Shown: piece by piece, positions 1 to 64,000 of the stretch
How the letters are laid out: each line of letters starts with the position of its first letter
Numbering within the stretch: the first letter of the stretch is position 1
Source: Nymphaea colorata
Lineage: Eukaryota; Streptophyta; Magnoliopsida; Nymphaeales; Nymphaeaceae
Direction: 5' to 3'
Assembly: GCF_008831285.2 (NCBI RefSeq)
Contig: NC_045146.1
Coordinates: forward strand, 22,027,703-22,091,702
DNA length: 64,000 bases
Notes under the pieces: model-generated
Told to the model about the DNA's origin: nothing
Database searches by the model: none
The model's input: only the letters and a program-made list of their open reading frames with translations
Position numbers and translations under genes: made by a program

Positions 1-1636
1 CCTTCTTGATCATGTCTGGTGAATCACGCACAATAACAGTCCCTTCTGGCCGCAGAATTCGATCCATCTCCACCATGAGATCAACAAGATTGCATCTACA
101 ACATAGTTATATGCACCAATTTCCTCAACTAGATTGAAAAGAACTAATACAACAAATTTTAAAATGTTGCAACTCGAGTAATTTCTTGTATAACTTTGAA
201 TACTTAACAGGAAAGATTTCTGCATCAACGCTATCTATAAACTAACAATAACATTAAAGAAAAAGGCAACTACAAACAACAGAATTTCACAGGAAATTGG
301 TTATCTTCATCATACATAAAAAAAAATTAATCTTTTTGTTTTTCAAATTTTCTGATTTATTCTAGAACTACCTCTTACTAAAGTCAATCAAGAACGACAA
401 CACTTTTAAACTTTCTCCAGAGAGAGCATCACAGCACAAGGGACACTAAAACACGTAACTAGACAAAGGGATAACTCAAGAGTTTCTCTAGGAGAACTGA
501 TAACCATTAGATTCACAGTATGGCAACAAAACGAAAGAAATTAGAAATAATACCTGTAATTTCCTGTTCTTGTATCTCTTATCAAAGAATCAATATTCAC
601 CACATGAATAACATCATAGGTCCGAGGGTAGGTAGAAAATGCTTCACACCTATTGGCACAAAAGCATCAGTAAATTATCATAACTATGGCTTATGGAACA
701 CACCAGAGGCAAGTGCCCCTTGCAAGACAAATAGCATGAGAAGTTGACTAAACATTAACCTAAATGAAGGGAAGATATCGAGTCACAAAGTAAGGGGCAG
801 TGGGGAACAATGACTTAACCTCATAATTGATAAGATGAGCATTTTAGTGCACTCACCAATCATGATAGACACCCACAAGACCTCTGTCAAAAATTACACC
901 CAGTGTGGAATGGCTATGGGAAGGAACAATATTCATGACCCAAACAGGATCTGAGATAATGGCAGCTGCAAAGCCCCCAAAAAATGCATTCATGTCCATA
1001 ACATTGCGGACTTTTGGAGTTCCAAGCTTCAAGCCTAAAGACTTGTAGTATGCAACCCGCCTGACCCACCGCTTTGTGTCAGCCTCAAAGAGACCAGCTC
1101 TACTCGTGAGAGCAACACGTGGAGATGGTTTATTTAATCTAAGGGGCCATGTTGGAAGGGATTCAACTGCATAATCTCCTTCCATATTTGTCAATCTGCT
1201 GACACAATTTTCCAGTTCGACATACCTGCATTGAGAAAAGGGTATCCCTTCCAAATGAGCCCAAGTTCAATGAAAAAAAAAAAAAGTAACTTAACAAACA
1301 GGCATGATAAAACTTACCAAGCATAACTTGGGTTAGCAGCTTCACTGCATAAATCAAGCCCAAACTCATTTTGGTTAGGCAAACAGGAATCTCCCACAGG
1401 CTTTTTCCATATTGCAGTGTTCCCTTCCACAACAATCAATTCATAACACAATGCACGCGCCACAGCCTGAAGGTCTGCCCACTCCTTATCCTGTTTAGCC
1501 CACTGTACAGGAGGACCAGAAATAACCAGATATCCTCCAGGTCGAAGCAGGCGATCCACCTCAACAAAGTATGTCCCATCTACAATCCAATTTCAATTAT
1601 CATCAGACGCTGCTGAACAGTAATCTCAAAAACAAG

Positions 1637-1667
<31 letters not shown>

Positions 1668-2986
1668 CAGTGATGGAGAGACGCTGGGTTGATGTAGGCA
1701 ATTGCCCACATAAGTCCATACAAAATTTCTTATTTATATGTTGATGCTTCATAATTTTTTTTACTTATTCATATAGGGTGCCCCTTGGAGATTAAAATTT
1801 AAAAAGTGCCCGTTAGCCAGAAATTTCTGTCTCCACTGTTGAGAGAGAGAGAGAGCCAATCAAATGAAAAGATGCATTGAAACAACATTGGGAGATAATC
1901 TGTCACAAATTTTGCACAATCTGGCTAGAAGAAAACAAAAAAGTAGCAGAAGAGAGAGAGAGAGAGACAGGGAGAGAGACAGAGATCTTACTGTATGCAG
2001 TAAAGGGGATAAGGCATCGGGAACAGTGAACCAAGTCAAATGCATATGCAGGGAATGGCAAGCGACGAGTACCAAGCATTGCAACAAATGTTGGTATTCC
2101 TCTTTCCAAAGCAAATTGTATCTGAGACTTGTGAGAATCTCTTGGAGCAAATGAAAGAGTCAATATTTCTTTACTAAGCAAGAATCCTCCAAAACTAGCA
2201 ACCTGGATCAACATTCATGTTACACAATTCCAACAAAATAATAAGATAAGAGAAAGTGTATAATAAGTGTACAACAAAGTACATACCCCACAACCCATAT
2301 CCAGAGCTGTTCTAATTGTATGTTTACCAATAGGTACGTACTGGCCTAGTTTTTCAATATATGATACAGCACCATCTGGGAACATCGTGCCTCCACCTGG
2401 AAAGACAAAATATGGTCCATCTTCTTTCATCCAGCCTTGATGGCCCTTTCTATCAGCAATTTTATTGTAAGGCATGTTACTGTGCCATATCTGGAAATAC
2501 ATAGACATGCAATAAAATTTGAACATGAGCATGACCAATAAATATTTTCTAATAAATATCATAGAAACATTAAGTATGGGTCAGCATGTACGTCATGCTG
2601 ATGTAATCTGAGGAGGGCAAAGGAAGTAGCTGGCCACAGTAATTCTTATTATAAGAATGATATGACAAAAAATGATTCATGTCAAAAACCATAGGCAATA
2701 TAAAACATAAGTAACAGATATAACAGCCAGAAATTCCTTTTGATATTCTCTTGGGGTCAGACTTTTTGTTTTCTTGAGGAAAACCTAAGACTTACATCAT
2801 ATTGAAGGAGTTTATTGAAAAACTGGTAAGAAGCATGAGCATAGACAAGATAGAGTTCCACCAATTCAATTCTTTCCCCCAGGAGGCAGAAAACACTGCA
2901 AAAATGCAATGAATGTTTACTTTGTAGTCTTTATGATTTTTGCCTCAACACTTTGATACATTCAAACAGAGGACTGCAGTACAGGG

Positions 2987-3050
<64 letters not shown>

Positions 3051-5179
3051 TGTTGACATACAGGGGAGGAGCCAAGGTTGGGGGGGTGAGCAGCAGGGGC
3101 CCTGGCCCCCCATTAAAAAAAAAAATCTTAAATTTACATATACAATTTTAAAAATTTCATTTATTCTATATAGAAATTTTGAAAAATGATATTTCGGTCC
3201 CTGTCAAAATTTTGACATTATAATTCAGCCCCCCTCATGAAAAAATCATGGCTCCACCCCCCTTGTAGCTTAAAGGATGCAAGCAAGAAGATGCCACTTG
3301 AGATGGTCAATAGGCTGGCTAAATCAGCTCACTATTTACAAAAAAACACAATAAAAGTTCAGAGACTACAACATCGAGGGTTTGAGACAATGTAGACCAA
3401 GAAGAAATCACTAGGACTATTGAAAGCATAAGGAAATTTTTAAAGAAACAGAAAAAAGGAACCATTAACCATCGATACAAATATCTATCAGCAGAAATAA
3501 TAGTTGACAAATGAAAAGAAAAACTAAGGTAACTTTCCAGTTTCAAATTCTTTATTACAAATTCTGCAAATTTTTGTATTCTTTTTTCCCACAGCAGTAT
3601 ATCAAATCCAACGAAACCTGTTTCCATCAGGAATTTAATAAACTGCCATCCAATAAGTAAGAAGAGCAGCTATATTATATTTGATCAAACATAGCCTCCC
3701 TGCATAAGCATACGAGTAGGAATTTTCCAATTAGACATCCACCTCTCTATTTTGGACAATAGGGGATCACACATCCTTTCACTCATACTGGCCGTGAAGA
3801 ACGGGACACCAAGATAGGTGATCGAGGTCTCCACCTTAGACCAATCCAGAATCCTTTCATATTTGCCAACTATCCTATCATCCACACGAAACGTAAGGCA
3901 AGACTTTCTGTTATCATTTACAAGGAAACCAGTCGACTTTCACAGCTCCTTGAGGAAAAATTTTATGCCTCTAAGAGATTTAACCATGCCCTTCGCACAC
4001 AATAATACATCATCCGCAAAAAGAAGAGCGTAGATTTTGGGCAAAGCTGGTGCCATATCTGGAACGGTGATCTCTCTAACCGAAATTCAACGAGATCTAA
4101 TCCCATTGTACAATCCAGCCAACTACTTCTTGCCAATTAGCCGCTTATTAAAGCACCTACAAGTTAGCATAATATTGATACTACATTAGTATCCCCAGAC
4201 TCGCAACTGATGCTTCTCTTTCTCAGTGAATCAGATAATTCACCTATTATATCTTCAAGCCCATTTCCGCTCTATTGACATTTAATAGTTCAGCGAATTT
4301 TCTTATCCGCGTCACTAAAAGTACCCCGTTAATATACAACTAAAAATCAGAGGAGGAAAAGGAGAAAGAAGAAAAAACAAGCATGAGAAAAGGAAATAAG
4401 CACGAGATCTGAATTATTCTTCGCTGCTACTACTCGTACTTCAAACAAGAACCCCCAAATAGAGGAACAGCGACGGCATTAACTTCCCCGATGGCCTGAG
4501 AGTTTCTTGACACCTCAACCATAAATTTGACGATAAAAAAAACCAGAAGCCAGAATAAAAAGTATCCCTAATCCTGAAACATTTCACTAAACTAACGTGA
4601 CCTGAATGTATAAAAGCACTCGCGCAGTAATTTGGGAGAAAAGAAGTGAACTATAAAACAGAGGAGCAAAACACTATAAGGATCGACCCCGCACGGCCGG
4701 GAAGGAGACAATGAGGAAGAATCAAAATTAATAAAAGGAAAGGGAGAAGGGAGAGAATGAATCACCTTATACAAACTATCCGGCCAGGGGACGGGGATCT
4801 GGTAGCCAGAAGGCGGAGGAATGAGGCAGAGCGGAGATTCCTCTGGCATGGGGCAGTGACGCTCGCGGTAGAAGTTGCGTTCGCGGCTGAGCTGGCTGTT
4901 CCTGCGGGGGTCCTCGCAGGGCATGTGGTCCACGGCGTCAGCCGGGCAGGCCTCCAACGGCTGCCCTTCCTCCACGAGCGCGACGAGCCTCGCCCTCTGC
5001 CGTGCGTCCGTCGCGGACAGCGCAAGCGCCTGCCGGCCGGACGCGGCGAGTGAGTCGCCGAGCCTAGTGAACACCAGGAGGAAGAACACCCCCACGGCCA
5101 CGAAGAAGGCTAACGAGACGAGGTCGAGGAATTTCCACCGGCTCCCGTGCTTCTTCGAGGTCGGATTCGTGTGTCCCAT
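1..5179 (-). CDS. QUA3: QUA3-type pectin methyltransferase (DUF248), 3' end cut off by window
   Basis: Homogalacturonan methyltransferase of the plant DUF248/Methyltransf_29 family, expected to be a type II Golgi membrane protein using S-adenosylmethionine. Exons on the minus strand, all with GT-AG borders and matching phases: 4766-5179, 2287-2490, 1992-2202, 1318-1579, 857-1225, 554-649, and 1-95 continuing off the edge. This gives about 550 residues; roughly 50-60 C-terminal residues lie outside. Residues 17-37 form a single membrane anchor after a short basic tail. The luminal part has the family's paired-Cys region ([21 protein letters not shown]), the SAM-binding ALDMGCG at 200-206, [34 protein letters not shown] and [17 protein letters not shown]. 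The start at 5179 opens with MGHTNP, closely resembling Arabidopsis QUA3 (At4g00740), and no upstream in-frame alternative looks better. Intron 1 (2491-4765) is swollen by repeats and a LINE remnant. No break is seen in the visible exons. Confidence 0.93.
1690..1835 (+). repeat. dispersed repeat with palindromic GGCAATTGCC core, copy 1
   Basis: This copy sits in QUA3 intron 3. It begins with a near-palindrome around 1697-1712 and continues through an AT-rich stretch to a conserved GGTGCCCCTTGGAG-type block near 1780. Similar copies are seen at 39240-39405 (same strand), and at 24495-24615 and 25440-25530 (opposite strand). A further copy of the core lies at 34255-34270. It looks like one end of an unclassified transposable element. 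Confidence 0.6.
2989..3047. repeat. (TC)n microsatellite
   Basis: An uninterrupted dinucleotide run of about 59 bp inside QUA3 intron 1. Short GA/CT runs also occur in intron 3 of the same gene (about 1636-1668 and 1842-1856) and near 1953-1982. Confidence 0.97.
3062..3265 (+). repeat. dispersed AT-rich repeat ending in GGCTCC-type block
   Basis: Flanked by GGAGCC at the left and GGCTCC at the right, with a central AT-rich segment. The segment around 3150-3245 reappears in reverse orientation at about 25040-25160, and a more diverged relative lies at about 47985-48150. The left and right GC-rich blocks are roughly inverted. Element class unknown; it lies in QUA3 intron 1. Confidence 0.6.
3684..4090 (-). 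pseudogene. LINE reverse-transcriptase remnant in QUA3 intron 1
   Basis: Minus-strand translation shows the FADD catalytic box of a non-LTR reverse transcriptase ([13 protein letters not shown], about 4003-4040), followed by a typical plant LINE block with YLGVPFF and a WMSNWK segment towards 3690. One in-frame stop (about 3940) separates the two parts. There is no endonuclease and no 5' RT domain, so this is a dead fragment of about 400 bp. It is in the same orientation as its host gene. Confidence 0.8.
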
Positions 5180-7225
5180 CTCGCCTTCCTCTCAAACCTC
5201 ACTTGAGATCTCTCTCATCCGTCGGATCTAACCGGAATCTCGCCGGAAACCGGTGTACTTCCTAGTCGATGGCCGAGACAGAGCGTCCAGTGAAGCGTGC
5301 GAGATGAGAGAGCGTTGTCGTTTTGCTCCTTTGATCTTCCTAGAGTGGAAAATCAATATCCTCCTAGCAAACTGTTGAACTTGTAACTCAAGCTTCTGCA
5401 TTGCATTGCTGCCATTTGTAAGTTCGGTTGCGGGATTAGAGGAACCTATGCCTTTTTTGAGGTACTAAAGGGAAGGCAAGTTACTTTTCATGGTATATAA
5501 ATGTAGGTGCAAAGGGGGCCCATCGTCAGGGATGAAAACTGGAAATTTCTAAATTTTTGTTTAAAAATATTTTAACAAACTAAACATCTTGATATATTTA
5601 TAGAAACTAATTTCTTTAGTTTAAGTTCTTTTTATTAAAAATTGAGATTTGTCCATGATCAAAATTTGATGTTATATGAGTGGCTCAGTTTTACTTATTA
5701 TAACAATATAATTTTTCTTCAGTTTATTTTCAAGATTATATTTTAAAATTAGAATTGGATAAAGAAAACACCTTGATTGTTGCATTTAAACTATCTGGTT
5801 TTTGTTTGTGACCTAATGGTCTGAGACCTACGGTTGATAGCTTTTTTTTTTTTAATTATAAGAGACATACACTTATAATTATTTCAATTAAAGTAAAAAA
5901 AAAAACTATTTTACAAAATAAAAGAAATCATTAAAAAACTAACAAAAGCTGTCTCAGCATGATGTAACTTGAGAGTTGGGGCTCCTATTTGATAGTTGCC
6001 AGCAAAAATAAAAACCTATGTTAGAAACAAGAAAAGTGTATATAATCTTACTTTTGAGGCTCATATCCTCACTCTTCATGTGTGGCCCCGATTTTTAAAT
6101 GAGCACCTGTTGGCGTTGGTGGATTATATTTTTTATGGGGCTGTTTGGTAACAGTAATAATATATTATTATTTTATATATTTTATTCAAAAAATTAAGAT
6201 ATATTCGTGGAAGTATCTTATGAATGTTCTCCAATTTTGAAGTACATCAATGAATAGTAACGCACTGATATGGTTTCCAAACGACTCCCTATAAGATTCG
6301 AGTTAATTCTACTTGGATTTGAATTTGGAGTCAGATGTTCTTCCGAAACTGAATTTAGGTTCGAGTAACATCAAATATGTATATTTAAACAGGTTGGATG
6401 AACTTGCATTCAAGTCAAGTTCAATCTTAGAACACAACTGCATAAATAATCTAGCTCCAATGTCCTTAATAGGAACCTATTTTCTTCACTAAAAATTATT
6501 TAATGGATCTAAATTTGGGTTGATAGAATGTAGGCCTGTTTCCAAGTTTGCGTCCTTCGAGGCAAACCTCGTTATATATGTTGTACTACTGCACGAAAAT
6601 TTGGTACGTCAGTACGGTTAATGACAAAAATGTCATTATTTGAATTAAAAAAAAATGTAAAAAAAAAGAAATTGGAAAAAAAAAGACTCAAAAGAACATT
6701 TTTTTTATAATTTCCAAAATGCCCCCCCTTTTTTTTTCTTTTGGCATATGATTGTTGTGTGCATCGACGAATGCACGCAACTCAAACTCCCTTGGAGAGG
6801 TTTGCGTAGCATTATATATATAAAGAATGGTTTTAACCCGCCTCATTTTTCAGAGTTGTCATCCAATCTTTCTTCTTTCTGCCTGTCATCTCTTTCCTTC
6901 TCTTTCGTTCTTTGTTTCATAATAATCTTCTTTACTCTAGGATACAGATCCTCCAAAGAGAGAAAAAGACTTCAAAATTTGTGAGTGATTTTACTCATTA
7001 TATATGTGTGTGTGTAGAAAATGAGTAAAACCAATCTCATTTCGCAATTAAAGATAGATAGACGGAGTTGCTTAAGTTGTCTCCAATAGTAATTTTCATG
7101 ATCTAAATTTTTTTGTATACGTTCTTATTTGAGGAGTTTGAACAGCATGGAGCCCTTCCAACCAATTAGTATCTTGGCATCCCATTTCATGCTGGAAAGC
7201 TGCATGAACCTCAATTTACATCTCA
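5180..7225. other. intergenic spacer, QUA3 upstream flank
   Basis: About 5180-5340 is GC-richer and should contain the QUA3 leader and core promoter; no clear TATA box on the minus strand was found close to the start. From 5500 on the sequence is AT-rich with poly-A/T runs and no supported gene. The right end (about 6830-7225) leads into the copia remnant and may include its decayed 5' LTR, whose borders I could not fix. Confidence 0.6.
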
Positions 7226-9860
7226 TTATGGTATCAAAGCGGTGAAAGACTTCAAAGCTTCAAGTCCCATATTTTTTCTTTACTTATCAATGGCGTCCTA
7301 TGGCAATGACAGATTCTCAGGGACAAAACTTGACAAGTGGGTCTGCTACGCAACAACATATTGTCGTGGAGACAGGTACCACCACTCTCAAAATTGCAAA
7401 TGTTCTATTAAATGGCTTAAATTATATGTCATGATCCAAAGCTACTACTCTTTTTTTGAGTGAGAAACCCAAACTAGGGTTTGTTAATGGAAAAAATCAA
7501 AACCCGCTATTGACAACCCTAACTCTGATGAGTAAGAGTCTGGGAATCATATGGTCATGTTTTGGTTATTGAACTTTATGGATGCTAAAATTGCTGAAAG
7601 TTTTTATTATTTCAAAACTACCGATGAAATAAAGAATGATGCCAAAGAATTAAATAATACGACGCTCATGTGTCAACTCTTTAATGAAATTTATGATTTG
7701 AAGACATGTCTTATGTCATTGAGTTATTATATTGCTATGCTAAAAAAGAAGTAGAATGAGATGGACTCTTATTGTTCACTTTCAAAAGATCTTGCTCACA
7801 TTAAGAGGATTATGGACAAACAAGAAGCCAAATATTGATGACATTTGATATGCCCTTTTTGAATATGATGCATAACACCTTCTTACGAGAAGAAAAAAGG
7901 AGGAAGATTACGAAGACCGGTGACATTGTTGATACTAAAACTAATGTTGAAATAATTGAAAATGTTGCTTTTAATGTCTCAGTCATTAGAAAACATGAAT
8001 AAAGCATAGAGGTTCAGCCTTTCGAAAATAGAGACAAACAACCGGTGTGCACACATGCAAAAAAAAGGGACATGTCTGAAAAAAAATGCTAGAATTTACA
8101 TGAGATGCCGAACAACAAACAGGTCTTTTAAAGCAGCAGTATAAATCGTAGGCCCAATTGGTCCAATCTGACGCCAAAGAAGGTGAGGTTACTCTTGCTA
8201 CCATTGCAAAGATGATTAAAAATTTTAATGGCCATAAAAAATATCAACACTGTAACTACAACATTAGTGTTCACTTCACCGAGGAATCTGCCAGGTATGA
8301 ATTCAGACACCTCTTTTATTGGAAAATAATCTTGGATTGTGGATTCGGGTGCATTGAACATATGTTATGTTTGCATGATAACTTGAAGGGTATAGAAAAT
8401 GAACCTGAAAATAGAACTATCCCTATAGCTAATGACACTTCCATTAAAATTGTTGGAGTTGAAAAACAATTTTTTTTTTTGAAAAGGATCTGAAGATTCT
8501 TTTATGTCTAACCTAGCATCTAATATTCTCTTTAAATTGCAATGTTATTTTTTCTCCTACCAATGTAATCTTTCAGGATAGGTTGACGAAGATGAGATTA
8601 GTGAAGAAAGAGAAGAGAATGGAGTGTACGTGAGTCAATGTAATAATATTGTTATGACTGCTAGCTCAGGATTTGATTCTCACTTATGGCTTTGAAGACT
8701 TAGCGACCCATCTAGTAGAGTTTTGCCTTTACTATTTCCTCATGAACCATTTGATTTACATGTACGTGAAATTTGTCAATATGAAAAATGACTTGTCCTT
8801 CTTTTGGTTTGTCCCAAACTATTGCTAGTAAACCGTTTGAATTGGTGCATGCTAATATTTGGGGTCCTGTCCCAATAGCCTCATATAATGGTTTTAGATA
8901 TTATTTATTATTTATTGATGATTTTTCTAGAGTAACTTGATTATATCTTTAAGTTTTTTTGAAAAAATTGTGACTTGTTATAATATGACGAGAACTAAAT
9001 ACAATGTTTGTATTAAAACCTTAAGAAATGACAATGGGACTGAGTTTAAAAACAACTTTTCTGGAAATTTTGATAATATGAATGGCATGATGCATCAATA
9101 TTCTTGTGTAATGACACTCCGTAACAAAACAGAATGGTCAAGAGAAAAACTCGTCATATTCTTAAAACTATCATTTCTTTACTGTTTCAGTCTCGTGTAT
9201 GCCTAAACTGTTTTGGAGAAAAGCGAGTATGACTACTTGTTACCTGATTAGCCGAACTCGTAACAAAACAGAATGGTCAAGAGAAAAACTCATCATATTC
9301 TTAAAACTATCATTTCTTTACTGTTTCAGTCTCGTGTATGCCTAAACTGTTTTGGAGTAAAGCGAGTATGACTACTTGTTACCTGATTAGCCGAACTCGT
9401 AGCTACAGACTAAGAGAAAAATTACCTTTTCACATCCTTACAAGATGCAAGTTTGACGTCAATCACTTGAAATTATTCAAAAACACTATCTATGTTATGA
9501 TCGACAAAATGAACATGACAAACTTAGTCCACAAGCTCGCAAGTGTGCATGGGATATTCAGTCAACAAAAAAGGCTATAGATGCTATAACCCTTACGACC
9601 AGAGCATGTATATCTCTAGAGACATCAAATTTGATGAGTCCACACTATATTTTAAAAGCCACCATGATCAGGAAAGTCGACAGGGGAAGACTACTTTGCC
9701 CAACATTAGCATATATGATGATTTAGTTGCCATTTCTACCAACCAAGGATATCATAACGCATTAGAAGAAGCTCAAGTGCAGACTTTGACCGAAAATATG
9801 GGAGTTTATGAAGTTGAACGGGGCACGACTGAGGTCACCCAACCTAGATCAAACCAGTAA
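7226..9860 (+). pseudogene. decayed Ty1/copia retrotransposon (gag, protease, integrase parts)
   Basis: A primer-binding-site-like motif TGGTATCAAAGC (about 7229-7240; the intact form, complementary to initiator tRNA-Met, is TGGTATCAGAGC) precedes a broken gag. The gag part shows WLLNFMDAKIAESF (from about 7566) and KDLAHIKR (near 7795). A protease-like piece with DCGFGC in place of the usual D-S/T-G-A follows near 8337. The integrase core fragment includes LRNDNGTEF (near 9030), then HQYSC, FWSKASMTTCYLI and YRCYNP (near 9575). Stops and frameshifts are frequent and the element ends before any reverse transcriptase, so it is inactive and 3'-truncated. Confidence 0.85.
9121..9398 (+). repeat. 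139-bp tandem duplication inside the copia integrase
   Basis: Copy 1 is 9121-9259 and copy 2 is 9260-9398. They differ at only about two positions (CTCGTCAT/CTCATCAT and GAGAAAA/GAGTAAA). Because 139 is not a multiple of three, the duplication itself breaks the integrase frame. The near-identity shows it is much younger than the decay of the surrounding element. Confidence 0.93.
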
Positions 9861-12800
9861 TTTTTGAACAAGTATTAACTCTAAAACCAAGATTGTTATT
9901 TGGTTATTTTGAGCTTCATTTATGGCTTTTAATTCTTGAGCTATATGTGAAAGTCCTTTTTGCCCTTTTCAGATCATGAGTTGAGGTTCGTCATCTCTGG
10001 TAATGTCCATCTTGAATGAAGTACTTTCAAGCTTTCTATTTTTTTTCTTTTTAAGATATATAGAGAATGCATATCATACAATATATGGTATGAGGCTCTC
10101 GATCCTTTTTCCTCATAAAATATATGGGCCGGCGAGGTTTCATCTTCATCATGACAAAACGCTGATTTAATTTCTTTTGTGAGTTGCTTATTTAGTATCA
10201 CAATCCCATGGTTAATGGTTTCATTGAAAGAGAACGTTGATCCTTAAACCCTAAACTATTTCTTCAATGACCTTCTCCAGCTGAAGCTTAAATTTTGAGG
10301 GAAACTAATTTGATTTCATGAACGAGTCAAACTAGCCGAATGCAACGAAAGCATGTCATGTATCCTAAGGTGACAAAATAATTGAGTAGAAACTTCGACT
10401 GCTCTTTCTCGAGTCAAACCTAATTGGACTTGTTATGCACCGAGAAAAGTGCTTTTTTTTTACCAAAATTTAGGCAAAACTTCTAATTATACATGGGGTT
10501 TTCCCCTTGTGGCCTTGTGTCATAGTAGATAACAAGACTATTTTTTACTACATAAAAAAAAAATCCAACCACATATATATATATATTAATCACAAGTCAA
10601 TTTTATATGTACTGCGTGGGCAGAACGAGGTCAAGGTGCAGAGTAGGAGAAGGTGCGTTCACATTGGTCAAAGTAGTCATGTTCACATTGGTCAAAACCC
10701 TTCTAAACCGTGCGCATGTGTCCCAGATCTTTTTTTTTTTTTTTTCTCTCTTGCTTTTCTGTCTCTGTGTCAACTCTCATAAAATAAGTGAAAGAAATTC
10801 CTCCTCATTTGAATATTCATCCACCAAGATGTTTTGCCATAAATTTCTCCTTTTTTTTTTTGTTCCTTTTCCTTGTGCCCATTAATAATAAGAGGCCCAG
10901 AATTGATTCCCAAGTTTGAAATTCAAGCAATGATTCTAATGCATTCACATTTTCAGTCATTGAATGAGTGAATGGACTTCGCCCAGCAATTAAAACAAGT
11001 TGGTCGCTGGCTCGTTTCTAATTAAAGCTACCCAGCACCGTCCTCGTATGGCTGCAATGAAGAAGGGTTCAAACTGGGCTCGGACCATGTTTTTTAGTTT
11101 CTACTAAGAGCACCCTAATCTCGTTTAGCATGATTTAATTCTGAATTGGATGCAGAATAAGTAATACCATATGCTTATCCCGTTACTATTTGTACATTTT
11201 TTTTTGTTAATCAGATCGGATTATATGCCGTGTTTATGTCACGCTAACCACATTTGCACGTAAAAATGAACTGATCATTGGTTTATTTAGATCATGGTTT
11301 GGAAAGAATTGGTCCATTCGAAACCACTGTTGATCCAAACTGGGCCTTGAATACAGAGCCAGTTAGAGTCAGAGTCAGGAAACTGACATGTATACTGGCG
11401 CTAACCTGGGCAGGGAAAGCACCAGCGTTAGTGTCAGTGGTGCCCGCAGTATGATAGCGTGCTTGACCTCTGGTCTCGACTCTGTCCTGTCCCGTTCTTG
11501 CAGGGCTCATCAAGAAGGCCCTGACACACGAACCCACAAGAAAGCTAGATGTGTGGACCCAGTGAATCGGGTCCAATACGATCTTTCGACTGGATCCGAA
11601 AATGTAATCGGTCCCCACCAAGGTTTAATTTGGATCCAGACCTAGGATTTAAAACATGATCCAAGTCTTGATCAAATTGACACACTTTACATTGGCCAGA
11701 AATGGATTAGATTTGAGTTAAAATGTGTTTAAACTATGTGAAATCGAGACATTGATTTGCATCATGAGGTGTATTTTACGTCACATTTTAATTCTTCCAA
11801 GGCAAGTAAAAAGCCATGCAACTCTTGGCAATTTCTCGATGTCGGTTCTACCAATCATTCTATTCTATAGGCCACGAACGTCCCCACACGGACAAGGCCT
11901 TTAAGTGGGGAGCATATCTTAAGCACAAACATGTGATTAACATTAGTTTATGTGCATAATTGAGGAGAACATACGCAATATGGATACTGGTAGGTGCAAC
12001 AGTAGAATATATATGTATATATTTTCTCTCTTTCTCTCTCGTTATTATTATGGATCCCACCTCTAAAACGATCAGGTCGGGCAATTATAAAATAATTATG
12101 CGCCCTCAATGAGTGCCTCGTCTAGTTGACAAGCTAGGAGTTTGCAATTAAGAACTTAGAATGGAGGAAATTCAATGTATGTTTCAATTATTAAACTATG
12201 AGTTGCTTAAGGCTATGAACTGGGTCAAGTCCTCATTGTCAAGCTTGAGCTACTGTATTCTTGTGCAGGCCAAATATTCGTTTTTGTTCCTTTAGTTGAA
12301 CTTCACAAACTTGGTCATATGTGAAAAGTAGATATAAGATTATTAAGTTCGACAACAAATCTCTTTAGGAGAAGAATTTCATCATACCACCCATTTGAAA
12401 CTGAAACTTAAAGTCACTATTTAGTAACTCAACTTATGTTGTTATCCATTAAAGTAATGGTTTAGTGACTCAACTTATGTTGTTACTTTATTAGTACCTA
12501 TTCAACCATTTCTATCCCCATATTATTATATTAAGAAAAAAAAAATATATATATATATATAGAGTGGGTGTCCATTTCATACAGAGAAAAGATTTTCCAT
12601 TTCTTCACAGTTACCCTAACATTAGTATTTCTTCATATGCACATGACTTGAGAGAATCGATTTTAACTGCTTATGGTTTCTGACAGAAGGACCCATATAA
12701 CTGAATCATTTCACTTTAATGGATTCAGTGACATCATATCTGCAGCCCTATCATTTTTCATCATTTAAGCTCTTTATTTGCTTCAAAGCTTGAACTGGGA

Positions 12801-15800
12801 AGGGATTCCCTACGCATGTAGGGGTACCCTGCAATAGTCATCAAGTTAGATAGGAGCCGAAACATTTATTGCTTAGCAGTTGGACATTCATCTTCTCGAG
12901 GAGAAACTGCAATGCTGCGGGGTTTACGGCCAGTAGGTGCATGAGTTTATGGCCGTTAACGCGTCTTGCGGCCGTCGACGAAACTGTCACTATTTCAAAA
13001 ACAGGAACTTGCTATTGAAATTCTATTGTAGAGGACAAATTTATCTTATAGTTTATTATAAGATTAACGTTTTCTGTGATTTGTTTCCTATAGTTTTGGA
13101 TGTATCTCACAGAATATAAGATCTCGGCCTAGTGTACCTTTTCCACGATTGTGCTAAATATTAGCTTCTTACTGGGGCAAATATACTTGGTTTTTTTTTA
13201 GTGTTGGACTTTTTATAAATAGTATACAAAATTTTTATCAAACCTCCGTTGGCTCACAAAATTACAATTATTAAACGAACTAGGGATTTTGGTTTCGGAA
13301 TTAGGAAACTGGAAACTGATTATGATCCTCGAATTTTCATTCTTCAATCAAAATTCCAAACCCTCCTTAGAGTAATACAACTTTGCCTCAAGAATATGTT
13401 GGCTCTGACATTATAGGTGGACGCATCTGATAGAAACGTTTTATTTCTCTTTCTTCTTTAGTAAAAAACTGAAAAAAAAAAGTAAGAGGAATGCTTGAAT
13501 AAAAAGATGAAAGGAATAGGGAAAAAACAAAATGAATGCTTGAATAAATGAGTCAAGCTTTGTCGAGCGAGTTCGAACCGAGCTCGAGTTGGCTACAGAA
13601 GCCCCCCCTGTGTTACTGAGCTTGCTTCGAACCCTTTAAGGGCCATGAGCACTTATGGAGTAGGTAGGTGACGCCCAAGAACTCGGCGGACGGAGCACTT
13701 TCCCCGCATAAGTGCGCTACAACCCCTTGGTGTGAGATCAACGGGATTTAAAAATGACAGTTTAACTATTTAACTATCGGATCCGGTTTGGGAACTTGCA
13801 CCAAATCTAACCTGGCATTCACAATCGATGGATCTGAAATCCATAAAGATAAAACAAACCCATCGTTTTCTGGCCCGGTTTGATGGGACGGGAGGAGTGG
13901 GTCCAGAAAATGAAGGCTCCTGGATCCTATATCGGAGGCAACTCAAACTCCCACCGCATGGACAATTTTTTTTATAGGTGAGCAGCTGACAAGCTTCGTT
14001 TAATAACTTACTTTTTCCATAATGGATAAAAAAAAGTTTATTTTTTTCATCGTTAAGCACAAAAAGTTAAAGTTGTTTTTTCTCGTGTTTTACTTTTCAA
14101 TATTATCAAGGTAAAAGAGAGAAAATATTTATTATAAGACATTGGCAGCATATTTTTATGAAGTTTAAAATTTTGAAACTAAAATGTTTTGGAGTTCAAT
14201 ATCAAGTAAAAATAATATTTCATAAGACTAATATAATATAATAAGAGAGTGTTTGATTGCTTCAAGGGACATAGCGCAATTGGGGCAGGTTGATGCAACT
14301 TAAGAAATAAGAAGTGCATCTCTGGTTCAAAATCTGACTATGTTTCAGTAACTCCAAAAAGCAGTATGAACATTTCAGATGAAGGGCACTCCGACCATAG
14401 GTCACACGGTAGCGTGGGTGTTTGATTATTGTGGATCTTAAGAGCTTAATTTAAGATACAAACTATATGGTTTTGGTAAACTACAAATTTGTGAATCATC
14501 ATCTTGATTATTAAAGATCTCCATATGCCTCAAATCATAAATCTCCACTTTAGTGAGGAAATAGAGGCAATATCTAAAACAAAAAATTATAGTTTCATTA
14601 TCAACTAGATAAGTATCAATGGAAATAAAAAAAGCCAAAGTGCAAAATAATTGAGATCTAAAATTGAAAATAAAACAGAATGTCACACTTAAGTGGGGAC
14701 CGACTGAGTTAACTATTAATCGAAAAGCTAAAAGAAATCCCACAAACCCGAAAAAGAACAAACTTCCTGTGCTTCTCATGATTCCCAATATAGATTTTCT
14801 CCAATCACGGATGGGAAACCGAGACAGAAGAATAAAACAAACAAGAATATTTCTGCTTCAAAAGGAAAAAAGAAGGAGATTAAACCGAGGCAGTTGGTGA
14901 CCTTCTGGACCAAATTCGCAGAGATGCTATTTTTTGGAATGAGATACGGGATCGTGATCTTGTTTGTACAAGGGGTGGACCCCTTTTGGGAAAAAAAACG
15001 TAGGAAAAGGATAGCTAGGAAAATATTATGATCAATGAGAAAGATAAACTAGCCGGTCGCCATCCCACAGTCAAAAAATTAGGAAAAAGAAGAAGTGGAA
15101 AAGAGTGCAGCAATGGAGAAGGCAAAGAAAGGGAAAAATTTTCCCAAGAAATTAAACTCTCCTGGTCTACACATTTCACTGACGTAGCATGTTTGGATGT
15201 CAGAAAAGTTATGGCAAAAGAGGAAAATGATTACTGAATTTCTCGATTGGTGCTAGTCTTTTTTTCATGTAAAAACCAATAAACTTAATTTTTTCTTTTA
15301 GCGTGCAGTTTCTTGGTTACTAGTTTTTATCAATATAATGACATTGTAAGTGTAATTCGATACTCTTACCATCCCCTTCGCTTGCTCATCGTATTTATAT
15401 TATGACATAAGAGGAAAAAGTTTTTTCTCTGTGTAAACTTTTGCCACATACCTAGGACACATCTTATTTTAGAGATTTTCTTTCCCTGGAGAAATTTTTC
15501 TACTAGCATCAGACATCTTCTTTCTCAGGTCTGCGGAACCAAACACCAAAACGAGAGGCCTACGGCTTTCCTCACCCACAATTTCTTGAGAATGGCACCT
15601 TGGAATAGAGTCGTGTTGTTTCTCTATCCCCAAAACAAACCGCCATTGACAATCTCCCACCTCCAAACAAGGCCAAGAAGGAAAATTCTAGAGGGGTCAG
15701 AAAATCATTCCAAGAGAGAATGTAACCTGTTTCTACGAACCAATCATGGGAGAGATAAATAACGCTTCTCATGCTGAACATTGTCCTGACTTCTGATTTT

Positions 15801-16340
15801 TCTTAGATCGAGGCATTCATTATTATCCCTTCTTTGACTGTTTGAAAATGATCAATGAGGCGTGTTTGGAGTCATGTCACAGATTTAATTAGTATGAGGC
15901 CTACACCTCCATCGCAAGCAGCTTGTCACATCAAGATGCTGTATATTAATTAAACTGAGAAATTTGTCATAATATAGTTTTAAGAGAACTTCTAACAAAT
16001 AATGGCATGAAATTGATTGAAGAGACGCGATATGCAACGGCCGAAATATGCTTTAAAAGGTATTATTTTAATTACCTTATGAAGGGAAGAAGAGGAAACC
16101 TTTTAACAGGGAGGGAAACGAAAGGACCGAGGGAGCACCAAAATCCGGAAAATGGAATTCCCTTGGAATTGTAAGAAACCAAGGGTAGTTTCGTCCATGT
16201 GCGTAAATGTACTGCAGTTACATCCCCGAGACGAACCAAAGGAAATCCAGAGTCGTCCTCCGTCTCAGTCAAGTACTTAAGCCAATAACCAATGGCGAAG
16301 GGCATTATTGGTATTTTAAAATAATAATTGCGTTGCATTT
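9861..16340. other. intergenic spacer with scattered repeats, no supported gene
   Basis: Contains poly-T tracts (10731-10746, 10849-10861), a short direct repeat of CACATTGGTCAAA (10659, 10684), a (TA) run at 12546-12560, a GA-boxed SINE-like copy at 14265-14420, and a fragment at about 13555-13610 rich in CGAGCTCGAG-type motifs like the subterminal repeats of the hAT element at 57 kb. The open frames here lack recognisable domains or coding character. CCAAT motifs at 16280-16295 lie about 270 bp upstream of the IQD start. Confidence 0.6.
14265..14420 (+). mobile_element. SINE-like, tRNA-derived element
   Basis: A polymerase III box A matching the 12-base consensus (TAGCGCAATTGG, 14272-14283) is followed by a near-consensus box B (GGTTCAAAATC, 14324-14334) at a spacing suited to a tRNA-derived promoter. 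The flanks do not fold into a complete tRNA, so it is not called as a tRNA gene. The 3' end and target duplications were not resolved. Confidence 0.5.
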
Positions 16341-16561
16341 TTATCTCGGCGCCAGGCAGAGCACCGGGTCAGGCTGTACGGGCCCCATCTCTCTCTCACA
16401 TCGGCGATCTTTTCCCGATTTTCTCACTTATTTATCTGACAGACAACCCTTTGCGCTCTTTCTTCCCTTCCCCTTCCGAGTTCCAACCATCAACTCTCTC
16501 ACGCTCTATCTCTTGCCTGTCTCTTTTCCGTCGTGTTCCATGGTGGCTGTGGGGTGACGAG

Positions 16562-18924
16562 ATGGGAAAGGCCGGGAGGTGGCTGAAGAGCCTGCTGGGC
16601 GGGAAGAAGCCGGCGGCCGAAGAGAGACCGACGAAGGAGAAAAGGCGATGGGGCTTCGGCCGGTCAGGCCGAGACCGCGAGCGGGGCCAGTTGGCGGAGG
16701 AGAGGCGGGGGTCGCAGAGGGAAGACGGTGGCTGCGTCTCCACCGGTACCGCGGGTGTGGATCCCGACAAGCGAGCGATAGCGGTGGCCACGGCCACGGC
16801 CGCTGTGGCGGAGGCCGCGGTGGCCGCCGCCCAGGCAGCCGCCGCAGTAGTCCGGCTGACAAGCAGTGGACGTCGTTCCATGGCGGGTGGCAAGAGGGAG
16901 GAGTGGGCGGCGACCCGGATTCAAGCTGCCTTCAGAGGCTACCTGGTTTTCCTCTCTCTCTCTCTCTCTCTCTCTGTCTTTCTACGCTAGACTCTTCCCA
17001 CGGCGGGGAACAGGCCATTCGTTCCAAGGAAGTCTGTTACATTGGGAAGTTTCCGATGGTTGAGGGTCCGGGACGCCCTGGTCTTACTATAAACCATTTT
17101 CGTCATTCGGTTTCATTATGTTTCTAGCCCGACTTTAATCAAACGTTGCCGGAAAGTTAAGATTTCCGGGCGACCAGTTTCGCGCCCTGCGCGCTTTGCT
17201 AGGTGCAAAATTCGTTCGAAAATAGCGCCACCGTCCCCTCCCTCTTCGTATGAGAAACTCAAACGTTTAGGAGTCGGAACGTTTCTGTTTCATATGATCC
17301 GTGTTTGACGGCTCGGGAATCGGCTCGAAGAGACTGGAAGCTTCTCTCTGAGCGGGTTTTTCGTGATTTGTTGATGCTGGACAAGAGAGCTCGGCTCGAG
17401 TCCTTCAGGTCCGAGTTATGGGTGCTCACTCCCTCTCTGATCGTTGGGGAAACCCGCTGGACGAGAGCGGGATGGTCCGTGGAAGTTTTCCGGGTCCTTT
17501 CGGGACTCGGTAATTCCGATTCGAGCTTGTCGTTTTTGACGAGTCTTCACCTATGGTTTGTACTTGGGAAGACAGCCGCCTGTCATTCATAGTGATTTTT
17601 TATTTTCCTATTTTACCCTCACCAAACTACAGAAACCGCCTACCCTTCTGATATGTGTGTGTGTGTGTGCAGGCAAGAAGGGCACTGCGTGCGCTCAAGG
17701 GGCTGGTGAAGCTTCAGGCTCTGGTGAGAGGGCACATAGTGAGGAAGCAGACAACGGCAACCTTCCGCTACATGCAGGCGGTGGTCAGGGCCCAGGCTCG
17801 CGCCCGAGCCCACCGAGCCCACTACACCGAGCTCACTAACGCCCAACACCATAACCTGGCTCGCACTCCCCACCCCAAGCCAGCATCTGCCGTAAGTGAA
17901 CTCTCTTTTCTTTCTTTCCTAGGTGCATTTTTCGGTTTTGTGGGCAAACTGGGTATTCTGAAAGTCAACATTCGTCTCTGATGCAGGGTCCACCGACGCC
18001 GGAGAAAAACGAACCCAGGGTCCGAGCCAACAGAACCAAACACCACCGGTCTCCTTCTGCTAAGGTACTTTCAGAGAGTTGTTGTGGCTGCTTGCGTGCG
18101 TGCGTGTGTGTGTTTACGATCTGCAATGTTGAAAGATGTGTGTTGTTGACAAAAAGCAGAGCACGGTGAAGCCCAACTTTGTGGAAGCAGAAGCTGATCG
18201 GACGCACGTCGGCCGGTCCTGGCTGGACCGGTGGATGGACGGCCGTGGTGTGACGGCCGACGAGGAGAACGCTAAAATCCTGGAGGTAGACCCCGGCAAA
18301 CCACTGAACTCGAAGCGCAGGCCCGTCCTCCGTCCTTCCCACTCTGTTCACGCCACCTCCGACCGCAACAGCTACAGCCAGAGCTTCGGTACCACAGCAA
18401 TGCCCGATTCTCCGTCAAGGGACTCCACCGCAGCTCACTTGTCGACCCCTTCGCCCTCCTCCGTCGAAATGCCGGTCGACACGCTGAATCCACTCCGGCT
18501 CCCTCAAGAAGACAGCGGCTGCATCTTCGCCACCGCCGAGAACAGCCCCCAGTTCTTCTCGGCGTCGTCACGGCCGCGGAGCGGAAAACACGGCCCTTTC
18601 ACCCCGTCGAAGGGCGAGTGCGCAAGGAGCTTCTTCGGCGGGTATGCGGACTACCCCAACTACATGGCCAACACCGAATCGTGGAGAGCCAAAGCGCGGT
18701 CTCAGAGTGCGCCGAAGCAGAGGCCGGAATTCGACAAGTCCAACTCCGTGAAGCGCCTCTCGGCGTACGGTTTCGCCGACGTGCGTTCGAGCTCGAGCAG
18801 CATGCACTCTCAGAGGTCGTCATTGCATACGAAGTTCACCTCCAAGGCTTATCCGGGTTCAGGACGGCTCGATAGATTGGGCATGCCGCTTCGCACTGGC
18901 AGTGAAGTTGGCTACAGGAATTAG
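16562..18924 (+). CDS. IQD17-like: IQ67-domain calmodulin-binding protein, IQD17/18-like
   Basis: IQD proteins are calmodulin-binding scaffolds, usually on microtubules, plasma membrane or nucleus. Exons 16562-16945, 17673-17891, 17987-18064 and 18160-18924, all phase 0 with GT-AG borders, give 481 residues. The start [16 protein letters not shown] is the standard IQD N-terminus. An alanine-rich helix (about 75-100) precedes the IQ67 domain (about 113-180): [12 protein letters not shown], then [20 protein letters not shown], and a basic [17 protein letters not shown] tail. The first intron splits IQ67 between codons 128 and 129, as is typical of the family. A C-terminal DUF4005 block lies at about 390-432 ([20 protein letters not shown]). 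The protein is very basic and Ser-rich. Assignment to IQD17/18 rather than another IQD rests on the DUF4005 form and on synteny. Intact. Confidence 0.93.
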
Positions 18925-21900
18925 CAACTGCTGATCTTCTTCTTCTTCTTCTTCTTCTTCTCTGTGATCTGCGAGATATATAAGTAGGCGATCCGAATAA
19001 CAGGTTTCTGTGTTTCAATGGGAGACACCAATTGCTTGGATGCTTTTGAAAAGGCCCAAGACATCGACTCTTTCTGGGCATGCAATTCCTTTGCCGACCC
19101 TGTTGTATCCAAAAGCGTGGTTTTGTAAGGGGAGGTTGTATTTCGTGTGAAGTTTGGTTAGTCGTTAACCCGCCGAGTCTGATACTCTTTGACATGCTTT
19201 TACAGTGTAAAAACTTGTTCTCTGTTTGAATGAAAGTGTTTAGTTTCTCTGGAGTTGGTCATCCCCTGGCGTTTGTCTTTTTCAACTTTTCATGGGTAGT
19301 GTCTCAAATTCTAGACTAAGTAGAGCCTGAATAGAAAAGTTACTGAGTTAAATTAATCCTTTCATTAGACTGTTACTACAATTGCACATGAAGCTGAGGG
19401 AATGAAATGCGCAGTGTCAGGGCGATGATCGATTTGTTTTCTTTACACACATCCATTCATTGGCTGGCTCATGTTGGCAGTATCTGAGCCATGAATAGAG
19501 TTTCCACTATTGTCAGATCCAGTTTTTAACTGATTTGTCTTAAGGTTTCAATCTAATTGATATTCAATTTGAAAATCAGTTTTTCTTAGAATAAAATTCA
19601 TATCCAACTAGCATAGAATCTGACATTGATGCATGTAATCACATGGAACCTGTATCAGATCTTAGATATTCAATCTGAATCAAGTTACAATCGATCGGTT
19701 CTCCGATCTTGTTAAAGCCAATTCAAATTTGTGTCCATAATTCAATATATCCTATTTACTGATGATCCGCATCCCTAGCTATTCCCTTTAGATAACTCCG
19801 TGGGACCTGTAAATCTGGAACACATGGCTATGTTCCACAAGAAAGCGACTACTCATTGACGAGCCAGTAACTGAACTCGAGCTCTGTCGCCCATCACCAT
19901 GTGCCGCTGCCGCGCTCCAACCGAAAAGTTGGAAACGGTGATAAAATTATGCTTTTTCCGGGCTCCTGGTTCTAGATTTTCCTGAATTTTAACGTCTCCT
20001 CGGTGCATTGACTGCGGGAGAAAAATATTTGGTGCAGGAGTTTTCGGAAGCTTCTTGGCCTGATGATGGTGGAGACGAAGGAAGGAAGAGGATGGTGAAC
20101 TCCCACTTGTCATCCCCCTGCATGTGTCCTGCGCGCCACTTGCATGTGGTTGTGTCCTTTTCCTCCGGAAAACATAAAACAACAAGAGCTCCATCCACTG
20201 TCTATTATCTTCCGTACGCTGGCCTTCAAATTGAAAGAGTTCACGAGTTCCATATCAAATATAATGTTATGAACTATTTAAGGGGCGCAGTGCAATTACG
20301 AATATATGTAAGGGGTTTGAAGTTTAAATCTTGTGGTTTTTATTATGTTTTGATGTATTATTCTTTTATGCTTTAAAACCAACCAAAACCTTAAAGACAT
20401 AAGGATACGATCTCAGTAGTTTTATAATAAAAGTGGTTTCCCTTAAGTGAACAATTAAAAAAAAAAAAGTATAATCTCACTAAAAGCAATTTTAATCACA
20501 ACAACAAGAGGGAAAAAAAAAGTGTAATGTGAGTTGTTGGTTTGATTTTTTGAAGTCTTGAAACGTTACGCATAAGCTAAATTAAGTATAAGCCCTAGGG
20601 ACGGGGGTCTCAACAACGGACTCATATTTTATATTTTTTTATTCATGGAATCTGTATGATCAAATGCATGTAAATAAATAATATATTTATGTTTTAATTT
20701 AGGGGCATTTGGAAGACACCTCGAAGCCTTTTTTTTTTGTCAGATAAAAAATGGTTTTGCTTTTAAAATGAGATTTCTGGAGCGTTGGGATGTCACAAAA
20801 ATGAGCTTTAAAAAAAAAAAAAATCATTTTTGCGAAACTTGTTTTTTGTTAAAGGTGATGAATAACCTGACATTTACAAAAAATGTGTTTTGGTCCTATT
20901 ATCGACCACACAACCAGTCTTTCCAAACAAATTAAAATACCAACTTTCAAGAAAACTAGTTTCCATAAAACCGATTTTTTTTAGTGTGCCAACTAAAAGC
21001 AACTCAAAATTTTCTTGTTGCTCTATATTTATTTATGTGTGTCCCTCCCTATTCCAAGATTTTTTTCTTTTATAATACTTGGAATAAGCAACCCCGTCGG
21101 CACCCGTGTAACACATAAACTGGCATGCAGTTGTAGACCTAAAAAAATTGATAAAAAGAAAAAAATAATAACAAAAATATGTTTAACTTTTGATAATAAA
21201 TTTTAAGAGAAGATGAAAATATATATTATTTTGGCTGATTTTTCCCTTAATCTCAGAGAAGAGCCTGCCACTCAGAATATTCTTAATTAGGTCTTCCAGG
21301 GGCTTTTTGTTTCTCAGAAATTGGGAATGGAGATGCGTCGCCTAATCCGTTCAGCATGGAGATAAAGCTGGACTAAATCAAGCAACGACAATAACTTTAA
21401 CCTTCAAACGAATTTAACAAGAACTGAAATACAATTTTTCAAAATTTTATAAAGATAACTGATTTTTTTTAAAAAAATTTACATTTACAGTTACGGTAAG
21501 ATTCAGTAAAGCATGAAGACGTTTACCAACCTCTAAAGGTTGATAAGTTTGTAGGTGTTAATTTTAACGACTAATATATGGAGCACATATCTAACGCTAT
21601 ACGGGAATTGTGAAAGTTTTTTATACACGAGAAATTTATAAATAAAGGCGATGGAGGATGCTTAATGTCCCGTACAAGATTCTTCCTTTGCAGGGGAGAG
21701 TGGTTTTGGTGACGTTCACGATGTGTTCTCGAGTCCGTTTAAAAGTCATCTTATCTTTTTTCTTTATTCTTCTTCATTTTCACTTGTTCCAATAGAAAAA
21801 GCGGTCTCTTTATCTGGCATTGCTCCCAATTGCATCATCGTCGCTAAAAGTATTGACAGGACCTTTCGAAACTGGCACTCCAAGTCTCTCTCTTTAGAAG

Positions 21901-22726
21901 TTTCCATCGTTCGAATTCAGACCCCCAAATGGGTCATCTTAAGATTCTAAGGTGCATATATCTTTTCATTTTAAAAAAATTCAAGAATCCCATTGTATTA
22001 AATTAAATTTTAATGAGATCTCAATAAACATTGATATGCTCATGAAATGGGTTTCTGTACGTGCCTAGAAGGAAAGACGTAGATATAATACCTCGGTCAA
22101 CGTGGAGAAACTACTTAAATTATTTTTTGACATACAAACATGTGTTTTTTAATATATTTTTGGATATACCAACATACGGCCATATAATTTTTGAATATCT
22201 CAAGGAAGATAAACTATTTTTGAAAGTCAAAATGCAGGTTATTAACTACTTTTGGAAAAATTAACTTTACAGGTGGTGCTTTGTGATTTATCAAACCATA
22301 CATTATTTAATCTATATGTCTCACGAAGAATATATATATATATGCCGTTTGAATTTTAAACTTGTACCCATCCTTATCATTAGAGGACAATCTCGATTTC
22401 ATGGATATCGTGCTTACTAATAAAGAATCCTTGATAAGAAAAATATATTGCGTTTTTGGAACGTATATTTCTAAAATACATGTTTCAAAAGCACCATATT
22501 ATTATATTAAAAAATAATATAATTATGTTTAGCAATTAACTCACAAATAAAAAGTAATATTTATAGGAGAATGTGGCCATGCATCTCATAATAGAATGCT
22601 GACGTCGGGTGTTGCAGCTAAAATTTGTTTGAATTCGGCACTGAAATGACCAACTTGCCAAACTCGATTTCTTCTGTTCATGAACATCGAGTATCACCTC
22701 AAGCAAACAAATGGACAAATTTTCTT

Positions 22727-22754
22727 TTCCCCACAGGTTAAAACCTGTGGGGAA
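22727..22754. repeat. 13-bp perfect inverted repeat with 2-nt centre
   Basis: Arms TTCCCCACAGGTT and its exact complement are separated by AA. It is much longer than expected by chance in this AT-rich context. No neighbouring gene or T-run marks it as a terminator. Confidence 0.9.
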
Positions 22755-23307
22755 GTACCCTGATAGGTAAATTGTCCTGAAATGTTTTAACTAAAGTAGT
22801 CCGAGATTCAAGTACAATGCTTCGCGCTTCCTTGCTTTTTACTACTGTAAAAAAGACCTTGCCATTCGCACTTGATCATACTGAAATGAGTTTATATATA
22901 TATATATATTATAAAAGTATTTTTTGCCAAAGCCTGAAAAGTTGTACCTACCAAGGTCGTAGGGCTTAGTCTTTTCAGAGACCGAATAGTCTTGTCAGTT
23001 CTGTCCCAAAGACACGTCTGCAAACGGTCCTCATTGTCCCTCTACGACACCTCGTTACAGGCAAATTGTCCCTGCGAATGGGAGTCCAATCGTCCATATA
23101 CAATACAATACCAGGACAGGCTCCAAGCTGTCCCTATAGAGATAGATGCTTCCGACTATGAAGCGAACACGTTCTCAGGGATGGGTTGATGTACGAGAAG
23201 ATTCTCAGTGTCAGGGAATCGAAGTCCACTAAACTTTTGTGCTCCGATGCATGAAGAGAAGGCGCACATATGCTGGCGCAGAAGTTGCAGCAGTGAGTGT
23301 TTTGCTT

Positions 23308-23337
23308 GGACGTGGACGTGGACGTGGACGTGGACGT
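23308..23337. repeat. GGACGT hexamer array, five units
   Basis: Five perfect copies of GGACGT occur in tandem. The repeat contains ACGT cores (bZIP-type binding motifs), but no gene is adjacent. Confidence 0.95.
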
Positions 23338-23592
23338 GAAAGGGGCCTGCCATGAAAGGGAGGGTCGTCATTCTCTTGAGCTGTGACATCAGCCTCTCTG
23401 CAAATTCCCTTTGACTTGGGGCAACTTACATCTCGACTACTCGTCTCCATCTATCTGATGATCTCCATTACATTACTACAGGATATATTGAGGGCAATTG
23501 ATCACATCGGTGATGGCAAGATTTGAATGATGTAATTACATGCTGCTAGAAGTGACAGAATCTTCACATTAGGTCCGATCATCTCTGATGCT

Positions 23593-23619
23593 ACCCTTTT
23601 ATACATGGTATAAAAGGGT
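23593..23619. repeat. 12-bp perfect hairpin with ATG loop
   Basis: Arms ACCCTTTTATAC and its exact complement flank ATG. About 870 bp from the other perfect palindrome at 22727; a connection is possible but not shown. Confidence 0.9.
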
Positions 23620-23867
23620 GCGTTTGATTAGTGATTTAAGAGGTGTTAGGATTTCAGTGAGCTCGAGGGAATCGTCAGAGGACTCCCTTTCTCTTGGTTC
23701 CGACTATATATATTCAAATTGAATAAAGATACATTTACAACCAAAATTTTATTATTAAAAACTTGAAAAAAAAATAAATTGTGTCTGATCATATCACAAA
23801 GTATACAAAATCACATACAGAGCTGGGATCACTCTGAACACAGAAAAATTAAGATAAACATAGGATT

Positions 23868-23869
<2 letters not shown>

Positions 23870-23899
<30 letters not shown>
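23870..23899. repeat. (TA)n microsatellite
   Basis: Uninterrupted alternating A and T over about 30 bp. Confidence 0.95.
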
Positions 23900-23901
<2 letters not shown>

Positions 23902-24365
23902 CGGGAATTATGAACAACTTACACATCCATAGTAGGCATCATGAACCACTTACAATTGACCAGAATAGTCAAAACCTAATCCTCCACATTAACTATTCAA
24001 AAACAGCCATCAGGAGGAAGGGGCTTCGTCTCAATCAGATGATTCACGGTAGAAGGGAAAAGAAAAAGCATATAATTTCGAATCTCTAAAAAGGGAGAAA
24101 ACTTAGTGAAATTTCAAAACATAAAACAGACTAATGACGCCATGCACGCATGCTTTCCAAAATAATAAAAAAGTGATAGCATGAAGCGCAGACTTTACCT
24201 GCTCCCCTCCGCCTCTCCTCTGGCGACAATGGAGATGTGAACAGAAGCGAATTTCCTGGCAGCCGTTGTTGGAAAGTCATATCGCCGGTCAGTGGGAGTC
24301 GATCGCATCAAGACTCAAGAAATAAATTCGTCTGTTGTCTCAGATTTCTGGATATACAAGCCATG

Positions 24366-24480
24366 TATTATCCGATGTTTTCTAGATATAAATGGCCGCA
24401 AGAGGTGAGGCTAGAAAATAAGCTATCTATTATCCGATGTTTTCTAGAGATAAATGGGCGCAAGAGTTGAAGCTAGAAAA
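24366..24480 (+). repeat. 62-bp tandem duplication
   Basis: TATTATCCGATGTTTTCTAG begins at 24366 and again at 24428, followed by matching sequence with a few substitutions. Two copies, no coding context. Confidence 0.9.
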
Positions 24481-24494
24481 TTTTGGTTAAGAAA

Positions 24495-24615
24495 CATTAA
24501 ATATAAACTTTTAAATTTCAAGGGGCACAATATATAAAGTTAAAAAAAAAAAAGCTCAAAAATATCAATACAAAACTAAATAAATTTTTAGGTTTCATGT
24601 AGGCAACTGCCCACA
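24495..24615 (-). repeat. dispersed GGCAATTGCC repeat, copy 2 (reverse)
   Basis: Read on the minus strand it starts with the GTGTGGGCAGTTGCC core, followed by the AT-rich body and the GTGCCCCTTGAAATTTAAA block seen in the copy at 1690. Confidence 0.55.
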
Positions 24616-24958
24616 CGCAGGCGACACCTCCCTCCCTCCGGCCCCTAACATGCACAAAAACCAACCGGCCTTCAAAATTTTTGCTGTCTTTTCTCCTAAT
24701 TGCGGGCCCAAACTTGAACACCTTTCTGTTCTTTTCAATTTTCAGTCTTTTGACTTGGAAGTGTGAACCGGTGGTCATCACCAACCAAACACAGACGGAT
24801 TGTTGATGAGGCGTTGGTTGCCGACAATGTAGTTGGTGCGGTCAAAGATGGAGCAAATCTCCTCGCCTCTCCCAGTCAAGCCATTGCTTTCGTATTTCCT
24901 CAGACCTCCTGATCATTTCAACAAAACAATTGACATCTGGCCTTCTCTCTTTTATCAA

Positions 24959-24960
<2 letters not shown>

Positions 24961-25013
<53 letters not shown>
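24961..25013. repeat. (TA)n microsatellite
   Basis: A 40-bp perfect TA run, then a short imperfect extension. Confidence 0.96.
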
Positions 25014-25039
25014 TAAGTGGCACATTGTATTGGGTAGTT

Positions 25040-25160
25040 GTGAAATTTTTTCATGAGAAAGGCTGAATTATATTTTCAAAATTTTGACAGGAATAGAAAT
25101 AATATTTTCAAAATTTTTATATAGAATAAATATTTTTTTTCCAAATTTACATACAATAAA
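25040..25160 (-). repeat. dispersed AT-rich repeat, reverse copy of the 3062-3265 family
   Basis: Its reverse complement aligns with 3150-3245, including the TCAGCC, GTCAAAATTTTGAC and TTCTATATAGAAA landmarks, at roughly three-quarters identity by eye. Confidence 0.6.
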
Positions 25161-25439
25161 ATTATAAAAATTGAGAGAAGGGTGGGAGGTGAGAGAGATC
25201 ACGCCTATGTATCATGTAGCTATGATTAAACACACTCCTTCATGTGATGCGAGTAATGTGGTGTGAGACGTTGAAAGATTTCTCCATCCAAACCTAATTT
25301 GAATGGAAAAACTCACAAATCCAAAAGAAAACCGGACCAATACTAAACCGGTTTCCACAAGATTTGTCTATGAAGTAGTTAAAGGTTCATATTTCCTTGA
25401 TAGTTCCAAAGCTTACGGCCGCCACCCACTTCTTTGAGG

Positions 25440-25530
25440 CACTTATATATATAACAATCAAATATATCAAAACATTAACATATATATTAAATTAATTTTG
25501 TAATGTTGATGTGGGCAACTGCCCACACCA
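25440..25530 (-). repeat. dispersed GGCAATTGCC repeat, copy 3 (reverse)
   Basis: Contains GTGGGCAACTGCCCACAC at about 25512, preceded on the plus strand by the family's AT-rich body. Same orientation as the copy at 24495 and about 900 bp from it. Confidence 0.5.
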
Positions 25531-26566
25531 GTCACCATGTGTTTTTGTCTGCAGTCTGCATGACTCAAAAAGAAGGAGAGGCACAGATGAGTAGTAAATG
25601 GTGAAGGTAAAATGACTCTCGCGTTTGCTTCAAGGACCCGATGTACCTGTAATCTCGCAACCAGCCCATGCATTGAATGAGTGTCGGGGTAAATAATCCC
25701 ATCTGTTCAAAATTGAGACTCGGGCTCAAATCATTGAAAGTTCTTTTGATACATGTCTGTGTACTACAACAGGCTGTTTCATGTCTAATGTAGTTTGAAG
25801 TTGATCTTAAATCTGCCACAATTTTTTATATATGTTCCACTTTGCTAAACAAACTGAGAGAAACCCCAATGTCTATATGTGTTAGATCGTTAAAATACCG
25901 ATTGAATTTCCATGGGCTTTTTTTTTTCTTTTTATCTTACAAGAACCAATATCTTGAAGAGTTAAGTGGTTTAGACGCAACTTCGTAGGCTTCTGCATAA
26001 GCACTGCTTGTATGCTAAGAAACATCAAGACATTAATTTGAAGTAAAGCTTTGGTCTCTTTCTAAGAAAGTTCCTGTTGTGGCGCTGGGCTCCTGTATCA
26101 GCGTATGGCGTGAAGACACTTGCATATGTAAGTGAGTACTCCAGGCTCAATACCTTAGGAGAGCAAGAGTTTCGTCTGTCTATAAGGCGGTGGGTCTCTC
26201 CCGCCCACCTGCAAATCTTATCATAACATGAGGTGGTCATAATTTTTGGATTTGGTGATCTACTAGCTCATGATCAGTGCTCACTCCATCTTTCTGTGGG
26301 CGAATGCTAGCAATCTCTCTCGATTTTGTTAAACTTTCTTGGAAAGCACTTTAAATAAGGAGTAAGCTGTTCAGATTCCGACAATTAGAATGCATTGAAG
26401 TTCATATTCTATTCAAATTGACACAACCAAGAAAACCAACATTCCTAGACCATGCACTAAATGTTTACATCCCCCAGAAACAGTGGTTCCACCATCATGT
26501 ACGTTTGCTGGATCAGTATTGCATGCTTTTCCTTGTAGATTCTTCTGCTTCCAGGCCACCAAACAT

Positions 26567-29500
26567 CTAGTCGGGAGAAATTGAATGATCAGAAACTTTT
26601 CCCTTTCTTTCATAGAGCTGAATGTGGAAACCATTTGGAAATGCCAAGCCAGGCGTTCGGACTGTCTCTCCTCCCCTGACAACCTTCCAGCTGACAATCC
26701 CAATATTCAGAGCTATTAATGATCAGCAGATAACTTTACAAGCCACACTTAGGAAAACAATAAGATTAATAATCCATTCAAGCTTCGAACGTTCAAGTCT
26801 TTGTAAGTTGTCATGAGGGGTGAAGGACGCCCTGCTCGGGTCAATAGTTAGTAGGCAGCTGGTGGGTAAGGGTTGGCAGCGATACACAAGTAGAAGTGCA
26901 GCATAGAATAGAAGTGCACCCCTGGCACTGACATAGTTTTGGAGCACGAGGGTAGGGAAGGAGGGGGCCTTCGGCCCTCTCTAGAGCAGTAGGATCAGCC
27001 TCTTGCTCATCCAAAGTCAAAGGTCAAGTTAAAGTGCAGTGCAGAAGCACACCCTTGGCACTTGCACTGACATAGTTTTGGACCCCGAGGGGAGGGAAGG
27101 ATGGGGCCTTCGGCCCTCTCCCGAGCAGTAGGATCAGCCTCCTGCTCAAGCAAAGTTAAAGGGTTGGCAGCGATACACAAGTTGAAATGCAGCGAAGAAG
27201 AACACTGTTGGCACCGACATAGTTTTGAACCCCGATAGAGAATGAGGAGGTCTTGGGCCCTCACTCAAGCAATAGGATTAGCTCTTCCACACCCAAAGTC
27301 TTTATAAGTGGGAAAGGAATTCGATGTGTTCAAGTTCAGCTGCTTAAGATTGAGGTGCTTGAGTGGACCAAAGAAGGTCATCAAGGACTCGCATCGATAC
27401 CCATAAGGCTCTCTATATTTAAAATCCTATTAAAGATGAAATTATTAAATATCACATGACCTGAAATTTACTCCATGGTCTTGACATCTATTTGGGTATA
27501 TATACAAGTACCTGAATCTGGTAACCAGACAATGTAGGAATACTGCCATCTGAATTCTAGCGAAGTCTGCTCCGACACAGAGTCTCATTCCACCACCAAA
27601 AGCCATAAAATTCTTGGAGTCGAGATCCGAACTCTGCGTTAGAACTCCAAGGCAATTATACAATAAGTGTTAATAAATGTGGAAAATGGTGAAAAGAAGA
27701 TCAAGCTCAGTCAAACCATAGTCAACTCAAGCACAGGGAAATCTCGAAAGGTCTGACTTTTCAAACAATGTTGTTAAAATGTTTCAGAATCAAAATTGTA
27801 AGCTGACAACTTGTGAATCAGCAAAAATATCAAAACGTTATTTTTTAAATAAATGAAGATAAAATTAATTAAAAAAACACGTTTGAAAATTGAAGTAAAA
27901 ATTGAATTGGCCACGGAATTGAATCTGTTTGCCACCAATTTGATTGGAATCGGCCCAATTCCATTCCAACCCTGATAGAGTTGATTTAAACGTTAATTAA
28001 ACATGTTGGCAGACAAAATCCTGCAAAAAAGTCAGAAAAAAATTAATAATTTCCTCGTTTTTTTTAATGGACGAAACTGTCATGCTCGGCGTTTGGATGA
28101 CCGGATTTGGCATCAGAAAAAGACCTTTTAAAGTTTAATTTTGATGTTAAAATCAGGTGTCTAACACGGTTATATCCTCACCTCAAAAAGATCTGAAAGT
28201 TCAGATACAAAAAGAAACAAACAGGTAATATATCTGGCAACAATCTATTTTAATCGGCAGGCAGGATAATAATTCCTTCTTTCGCTCGTCTCGTCTACTT
28301 GAAAGGAAAAAACATCAGTAGTCTCTGTGAGAATGAAGGCTTCTACATACTGATATAGATGTATTAGCTCAAATGAGAAAGCTTTTGAAAGGAAGGAGCA
28401 ATCTTACCTCCCAGCGGGATGGATTGAAGGAGAGGGGGTCAGGAAATATAGAAGGATTCAAGTGCACTGCAGGAGGACATGCCACAACCCCCCAGCCCTT
28501 TGGAATGGTGTACCCTGCAACCAAACCCAGCTGTTACTTTACCCATGAAGCAGGCGAGGAGGAGCTGCCAAGACCAAAATGAGTGGGCATCACATGCCAA
28601 GTTGCTGGAGGAGCAACAACAGAGAGAGTTTTGCCTTGGGCATCTCAAAGAGCTCTCTCGACTATAGCACTCTCAAGACATTATTAAGGTAGCGTTTGAA
28701 TACCTGGAGCTAGATTCCCGGCTTAAAGTTGTTGGTGGTAAAATCTTTGATCGAGCTTCCATTTGCCCCATTTGTTTGATTTGATGGAACTTTTTGTTTT
28801 GGGCGGTGAGAAGGTTAACAGGTAAAAATTTTCTTCCACCATTAAAGCTTCACCTGTTCAGGTGAAACTTTAGTGCCAGTACTAAAGTTCTTTAATGGCT
28901 CCAAAACTCCCAGCCCTAAAGATCTTGTCTGCAGGAACTTACCACAGAATTTGAACTAAAGTTTCAACTCTACAGTAAATTCTGTGCATTCAAAAGGCCA
29001 TAATGAAAACTTTCTCGAAATGGGGCGAAAAAATGCATGTGTCATGCCATCAGGTGCACGCAAGCAGTTGCAAGAGAACTGGTACTTCATTTTCACTGCA
29101 GCTCCACCGAGAAATGGTTTGACCTTGTGCTGAGGACACACATGAGTATGCAGGAGATTGTTATTCAAAGATAGCTGATGTTCCCTTAACTTTGAACTAC
29201 CTCTGTCTCGAAGAAGACTTCTTGGAAGGAATTCGAGTGGAAGAAGATTCCTCGGGATGTAAGTTCCCACCATAAGTAAGTTGTCGACTAAGTCTCGTAG
29301 ACAAGGTAGCCGAAATTCGTCTCATTCGATGCTGATCATTTATTGGCGGGGAAAATTAGCCTTAACCCACAAACACTCCCCTTACACAATCTAACACGAT
29401 ATTTGGGAAAACTTTTGACAGGACAGTATAACCCAACCCAAGGCCTGCCGATACCTTCATTAGATAAGAATGAGCGCGCTTTCTGTCGCAGGGCTACCTA

Positions 29501-31705
29501 AGTCATGTTTTTTATATTCCTTTATGTTGCAAGGGGCATAAGCTAGGTGGTCATCAGGTTAGCGGGCCAATGGGAGCTCGATCGTCAGTTCTATTTGAGG
29601 AAGTAACCATGAGTTCATATAAAGCTCGACACAACTCTAAACCTCAGAAGCAAGCCAAGGACAAGAAGGTGGGCTTCACTTCATTCCGGTGGTAGCATTC
29701 CCTCCCACTTACCAGAAGTCATGTTCCTTGTAATTGAATAAATTCAACGCTTCTTGGATTACCTTTTACTTTGATATCCTGTAGTGCCTTTCTGAAAACG
29801 CCAGGGACGATGTTTGCCAGCCTGACCATTTCATTGATAACCTGCAAAAAAATTACACGGAGAAAGCAGCGTGTTGGTGTTTCTAATCACGCAGTTCTTG
29901 AAATAGCTCCATTCATGTGGAAATGTAATATCAGCCAAGTAAGTATGGAGATTGGTGATGGCTGGCAGACCTGATACGTGTAAGCCATGGATTTGTACTC
30001 TTTCCAAGTAATTCCACAGGCCTTGGTTTCCCTGTTCCTTAGAATTGCATCGTGTTCCTCCTGACAAAGCACCAAAAAAGCAGAAGACATGAAACTTCTT
30101 GTTTGGCACAGCCGCATTCAATATTCCGGCTTTAGGAAGCAATATTTTGAAAACTAATAGCGTGTTTCTTAATACATCTAGCGGCGGAAAATTCTCACCG
30201 ATGGTTTCTAAAATATTTAAATCACCTACAAGTAAAATCCTGTACACCCCTTTGCTTCAGAATAAAACTTTCACTTACTAATGTTCCACAGGTCCAGGAA
30301 GAGAATGTTTTGCAGGAATTCTGAACCAAGAGTAACGCTTATCCAAATGAAAAGGGACTGATTTTTTTTTTTTTTTTAAAAGGATCCGTCTGACCTTCCC
30401 TTTTTTACTGATGGGGTAAAGAGTTTAAAGGAAAAGAAGGCGTCTGATGATGTCACTGACCCTCAGTTTCTCCACCACTTCCGGGTTCTCCGTCAAGAGC
30501 CTCACGCCCAGAGTGAGAGCCAAGGAGGTCGTCTCGAAGCTAGCAAAGAGCAAGACAAACATCAGGTCTAACGCCATGGCTTCTGTCACGACCGGCTTTT
30601 CCTTCTTCACTTCCTCCACAAGAATGTCAAAGAAATCTCCATGAACTCTTTTTGGCTCTGCAAGTCTCTCATGCATCATATTCTTCAACATTTTCATAAC
30701 CTTCCTCCTCCCCTGATACTCCAAATTCGAATGGAGAAGAAAGAGGAAACAAAGAATTCAGAAACCACCGTATTCCTTTCTTACTGTATCAAATGGAAAC
30801 GAGGAAAGCAAATATAAAACCTAAAAAGATTGCACACACCTGCAAGCATTTATAGTAAGCGGTACCAGGAATACGAAGTGGGAAGGAAATCAAGCCAGCA
30901 ATAAACGCAGAAAAATTCTTCCTTAGGGTCTTTAGATCCTCTGAAGGGCTATAACTTATCAGCTTCTCAGCGGCCAGTTCAAATATCAACTTCAGAAAAC
31001 CAAAACGCTCGAAAAGAATTAGTTGGTCTTCTTAAAAAAACCAAATTAAACAAAGTAATTTCAAAGGGGAACTTTTTACATACATCAGCAGTTGCATCCT
31101 TGAGTTCTACACTGGGAAGCGCACACCACGACTCTAAGCTTCTGTGAGCGACGGTTTCTATCTCTGGGAGTAGCTTTTCCTTGAGGTTCTCGGGGCCAAA
31201 GAGATTTAAAATCAAGTTCTTTAAATACCTATACATAGAACCATGGAGTGATCCCACGTTCTGCCTACCAAAAATCTCAGTGAATGTATCAGGGTACCAA
31301 CTCTCAAACAGCTTGCCTTCTTGCTGAAACAGAAAGCAATTGAAATCTGCATCTGCTGAGACCACTATAGGCCTGCCCACCAAGCTGGTTTTGAAAATGG
31401 GGCCACACCTAGAACGTTTCAAGTCAGGTTACTGAGATCCACCGGAAGAAGAAAAATGGTAACTCAGAATTAGTGCAAGAGGGCCTGGGATTGTGGGCGT
31501 ACCTTTCAACTCTTTCTTTCACAAACGGAGAAACATCCAAAGTGACATTAGGAGCAAAGAAATGATGGGTCTCTCCTAAAAGGGGGAGCCCCATTGAACC
31601 CGGCGGCAGTTTCCCAGTACTGCACTTTGGGTTGCACCATCTGTAGATCGAGTGAGTGACCCAAATAAAGAATAGTGCCCATACGTATGGTCCAGGAAGC
31701 CACAT
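26567..31705 (-). CDS. CYP87A: CYP87A-type cytochrome P450, complete nine-exon gene
   Basis: Haem monooxygenase of the CYP85 clan, ER-anchored; CYP87 enzymes act on steroid or triterpenoid substrates, but the substrate here is unknown. Exons: 31503-31705, 31084-31408, 30840-30989, 30461-30712, 29971-30060, 29763-29841, 28408-28514, 27512-27633 and 26567-26690. All junctions are GT-AG and the phases add up to 483 residues plus a stop. Features in order: membrane anchor (about 4-20), proline hinge LPPGSMGLPLLGE (33-45), I-helix ASFETTS (283-289), ExxR as E344/R347, FNPSRW (396-401), and haem loop FGGGMRLCVG with Cys421. The run SWYPDTFTEIFG and GSLHG also match CYP87A. Length and intron positions suit the family, and all key residues are present. 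Intron 8 holds a three-copy tandem repeat; a (TA)47 run lies about 200 bp upstream. Confidence 0.94.
26867..27300. repeat. three tandem copies of a ~145-bp unit in CYP87A intron 8
   Basis: Units lie at about 26867-27006, 27007-27156 and 27157-27300. Each carries GACATAGTTTTG, a GGGCCTTCGGCCCTC-type palindrome and AGCAATAGGATTAGC/AGCAGTAGGATCAGC. The third is the most diverged. A single related piece (GGGGCTTCGCCTCTC then AGTAGTAGGAT) lies at about 63328-63360, so the unit belongs to a dispersed family. Confidence 0.85.
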
Positions 31706-31794
31706 ATCTCCACCCTTCGAAATCCCTCAAGTACCAGAGAGAGAGAGGAGGAGGGAGAGATGTTCGCTAACGAGAGATCTGTGGACTAGGATGT

Positions 31795-31802
31795 CTTATA
31801 TA
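31795..31802 (-). promoter_or_regulatory. TATA box of the CYP87A gene
   Basis: TATATAAG on the minus strand about 90 bp upstream of the ATG, which predicts a leader of roughly 60-65 nt. Confidence 0.7.
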
Positions 31803-31905
31803 GACGACGGGGACTCCAACAGTTGGTCGTTATGTGAAGGCCAAGAATCATCACGTTTTGAATTACATAATTACCCTTTTCAGGTTCGTTTCTTTTTCTT
31901 TCTCT

Positions 31906-32033
<128 letters not shown>

Positions 32034-34239
32034 TTTAAGTGGGATGAGTATATGAGTGCATGAGAAGACCAATGGTTAAAATAGGAATAGAGAATACCGA
32101 TAGGTCAATAGAGGGCTTTGCAAAAAGTTGGATGAGGTTAAAGTCAGGACAAAGAAGTTCAATTCCTTCTCCGCTTTGCCGCCTTAAGCTGTGCCGTCGA
32201 AATGCATGCATCTCCATATCTGGGGATATAATTATGAGGCAACCCACATAGGTTGTTTTCTTGTAAATGCATGTACCTTCATCTCTACATCTCTTTCTCT
32301 CTCTTTTTGTATATATATATATATATATATATTTATTAACACAACTCAGTGATGAGGGCCCTCTGATTCTCTACATCATGGTTGAAAGAAAAAAGAAAGA
32401 AAAACATAAATTAATATTAGATCATAAAAATAACTATCATTTTTTTCTTTGTTTTTCTTTCAACTGTTCATTACAATAGATCGGACGATCCTTGTAAGTA
32501 AACTGAGTGACTTTATGGAGCCACAAAATCATATGTGCCTATGCTTTATTGGTGATTCGGCAATCATTGGTGGAAGATGTGACCGCTGTGTCTAATGTCT
32601 AAGCTCACAAAACGCATTTCACAACGAATGTGTGTCGGCGCGCGTTTTCACCATATAATGGAGAAGAAAAAAGGTGCAAGTTAACAAACTAAAATCTACG
32701 GTCGTTGTTAAACTATTTGTCATTTTTTATACTTACGGTACAAAAAATGGTGGAAAGTTTTATCGATCATGATGGATGAAATAGAACTTTATGATCTTAG
32801 ACTCCACAAGCCAAGATGATTGAAGAAGAGGAAAAAATTGAGCAATGCAGAAAACATGGATAAAAAGAATGGGGCAAAGGAATCATAAACAATAGGGAAG
32901 CTAAAATAATCGCAATGTGTGTGTCCATGTGAAATCTTAGACTAGAACAACAGATATCTAAATAAGCTTAAAAACAAATAGAATTGTGCACCGTATGCGT
33001 GCTTCTTTTGGCCCTTCATCGACCTCAAAGACCCATGTGGAGATGCCCTGCTTTCCCTTCCAATCTTAGAGTTGAATTTGTAATTGGATCTATTGCATTA
33101 TTGTCATTGGTCGAATTACAGCTTAAACGTAGAACTTTAATTGCTGAAACAGGATCCCAAATATGACACAAACTTGGGTCCAGTTCGGGAAGATCCTTGA
33201 CCCATTAGCAGTTTTATCTTTGATCGTAAGACCCCATCTCGCACTGCCGGACGATGAGTAGCGATATACTTCAGAGGGACACAGTATAGCTGGTGCCTGG
33301 TTGGAAGGATGATTGCATTATGCATAACTATGCGCCTTAAGTTGTATTCTTATGAATATTATTCCTCATGACTACGAGTAATGACAGAGTGGGTGAATAC
33401 ATTGCCAGAATCGTTCTTTTCAACTGGTCACTGATAATTTTGAAGAGAGGCAAATAAGTAAGAAGAAAATGACATACTTTGAGATTAACAGAAACAATGT
33501 TGAAATCTTTTCTTTCTATTAAAAAATTGTAACAACTTTGTCTTCATTTATATAATAAAATACAAGTTCTGAAGGGCACATGTTATAACAGTATATATAC
33601 TAATAATTCTTTCACGATTTTGTGTGTCAGTGGCTGGTGAAGTCTCTTCTATTCATCATAGAAGACCAGAGTTGGACAAAAAATCACGTAGTTATTATGC
33701 CTCACAGCGAATGATAATTCAATCTAGTCCTTAAAAAAAACAAAGGGTAAAGTATTATACAGTGTTATTGTTTACAGCAAATGTTGACTATTCGTGTGGG
33801 CTCTTTTGACTTCTGAAGAAATGTGAAAAAATTGCAAAGTATTTGAATGTGATTGTGGCCAACGTTGAAAATGTGGACTCATTGATTTCGTGAAATTTGT
33901 TGAAACCAACAATGTAATTATTAACGGAAAGTTCATTAATATCCTTGTCCAAAGTGCAACAATTGTAAGTTGCAGTAGATGAAGAAAATGTTTGTAACCA
34001 TGTAATATGCAATGTGTTTCATTGAAAATTATACGCATTGGTATCATTATGGTGAACTTACTTTTCTTTCCTATAGCAACATAATCTTACGGCTGGCTTT
34101 TGTTACAGGTACGTAACAGTGGAGGAGACGGAAATTTCAAACTGAAGGGCTCTCTATTAATGCATCAAAAACTTTTACAAAGCGGTCTATACGTAAATAA
34201 TGAAATGGACATAAGGTACGAATGTAGAAATAAGCAAGT

Positions 34240-34470
34240 TCATGTGTGCTTGAGTGGGCAATTGCCCACACCAGCTCACGTATGTACAAGGGCTGAGCCA
34301 GATTTTTTTTTTTTTTCATGGGGACCTTTGGATAGTGACCCGGGTCTTGAGGGCTTCTCCATATAACTGGACCCTGATCCTTCCAAATCCAGCTATTGAA
34401 TTAAGGTTTCAGTGGCGGGCTTCGTGGGGTATGTGCCTCCGCCACTGGTACATAATAAAATGGTGGTTAC
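34240..34470 (+). repeat. dispersed GGCAATTGCC repeat, copy 4, with GGCTCCGCC-type tail
   Basis: The perfect 16-bp palindrome GTGGGCAATTGCCCAC (34255-34270) is followed by a GGGCTGAGCCAGA motif, a poly-T run, and a second block ending in CCTCCGCCACTGG near 34448. Confidence 0.5.
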
Positions 34471-36184
34471 GATATAATGTGGCACATTTGAACTTGTGAA
34501 TGATGAATGCAGGAACATCGTAAACAAGCCTGATTAATCAGCCGCTCTTCTAATCCTGCATAATTTGGTGTTTCATAATTTGACACAGAATCAACTTCAG
34601 AGTTCCTGCAGAAAGTTGCACATGTAGACGTCGAGTCATACATCGATTTCAGTAAGAAAATGGGAATGTTGCATTGTATCATTTGGCCAATAAAAGTACA
34701 CAATGTATGGCCTGTTCAATGGTTCTCTAAATGATCTTACGTAATGGATACGTGAGAGAGAGAGAATGAGAGATCTTGAAGAAGCGCTTCTTGCAGGTTT
34801 CTCACTAGTCCAATTTTCTTAAAAAAACTCGATTATCTAATCATGTCCACATAAACAAAGCTTGTTGGCAGATCCGTCAATTATGAACCAAGTCAATGCT
34901 ATTGAGGATATCCAGTTGAAGCAGCAACACTGTAATACCTTTGTTCGGTAAATGCCTTGGATGCGTTGAACTTTTATGAACTTCTGCATGCCTCGGATGG
35001 TGCTATATGTTTGGAGAAAGGAGCTGCATGAGGGCCTGAAGTCTCCCTTGAAAGTAGCAAATTCTCATCCTTGATTACTAAAAGCAAGACATGATTTAGA
35101 GTGCAGCCCATATGACAGTTGCATTACAGTATTCTTGCTTCATTGGTCCATTCAACAGTAAATGCAAGTTCAAGTGGATAACCTGATCGAAAAAGAAACA
35201 CAAGCAATGCTCTCTTTCAATCTCTTTCACCATGGGTAAACCAACTAGTTGGGTTGAATGACATGTTATAACCACGTCTTCAGTTTAATTCTTGGAGGGT
35301 GCTACCTTGATGGTATTGAAGAATGTTGAACTTGGCACTAGGGGTGGCTACTATAGATGCTTGAGCCGATTCTTGTCCCTCCCTCCTCCTTCCATCTCCT
35401 CTTTCTCTCTCTCTTTTGTGTGTGTGCCTGCGCTTACACAAACACGTTTAGAAATTCTTTGGCATCGAGCTTAATATTTCATTAACTAGTTGTTTGGAAC
35501 GTAGAATTGATGCAAAACCGAAGTTATTTGCTCACCACTATTTCTGTATTACAATTCTCATGATACAAGGTTACTACTTTTTTCTTTCTTTCATAGTAAT
35601 AAGAGACTGATCTGTTGCAAGTTTCAATCTCAAAAAGTAGTTAAACGCTTCGGACGAACAACCATAGTTTAATCCCTTGTGCCCAACGCATCACCCGTCG
35701 TCAAAATCTCTTCGATTAATCAACACCACCAAAAAAAAAAAAAAAAAAACTCATGCGAGGAAAAATGCACTTAACCTGAGCTAAATCAACTTTTACTGAT
35801 GCCAAAGGCGAAACGTTCCTGAAAATCAGTTCTGTCGTTTTATGTTTTTCCATTTACACTCGCATCACCATTGTTTTGGCACTTTTACTGGCATGATAGA
35901 CTTGTACCGTTGAAGTCACCGCTATAGGTTTCTTAAATTATTAATAAGAAGGGAACTTGCATGCAGAGTCATTCTTCTGAATCTTCGGTTGCTTAGCTGC
36001 AGCTTAGGCAAGAAGAAAAAAACAAACAAACAGTTAACAAGAACAAGAAAAATGAGAAATAAGAAAAAAAAAACCCAAAAAAAAAGGATTAAGAACTCAC
36101 AGCAAATAGGAGCATCCATAGTTGGAGTGATAATCAGCATCATCTTTTCTCAACATAGTCTAAAAAAACATGGAAAAAGGTAAA

Positions 36185-36188
<4 letters not shown>

Positions 36189-36225
<37 letters not shown>
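36189..36225. repeat. (TA)n microsatellite
   Basis: Perfect TA run of about 37 bp. Confidence 0.95.
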
Positions 36226-36227
<2 letters not shown>

Positions 36228-37141
36228 CTATAGCAAAAAATGCTCTTGAAGGTCAATGAAAAATAAGGTCTCCATTGGCATTTTTTAAAGTTGAAACACC
36301 ACTGTAATTGATTTTTATCAGTGATAGTTTCACGTGTAGAATTTATCTAATTAGGACTTTCACACATATCTACTACACGCCAGTAGAGATGGCCACCTTT
36401 ACTAACGCTTAAAACAAAACGTCAGCACAGATTAATATCTACTGACGCTTTTTTCACACGACTCTTTTGTAGTGCCATACAAAAGTTGAGCGCATATTTT
36501 GATATTTTGACTCAAGTTCAACTTTTCTTAGTTTTTGGGTCGAGTACTCTGCACCGGGTTGGTGCCATTCATGATGCTGCACGAACCACAAGGTGTTTTA
36601 CTTTCTCTGCAACTCTTCTTATTGTTAATGTTTCCAGTTTTCTTTTTTTTTTTTTTTTTTTGTCAAGATCAATATCCTTATTTAATTGCCATACATAGTT
36701 GGCCGTAATACTTTTCATTTGATACCCGTTCTTCCTAGCCTTTCAGTTGGTCAACAACCCCTTGGCAGTGTTTATGTGCACTTCCATTGGGTGGTGAGGC
36801 AACAAATGAGTGGTGCACCGTGCACGAGTAGCATGCTTCCATCTTACATTACACGATTCCATATTTGTTTCAGATACTTTCCCAACTAAAATCTTCAAGT
36901 TCTTTTCTTTTTTTTTTCCCTTAAAATTTATAATTAGATCCATTTGATTTGCGTGATTCGAAACTTACAAATTGCATTCTTGAATTTATATATATATATA
37001 TATTTTTTTGGATGAAGAAATACGATTTCCCAGCTAACAAATGCAGAAATTTTGCAGTATTGAATCTTCAGATCCCTACAAGATATCCAATTTAATTAAG
37101 CAACATGTTATGTGAAAGTTTCATCAAGATTTGGTTTCTGG

Positions 37142-37601
37142 TAGGGATGTCTATATATTCGATTTGGGTTTGGATATCCCACTAAATTATGTCAAGAAGG
37201 TGGATATGGCTAAAAATTTAACATTTGATTAAAAGAAGGATCATGTTCAGAATCAAGAAATGACATCCGATCGAATCCGAGTTTGGAATTAAAGAAATAT
37301 CGGGTCATATTTGAATTAGGATGCAAATTCGTTTTCAATTTATTTTTTAAATAAATATTCTATATTCAATGCCTATACATTTCAGCAGTTGTCAGTTGTT
37401 AACATATTGCGATTTGATTTGAACTCAGATTAGATTGTTAATCTAAAAATTAGATTCAAATCAGATTCGATACATTATAGCCTTTTTTTTATATTTAAGT
37501 ACAAATTCAAATCCGAATACATGAACATCTATCTATTCATCTGGCAAACAAGGTATGGTAAATAATATATCTGATTTCAAACCGATCTGTTAATATCCCT
37601 A
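37142..37601. mobile_element. hAT-type MITE, about 460 bp
   Basis: Ends TAGGGATGT and ATATCCCTA are inverted, and the interior is full of AATCCGA/TCGGATT-type motifs as in many plant hAT MITEs. The flanking 8-mers (GTTTCTGG and GTTGTTGA) match at only five of eight positions, so the target duplication is decayed or the ends are slightly off. No coding capacity. Confidence 0.5.
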
Positions 37602-39239
37602 GTTGTTGAAACTGCTATATCAAAGTCTCCAAAAGTAACTTCTGAAATAGTATTAGATAAAATGCATATATTACACAATTCTCTGGGCTTTTGAATCTTA
37701 CTTAGTAAAATAATAAAACTGACAGAGATTAATCGTAAATTGCTGCACTCAACAAATTAAAAATAATGGGTTGCTCAACACAATTAATCAACAACTGCAC
37801 AACTTGATTAAGCCAGTAGTGTTCTCCGATGCAGATCACAGCCTCAATGGCGGAACCAGGAATTAAGTTGGGGGTGGATATGTGGTTTCAAATATGCGCG
37901 TCTCGGTTTAACCTCACTAGCTGCGGTGTTGCCCCAAGCTCGAAGATCTATATACGTTAAAGAATGAGAAAAAAGGGGGCGAAAATGTTATTTTTATCCA
38001 AAAAAAAAAAAGAAGAAAAGATTTTGGCAAGTTGAGAAGACATGCCAACTGAGTTATATTGTACTCCGCCCCTATGGCCATGTGCCCCGTTCAGCCACTG
38101 GTTTTGTTCCTTGGAATCAGTTCTTCGGCAGCCGATTTGATGAGACTTCCGATTCATCGAATTATCCGATTCACTGATGCCGATTCAACTGCATCAGTTG
38201 TGAACCGGCAAAAAGCATGTAAAAGAATTTGTCATGTGGAACTCTTGGATTGGCCGACTCGGTTGGCTCCTACTTCAATTCAAACGGGCCGATTCGGACA
38301 AATTCCGGCCGATTCTATGGAGTACGTTTGGGAAGCTTGAATTCCTCTACCCAATAAAGTGTACAAAAGGAATGAATCGAAAACCCGTCAAGAGTCAAGA
38401 CCAACTTGTTATATGTATACGTAAGCGTGTTGGCCAATGTCACGGTGTCCGATATTGGAGCATCTCATCAAACACGGCCCATGTGTCTCGGGACAGATGT
38501 GCTCCATCAGTCCCTAAGCCGCTTTGTGTTCCGCAGGGAGAGAGTGCCGGTTCCTTGCCCGATTGCCCAAACTCAAGTAGTGAAACTTGTTTCAAAGAAC
38601 TTGACTGTTTAGCAAGACTTCTGTCAGAGGGAAAGCATTTCCTCAATCCTCAAGAAGTCGCAGGATTCCCGTAAAGAAGTTGCGTTCTTTTAAGTGTTCT
38701 TCTCTTGAGGCTAAGTTAAATGAAGAACAGGAGGAGCATGCATGCTTCCCATTCTCCCTCTTCATGATCAACACGTAAATAGAGGAGCTTGTCACCTGCA
38801 GTGAGGACCGTTCTCTCCCAGTTACCTTTCTCTTCAATGAGGTTCATACTTGGCCAAGTTCAGCCCTTGGAAAAAGATTGCTAAAATAATATTCAAGTAA
38901 TTATTAGATTTAATGCATCCGCGCCTTCTAGACTGCAAAATATCAGGAAGTCAAACAGCATTTTCATGTCTTCCATTTCATTATAAACCCAGCACATCTC
39001 GTTCGATGCCGTGAGAGTGCCAACTATTTAACTATCAAACAATAGTATGCCAGATAGTAGTATTATCACTATAAACAAAGATGGGGAGAGAAAGTGAGAG
39101 AGAAAGATGGCAGTAAACAACAAGAATGCTCTCTTTTTCTTTTTTGGAAGAGTGATTTGTAAACTTTGCTTTGCCCTGCTCTTTGAGATAGATTCATGGA
39201 ATGTTCACATATGCTGAACCTCATCGGTAGGACCAACAG

Positions 39240-39405
39240 CGAAGGCCGGTGTGGGTTGCTTTAAGTAATGCCCACACCATCCCATAAAAATTTGTCTTAT
39301 TTATGTATTGATACATATACCTTCATAACTTTTACTCATTTATATATAGGTGCACCTTAAAGTTTAAAATTAAACTATTAGTACCCGAAATTTTTACCAC
39401 ATCAC
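39240..39405 (+). repeat. dispersed GGCAATTGCC repeat, copy 5
   Basis: Aligns along most of its length with 1690-1835, including TGCCCACA, the AT-rich body, ATATAGGTGCACCTTAAAG and the ATTTTTACC end. The palindromic core is mutated here. Confidence 0.6.
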
Positions 39406-40552
39406 TAGGTAATACTCTGCCACCCATTAGGGCTTACTCGGTTCGATTCAAACCCACTCGAAAAAACTTATCTGCTACCAATGTAAAAGAAAATGTTCTG
39501 AAATAACTTGCTACAAATTGACGTGGTCTCTTGAAAATATGTAGCAGAAAAAAAGCAAATTATTGAATTTTTTGTCCTGGTCAAGATGATCAATATCAAC
39601 TGCAGAGCAACAAAATATTTGTGCGCGTGTGTGCATGTGGGTGATAGGCCAATGAGGTATGTATAAAGAGACTTTCCCACAGCTCACAAAAGGGTTCAAG
39701 TTCAATCTCAAAAGAAGGCTTGCAAATGCTTATCAACACTTTTTGTAAGCTCCACATTATACATCAAATTCATCGATTTCAAGGCAAAATGTGGGGAGTT
39801 CTAACTTGAGTTCTATAGGTTTCAGGAGGCAAGATCTTTAAAATCTTTGCGTCTGTCAAACAAGAGATTTCCGATTCCATCTTGCAAATTATAAGTTTGA
39901 AAACATAGATGCTAATCAAACACCTCCAGAGGTTTTACGCATTCACACCTTCCACATTCACCACATGTATGGGCACGTAAATGCGCATATGAAGAAGTAT
40001 TTCATTCTACAGACAAGAAGTTGAGAAAGAGTTGAACCAAATTAAGCACAGGGACTCTTGTTTCTTTTCCCCTTTTTAATCAAAATTATTGTCCTGACCG
40101 ATACATATCCTTATGAAGAAGCGTTTGCTTTATTGTCGTCAGCATACCACTGCATATATATTCATATGAGAGCTGCTGTTCCAGAACACTGTTCTCTTGA
40201 GGCAGACAACTATGAAGTACTCCCAACTTCTCGAGTACTTGTTGTTGGTCGTCCACTCCTTTTATTAGAGTCCTGCGAGCAACAAAGTTCAGAGCACAAG
40301 CATCAGTGAATTTGGATCCGGAAATTCTAGGACGTATATCTTCGAACCCAATAAAAATATCGGAAAAGATATCCGATCTGATACAAAGTAGTGTTAGAAA
40401 AACGCATTACATGGAAAAAATGACATTAAGATGAGACTGTAATCCAGATCTAAACCAAACTAGAAACCAAAGAAGCATGCAGACTCAATCGACATCCTCA
40501 AACATGGCTTTTTTTAATATGATACAAATCCAAAGTCTATTCGGGTTCGGTT

Positions 40553-40954
40553 TCAATGATCCAAACATGAGAATGACAAAAGCATAAGCAGGTATGCAAA
40601 GGCACTAGCATTTGCTTGCGCACATATGTGTGTATGTATGTGTGTATGCATGTATTTTTGCTCACCTGGGCACGAGATGGCCGAAAGGCCGCATTGGTTG
40701 GGCAATTGGGCTACGATGCGAAGAGTGCTGCAGAGGCAGTCCGTGTCCATGTCGCTAAGAGCAGAGCAGCACTGGGTGCTGGGTCTGCCCTCATTGGCGC
40801 CTGGTACAACATATGATGCACATGTGGTGAGGCTGGTGAGCTTGGCCGAGCAGTTCTGCGATTGGACTCCCCGTGCCATATGCAACCAAATAGCCAAGAA
40901 GAGGACACCAGAGATGAAAGTAGACAAGGATCCGTGCCTCCCTGGTGCAGCCAT
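40553..40954 (-). CDS. non-specific lipid-transfer protein, A9-like (anther type)
   Basis: Small secreted lipid-binding protein. Residues about 10-31 form a signal peptide. The mature part has the complete eight-cysteine motif: C35, C45, C62-C63, C73-x-C75, C88, C95 (C-x9-C-x16-CC-x9-CxC-x12-C-x6-C). The spacing and the SALSDMDTDCLCSTLRI core resemble tapetum-specific A9/LIM3-type LTPs. The 133-residue frame runs on to 40553, but a good donor (CCCAG/GTGAGC, exon end 40666) right after CPG suggests that the real coding region leaves here for a short second exon, as in many LTP genes; I could not place that exon. The His/Thr-rich extension would then be intron. Read straight through, the tail ends in a hydrophobic stretch that could mimic a GPI signal. 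Confidence 0.85.
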   Translation of the reverse strand: MAAPGRHGSLSTFISGVLFLAIWLHMARGVQSQNCSAKLTSLTTCASYVVPGANEGRPSTQCCSALSDMDTDCLCSTLRIVAQLPNQCGLSAISCPGEQKYMHTHIHTHICAQANASAFAYLLMLLSFSCLDH

Positions 40955-40990
40955 TGCTCCCTTGCTCCACCTTTCTTTATCTTCGCTTCA

Positions 40991-40996
40991 TTTATA
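40991..40996 (-). promoter_or_regulatory. TATA box of the LTP gene
   Basis: TATAAA on the minus strand, about 37 bp above the ATG, leaving only a very short leader. A good match, but an unusually close spacing. Confidence 0.55.
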
Positions 40997-42260
40997 GGAT
41001 TAGTTCTATCATTTCTCGGCCAATTTTGCATGATCTACCTAATCGTGGGTTTAGTGTCCCACAAAAGCGACACCTCTCTATGATGACGCCGACGCCGATG
41101 ATGATGATGATGATTACCATAAGCTGGTCTGTCAAGTACATACACTAAGACATACATTGACATTCATAAATGTGAGGTGTTGTCAAATGGGCAGCTGGTC
41201 ATTGGTTCAAATCTCATTGTGACCCCTAACCACCAGTAAAGTCGAGCCCCTGATCGAACTTGGTTGGATTAAAGTTTTTGAAATGATCGAAAAATTTGAC
41301 CCACTTAAGCCTCTCAAGGGTTTCATCCACAATCACATTCTAGTTTGGTCAACAAGTAGATACACTGCCAGAGGCCAAACATGCATTATACAAGAAGAAC
41401 GTGGAACGACACTTGAAATTATGCGCCAAGATCTACGTACACAAATTAACACAAACAACAAATTACACCAACTTTATCAAGCTGACTATTTAGAGAATCT
41501 TAATTTTGGTGCATCTGGAACATAATGCCTCGAAACGGGATCTACAATCTACTTATCTCGAGACATAGTATCAAGTATAATGTGCATTTTGAGATACTTC
41601 ATTCTGCTTTTCAAACACACCTTTTAAGTCACCAGTCGAGTGAGTGGTCATTGAAGGAGATTGAATGCTCGGCACGCGTGATCCAATTAAAGCGGCCCTT
41701 GGGTAACGTTGCATCCTAGCCATCATCAAACAGTCCTTACTACGTGTAGACACACACTGTCCTGAATGTAAAGCGTCACAAAAAAGTGTTCATTCTAAGT
41801 TGTGGTTGAAGTTGTATGAAACATCCCTAGAGATTTATCTCACCTTCTACAGAGAATTTCATGGCCATTAAATGGGTCCCAAGTGAAGAACGTATTCTTT
41901 CTTTTCACTTTGCTAAAATTAATTATAAAATCCAAATATGAGAGAGAAAGAGGGGGAGAGGACACTACATAAAAGGATGAAACCCAGCCCACCCCATCCA
42001 GAACGAACCGAACAAGGAGGCATTGGCGGGAAACTGAGGCGGGGATGGGAAACGAAATCAAACAATAAAAAATCAGTGCGAGGGCTTCTCTCTCTCTCTT
42101 TCTTTTGTTGGGCCGGGCGGAAAGGCGCGCGTCGCTCCGGCGGGAGCATGTTCCTTGAGCTCCAGTGGTATTTTCTTCTTCGTGCTCTTTCGTGTTCCTT
42201 TCTTTTCTCCGGTGTTGGTTTCTATAGTTTCGGGGGACGCGACGGCCGCGCGGCCAAGTC

Positions 42261-45200
42261 TCAGAAGGAGGATCCTTGGGAGAGGGGCGCGGGCGCGGTC
42301 CAGTATGTCTTTCGGGCGATGAGGAGCTTCTCTCGGAGGAGGGGTCCGTCCTCGTGATCGACGATCTGGCTCTCCCATTGCATTCCGTCCACCGCCGACT
42401 TCACCTTTACGATGACGTCCACGTCGTCCCTCAACACAACTGCCCCTCCGGCCGCAGGATCCGATCCATCTCCAGCACTATGTCCTCCATTCTGCACCTG
42501 CGATTCATCAGAGAGAGAGAGAGAGAGAGAGATGTTCATGAGTCCCAGAAATGGGGAAAATCGCATACGATGATAGGGTAAAATGCCGAATCGTCCGATC
42601 GTTTGGTATTGCGGCATCGAGGCCGTCAATTTGGTCGTCTATGACCTGCTGATATAATGAATCGCTAGATCACCGGTGTGCAGGCGTCGAAACCGTCCAT
42701 TCCTTTTTGACAAACGGGAGGGTAATCCCTGAGCTACTGTCACCACGTGCGACGCTATTCCTACGTTCATCTCTTGAATGCATGATGACGATGATGTAAA
42801 AAGCCCACAAGGCTGGTGATTCTACATAATCACCTTCTTTCTTCGACGACTAGCTTAGATTCCTCATGGAAGACGAACGGCTGTAAAAGCTTAGTACCTA
42901 TGTCGAGGCAACAAGGAAATGACTAATGGCGTTTTGTTAGAGGGAATTCCGGTGAGAATAAACAGCTGTTCGCCATTAAGCTCGACGCAAGCTTAGAACT
43001 CTGGAACGCTTACGAGTCTCTGTACGTTGCAGTTAAGATTGAGAGAGAAATACAGGGGCCTGGTTTGAACACAGGGATCTAAGGAGGTCAGTGGGAGGTA
43101 GACTGGAGACATGAATTATGGCGCAGTAACTGAGATTCACAACATCAGCAGTCCACAAACAAAAGAAGATTGGAAAGGTTGCTAAGAATTTCCAATTTCT
43201 GAGGAATTTTAGGAGACAGGAATGAGCAACAGATGGTGAAAGACTTCAAAGGTCAGTAATTGGACCAGATATGAGGAATCAACAGGTCTGGTTTCTGTAG
43301 AGCCTACGTTTTTTAATTGATAGGAGCTCGAATCAGATGATAGCTCAAACCCTTTGGGGCTCTGCATCTCCTCAAGCGGGGAGAGGTGGCTGAACTAATT
43401 GAGAAACATGAGGTGTTTTGCTTGGTTTTCCAGGTATCGCTTAATGCGTTACAAACGCAGTAAGCTTGCTTTACTTGGCAGAAAGGAGAAGCAAACAACT
43501 TCTTTTGTACCTGTCTTTGTATAAAGAAAACACTGAATCTGCATGTATGAAATCATACGTCCTGGGATATGTAGACATTGCTTCACACCTGAAACGTTTC
43601 AACCAAAAAGAAGATAGAGAAACTCATGTTGGTGTATAATTTTGAGAATTCAAGAGAAAACATGCAGTTATGACAAAATTCTTTAATGTGAGCTCGAGAA
43701 CTCGATGAGCTGCTTAGCTACATAACTTACCAGCTCATATAAGTTCCAATCAACCCTCTCTCGTAGATTACTCCCAATGTATCAACTTTAGCCTCCACGG
43801 GGACAACATTCATAACCCATAGAGGATCTTGAATCAGAGCAGCTGCGAATCCACCAAGGTGAGCATTCATATCCAATATATTCCTGTATCTCCCCTTCTC
43901 TTCGAGCTGGTTTATCACTGCTCTGTAGTGACCAATTCTCTTCTTCCACAGGGCTGTATCTGCTCTGTAAACATCCTCTGTAATCCCCTGCACGCTGCCA
44001 CTGCTGATCCTAGGTGGCAATGCTGTTAACCTATCCGGCCATTTCTTCAGCTCTCCTCCAGCAACCTCCTGTATCCCGCTGACGTTGGGAAGTGGCGTTA
44101 TGCATGTCTCCATATTTTTGTACCTACAAGGGGGAAAGCGCTGCCAGCTTAAGCCGGAGGTACAAATAAATTTCCTGCATCACTCTTGGAACATTAGGGG
44201 AAAAAATTCCTCACCATGCAGAGTCAGGATCCTGCCCTTCACAAAAGACTGGTCTCTTGAAGACTTTCCTGTTGAGGTTGCAGTGGACGTGGTTGGTGGG
44301 TTTCTGCCAGATCGCGATGTCGTTCCTCTCCTTTATCTTCTTCCAGCAGAGACTCCTGGCGACTGCTTCGATTGCAGACTGTTCTGCACTCAAGTCCTGC
44401 TTAGTCCTCTCCCATCCTTTCCAATGGTTCTTCCAGTTGATGGGAGGGCCAGAAAGAATCCAGTAACCACCAGGCCGAAGAATTCGGTCCACTTCGATCA
44501 AATACTGGCCATCTGCATCAAGAATTACAATCAGAACACTCGTCAACAGGTTGATAACCTTTGGTTTCTTACAGTAAATAAAAATCTGAATGGTATTATT
44601 CATAATGAGATTCCTCTTATTAGTGAGATTTCTCTTTTCCTTACCATACTGGTGCCAGGGAATCAAGCAACGGGAGCAATGCGCCATGTCAAAAGCTCGA
44701 GCTGGGTAAGGGAGCCTCTTGGACGCCATGACTCCGATCATCGCCGGAACGCCGCGTTCTAGTGCGAACTGAACCTGAGCTTCGTGGGTGTCTCGCGGAG
44801 CAAACGACATAGCCAGAATATCCCTGGACAGGAGGTACGCTCCCCAACTCGCTACCTGGGTTTGAGAAAAATGGAATCAGCAAATGCATGCATCTAGTTA
44901 ACTGCCAATATGCCAAATCGCTAGCCTAAATGGAAATGCATCACCTTGATTTTCCATTTCAGGAAAGTATGTCAAGGACCAAGGCACCCACCAAGCACAT
45001 CACTAAGTAGGAAATGGAAAGGAACAAGGACAAGACCAACCATTTTTTCGCATGAATATTCGGACTTGGGTAGTCCAGTTAGGAAAGAAGACAGCGAAAT
45101 CCTGTTTTCTCGGCAAAAAATTCAGCCCAAAATCTCGCGATTAAAAAAACACGACGTTACAAAATCGAAACAACGAAGACCACGCAAGCATGACACTGAA

Positions 45201-46062
45201 AATGAATACCATAGTTGTTCAGATTCATTGACAACAAATTGGCAAAATTCCTATACCTAAAACTGCAATGTACTTGTAACCCAAATGCAAAGAATAAAGT
45301 TTTGCTGCCACGATCATTATATTTAACAGTAACACATGGAAGGTAAAGAAAGAAACTAAATGACAGAAAAGAGGTTACCCCACAACCGGTGTCAATGGCG
45401 GTTCTGATCGATCCATCGCGGAGAGGAATCAGTCTCTCTATGTCATCGATGTACGCGTCTGCTCCACGGGGAAACATGGTGCCGCCGCCAGGAAACCGGA
45501 ACCGATCGTCCTCCACACGTATCCAGTTCTGAACGGCCTTCTCGACAGTCAACTCCCGGTGGGGCACGTTGGCGAACCAGGCCCAGTCCCTGCTCTCCGG
45601 CCACCGGAACGGCATCCTGTACCCGTAGGGCGCCGGTATCCGGCACTTGAGGAGCTCGTTCGGTTCGGGGCAGTGGCGCTCCCGGTAGATGAGGCGGTCG
45701 CGGTCGAAGCGCAGAGAGCGATCGCGGTCCTCGCATGGGGTGTATTCGCTGTAGCGAGCGTCGCAGGGAGGGACGGAATGGGGTTGATCGCCGGCGCCAT
45801 CGGGATTAGTGGAATGGTTCGGTTGGTGGTGCGCGGCAAAGTCGAGCTCCACAGACCGGTGCCCCGAAATGTTGAAGCTTGCTGGGAGAGTTGTGCAGGA
45901 GATGTCGGAGACGATGGAGGCGCCGCCGGTTCCGTGCTGGTAGAGGCCCAGGAGGTAAAACAGGGAGCAGAGGCCGGCGACGAGCACGACGGAAAGGAGG
46001 TTGGCCTTTTTCTTCCAGTATGGCTGGAAGATTCTGGACAGAGGTGACGACGCCATCTTCAT
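42261..46062 (-). CDS. PMT15: PMT15/16-type DUF248 methyltransferase with a last-exon frameshift
   Basis: Golgi type II putative SAM-dependent methyltransferase related to the pectin methyltransferases. Exons: 45379-46062, 44645-44855, 44215-44512, 43731-44123, 43511-43588 and 42261-42497, with GT-AG borders and consistent phases. Membrane anchor at 20-40. Landmarks: [20 protein letters not shown] site IDTGCG (223-228), [61 protein letters not shown], and the C-terminal HEDGPL and YWTAPAP. Residue order and wording match Arabidopsis PMT15/16. In the last exon the G-run at 42443-42446 (CCCC on the plus strand) is one base short of what the family needs: as written, translation stops about 3 codons after RPEG and loses about 60 residues, yet the lost frame is perfectly conserved beyond that point. 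Start taken at 46062; a second Met follows at codon 3. Confidence 0.92.
42443..42446 (-). other. 1-nt apparent deletion in a homopolymer of the PMT15-like gene
   Basis: The family has Arg-Pro-Glu-Gly-Ala at this place, which needs GAGGGGGCA-type sequence; the window has one G fewer. Downstream codons ([14 protein letters not shown] to the stop at 42261) are intact in the shifted frame. Either a very young pseudogenising change or a sequence error. Confidence 0.85.
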
Positions 46063-46308
46063 GGCCACTGAAGGAAACGAAAAATTTTCTGCTATATTGG
46101 CTTGACGAAAGATGAAGAGATTTTTCGGTATTGACGAAATCGATTCAGAGAGGATGTCACCCGTCTGACGAGGAGCCGTTTGATTTCTCTATTACACTGG
46201 TTGGCTGTTGACTCCCTCCCACACGATGATTGTGCGAGGGAGGAAGGGATAGGGCGGCTAGACTCTAGAGTGGGGAAGCCTGAACCCACCCTCTTTGGAG
46301 CCTTTACG

Positions 46309-46316
46309 TATTTATA
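46309..46316 (-). promoter_or_regulatory. TATA box of the PMT15-like gene
   Basis: Perfect TATAAATA on the minus strand about 250 bp upstream of the ATG, implying a leader of roughly 210-220 nt. Confidence 0.6.
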
Positions 46317-49300
46317 AGTGTCTCTCATTCGTTTCCTTCACATGATGGCCATGCGAGAGGAGAGCGAGTAACAAAGCTACGCTAGTCATTATCTCGGGTT
46401 TAAATGTCTATGAGTAAGAGGGAAAGGGAGAGTCGAAAGCAGGGGAAGAATCGGTAGCGGCAGAGTCATTTGATGCTGCATTAACGGCCTGTGAGCCTTG
46501 GTTGTTATGGGGTGGACTAGATAACTATGCTAATTAATATGCGCCAGCTATTGCTCAGATGTTTCCTTACAGGGCAGAAGTTGCCTGATCTGGAAAACGT
46601 CTTCTTTGCTGAGGGACCAAACTCGAGTCGATTAACTCTATTCTCCGATTCCCGGTCTGTCCACCGTTCGTTCATCTCTTTGCATCTAATCTAGGAAAAG
46701 TGTTCATGCGGCCATTTATCTTATCGGATTCTATCCTAACTTGGACTTCTTGTATTCTTTGAAAAAATTTAGGAGGCGGTGTAAATCTCTTATTCGAGTA
46801 TGGACATAACTAATATGGTTAAAGGGATCTTGTGCTCAGACTCGGACTTGTGCTTCTTACGCCGGATCTGATTTCGATGCCTATTAAAATTGGATATCCG
46901 TCCAACTAAAAAAGAGGCATATATATTAATTCCAAATCAGACTGTTAATTATTGGATGAGTAAATTCTCTATCCAATCTAGATGAATTCAATTTTGAATA
47001 CCGTAAATAATTATATTCGAGCGTTGGCATTCCTGCTATTTGTGGTGCACCTCCTTGATTTCTGGTTTTGCGCGTATTTCATCCGCCACTGCCACCGGTC
47101 AGCTAATAAATGTAAGCTTTATGTGTCGACACCTTGTAATTGTTTGTATCGGTAGTGGGGGCCGAGACTGTTGTTCAGGTTTGGTAGGATTTGCTCGGAC
47201 TTGTTTGCTTTGATTGCGATCCAGAACCATCTTGTTGGATTGGCGTGGTGATGACTGCTAGACTAAAGTGCTCTTGGATAATGCTCAGTTGCTCGCAAAC
47301 AAATTCCCATTACTCATATTTTAAGTTACTTCTTAACGGCTTGACATTTAAGTAGGACCCTTTTACTGTGTGCTTGGGACCAACGATGTCCCAGGCCCTG
47401 CCTGGTTTCCACTGTTTGTTAATATGGAGATTAGAAAAAAAAGAGAAAGAGAGCAATCTGGTGCGCTGTCAAGCCAGATTGCTTGCCTGCCCGGTTACTC
47501 CTGGCCAGGGTTTAGGTTCCTTTCTTTCTTTTGGGTCGGAATCGATCAAGGGGTGAGGGCCCAGAAATGTGTTTATTTTCCACTCTCTTTTTGGATCTTT
47601 TTCTATATTTTTATAGTAGTCTTTTTCCTTTTCCTCCTTTCTCTCACCCAACTTTAGGTATATTTTAAAGTTGAATACCTTGCTGTTCTCGCAAGCTTAC
47701 GGCGTCTAACTGCGTGTTCACGACTCTTCCCTTGTCCCAAGAGTCTAGCCTGAGGGCCTGCAATAAAATGCTCGTTATCTGCTTTCCCTTCCAACGCCCC
47801 ATTGACCTTAGGGTTTGCTGTTCCATAAACAGAGTAAGCAGATCACATAATCGTGGTACGGTATTTTAAGGTCAAACGATCACTGTAAACTGCAATACTA
47901 GCAATAATATGCTCGTTGGTGGTCGGGCTTCACCCTCAATTAAAAAATATAGTAGCATGTTTGTTCGTGAGATCCAAGTCAGCTTGGGGTCGAGGACCCC
48001 CACCCCCATGGATTTTCTAAAAATAATTTTGCTTGTTAAAATTTTAAAAATTTTATTTTGATGGCATAAATATTTTGAAAAATACAGTAGGCTCACGTGA
48101 TAGTTGGCTCCTGAAGCCTTTGGCTTTTCTATAAAAATCCTAGCTCCGTCCTTCTATTACTTGTTTAACATTGAAAAGCATGCCACAGGATTTTGTTAGC
48201 GTGCTTGATTATTTACGTTTCCTAATAGACAACTTTTGAAACGCTCTCAATAGTCTTCGCTTTCATTTTTGTATTGCAGTAATATCCGGAAAACCTGCCA
48301 GCAATAGAACTACAGTCAAATATGTTTCCACTTCAACCACCCAAACTCTTTGGTGCCTTGATGTTGCACGTATCAAAGAACATTGCACTAGTTTCGAATA
48401 AAAAATAAATATCCAAAAAACCTTAGTCAAGTTACTCTGCTTAGGAAAATGACATGCCTCTCCCTCTCCCTTTTCCCCCCACCACCTCTCTCTCTCTCTC
48501 TTTCTCATCCTACCTTATTAACGACCAAGCTTTGACACTTCCATTCTTCTCTTCTCATTTTCTTTCCATCGTGCCGCCGTCGCACTCTTTCGCGCGGGTA
48601 TCTTGTCCTTATTCCTTGTCTGTTCAACCCTTTTCATCTTTCCCTTTGTAGGGGAAGATCTTTCCCAGTTGCTCTTAAACCTAGCACGTATTCTAGCAGG
48701 GACTATGAGTGCATCTTCAACACAGGAAAATTCAAATGACTAGTCTTCCTCAACTCCACCTCAGGATTTCGAGGATTTCTCAATTGGTACATGCTTTGTG
48801 CACTTCAACCCTCGGGTTGGACATTCCCTTGCTCAATAAAATACTCGCCACACATGTGAACATTGGCCGTGTTTTCTGAACTCGTAGTTAGATGATGGAA
48901 GCTCACTTTCATTTTGAAGTTGCGGCAACTATTCGTACATTTTTTACAATAGTTTATTGCGTATCCAATGGGGTTCTGGTTTTCAGCGAGAGGAAGTGAG
49001 AAGCCAAAGCTACTTGAAGCCAAAGCCCCTTTTGTTCCTCTGTCTCTCATGTTTAGAATTGCTTTGGCACTCATGTAGTTATATAGTAAACCCTTCAATT
49101 CAAGTGTTGTGCGAAGAATTGTACCTATGAGAATCAAACTAAGGACACATTGACAGCCTTTATTTTTTATCCAAACGTATATGCAGAAAACTTAAATGGA
49201 TGCTTTCTGCAATTGACACCTGGCTTTAGGTGCGACAAGTAGCAAAATTCTCATTGCTCCAGGCATGGAATGCCAAACTTGGGGGAACAAACATGCCCTT

Positions 49301-52300
49301 ATGGGGCATAATTGAAACTCTTTGTCGTCCCGTCCAACATTCGGAATCTCAATTGTTAGCGCCACGGGGATGTCAGGATGAGCTTTCCTTCTTAAGTAGG
49401 GATTGAAGAATGCATGAAATGGAATGAAGGGAAAGATCCAACATTGCGTCTTCAACTCGGTAATGGAAATAGTTCATTTTTCCACCAAATGACTTAGGAA
49501 AACACTGTCATTTTCCACCATGTTTCCTACCATATTTTGCCGTTTCTCAAGATGCAGCAAAACTACTGTGGTTCTTTTCTAATCAGAGTCCCACAACCAT
49601 CATGACAATTCTTGTTTTAGTACATTATCCTTGCAACTAAAAGACTCTTATGGTTCGCAACCGGTTGGCTTCCCTTGATGCTAAAAATTGATAGCAATCG
49701 TGCTTCTGATTCCACCCCTATAACTATTCGTTCTTCGCTATGGTCACCTTGGATTTAGATATACGTATTCCTCATCCTAATGTTCTTCTAATGACGTCAG
49801 GATTTCACGCCATTGGCGGCAGAGAGTGCTGTTTATTTATTCAGTGTTGGAAATGAAACAATATTGGCGGGCCAAATCCATTTTTTGTTGCCGTGTAGAT
49901 GACCGCTATCAAATATATGTCTGGTCTTCCATTGTATTTTGAAAGGCCCACAACCTCGGCGTGAACTCCAATCCAAGAATCAATGTATTAGAGTTCTTCA
50001 CTATAGTCGTTGCGGGAAGTGGAAATCGAACAAGAACAGGAAGCAAATGAAAATACAATAAAAGGAAGAGAAAACATGGAAATTAGGGCTAAACTTAATT
50101 GTCCATTTCGCTTTAATCACACAGGAGTCACACATGCCCTTGAAACAAATTTGGATCTTGGATCCAAAACTACAAATAACAAGGTCTGAACCCTAACTCA
50201 TAAACGAAAACACATAAGAAATCCAATAAAATTAAAATAAAATGGATCCATTCTCCTCTGTCAGAAATCCAATAAAAAACTCAACCTTTTCAACATTGGC
50301 ACATGACAGATGAAAAATCTTTTCCAAGCTAGCCAGCAGTATGCCGATCGAAGACAATATCAGGTGGCATAAGATGCGACCATAACTAGGCTTGGTAGCG
50401 CAATGATTGACAAGCGAATGTCGAACGACCAAACAGTGCATTGATTGGCAAGCTTTGAGTAGAAGGCTTAGCCTTCAACTGGTCGGAACAGATTGAGGCT
50501 CTTTAAGTCTTTCAAAATGAACAAGAAGGCGCTTGTTGGTGAAGGCAACAATTTGGCAATAGATCACGAGTCTTGATACTTGATGGGAGGTGATCACACT
50601 TCCCACCGAGAGCTCGTTGGTGGCAACAATTATGTGGAAGCACATTGCATGAGCCTTGGCGGGGTGGTAAAGTGAATGAAAGTTGATGCCAATGGCTAAG
50701 CATAGAACTTAGTAAGAAACTCTAGATTAGGCAATGATAATTTGTCTTGATTCTCCATTGATGGTGGCAATGTGGCACGATGTAAATCTTCAGTGGATTA
50801 GTCTGACGGATGTAAATGACTGGGGATGTGGTACGCTTTGTAATACGATGTTAGCTGGTGTGGGACAAGCAAGCTCTTGTGCAAATTGGTAAGATTCAGT
50901 TGGCAATGAGAGAGAAATTTGATGGGTACATGAAAATCATTTTTGTTTTCTGTTTGTTGTAGATGCTGACAGCATGCCAGTCGGAAAGTCCTGCAAAGAA
51001 ATTTGATGGGTAGATGAAAATAAAATCAAGTAATTGTAGTCGGATGGAGAAACTGGTAAAAGTTTTACCAGTAAAACAATCACGAGACATCTACCTACTT
51101 TTGATAGGCTAACACCATAGGAAGAGACCAGGGAAAGGTCAAAAACTGAAGCGGTGAGATACACGTCTCTGTAAGAAATGTCGGCATATTTAAAACAAGG
51201 CTGCAGCTTGTAATGGTCTTGCAAGAAAGACAAGGCCATAAGGACAGAACACGTTGTGGGTAATTTTAATAATGACAAAAGAATGCTTATGATTAATAAA
51301 AAAAAATGTAGGGATAAAAAGAAAATCACAAAAAAAGGTTTTGATATTCAATAAAGTTAAAATTTGTCAATTCATATATGCATATCGTTGTCACCAATAT
51401 ATCTTTTTGAGCGGCAAAAAAGTGTTTTCATTTTTTTTTGTCCCATTTATAGTGTTTTCTCATAAATATATATCTGGTAGCATTGTGATTATCTCATACC
51501 CAACATTATCTCATACTTTTGTCACTATTTCATACCCATTATGTCATACCCTTGTTATTATCGCATACATCTGTCGTTATTTCATACTCACCATTATCTC
51601 ATATCACTTCATTTCATTATCTCAGACGTTACAGGTATGAGATAATGACAGGTGCTATAGATATGAGATAACGATACAAGTCTGATAATGACAATAGTAT
51701 GAGATAATGAGTATGAGACGTTATGAGTTAATTAATATGATAGAGTCATGAGATAATGGGTATAAGATAACAACATGAGTATAATATTGACATGAGTATG
51801 AAATAACAATATGTATATGATAATGACAGGGGGTATGCTATAATGTGTATTAAATAACGACACAAATATAAAATAATGATTGAGATAATAATGAAGACAT
51901 GAGATAGCAACATGATTAAAAATATTCTTTGTGCACATGTAATGTTTGAGTATTAAAGTAAATATGCATATTAGTATTAAGTTCACATTCGATGTACGCT
52001 CACATTCGATGTACGCTCGTTATGTAGTTGGGGATCAGCAGCGGTTTTCTGAAACCGTATCTTGGTCCAATAAAGCTTAGATCCAGTTTACATGCAAAGA
52101 GTCCGATTCCTGAACTAGCAAAAAGTTTGGTGCATTATAAGTCATTATTGTACTAGTTGTGGCTTTTTTTAGTGACTTCATTATGATTGGGGCTGTTGTT
52201 GGTAATTGGCTTCAATTTTTGAGATTGCCGTTATGATTTGAAACAATTGTTTGTACTTCAAGTACTTTCAAACTATTTATCCGGAGTTTCTGTTTGGTAG

Positions 52301-52460
52301 TAACACACGCCGACAAGAATTATTATCGTTTCTTCCCTTAAGTTGTTTAGGTAGCCACAATTAACTTTCTTCCTTGTTCAAAATAATTTGATTTTGTAGT
52401 TAATTAGTGCCTGCTACATTGAATGGTCGTCTTCAATATGTTTTTGTATAATATTTGATC
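46317..52460. other. intergenic spacer right of the PMT15-like gene
   Basis: No supported gene. About 46700-47010 resembles the decayed hAT-MITE sequences at 37.2 and 19.6 kb. About 47985-48150 is a diverged copy of the AT-rich repeat at 3062. About 48440-48760 has a CT-rich leader-like stretch followed by a short broken frame (MSASSTQENSND, then a stop) that could be an old transposase start but is not identifiable. 51488-51910 is an unusual foldback array. Confidence 0.55.
51488..51910. repeat. foldback array of short degenerate TTATCTCATAC units
   Basis: Left arm (51488-51630): about eight units of TTATCTCATAC-like sequence spaced 17-20 bp apart. Right arm (51636-51910): the same motif in inverted orientation (GTATGAGATAA, then ATGACA-type spacers), more diverged outward. 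The switch is near 51634. The two arms could fold into a long imperfect hairpin. A perfect 17-bp tandem duplication (TCACATTCGATGTACGC) sits just outside at 51983-52016. Confidence 0.75.
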
Positions 52461-52464
52461 TCTT

Positions 52465-53396
52465 TTGTACTGAGACGATTAGGATCCAAACGTATACGAC
52501 GTACACTACATGCACTTGTGGACGACTTTCATGCAGTAGTGGATGTAGCCAGCTTTCTGCTTAAACGCATAGAATTCGAAACTCATACGGCATTAAGCAC
52601 CAGGAAATTGCCTCTCTGGATTTATCGTGGGGCGTTTTCAAGGAAGAAAACCGAGTTAAATTCTGCCCAAAGTTGAATCATGTCACAGAATGTGTGATTC
52701 AATTGGGAGATTATTTATACTGTGATTGCTCCAAAAACTGAAGACTACAAATCCAGCCATCTCGGGATAACAAAATACTCTAATTTGTTCGGTTTTGATT
52801 ATATCATAGGGAAATACCTTTCTAAAAAGTGGTGTCCCTGGTGACACGATCGAGCAGATATTCTCGGACAACCATGTGATTCTATTAAATAAAATCATGT
52901 GTTTGAAGCAAAAGATCCCTAACTTTCTCACGTATGATGCAGGACATGTTTGTTGCTTGTACTGACTCCACAACTACTACAATAGAATGGGCAGTAGCAG
53001 AGCTCATCAGGTATTCTGAAATCATGGCCAAACTTCCCAAGGAACTCTCCGACGCCTTGAATAGCGGCGGTGGCACAAATGACTCAGCCCTCGATCAAAA
53101 GCTGAAAGAACTGCCTTACCTCCAGGCTTGCATAAAAGAGACACTGAGATTGCGCTCCTCTCCGCCGCTCCTCCTGCACCCTGCTGCTGATACGTGTTCA
53201 CGCATTCCTTTCGGCTCGGAAAGGAAAATGTGTCTCGGGATGCGGACTGCGACTTGGTTTATGGAGTTTATACTGGCAGCAATGGTGCACAACTTTGAGT
53301 GGTCACTGCCACCGGATATGGACCCTACCCAGTAGCATGGAAAAAAAGTTTAGCCTCACAACCCCAAGGGTGCAACCACTGCAAATCGTACCCAAT
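52465..53396 (+). pseudogene. CYP71-clan (CYP76/CYP80-like) P450 pseudogene A
   Basis: A clear exon-like part starts at about 52944 after an AG and reads MFVACTDSTTTTIEWAVAEL (I-helix), then KETLRLR (ExxR), then the haem loop PFGSERKMCLG and HNFEWSLP. Between the K-helix segment (LLLHPAADTC) and the haem loop about 60 residues, including the PERF region, are missing. The frame stops at 53335, but the family C-terminus resumes after a 2-bp loss (SMEKKF to QPLQIVPNF, ending about 53396). A weaker piece at about 52470-52595 (GSKRIRRTLHALVDDF) looks like part of the preceding P450 segment. Non-functional. Closely related to pseudogene B. Confidence 0.82.
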
Positions 53397-55149
53397 TTTT
53401 TTTTCCTCTATCCAAATGTAGGAGGTGAAATCTTCTGGCCATTCAGCCCTCCATCGATCACGGCCAGTTAATTAATGCACTACATGGTGTATTGTGGATA
53501 GGCTAGAGGATTTGTCTAACCAAACATGGATGGAGAATATATATATATATATATCGCAACTTCCACTACTTGACCAAATCCGACCTAAGAGCTTTTGGTG
53601 CTAAGCCAGTACTCTAGTAACACGTTTGATAATAGAAACTCCACATTAACCTTTATATTTTAAAAAGGTAGATACATTTGAACCTTATTAACGAAGACTT
53701 ACAAAACTGTTACTGTTTCATGAATATAGCTAAGTTGAAGCAAATTTATGGAATAATGTAGTCTTGAGGGCAGACTTATAAAACAATGTAGTTATTGTGT
53801 TTTATGAACCTGCTTCACACATAAGTAGATTTATGAAATAGTAATTATTTGTTACTTTATAAAAATACCTTATAAAGAACACCGTTCCAAAAAATACAAC
53901 ATTCTTACTACCAATCACCCTCTACAGGGCCGTAAATTCAAGTTGCTTCAGTTGCTTGAAAATAAATAATAGTTAGATTTATTGAATACAATTAATTTGC
54001 TAACTCATGGAGCAACGCTCATGCATTGAATTTGGGTGTCGATTTTTGAAGCCTAACAATTGTCAAGAACCTGCCATAGACTGCCTTAAGAACGGCCAAG
54101 GCAGATTGAGTTGGATATGCCATTATGGGCACGCAACCAACATACACAGTAAGAGTTGGGGGATATTTTAATCATTTTTAAAAATGTACATCGTTTATAA
54201 CTTTTTTTTACTTTTTTCAATTTTCATTTTTGTCTTTTCAAAAAAAAATTAAATAATATTTTTATCATAACCATACTAACTCACCAAAATTTGGTGCATC
54301 AATATGGCGTATAGCTGCCACAAATCCCTTCACTTTCTTGTCAAAAGAAGTGAAGTGGAAGTGCAATGCATCACAGCAAATGGTGCCTCGTGATAGAATC
54401 ACCTGCAAAATGAAGCTTTCTTCCTACAATTTGACTTGTCGTGGCAGATGCAACCTCCCCATTGGATGTGTAAGTTTGCCTCGTTTATAACATGTTTGTC
54501 TACTTCGAATGTGAAGTTCAGGGTCAGGGTGCATGATATGAGATCACCGAAGATGTGAGATTGTAAGATACAAGGGTGGTCAGAGATGTTCCCCTACTTC
54601 CATAGGAATCTCAGATTGAAGTTCATATCTCTTAAAAAGTTAGCTGTAATTTGCTGAATTAGTGGGTCCTGCAAAACTGCAGAGTTGTGATAAGGCTGAA
54701 TGTCACTACCAAACACGCCCTCAAAAGTTCTTTTGTTTGTTTGTCTTTCGTTTGCTAGTTCAATAATAAAATGCTGTCAAGTCCATCAGGTTATGATTCC
54801 TCGTTGCATTTTCTTCAATCCATTTATGGCTGCAAGTATGGACACGTCTCCTTCCTACAGCAGTTCTATTTTTGCTGTCGATAATGACAAAAGGCCAAAG
54901 CATTATGGCTGTCCAAGCTACAATCTCAATTAGCCGGAGATTTTGTCTGCAAGGACATGCCTACTTTTGGAGACTCACCAAAATTAGCATTAGTTTATAT
55001 GTGAACGTCACAAGAATGTTGGCAGGAATGACAGCATGTTCGTCTCCAGTGGCATAAAATCACTGGTCGGTTAAGGGTACGTGTGAAAAGGAAAAAAAAA
55101 AACAAATACGAAATAACAGCATCTCCCTCAAAACGGACAACCGTCATAC

Positions 55150-55790
55150 GCTCTATCTAGAAACTCCTCTAATGCATTTCCTCCGGTTGCTCTTATTCGT
55201 TCATTGATGTTGTTAACATCAAAAGGTCTGGTTTTTACCTTGCAAGCATGTGTTCTTTATGTTGTTGTGCTGGAGAGACTACCACTCACCTAGTGTGGAT
55301 TTGTCAAGTATCTCAAATTTTTTATGTGTTTATCTAGTTTATGCTTCTAATTAAAGTCACAGACATATCTACAATTCAAAAGCTGATCCACGAACCAGTT
55401 AGAGTGAAAAACAAAAAGAAATGTTGTATCATTTAAAGAATTTGGTTGTTTAAGTTTTGGTGGGTCAATTGGAACTCCATGAACGATATTAATTATAGGA
55501 ATGAGGTTGTCTCAGTTCAGCGCATGGCATTCTCCATTTTGTGTGATGTTCGGTTAGTTTCTCTTAATTTATAGGGAAACAGTAGTATCTTCAACTTCTT
55601 ACAATAATTAAGAGTTGACTTTTAGATGTAATTTCTTTTTCAGGTTCAACATTTTGTTAGACTTATGTTAATGTTATTTTCCTTTCTTTTTTTCTAATGC
55701 TCCTAACCATTTATACTCTCTCTCTCTCTAAAAACTCCTCTCGTGCATCTCTTGATGGTTGCTTCTGTTCATTCATTGATGCTGCTGTGG
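55150..55790 (+). repeat. pair of ~65-bp direct repeats about 575 bp apart
   Basis: The blocks at 55150-55215 and 55722-55790 share ACTCCTCT, GTGCATC/ATGCAT, GGTTGCT and TTCATTGATGTTG/CTG landmarks in the same order. They could be the remains of LTRs or of a segmental duplication; no internal coding part is seen. Confidence 0.5.
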
Positions 55791-56301
55791 GAGATCCTGT
55801 GCCGCTCTCATGCGTTTGGAAGGCTTGATAGGTCGTGTGTTTGGTTTTAGTGGGTTTTTCTTTTTGTAACTCTCAGGGCATGAGATGTTTATTGTCGTTG
55901 ATGGGTGCGTTGCATAAATTCCTTCAAACTTATTACTGGAAGTGATTATTTTAAAAGAAAGTGATTAGTTTTTGGCAAAGTTGATGAAAGCAGTCAGTTG
56001 TCTCTCTAAATTTCTTTTCCAACATCAAATCCAATCCTATATATGAATGTTCTTTTCTTTTACAAAAGATGGAAAAGTTTAGGCGTTAATGACTTACTGC
56101 CGTCATCCAATTAAGACGACAGATAACGTTGTTTTCTTTTTGCCTGTTTGTCTTTTAAATTGGCCATGATAGCAAATGAGGTTCATAAACAAGAATTCAT
56201 GAATTAATACAACAGGAACGCATGTTATGCATCTAACATATATCAACCATTCACTCTATCTGAGCATTTCTTGAGATAAATATACACTTTTAACCATTTT
56301 G

Positions 56302-56352
56302 TGGCAGTCATTGGCCCTAGACGCACCATATGGGCAGGGCCAATGACTGCCA
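56302..56352. repeat. 17-bp perfect inverted repeat, 17-nt loop
   Basis: Arms TGGCAGTCATTGGCCCT and its exact complement. The stem does not extend beyond the 17 bp. It is too short for a standard plant miRNA precursor. Confidence 0.9.
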
Positions 56353-57540
56353 TAGGAATTGCTTGGTGATATGAAACCGGATCAGCCTGATGATACATTA
56401 ATTTAAAAAATTAATCGATTGTTAATTTAGTATTTTAATTAAGTTGTCAGTGATACGCATTAGGTTTTTCAAAGTTTTTAATTAATAGGAAAGAGAAACT
56501 GAAATTTATCACGTTGCTTCCAAATTTATCTCAGAAAATATCTAAACAGATTGTGAGTAGTTCACCTGCAAATTAGACGGCTTCGGACAAAGAAATTGCC
56601 ATTCAACAACTGATGGTTATCATGAACAATCCAAAGAAAATGATGTGTGAACGGTTTAAATTTGTCCCCCCACATGGCCACATATCTTCATAAGCTAAGG
56701 ATTATTTTTAGTGCATGTCAAATAATTGAGTGCGTCATATAAGTGGAAAGCAAATACACGCATATGGTAGTCGGCGGCTTTTCCCTCAGTCGACATGTAC
56801 TGAACCGAACGTTCAGATTCAGAAAATTTTCTATATACAAGGACCTGCCTGCCTGGCTCGCCGGACATCAGGCGTAGACGGCCATGGATTGCACGCTGTG
56901 GCTTGCCTGTCCACTGTTTCTGTCACTCGTTCTCTTTTTCTTCCACACCCTCCGGCAAGGGAAAGGCAACCTCCCACCCGGACCAAGGGGGTAGGGCTGA
57001 ACAACGAGCTGAGTAACTCGAACTCGGCTAGTTAAAGCTCGGCTCGAATTTGAATTCGAGCCAGCTTTTATACTCAACAAGCCGAGCTCGAGTTGTCCGT
57101 TCAACTCGTTTATTTTATCGAGCCAAGTACGAGTTCGGTTAAGGAAGCTCGCTTAACCCAACTCGGCTCGCTTAACCCAAGAAAGGATATTTATTTTTTT
57201 CCTCATTCGCGCACTTCACGTCTTTTTTTTCTCTCTCTTCACTTTCTTCCTCCTTCTGGCGACCGTGGAATCCTCAAACCCTTGTTCCTTCTCTTCTCTC
57301 CTTCTCTCTCTCTCTCCCTCTCTATCTCTCTCTCCCCCTCTCTCCCTAAATCAGAGAACTGAAACCCTCTCCCTCAAACGAGAGAGGGTCTCAAGAACCC
57401 AATGATTTTTAACTTTGTTTTGCAGAAGAGAAGAAGAAGAAAGAGAAAGAAGCGTCTGATTTTTTTTTTGAGAAGAAGGCGCCCAAAAAGCGTTTGGTTA
57501 TGGCTCTGTGAAGAAGACCAAGGGAGAAATAGGGTTCTCC

Positions 57541-57776
57541 CTCAAACCCTTGCAGCCTCCCTCCTTCTCTCTCTCTCCTCAAACCCTCCCAGCCTCGCCT
57601 CTTCTCTTCTCTCCTTCTCTCTCTCCCTCTCCTCAAACCCTCGCAGCCTCGCCCCTTCTCTTCTCTCCTTCTCTCTCTCTCTCTTCTCCCTCAAACCCTC
57701 GCTCTCTCTCTTGTCCCTCAAACCTTCACAGATTCGCTCCTTATCTCTCTCTCTCTTCTCCCTCAAACCCTCGTAG
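57541..57776 (+). repeat. minisatellite of CCTCAAACCCTCGCAGCC-type units
   Basis: About six imperfect units of roughly 35-60 bp, each with a CTCAAACCCTCGCAGCC core and a CT-rich spacer. It may derive from a 5' leader captured with the neighbouring gene piece and then amplified. Confidence 0.8.
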
Positions 57777-57780
57777 CTTG

Positions 57781-57988
57781 GTGGGGGGAACAGGCTACTT
57801 GGGCCAACATCTGCTTCAAGAGCTCGTCGAAAAGCCGTATGACGTAGCTTTCACATACCACAGTGCTCCCAATCCTCCACCATCCCTCCTCCAGGCGCTG
57901 CCCCCTCACCACCACACGCCTTCAAGCTCGACCTCCAAACCGGCGAAGGACTCGACCTCATTGCCGATGCTCTGGGACAATGCCTAAA
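57781..57988 (+). pseudogene. captured fragment of a Rossmann-fold reductase (MAT2-beta/RmlD-like)
   Basis: Reads VGGTGYLGQHLLQELVEK, a nucleotide-binding GxxGxxG turn at the N-terminus of an NAD(P)-binding extended SDR protein, then YDVAFTYHSAPNPP. After a frameshift near 57918 the next frame continues AFKLDLQTGEGLDLIADALG, as expected for the same family (plant methionine-adenosyltransferase beta-related/dTDP-rhamnose reductase-like proteins). It stops at the element's subterminal repeats. Only the first ~65 residues are present, with no initiator Met in context, so it is a transduplicated fragment and not a gene. Confidence 0.8.
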
Positions 57989-58729
57989 CTAAACGAGTTA
58001 AACGAGTCGAGCTCGACTATAATAGTCGAGCTCGACTATAATAGTCGAGTCGAGCTCGAGCTCGTGTTAGGGAACTCGACTCGAGTTCGAGCTCGAGCTC
58101 TTTGAGCCGAGTCGAGCACGAGCTGGCCAAGCTCGGGCTCGACTCGGCTCGTGTGCAGCCCTACAAGGGGGTGGCCTATCGTGGGAAACCTCTTCCAACT
58201 GGGCTCGAAGCCTCATGCCACCCTTGCGAGCCTAGCTCGCACCTACGGCCCTCTCTTCTCCCTCAGGCTCGGCACTAAACGCGTCATCGTCGCCACCTCG
58301 CCCTCCGCTGCTGCCCTCGTCCTCAAGACCCACGATCGCACCACGTCTTCTCGCCCCATCCCTCAAGTAACCCAATTTGATTTATACTTCCCCTATTCCT
58401 TCATTTGGTTTGACTGCACCGGCTCGTGGAAGCAGCTGAAGGCCATATGTCGGACTCATCTATTCTCTGGCAAGATGATCAGCGACAGTGAGGGTTTAAG
58501 GTGACAGAAGGTGGAGGAGATGGTGAGACGCTTTTGCTCCAGTGAGGGCAAGGAGGTCCACATTCCAGAGCTAGTGTTCAACACCATCTTCGGAATGTTG
58601 GCTTCTAACATTTTTTCGGACCACGCGGAGAGAGCCACCGGGAAGACCGGCAAGATAAAGCGTCTCTCACGCAGGATGGTTGAGCTGTCGAATGCACCAA
58701 ACAGTTTCGACTACTTTCCGGCAATTGCT

Positions 58730-59584
58730 TGATGGGAGATTCCCCTCATGCATATACAAAAATAATATGCCCTAAACAGGATCATGTTCATGCTAAATCA
58801 TTGAAAGAAAACTTTAACTTAAGTGGAAGCGTACCTGAATCTATCTGAACTGCACGAATGATAGATCGCGGTAGGATCTTTCAGGATCTGTGCGGCACAC
58901 GTGTGGTCTCTCTCAGATAGGGAAGAGACAACCCTATGAAACCAACATTTCAGGCAACCATTCGCACGACCCCAGGGACCACTACCATTTTATATCAAAA
59001 GCAATTACGGATTCAACCTATCAAAGAGTTTATAATTGCGTACATATATCTATACATTATAAAATTACCCCATACCATATAAAATAACGTAATATCTCAA
59101 AATGCAATCACTTAAGCGGATATTTATATTAATACAGTCATAATGTCTGAAATTTCTCATAGACATATACCGGCCCACCAAATGAACCTTACAATCTTTT
59201 ACTTGGGCCAAATATGTCTTTATACATTCAGACGTTACATAAAACCTTAGGAGCTCATAACTGCTATTTTATTAAACGTCATTTTCACCAATCTTGTCCA
59301 TGATCATATCAACACAGAACCAAAGCGGCTTTCGCTATATTAAAATTAGTTAACCTTCATTGATCACAAATATTAACACAATCAATGACATAGATCTGAT
59401 ATGAATATATAATATGAGAATTACATGTAATGTGATTACAACATGTCTATTCTCAACTGGTCCAACTTTAAAACCTTATGGAGATCAAAAACACAAATAC
59501 AAAATGGAACCAAAGAACTTTAAATTTTATTCTGCAGAAAACTGAATATGTGTCTATACATAAAAGCAAACAAAATACAAACTC
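58730..59584 (-). other. possible LTR-side part of the copia fragment
   Basis: Lies between the broken P450 and the copia RNase H end. It begins with TG right at the P450 junction and is AT-rich without coding frames, as a minus-strand 3' LTR plus untranslated region would be. No second LTR is available for comparison, so this is a guess from position. Confidence 0.4.
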
Positions 59585-60500
59585 CTACTAGACCAGCACA
59601 TCATCCAAATGTAACACCCCCATATGAACAACATGTACGTGAAAGACCTTAGGTGTTGAACCATTGGTAAGCGGATCCACAATAATAGAGTTTGTCTCAA
59701 TATGCACTAAAGACATTTGACCATTCTGTATCATTTCTTTAACAGCAAAAAACTTAATGTCGATGTGCTTCGACTTTGACAAACTTTGGCTGTTATTAGA
59801 GTGCATGACTGCTGAATTATTGTCACGCAATAACCTTAGTGGTCTTTCTACACCATTCATAATGCGCAGTCCCGTGACAAAATTCTGCAACCATAAAGCA
59901 TGATTGGATGTCTCGTAACATGCTATGCTACTTTATTGGCACCCAGCAAAGTCAGAATCATGCTATGCTACTTTATTGGCACCCAGCAAAGTCAGAATCT
60001 GAATACCCAACGATCTCCAACTGATCTGACTTCCTGTATGTGTGCATACAATCTTTTGTTCTTTATAAGTACTTCAATACCTTTTTTGCTGCTTTCCAAT
60101 GGATTTACTTAAGTATCTGCTTAAAATTTCAATGATAAATGCAATATCTGGACGAGTACAAACCTAAGCATACATAATGCTTCCCACAACAGACGAATAG
60201 AGAATTATTTCCATTTTCTTAGATTCGATTTCACTTTTAGGGCACTGTTTGAGACTAAACTTGTCTCCTCTAGCAACTGGAGTATCTCTTTGTTTACATT
60301 CCTTCATGTCATGTTGCTGAAGCACCTTATCAATGTAGGCCTTTTGTGATAATCCAAGAATACCCTGAGAACGATCTCGAAATATCTGGATCTCTAATAC
60401 AAAAGAAGCATCACCAAGATCCTTCATGTCAAACTTAGTTGACAAAATTTCTTAGTTTCATGCAATATGCCCACATCATTACTTGCTAACAATATAATTG
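59585..60500 (-). pseudogene. copia retrotransposon remnant: reverse transcriptase end and RNase H
   Basis: Minus-strand translation gives the end of a Ty1/copia reverse transcriptase (FDMKDLGDASFVLEIQIFRD, GLSQKAYIDKVL, YSSVVGSIMYA) and then a broken RNase H domain (SDSDFAGC near 59990, SKSKHIDIKF near 59775, DPLTNG near 59685). Small frameshifts and a 40-bp tandem duplication disable it. The reverse transcriptase is cut just past its catalytic region at the P450 junction. It is a different, better preserved copia lineage than the one at 7.2 kb. Confidence 0.88.
59919..59998 (-). repeat. perfect 40-bp tandem duplication in copia RNase H
   Basis: 59919-59958 and 59959-59998 are identical. 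40 is not a multiple of three, so the duplication breaks the frame. Confidence 0.95.
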
Positions 60501-60671
60501 CGGCTCGTGACTCGGTTTGTGGAATTGATATTGGCAACCTTGGTGCACAATTTTGAGTGGTCGCTACCTCAAGGAATGAAACCTAGCCAGCTTAGCATGG
60601 AAGAGAAGTTCGTCATTGCAATCCCAAGGGAGCAACCACTGCAAATCATACCTAAGTTTATCGGGCAATAA

Positions 60672-63600
60672 TAATTGTGGGCTGCAATTGAACGTAAGTT
60701 TGTGTGGTGCAGTTTCCTTAGCACCTCTCCCTGGTTGCAACATATATATTGCTAGGGTTTTTCTTCTTCTTCTTCTACTTCTGTTGAGTGATTTAAAATC
60801 TAAGCCAAAAGATCATCTGGTAGCTTAACATCTACTATCTCATATATTAATGGATTTTCAATCTAGAGATGTGAAAAAGCAATGGCCAGATTATTGCACA
60901 AAGACTGTGCTTCAGTTCGACTAAGCAAAGGGCTATGCTCTTATATTGCATAAAAAAAAGTGTGGAAAAAGCACCGCCTGATACCGGTGCAGCACTAGAT
61001 CTTAGAGGTAAGGGGAAGGAGGGAGGCTTCAGCTAGCTGTTGTTGAGTTTGTGAGATTAACCTTTTGCTCACGAAAATGAGCAGGTATAGCAGGTACTGC
61101 CACATGTCAATTAATGTGAGTTATTTTTTGAATATTCTTAACGTTTCTCTTTACTTGAACATTTATTCTCATTTTTCAAAAACCAATTTTTAAAAAAAAT
61201 ATTATTTTGCCGATTCACAAGTGGTCGCCTCCATGTCAATTAATGTTGATGTTTCATTTTCTCCGCTTCATGCAACTGGACAAGAAGATTGACTATTTAT
61301 CCGCAGTAACTTCCACCGTTCATTTTATATTTATCCGCAGTAACTTCCACCGTTCATTTTATGGTAGTGAGCTTTCCTTTGAAAATCACTTCAAGTTACT
61401 TGTTTATAGCAGAAAAGGTTTGTTTATTTTTATCTTCCATATCCATAGGAAAATCATTTTACTAGTTTCTGTGGATCTTTCCGCCATTGAGATTTTTAGT
61501 GCACCTAACTACTGTATTCCTTGTTGGCATTTTGGAACCTTCTTTTTCTTCTGTTTCTTTAATTAAAAAAATAAATTCGATGGAAGGATCCATGTTAAAA
61601 ATGTTCTTGAGCATACATCCAATGGTACCTCTCACTCACTTCTTTTTCTTTCAATTACGAAATTTAAAGCGTTTGGAAGGATGTCTATTCTGCCTTTTTA
61701 AAATGTTTCTTTTTTCAGGATAACTCCTTTTTATCTCTCAGCTACTCAGGAGTGTAATAATATCGAAAGAAGCAGAGTTAGTTCTTTGGATATGATAATC
61801 GTTCTCGTTGTTCATGAACGTTAACTATTTATCTGGAGAAACTTACGTGCATCCAGCACACGGTGCACAGTAAAGCAGGAAAGGATATTTTGATAATTTA
61901 TTAAAAAGAAATGTCCTTCATAGTTTTTTTTATTTTTTTCATTTCAATTTTATCTTTACAATATTTTGTTTTTTTAGTGTGAACTAAAAGTATTTTAGTC
62001 ATTAACTATATTAAGGCATGAAAAATCATAAGAGAGAGAGTTGGCCACCCTTGTTTTAGGTCGTGTCGGGTAACAGTTAAAATTAAAATTGAAAACATGA
62101 AAAATCATTTCTAAAAGTACTATGAATCATCGTAAACTACTTTTATATCTCTTATGATATGACAATTGACTTTTGAGCCCCCTTTGATGCACAAGGGTTT
62201 TTTTGTTCGTAAGATAAAAGTTGCGGTTCTTATACGGCTTTTCATTTTCAAATCAAGCACAAGGAAAATTATTTTACAAGGTAATTTTACCCTTAAAAAA
62301 ACAACCCTCCCAGGTCTGACTTTTTACCATGTACTTTTTTTAATGGTAAATTTACCGTTTCAAATTTTACCCTGCCATGAAACGGAAACTTTGTGACAAT
62401 TTTAATTTTTACTCGTCTTCCAACATCTGTTACGGCACAACTTTGAACTCCCCATTTCTATGAGGCATCAGGCCCCTGTACAAGTGAAGGTGACCTCAGG
62501 ACAAGAGAAAGAGGGAAACTTTGGAAGCTTTAGAGTCGGTTATCAGGAAGGTAGTCCATCTTGTGTAATTATGTGAACATTTTACAAAGGCATGCTGATT
62601 TTTTTAGACGGTACAATTTAAAGAGTCTCTTCTGGTGCTTCTTTGATAATTTCTCTTTCGAAAATAAAAGCAATCCGAACCGGCAAACGATAATCACAAT
62701 TGCTAACTTGTAACCAACAATTATGAATTGAAAAGCATTGTGACATGTGAATATATAGTCACTTGCAGTGACAAAAACAAAGCCCTAAAATTGTAGATTT
62801 GTTAAACTAATATACATTAGGCAGCTTATGAGTTTTGCCAAATTAATTTAACCAATATGATCAGTCTTTCACAATTGCCTGTTAGAGTTGGCAGCTCCCT
62901 GCCAACTGCCAGTTTTCAAGGTGCCAACAATGCCAAACTAAATAGGTTGGAGTTGAGAGAAGAGAGAGAGATTAGAGGATATAAGATCAAAGTAAAAGTT
63001 GCCATGCACAACCTATATATGAGGTTTTAGCTGAAGCCATATATATTGCAAAATTCTTGGCATTACCATGTGATCCCGTCTGATTTCCTTAGATTTGCAC
63101 ATGTATAATGTCCTTGGTGATTAGAATTTGTGAGAAAGCTCTAAGGGATGTAGCATAGCTGATCGGGCTAGTGAGCCGATGAGAGTCTGACTTTCAGTTT
63201 TGATTTCTGTAGACCTACCCTTGGCTTGCAAAAAATAACATGCACTACTTTCGAGCTGAAAGGAGTAACTGTAAGTTCAATCAGATCTCGACCCAAACCT
63301 AGACCCTAGGAGCAAGAGTAAAAAAGAGGGGCTTCGCCTCTCACATGAGTAGTAGGATAATGGATCATAATTGATGATAACAAAATCTAATCACTGCATA
63401 GTCCATGCTCGACATACAGGTGCCATTGTCCAGTCTACTATATGGCGGTTGCAAAAGTAGTTTAATATACGTGTTAATGTTTTGATATATTTGATTGTTA
63501 TACATATAAGTGCCTCAAAGACATTAAAGAAATTGAATGAGTACCCAACCAGAAAAAAAATCTGGCTTCGTTAGTGCAGTCAAGTACCTCTGTTCAACAT

Positions 63601-64000
63601 ATATAAGCATTTTGCATAGCCTGACTGAATCACAATAACTGACATAATAAAGGTCTTCAAAATGAATGATTAATTACATGTAGTAATCATTAAAGTTAAC
63701 AGCGTGCACTTCGATTTCAAATTTAAATAAACTCATGATATAGCATGATCACGATCACATCCACATATAAGTCAGTCTCGAGCCAAGATGGATCCATATC
63801 CAAATCTTTCTGCGCTACTATTCATACATAAATCTATATACAAAACCAAAGCAAATTGATGACAACAAATAACTCATATATTCTTTCTATAATACAATGG
63901 TCCAGATGCCCACCATGTTATCTGGTTGTAACACAAACAGATATATATATACAAGCATATGCATATATTAGAATAAATTAGATCAATATCCATGTGTATT
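60672..64000. other. right-end spacer, no supported gene
   Basis: AT-rich. Contains a perfect 34-bp tandem duplication (61294-61361), a short piece related to the CYP87A intron-8 repeat (about 63328-63360), and GA runs. No frame shows a known domain or splice-supported coding sequence. Confidence 0.6.
61294..61361 (+). repeat. perfect 34-bp tandem duplication
   Basis: 61294-61327 and 61328-61361 are identical. No coding context. Confidence 0.95.

Follow-up and report, generated by a model that had tools for sequence, protein, structure and literature searches.

The analyzed window, a 64,000-nucleotide stretch of the Nymphaea colorata genome, contains a P450 exon that is split by a short insertion. 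The first 36 codons of the exon (56884-56991, plus strand), which end in PPGPRG and were delineated from the reading frame of the empty site, lie on one side of the inserted DNA. The rest of the exon fragment (58172-58731, plus strand), recognized by its Pfam match, its PDB relatives and its stop codons, lies on the other side. By eye, we also spotted a perfect inverted repeat of 17 bp, TGGCAGTCATTGGCCCT (56302-56318) and AGGGCCAATGACTGCCA (56336-56352), upstream of where the P450 begins; it may represent another small inverted-repeat element or a hairpin. Elsewhere in the window, pieces of Methyltransf_29 (putative methyltransferase) genes are present on the minus strand at 43727-46188 and 4592-5191. 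The latter frame aligns with no more than the first 60 positions of the profile and could represent an exon or a portion of a second gene. Frames matching the IQ motif and DUF4005, presumably IQD-like, are located in a locally GC-rich stretch on the plus strand (16328-18924). Together with the P450, these gene pieces give the window the appearance of plant DNA.

The inserted element spans positions 56992 to 58163 (1,172 bp) with exact borders. It is flanked by two identical copies of CAAGGGGG (56984-56991 and 58164-58171), and testing of lengths from 4 to 13 confirmed that this target site duplication is exactly 8 bp and not longer. The outer 11 bp of the two ends (TAGGGCTGAAC vs TAGGGCTGCAC) match as an inverted repeat at 10 of 11 positions, and the best alignment of the ends contains 20 identities in the first 23 columns, with two mismatches and one gap. 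On this basis, the left terminal inverted repeat TAGGGCTGAACAACGAGCTGAGT covers 56992-57014 (plus strand) and the right one, ending in CAGCCCTA, covers 58142-58163 (minus strand). The general hAT end consensus is YARNG. Both a target site duplication of 8 bp and short C/TAGGG-type terminal inverted repeats, here with TAGGGCTG ends, are features of hAT elements. A previous sequence-only reading of this DNA had proposed the same coordinates together with matched ends and an exact 8-bp duplication, and all three proposals were confirmed.

Both subterminal regions are filled with short repeated motifs, a further characteristic of hAT elements. The left region (57015-57181) carries direct and inverted repeats of the AACTCG/AGCTCG type and has k-mers in common with the right end, while the right region (57985-58141) is composed of AGTCGAGCTCGACTATAAT tandem units and TCGAGC repeats. 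Counting 5-mers of the CTCGA/CTCGG/ACTCG/GCTCG type on both strands over 128 window bins of 500 bp identified the bins at 58000 (49) and 57000 (25) as the two richest of the window, at a mean of 3.0 per bin. Furthermore, 50 canonical 6-mers are common to the ends 56992-57182 and 57985-58163, whereas 500 randomly drawn pairs of equally long stretches from the window shared 17.8 on average and 42 at most. The hAT-style subterminal repeats of the previous reading are thus reproduced by both counts. Taken together, the ends, the subterminal repeats and the length of the duplication argue for an assignment to the hAT superfamily.

To judge the end pair against chance, we used two controls. The first one was restricted to hAT-type ends (YARNG) with an 8-bp duplication and a spacing of 100-6000 bp. 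Under this filter, the real window contained four pairs with scores of 10, 6, 5 and 5 of 11; the element is the pair with the score of 10, and none of the other three candidates resembles it. In 300 Markov-1 windows, a score of 10 never occurred; the highest was 9, found in 4 of the 300. In the second control, performed without an end filter, the window yielded 1,434 pairs with at least 10/11. The duplication was of low complexity (two letters or fewer, or a period of 1-3) in 1,433 of them, with the element as the sole exception. Most of the unfiltered pairs (1,409 of 1,434) come from low-complexity arrays in the 200-bp bins 31800, 32200 and 23800. Without the end filter, 5 of 60 Markov-1 windows, counted with low-complexity duplications included, held at least one pair of 10/11 or better, and the ends alone are therefore not as remarkable as the filtered test suggests.

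The strongest support for an insertion is independent of the ends and comes from the reading frame of the empty site. Joining the flanks minus one copy of the duplication results in an uninterrupted P450 N-terminus, which runs through the proline-rich hinge (PPGPRGWP motif) into the conserved exon. As the P450 frame is restored in this way, the site was empty before the insertion. The first three bases of the element provide an in-frame TAG for the P450 directly at the border. For 58106-58501 we obtained a Pfam p450 match (2.2e-15), and among proteins of solved structure, 58166-58501 is best matched by ferruginol synthase (4e-18) and sugiol synthase (1.1e-17), which is the reason why we take the P450 to be CYP76-like. 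A second in-frame stop, TGA, is found at 58502-58504, the piece behind it (58505-58729) has no Pfam match, and another in-frame stop occurs near 58730, where the recognizable P450 sequence ends and frameshifted or unrelated sequence begins. Due to the in-frame TGA at 58502 and the loss of similarity near 58730, we regard the P450 as a pseudogene; the element interrupts an exon of this presumably CYP76-like pseudogene.

No match to a transposase was detected in the 12 internal frames that were scanned against Pfam. The largest of them (171 aa) matched only Rossmann-type families and the other 11 returned nothing at E-values up to 1; outside this set lie a minus-strand frame of 94 aa that spans the left border (56868-57152) and other frames of 57 aa or less. 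Within the 12 scanned frames, the element therefore lacks a transposase of its own, as is expected for Pack-TYPE elements. Two further TAGGGCTG sites are present in the window, both on the minus strand, and neither was accepted as a family member: the site at 12743 is only the right end of the 5/11 pair 6851-12750, and the one at 28911 belongs to no candidate pair. A blastn search of the element against the window (E-values up to 0.001) gave only short matches to its CT-rich part outside the element itself, and no match was found in the plasmid collection. Among the matches listed in a literature search with the end sequence of the element, no transposon paper was recognizable by title.

Between the subterminal regions, the interior starts with filler (57200-57777, plus strand), in which repeats and the pyrimidine profile define two CT-rich blocks at about 57201-57350 and 57551-57775. 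The second block contains tandem units of 54, 37 and 27 bp, and the CT-rich units aligned poorly in MAFFT, with a mean identity of 42%. The filler is followed by a coding scrap (57778-57984, plus strand) in the same orientation as the P450. According to Pfam and to prokaryotic relatives, it corresponds to the glycine-rich loop and the beginning of an NAD(P)-binding Rossmann protein of the epimerase/RmlD type. In total, about 205 bp encode the N-terminal Rossmann part with about 68 residues, which reads SLVGGTGYLGQHLLQELVEKPYDVAFTYHSAPNPPPSLLQALPP in one open frame and continues as AFKLDLQTGEGLDLIADALGQ in another. The frame changes somewhere about 57900-57921, in agreement with the frameshift already seen in the previous reading, and the open frame of the scrap closes at a stop at 57985-57987, the start of the right subterminal region.

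How well the scrap can be recognized depends on the frames that are read. The 171-aa frame gave weak Pfam matches to Epimerase, NAD_binding_4, GDP_Man_Dehyd and Semialdhyde_dh. Read on its own, the long frame gave 18.5 bits for Epimerase, which is below the gathering cut-off of 20.9, but reading both frames with an X between them raised the score to 22.5 bits over the profile positions 4-44. Epimerase is the only Pfam family above its gathering cut-off for the scrap, and only if both frames are read. A PDB search with the long frame was topped by a designed repeat protein that matched residues 78-115, mostly the part encoded by the CT-rich DNA; the scrap was therefore searched separately.

In the prokaryotic genome collection, at least 586 stretches match the pattern that was searched, and ten loci were confirmed among the matches listed, with E-values that are relative to the candidate stretches only. 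In each of the ten relatives the match starts at the glycine-rich loop; in L001-L004 it covers at least residues 2-58 and crosses the frameshift. We also considered whether the Rossmann-like similarity could be due to chance in an ordinary hAT MITE whose filler is non-genic. The score of the single open frame and the designed repeat protein at the top of the long-frame PDB search would fit this idea. In contrast, the combined frames exceed the cut-off at the N-terminal profile positions, as expected, and ten relatives start at the loop, four of them crossing the frameshift, which makes a chance similarity very improbable. Thus, an N-terminal Rossmann piece is well supported by these comparisons, and the interior contains, as judged by similarity to other proteins, part of a protein-coding gene, the second hallmark of Pack-TYPE elements; its Pfam score exceeds the cut-off only when the two frames are combined.

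With regard to the protein type, the best-scoring relative (L001, E 4e-7, residues 2-58) is of the RmlD type. A Pfam analysis of nine of the ten relatives assigned four to RmlD_sub_bind, including the best-scoring one, four to the classical short-chain dehydrogenases (SDRs) and one to Epimerase. The longest tblastn matches, which extend to residue 68-70, belong to L002, L003 and L004; of these, the two covered by the Pfam scan (L002 and L003) are classical SDRs. Three of the four RmlD-type relatives match only to residue 32-41. Both observations speak against an RmlD assignment. An alignment does place RmlD-type sequences across both frames of the scrap, but it was forced to be global. An RmlD-type origin is plausible. 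The previous reading had described the piece as an N-terminal fragment of a MAT2-beta/RmlD-like protein. The Rossmann N-terminus stands with the Epimerase score of 22.5 bits and the RmlD part is plausible, but MAT2-beta specifically is to be taken as an assumption: the 25 PDB sequences listed for the scrap at E-values up to 10 include no chain of MAT2-beta. A search for the donor gene within the 64-kb window retrieved, besides the scrap, only chance-level tblastn rows (E-values of 0.55 and 0.84).

A closer look at the border between filler and scrap provides information about how the interior was assembled. By reading the sequence, we found that the last CT-rich unit, CTCAAACCCTCGTAGCTTGG (cf. 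the earlier CTCAAACCCTCCCAGCCTCG), stops a few bases short of the codons for the glycine-rich loop and that there is no start codon in between. Because a CT-rich unit reaches the loop codons without a start codon, the junction is probably non-native, with either two pieces joined or one piece that suffered an internal deletion. The same arrangement weakens the idea of the previous reading that the CT-rich block could be the leader of the donor gene. It would also fit if the scrap and the CT-rich block were separate nested insertions or successive acquisitions in an older hAT MITE, and not a single capture of leader and first exon, and so would the approximately 200 bp of DNA (57351-57550) that split the two CT-rich blocks and are not pyrimidine-rich (0.30-0.48 pyrimidine). 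On the other hand, no 6-bp direct repeats were shared in the three border comparisons, which represent a limited test of the nested insertion that the previous reading had named as a refutation, and one captured piece with an internal deletion would look identical. We rate separate acquisitions at slightly less than an even chance. They concern only the assembly of the interior and are compatible with the explanation of the whole element that we prefer.

According to this explanation, the insertion is very probably a short plant DNA transposon, a non-autonomous member of the hAT superfamily, whose filler contains a scrap of a gene for an NAD(P)-binding protein of the epimerase/RmlD type; the host is the most likely source of this gene. 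The borders, the duplication, the subterminal repeats and the similarity to Epimerase/RmlD proteins bear out the central proposal of the previous reading, a hAT element with a piece of protein-coding DNA inside. As suggested by the ends and the duplication, a hAT transposase provided in trans by another element would have bound to the subterminal repeats, excised the element at its terminal inverted repeats and inserted these into the P450 exon at a break with an 8-bp stagger. The scrap would have been acquired earlier, copied from a donor located elsewhere: break repair within an ancestral element may have copied foreign DNA between the ends by gap filling and template switching. Alternatively, two nearby elements may have moved as one, together with the DNA between them. 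We infer this acquisition step from published mechanisms, namely gap filling and fork switching, as proposed for animal Pack-TIRs (PMC8277862), and joint mobilization of neighboring insertions as a route of acquisition (PMC8903248).

As the scrap lacks its own start codon in the vicinity of the loop, comprises only about 68 residues and is frameshifted, we consider it a dead passenger. Alternatively, the element could be functional, with a chimeric or antisense transcript that regulates the donor gene or the P450. The common direction of scrap and P450 would be in line with such a role, as would the occasional transcription of Pack-type elements together with host exons (PMC8903248). However, the P450 frame halts at the first codon of the element and is broken again further downstream, the scrap carries a frameshift, and when three donor-like patterns were scanned for, one site was found in the element. 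A regulatory function is therefore extremely improbable. For the transposon with its dead passenger, it is conceivable, though rather unlikely, that it is one of many Pack-hAT elements with different scraps, and that a plant hAT family with GAGCTCG-type subterminal repeats habitually captures gene pieces. If this family were rich in captures, it would be one more lineage among the hAT families that do so often. As it stands, the element offers one clean instance in which a hAT transposon has probably captured a gene piece, with exact borders and an intact reading frame of the empty site, and adds one example to a documented process without changing the general view.

The previous reading had called gene capture less documented for hAT elements, a statement that understates the literature: it has been reported for maize (PMC3260210), maize and rice (PMC8903248), grapevine (PMC2528002) and animals (PMC8277862). 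Our element is therefore a further example and not a new phenomenon. Among the animal Pack-TIRs, hAT is the commonest superfamily (208 of 370), and Pack-hAT-N8_XT of frogs captured a piece of a 5' untranslated region; these cases differ from the present one in their animal hosts and, for the frog element, in a known donor (PMC8277862). The Hatvine-6 elements of grapevine, described in 2008 with genic interiors, are likewise hAT elements with common ends, and their interiors vary and frequently resemble genic DNA, but they are described as sharing a transposase coding sequence, none of which was seen in the 12 scanned frames of our element (PMC2528002). A further counterpart is provided by the Pack-hAT elements surveyed in maize and rice in 2022, which are also non-autonomous, with terminal inverted repeats, an 8-nt duplication and captured coding DNA that tends to be internal. 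They were called in whole genomes, whereas the present element is a single copy in one window (PMC8903248). In the maize Ds elements of the Ac/Ds group of hAT, gene fragments were reported in 2011 for two Ds2 and nine Ds-l4 elements, which the authors called rare in hAT (PMC3260210). Their ends (TAGGGATGAAA) and their subterminal motif (AAACGG) differ from the TAGGGCTG ends and GAGCTCG-like motifs of our element. Nevertheless, Ds-l4 and Ds2 resemble it in their ends starting with C/TAGGG, their 8-bp duplications, their subterminal repeats and their filler, which could sometimes be matched to host genes, and Ds-l4 also in a modal length of about 1 kb (PMC3260210).
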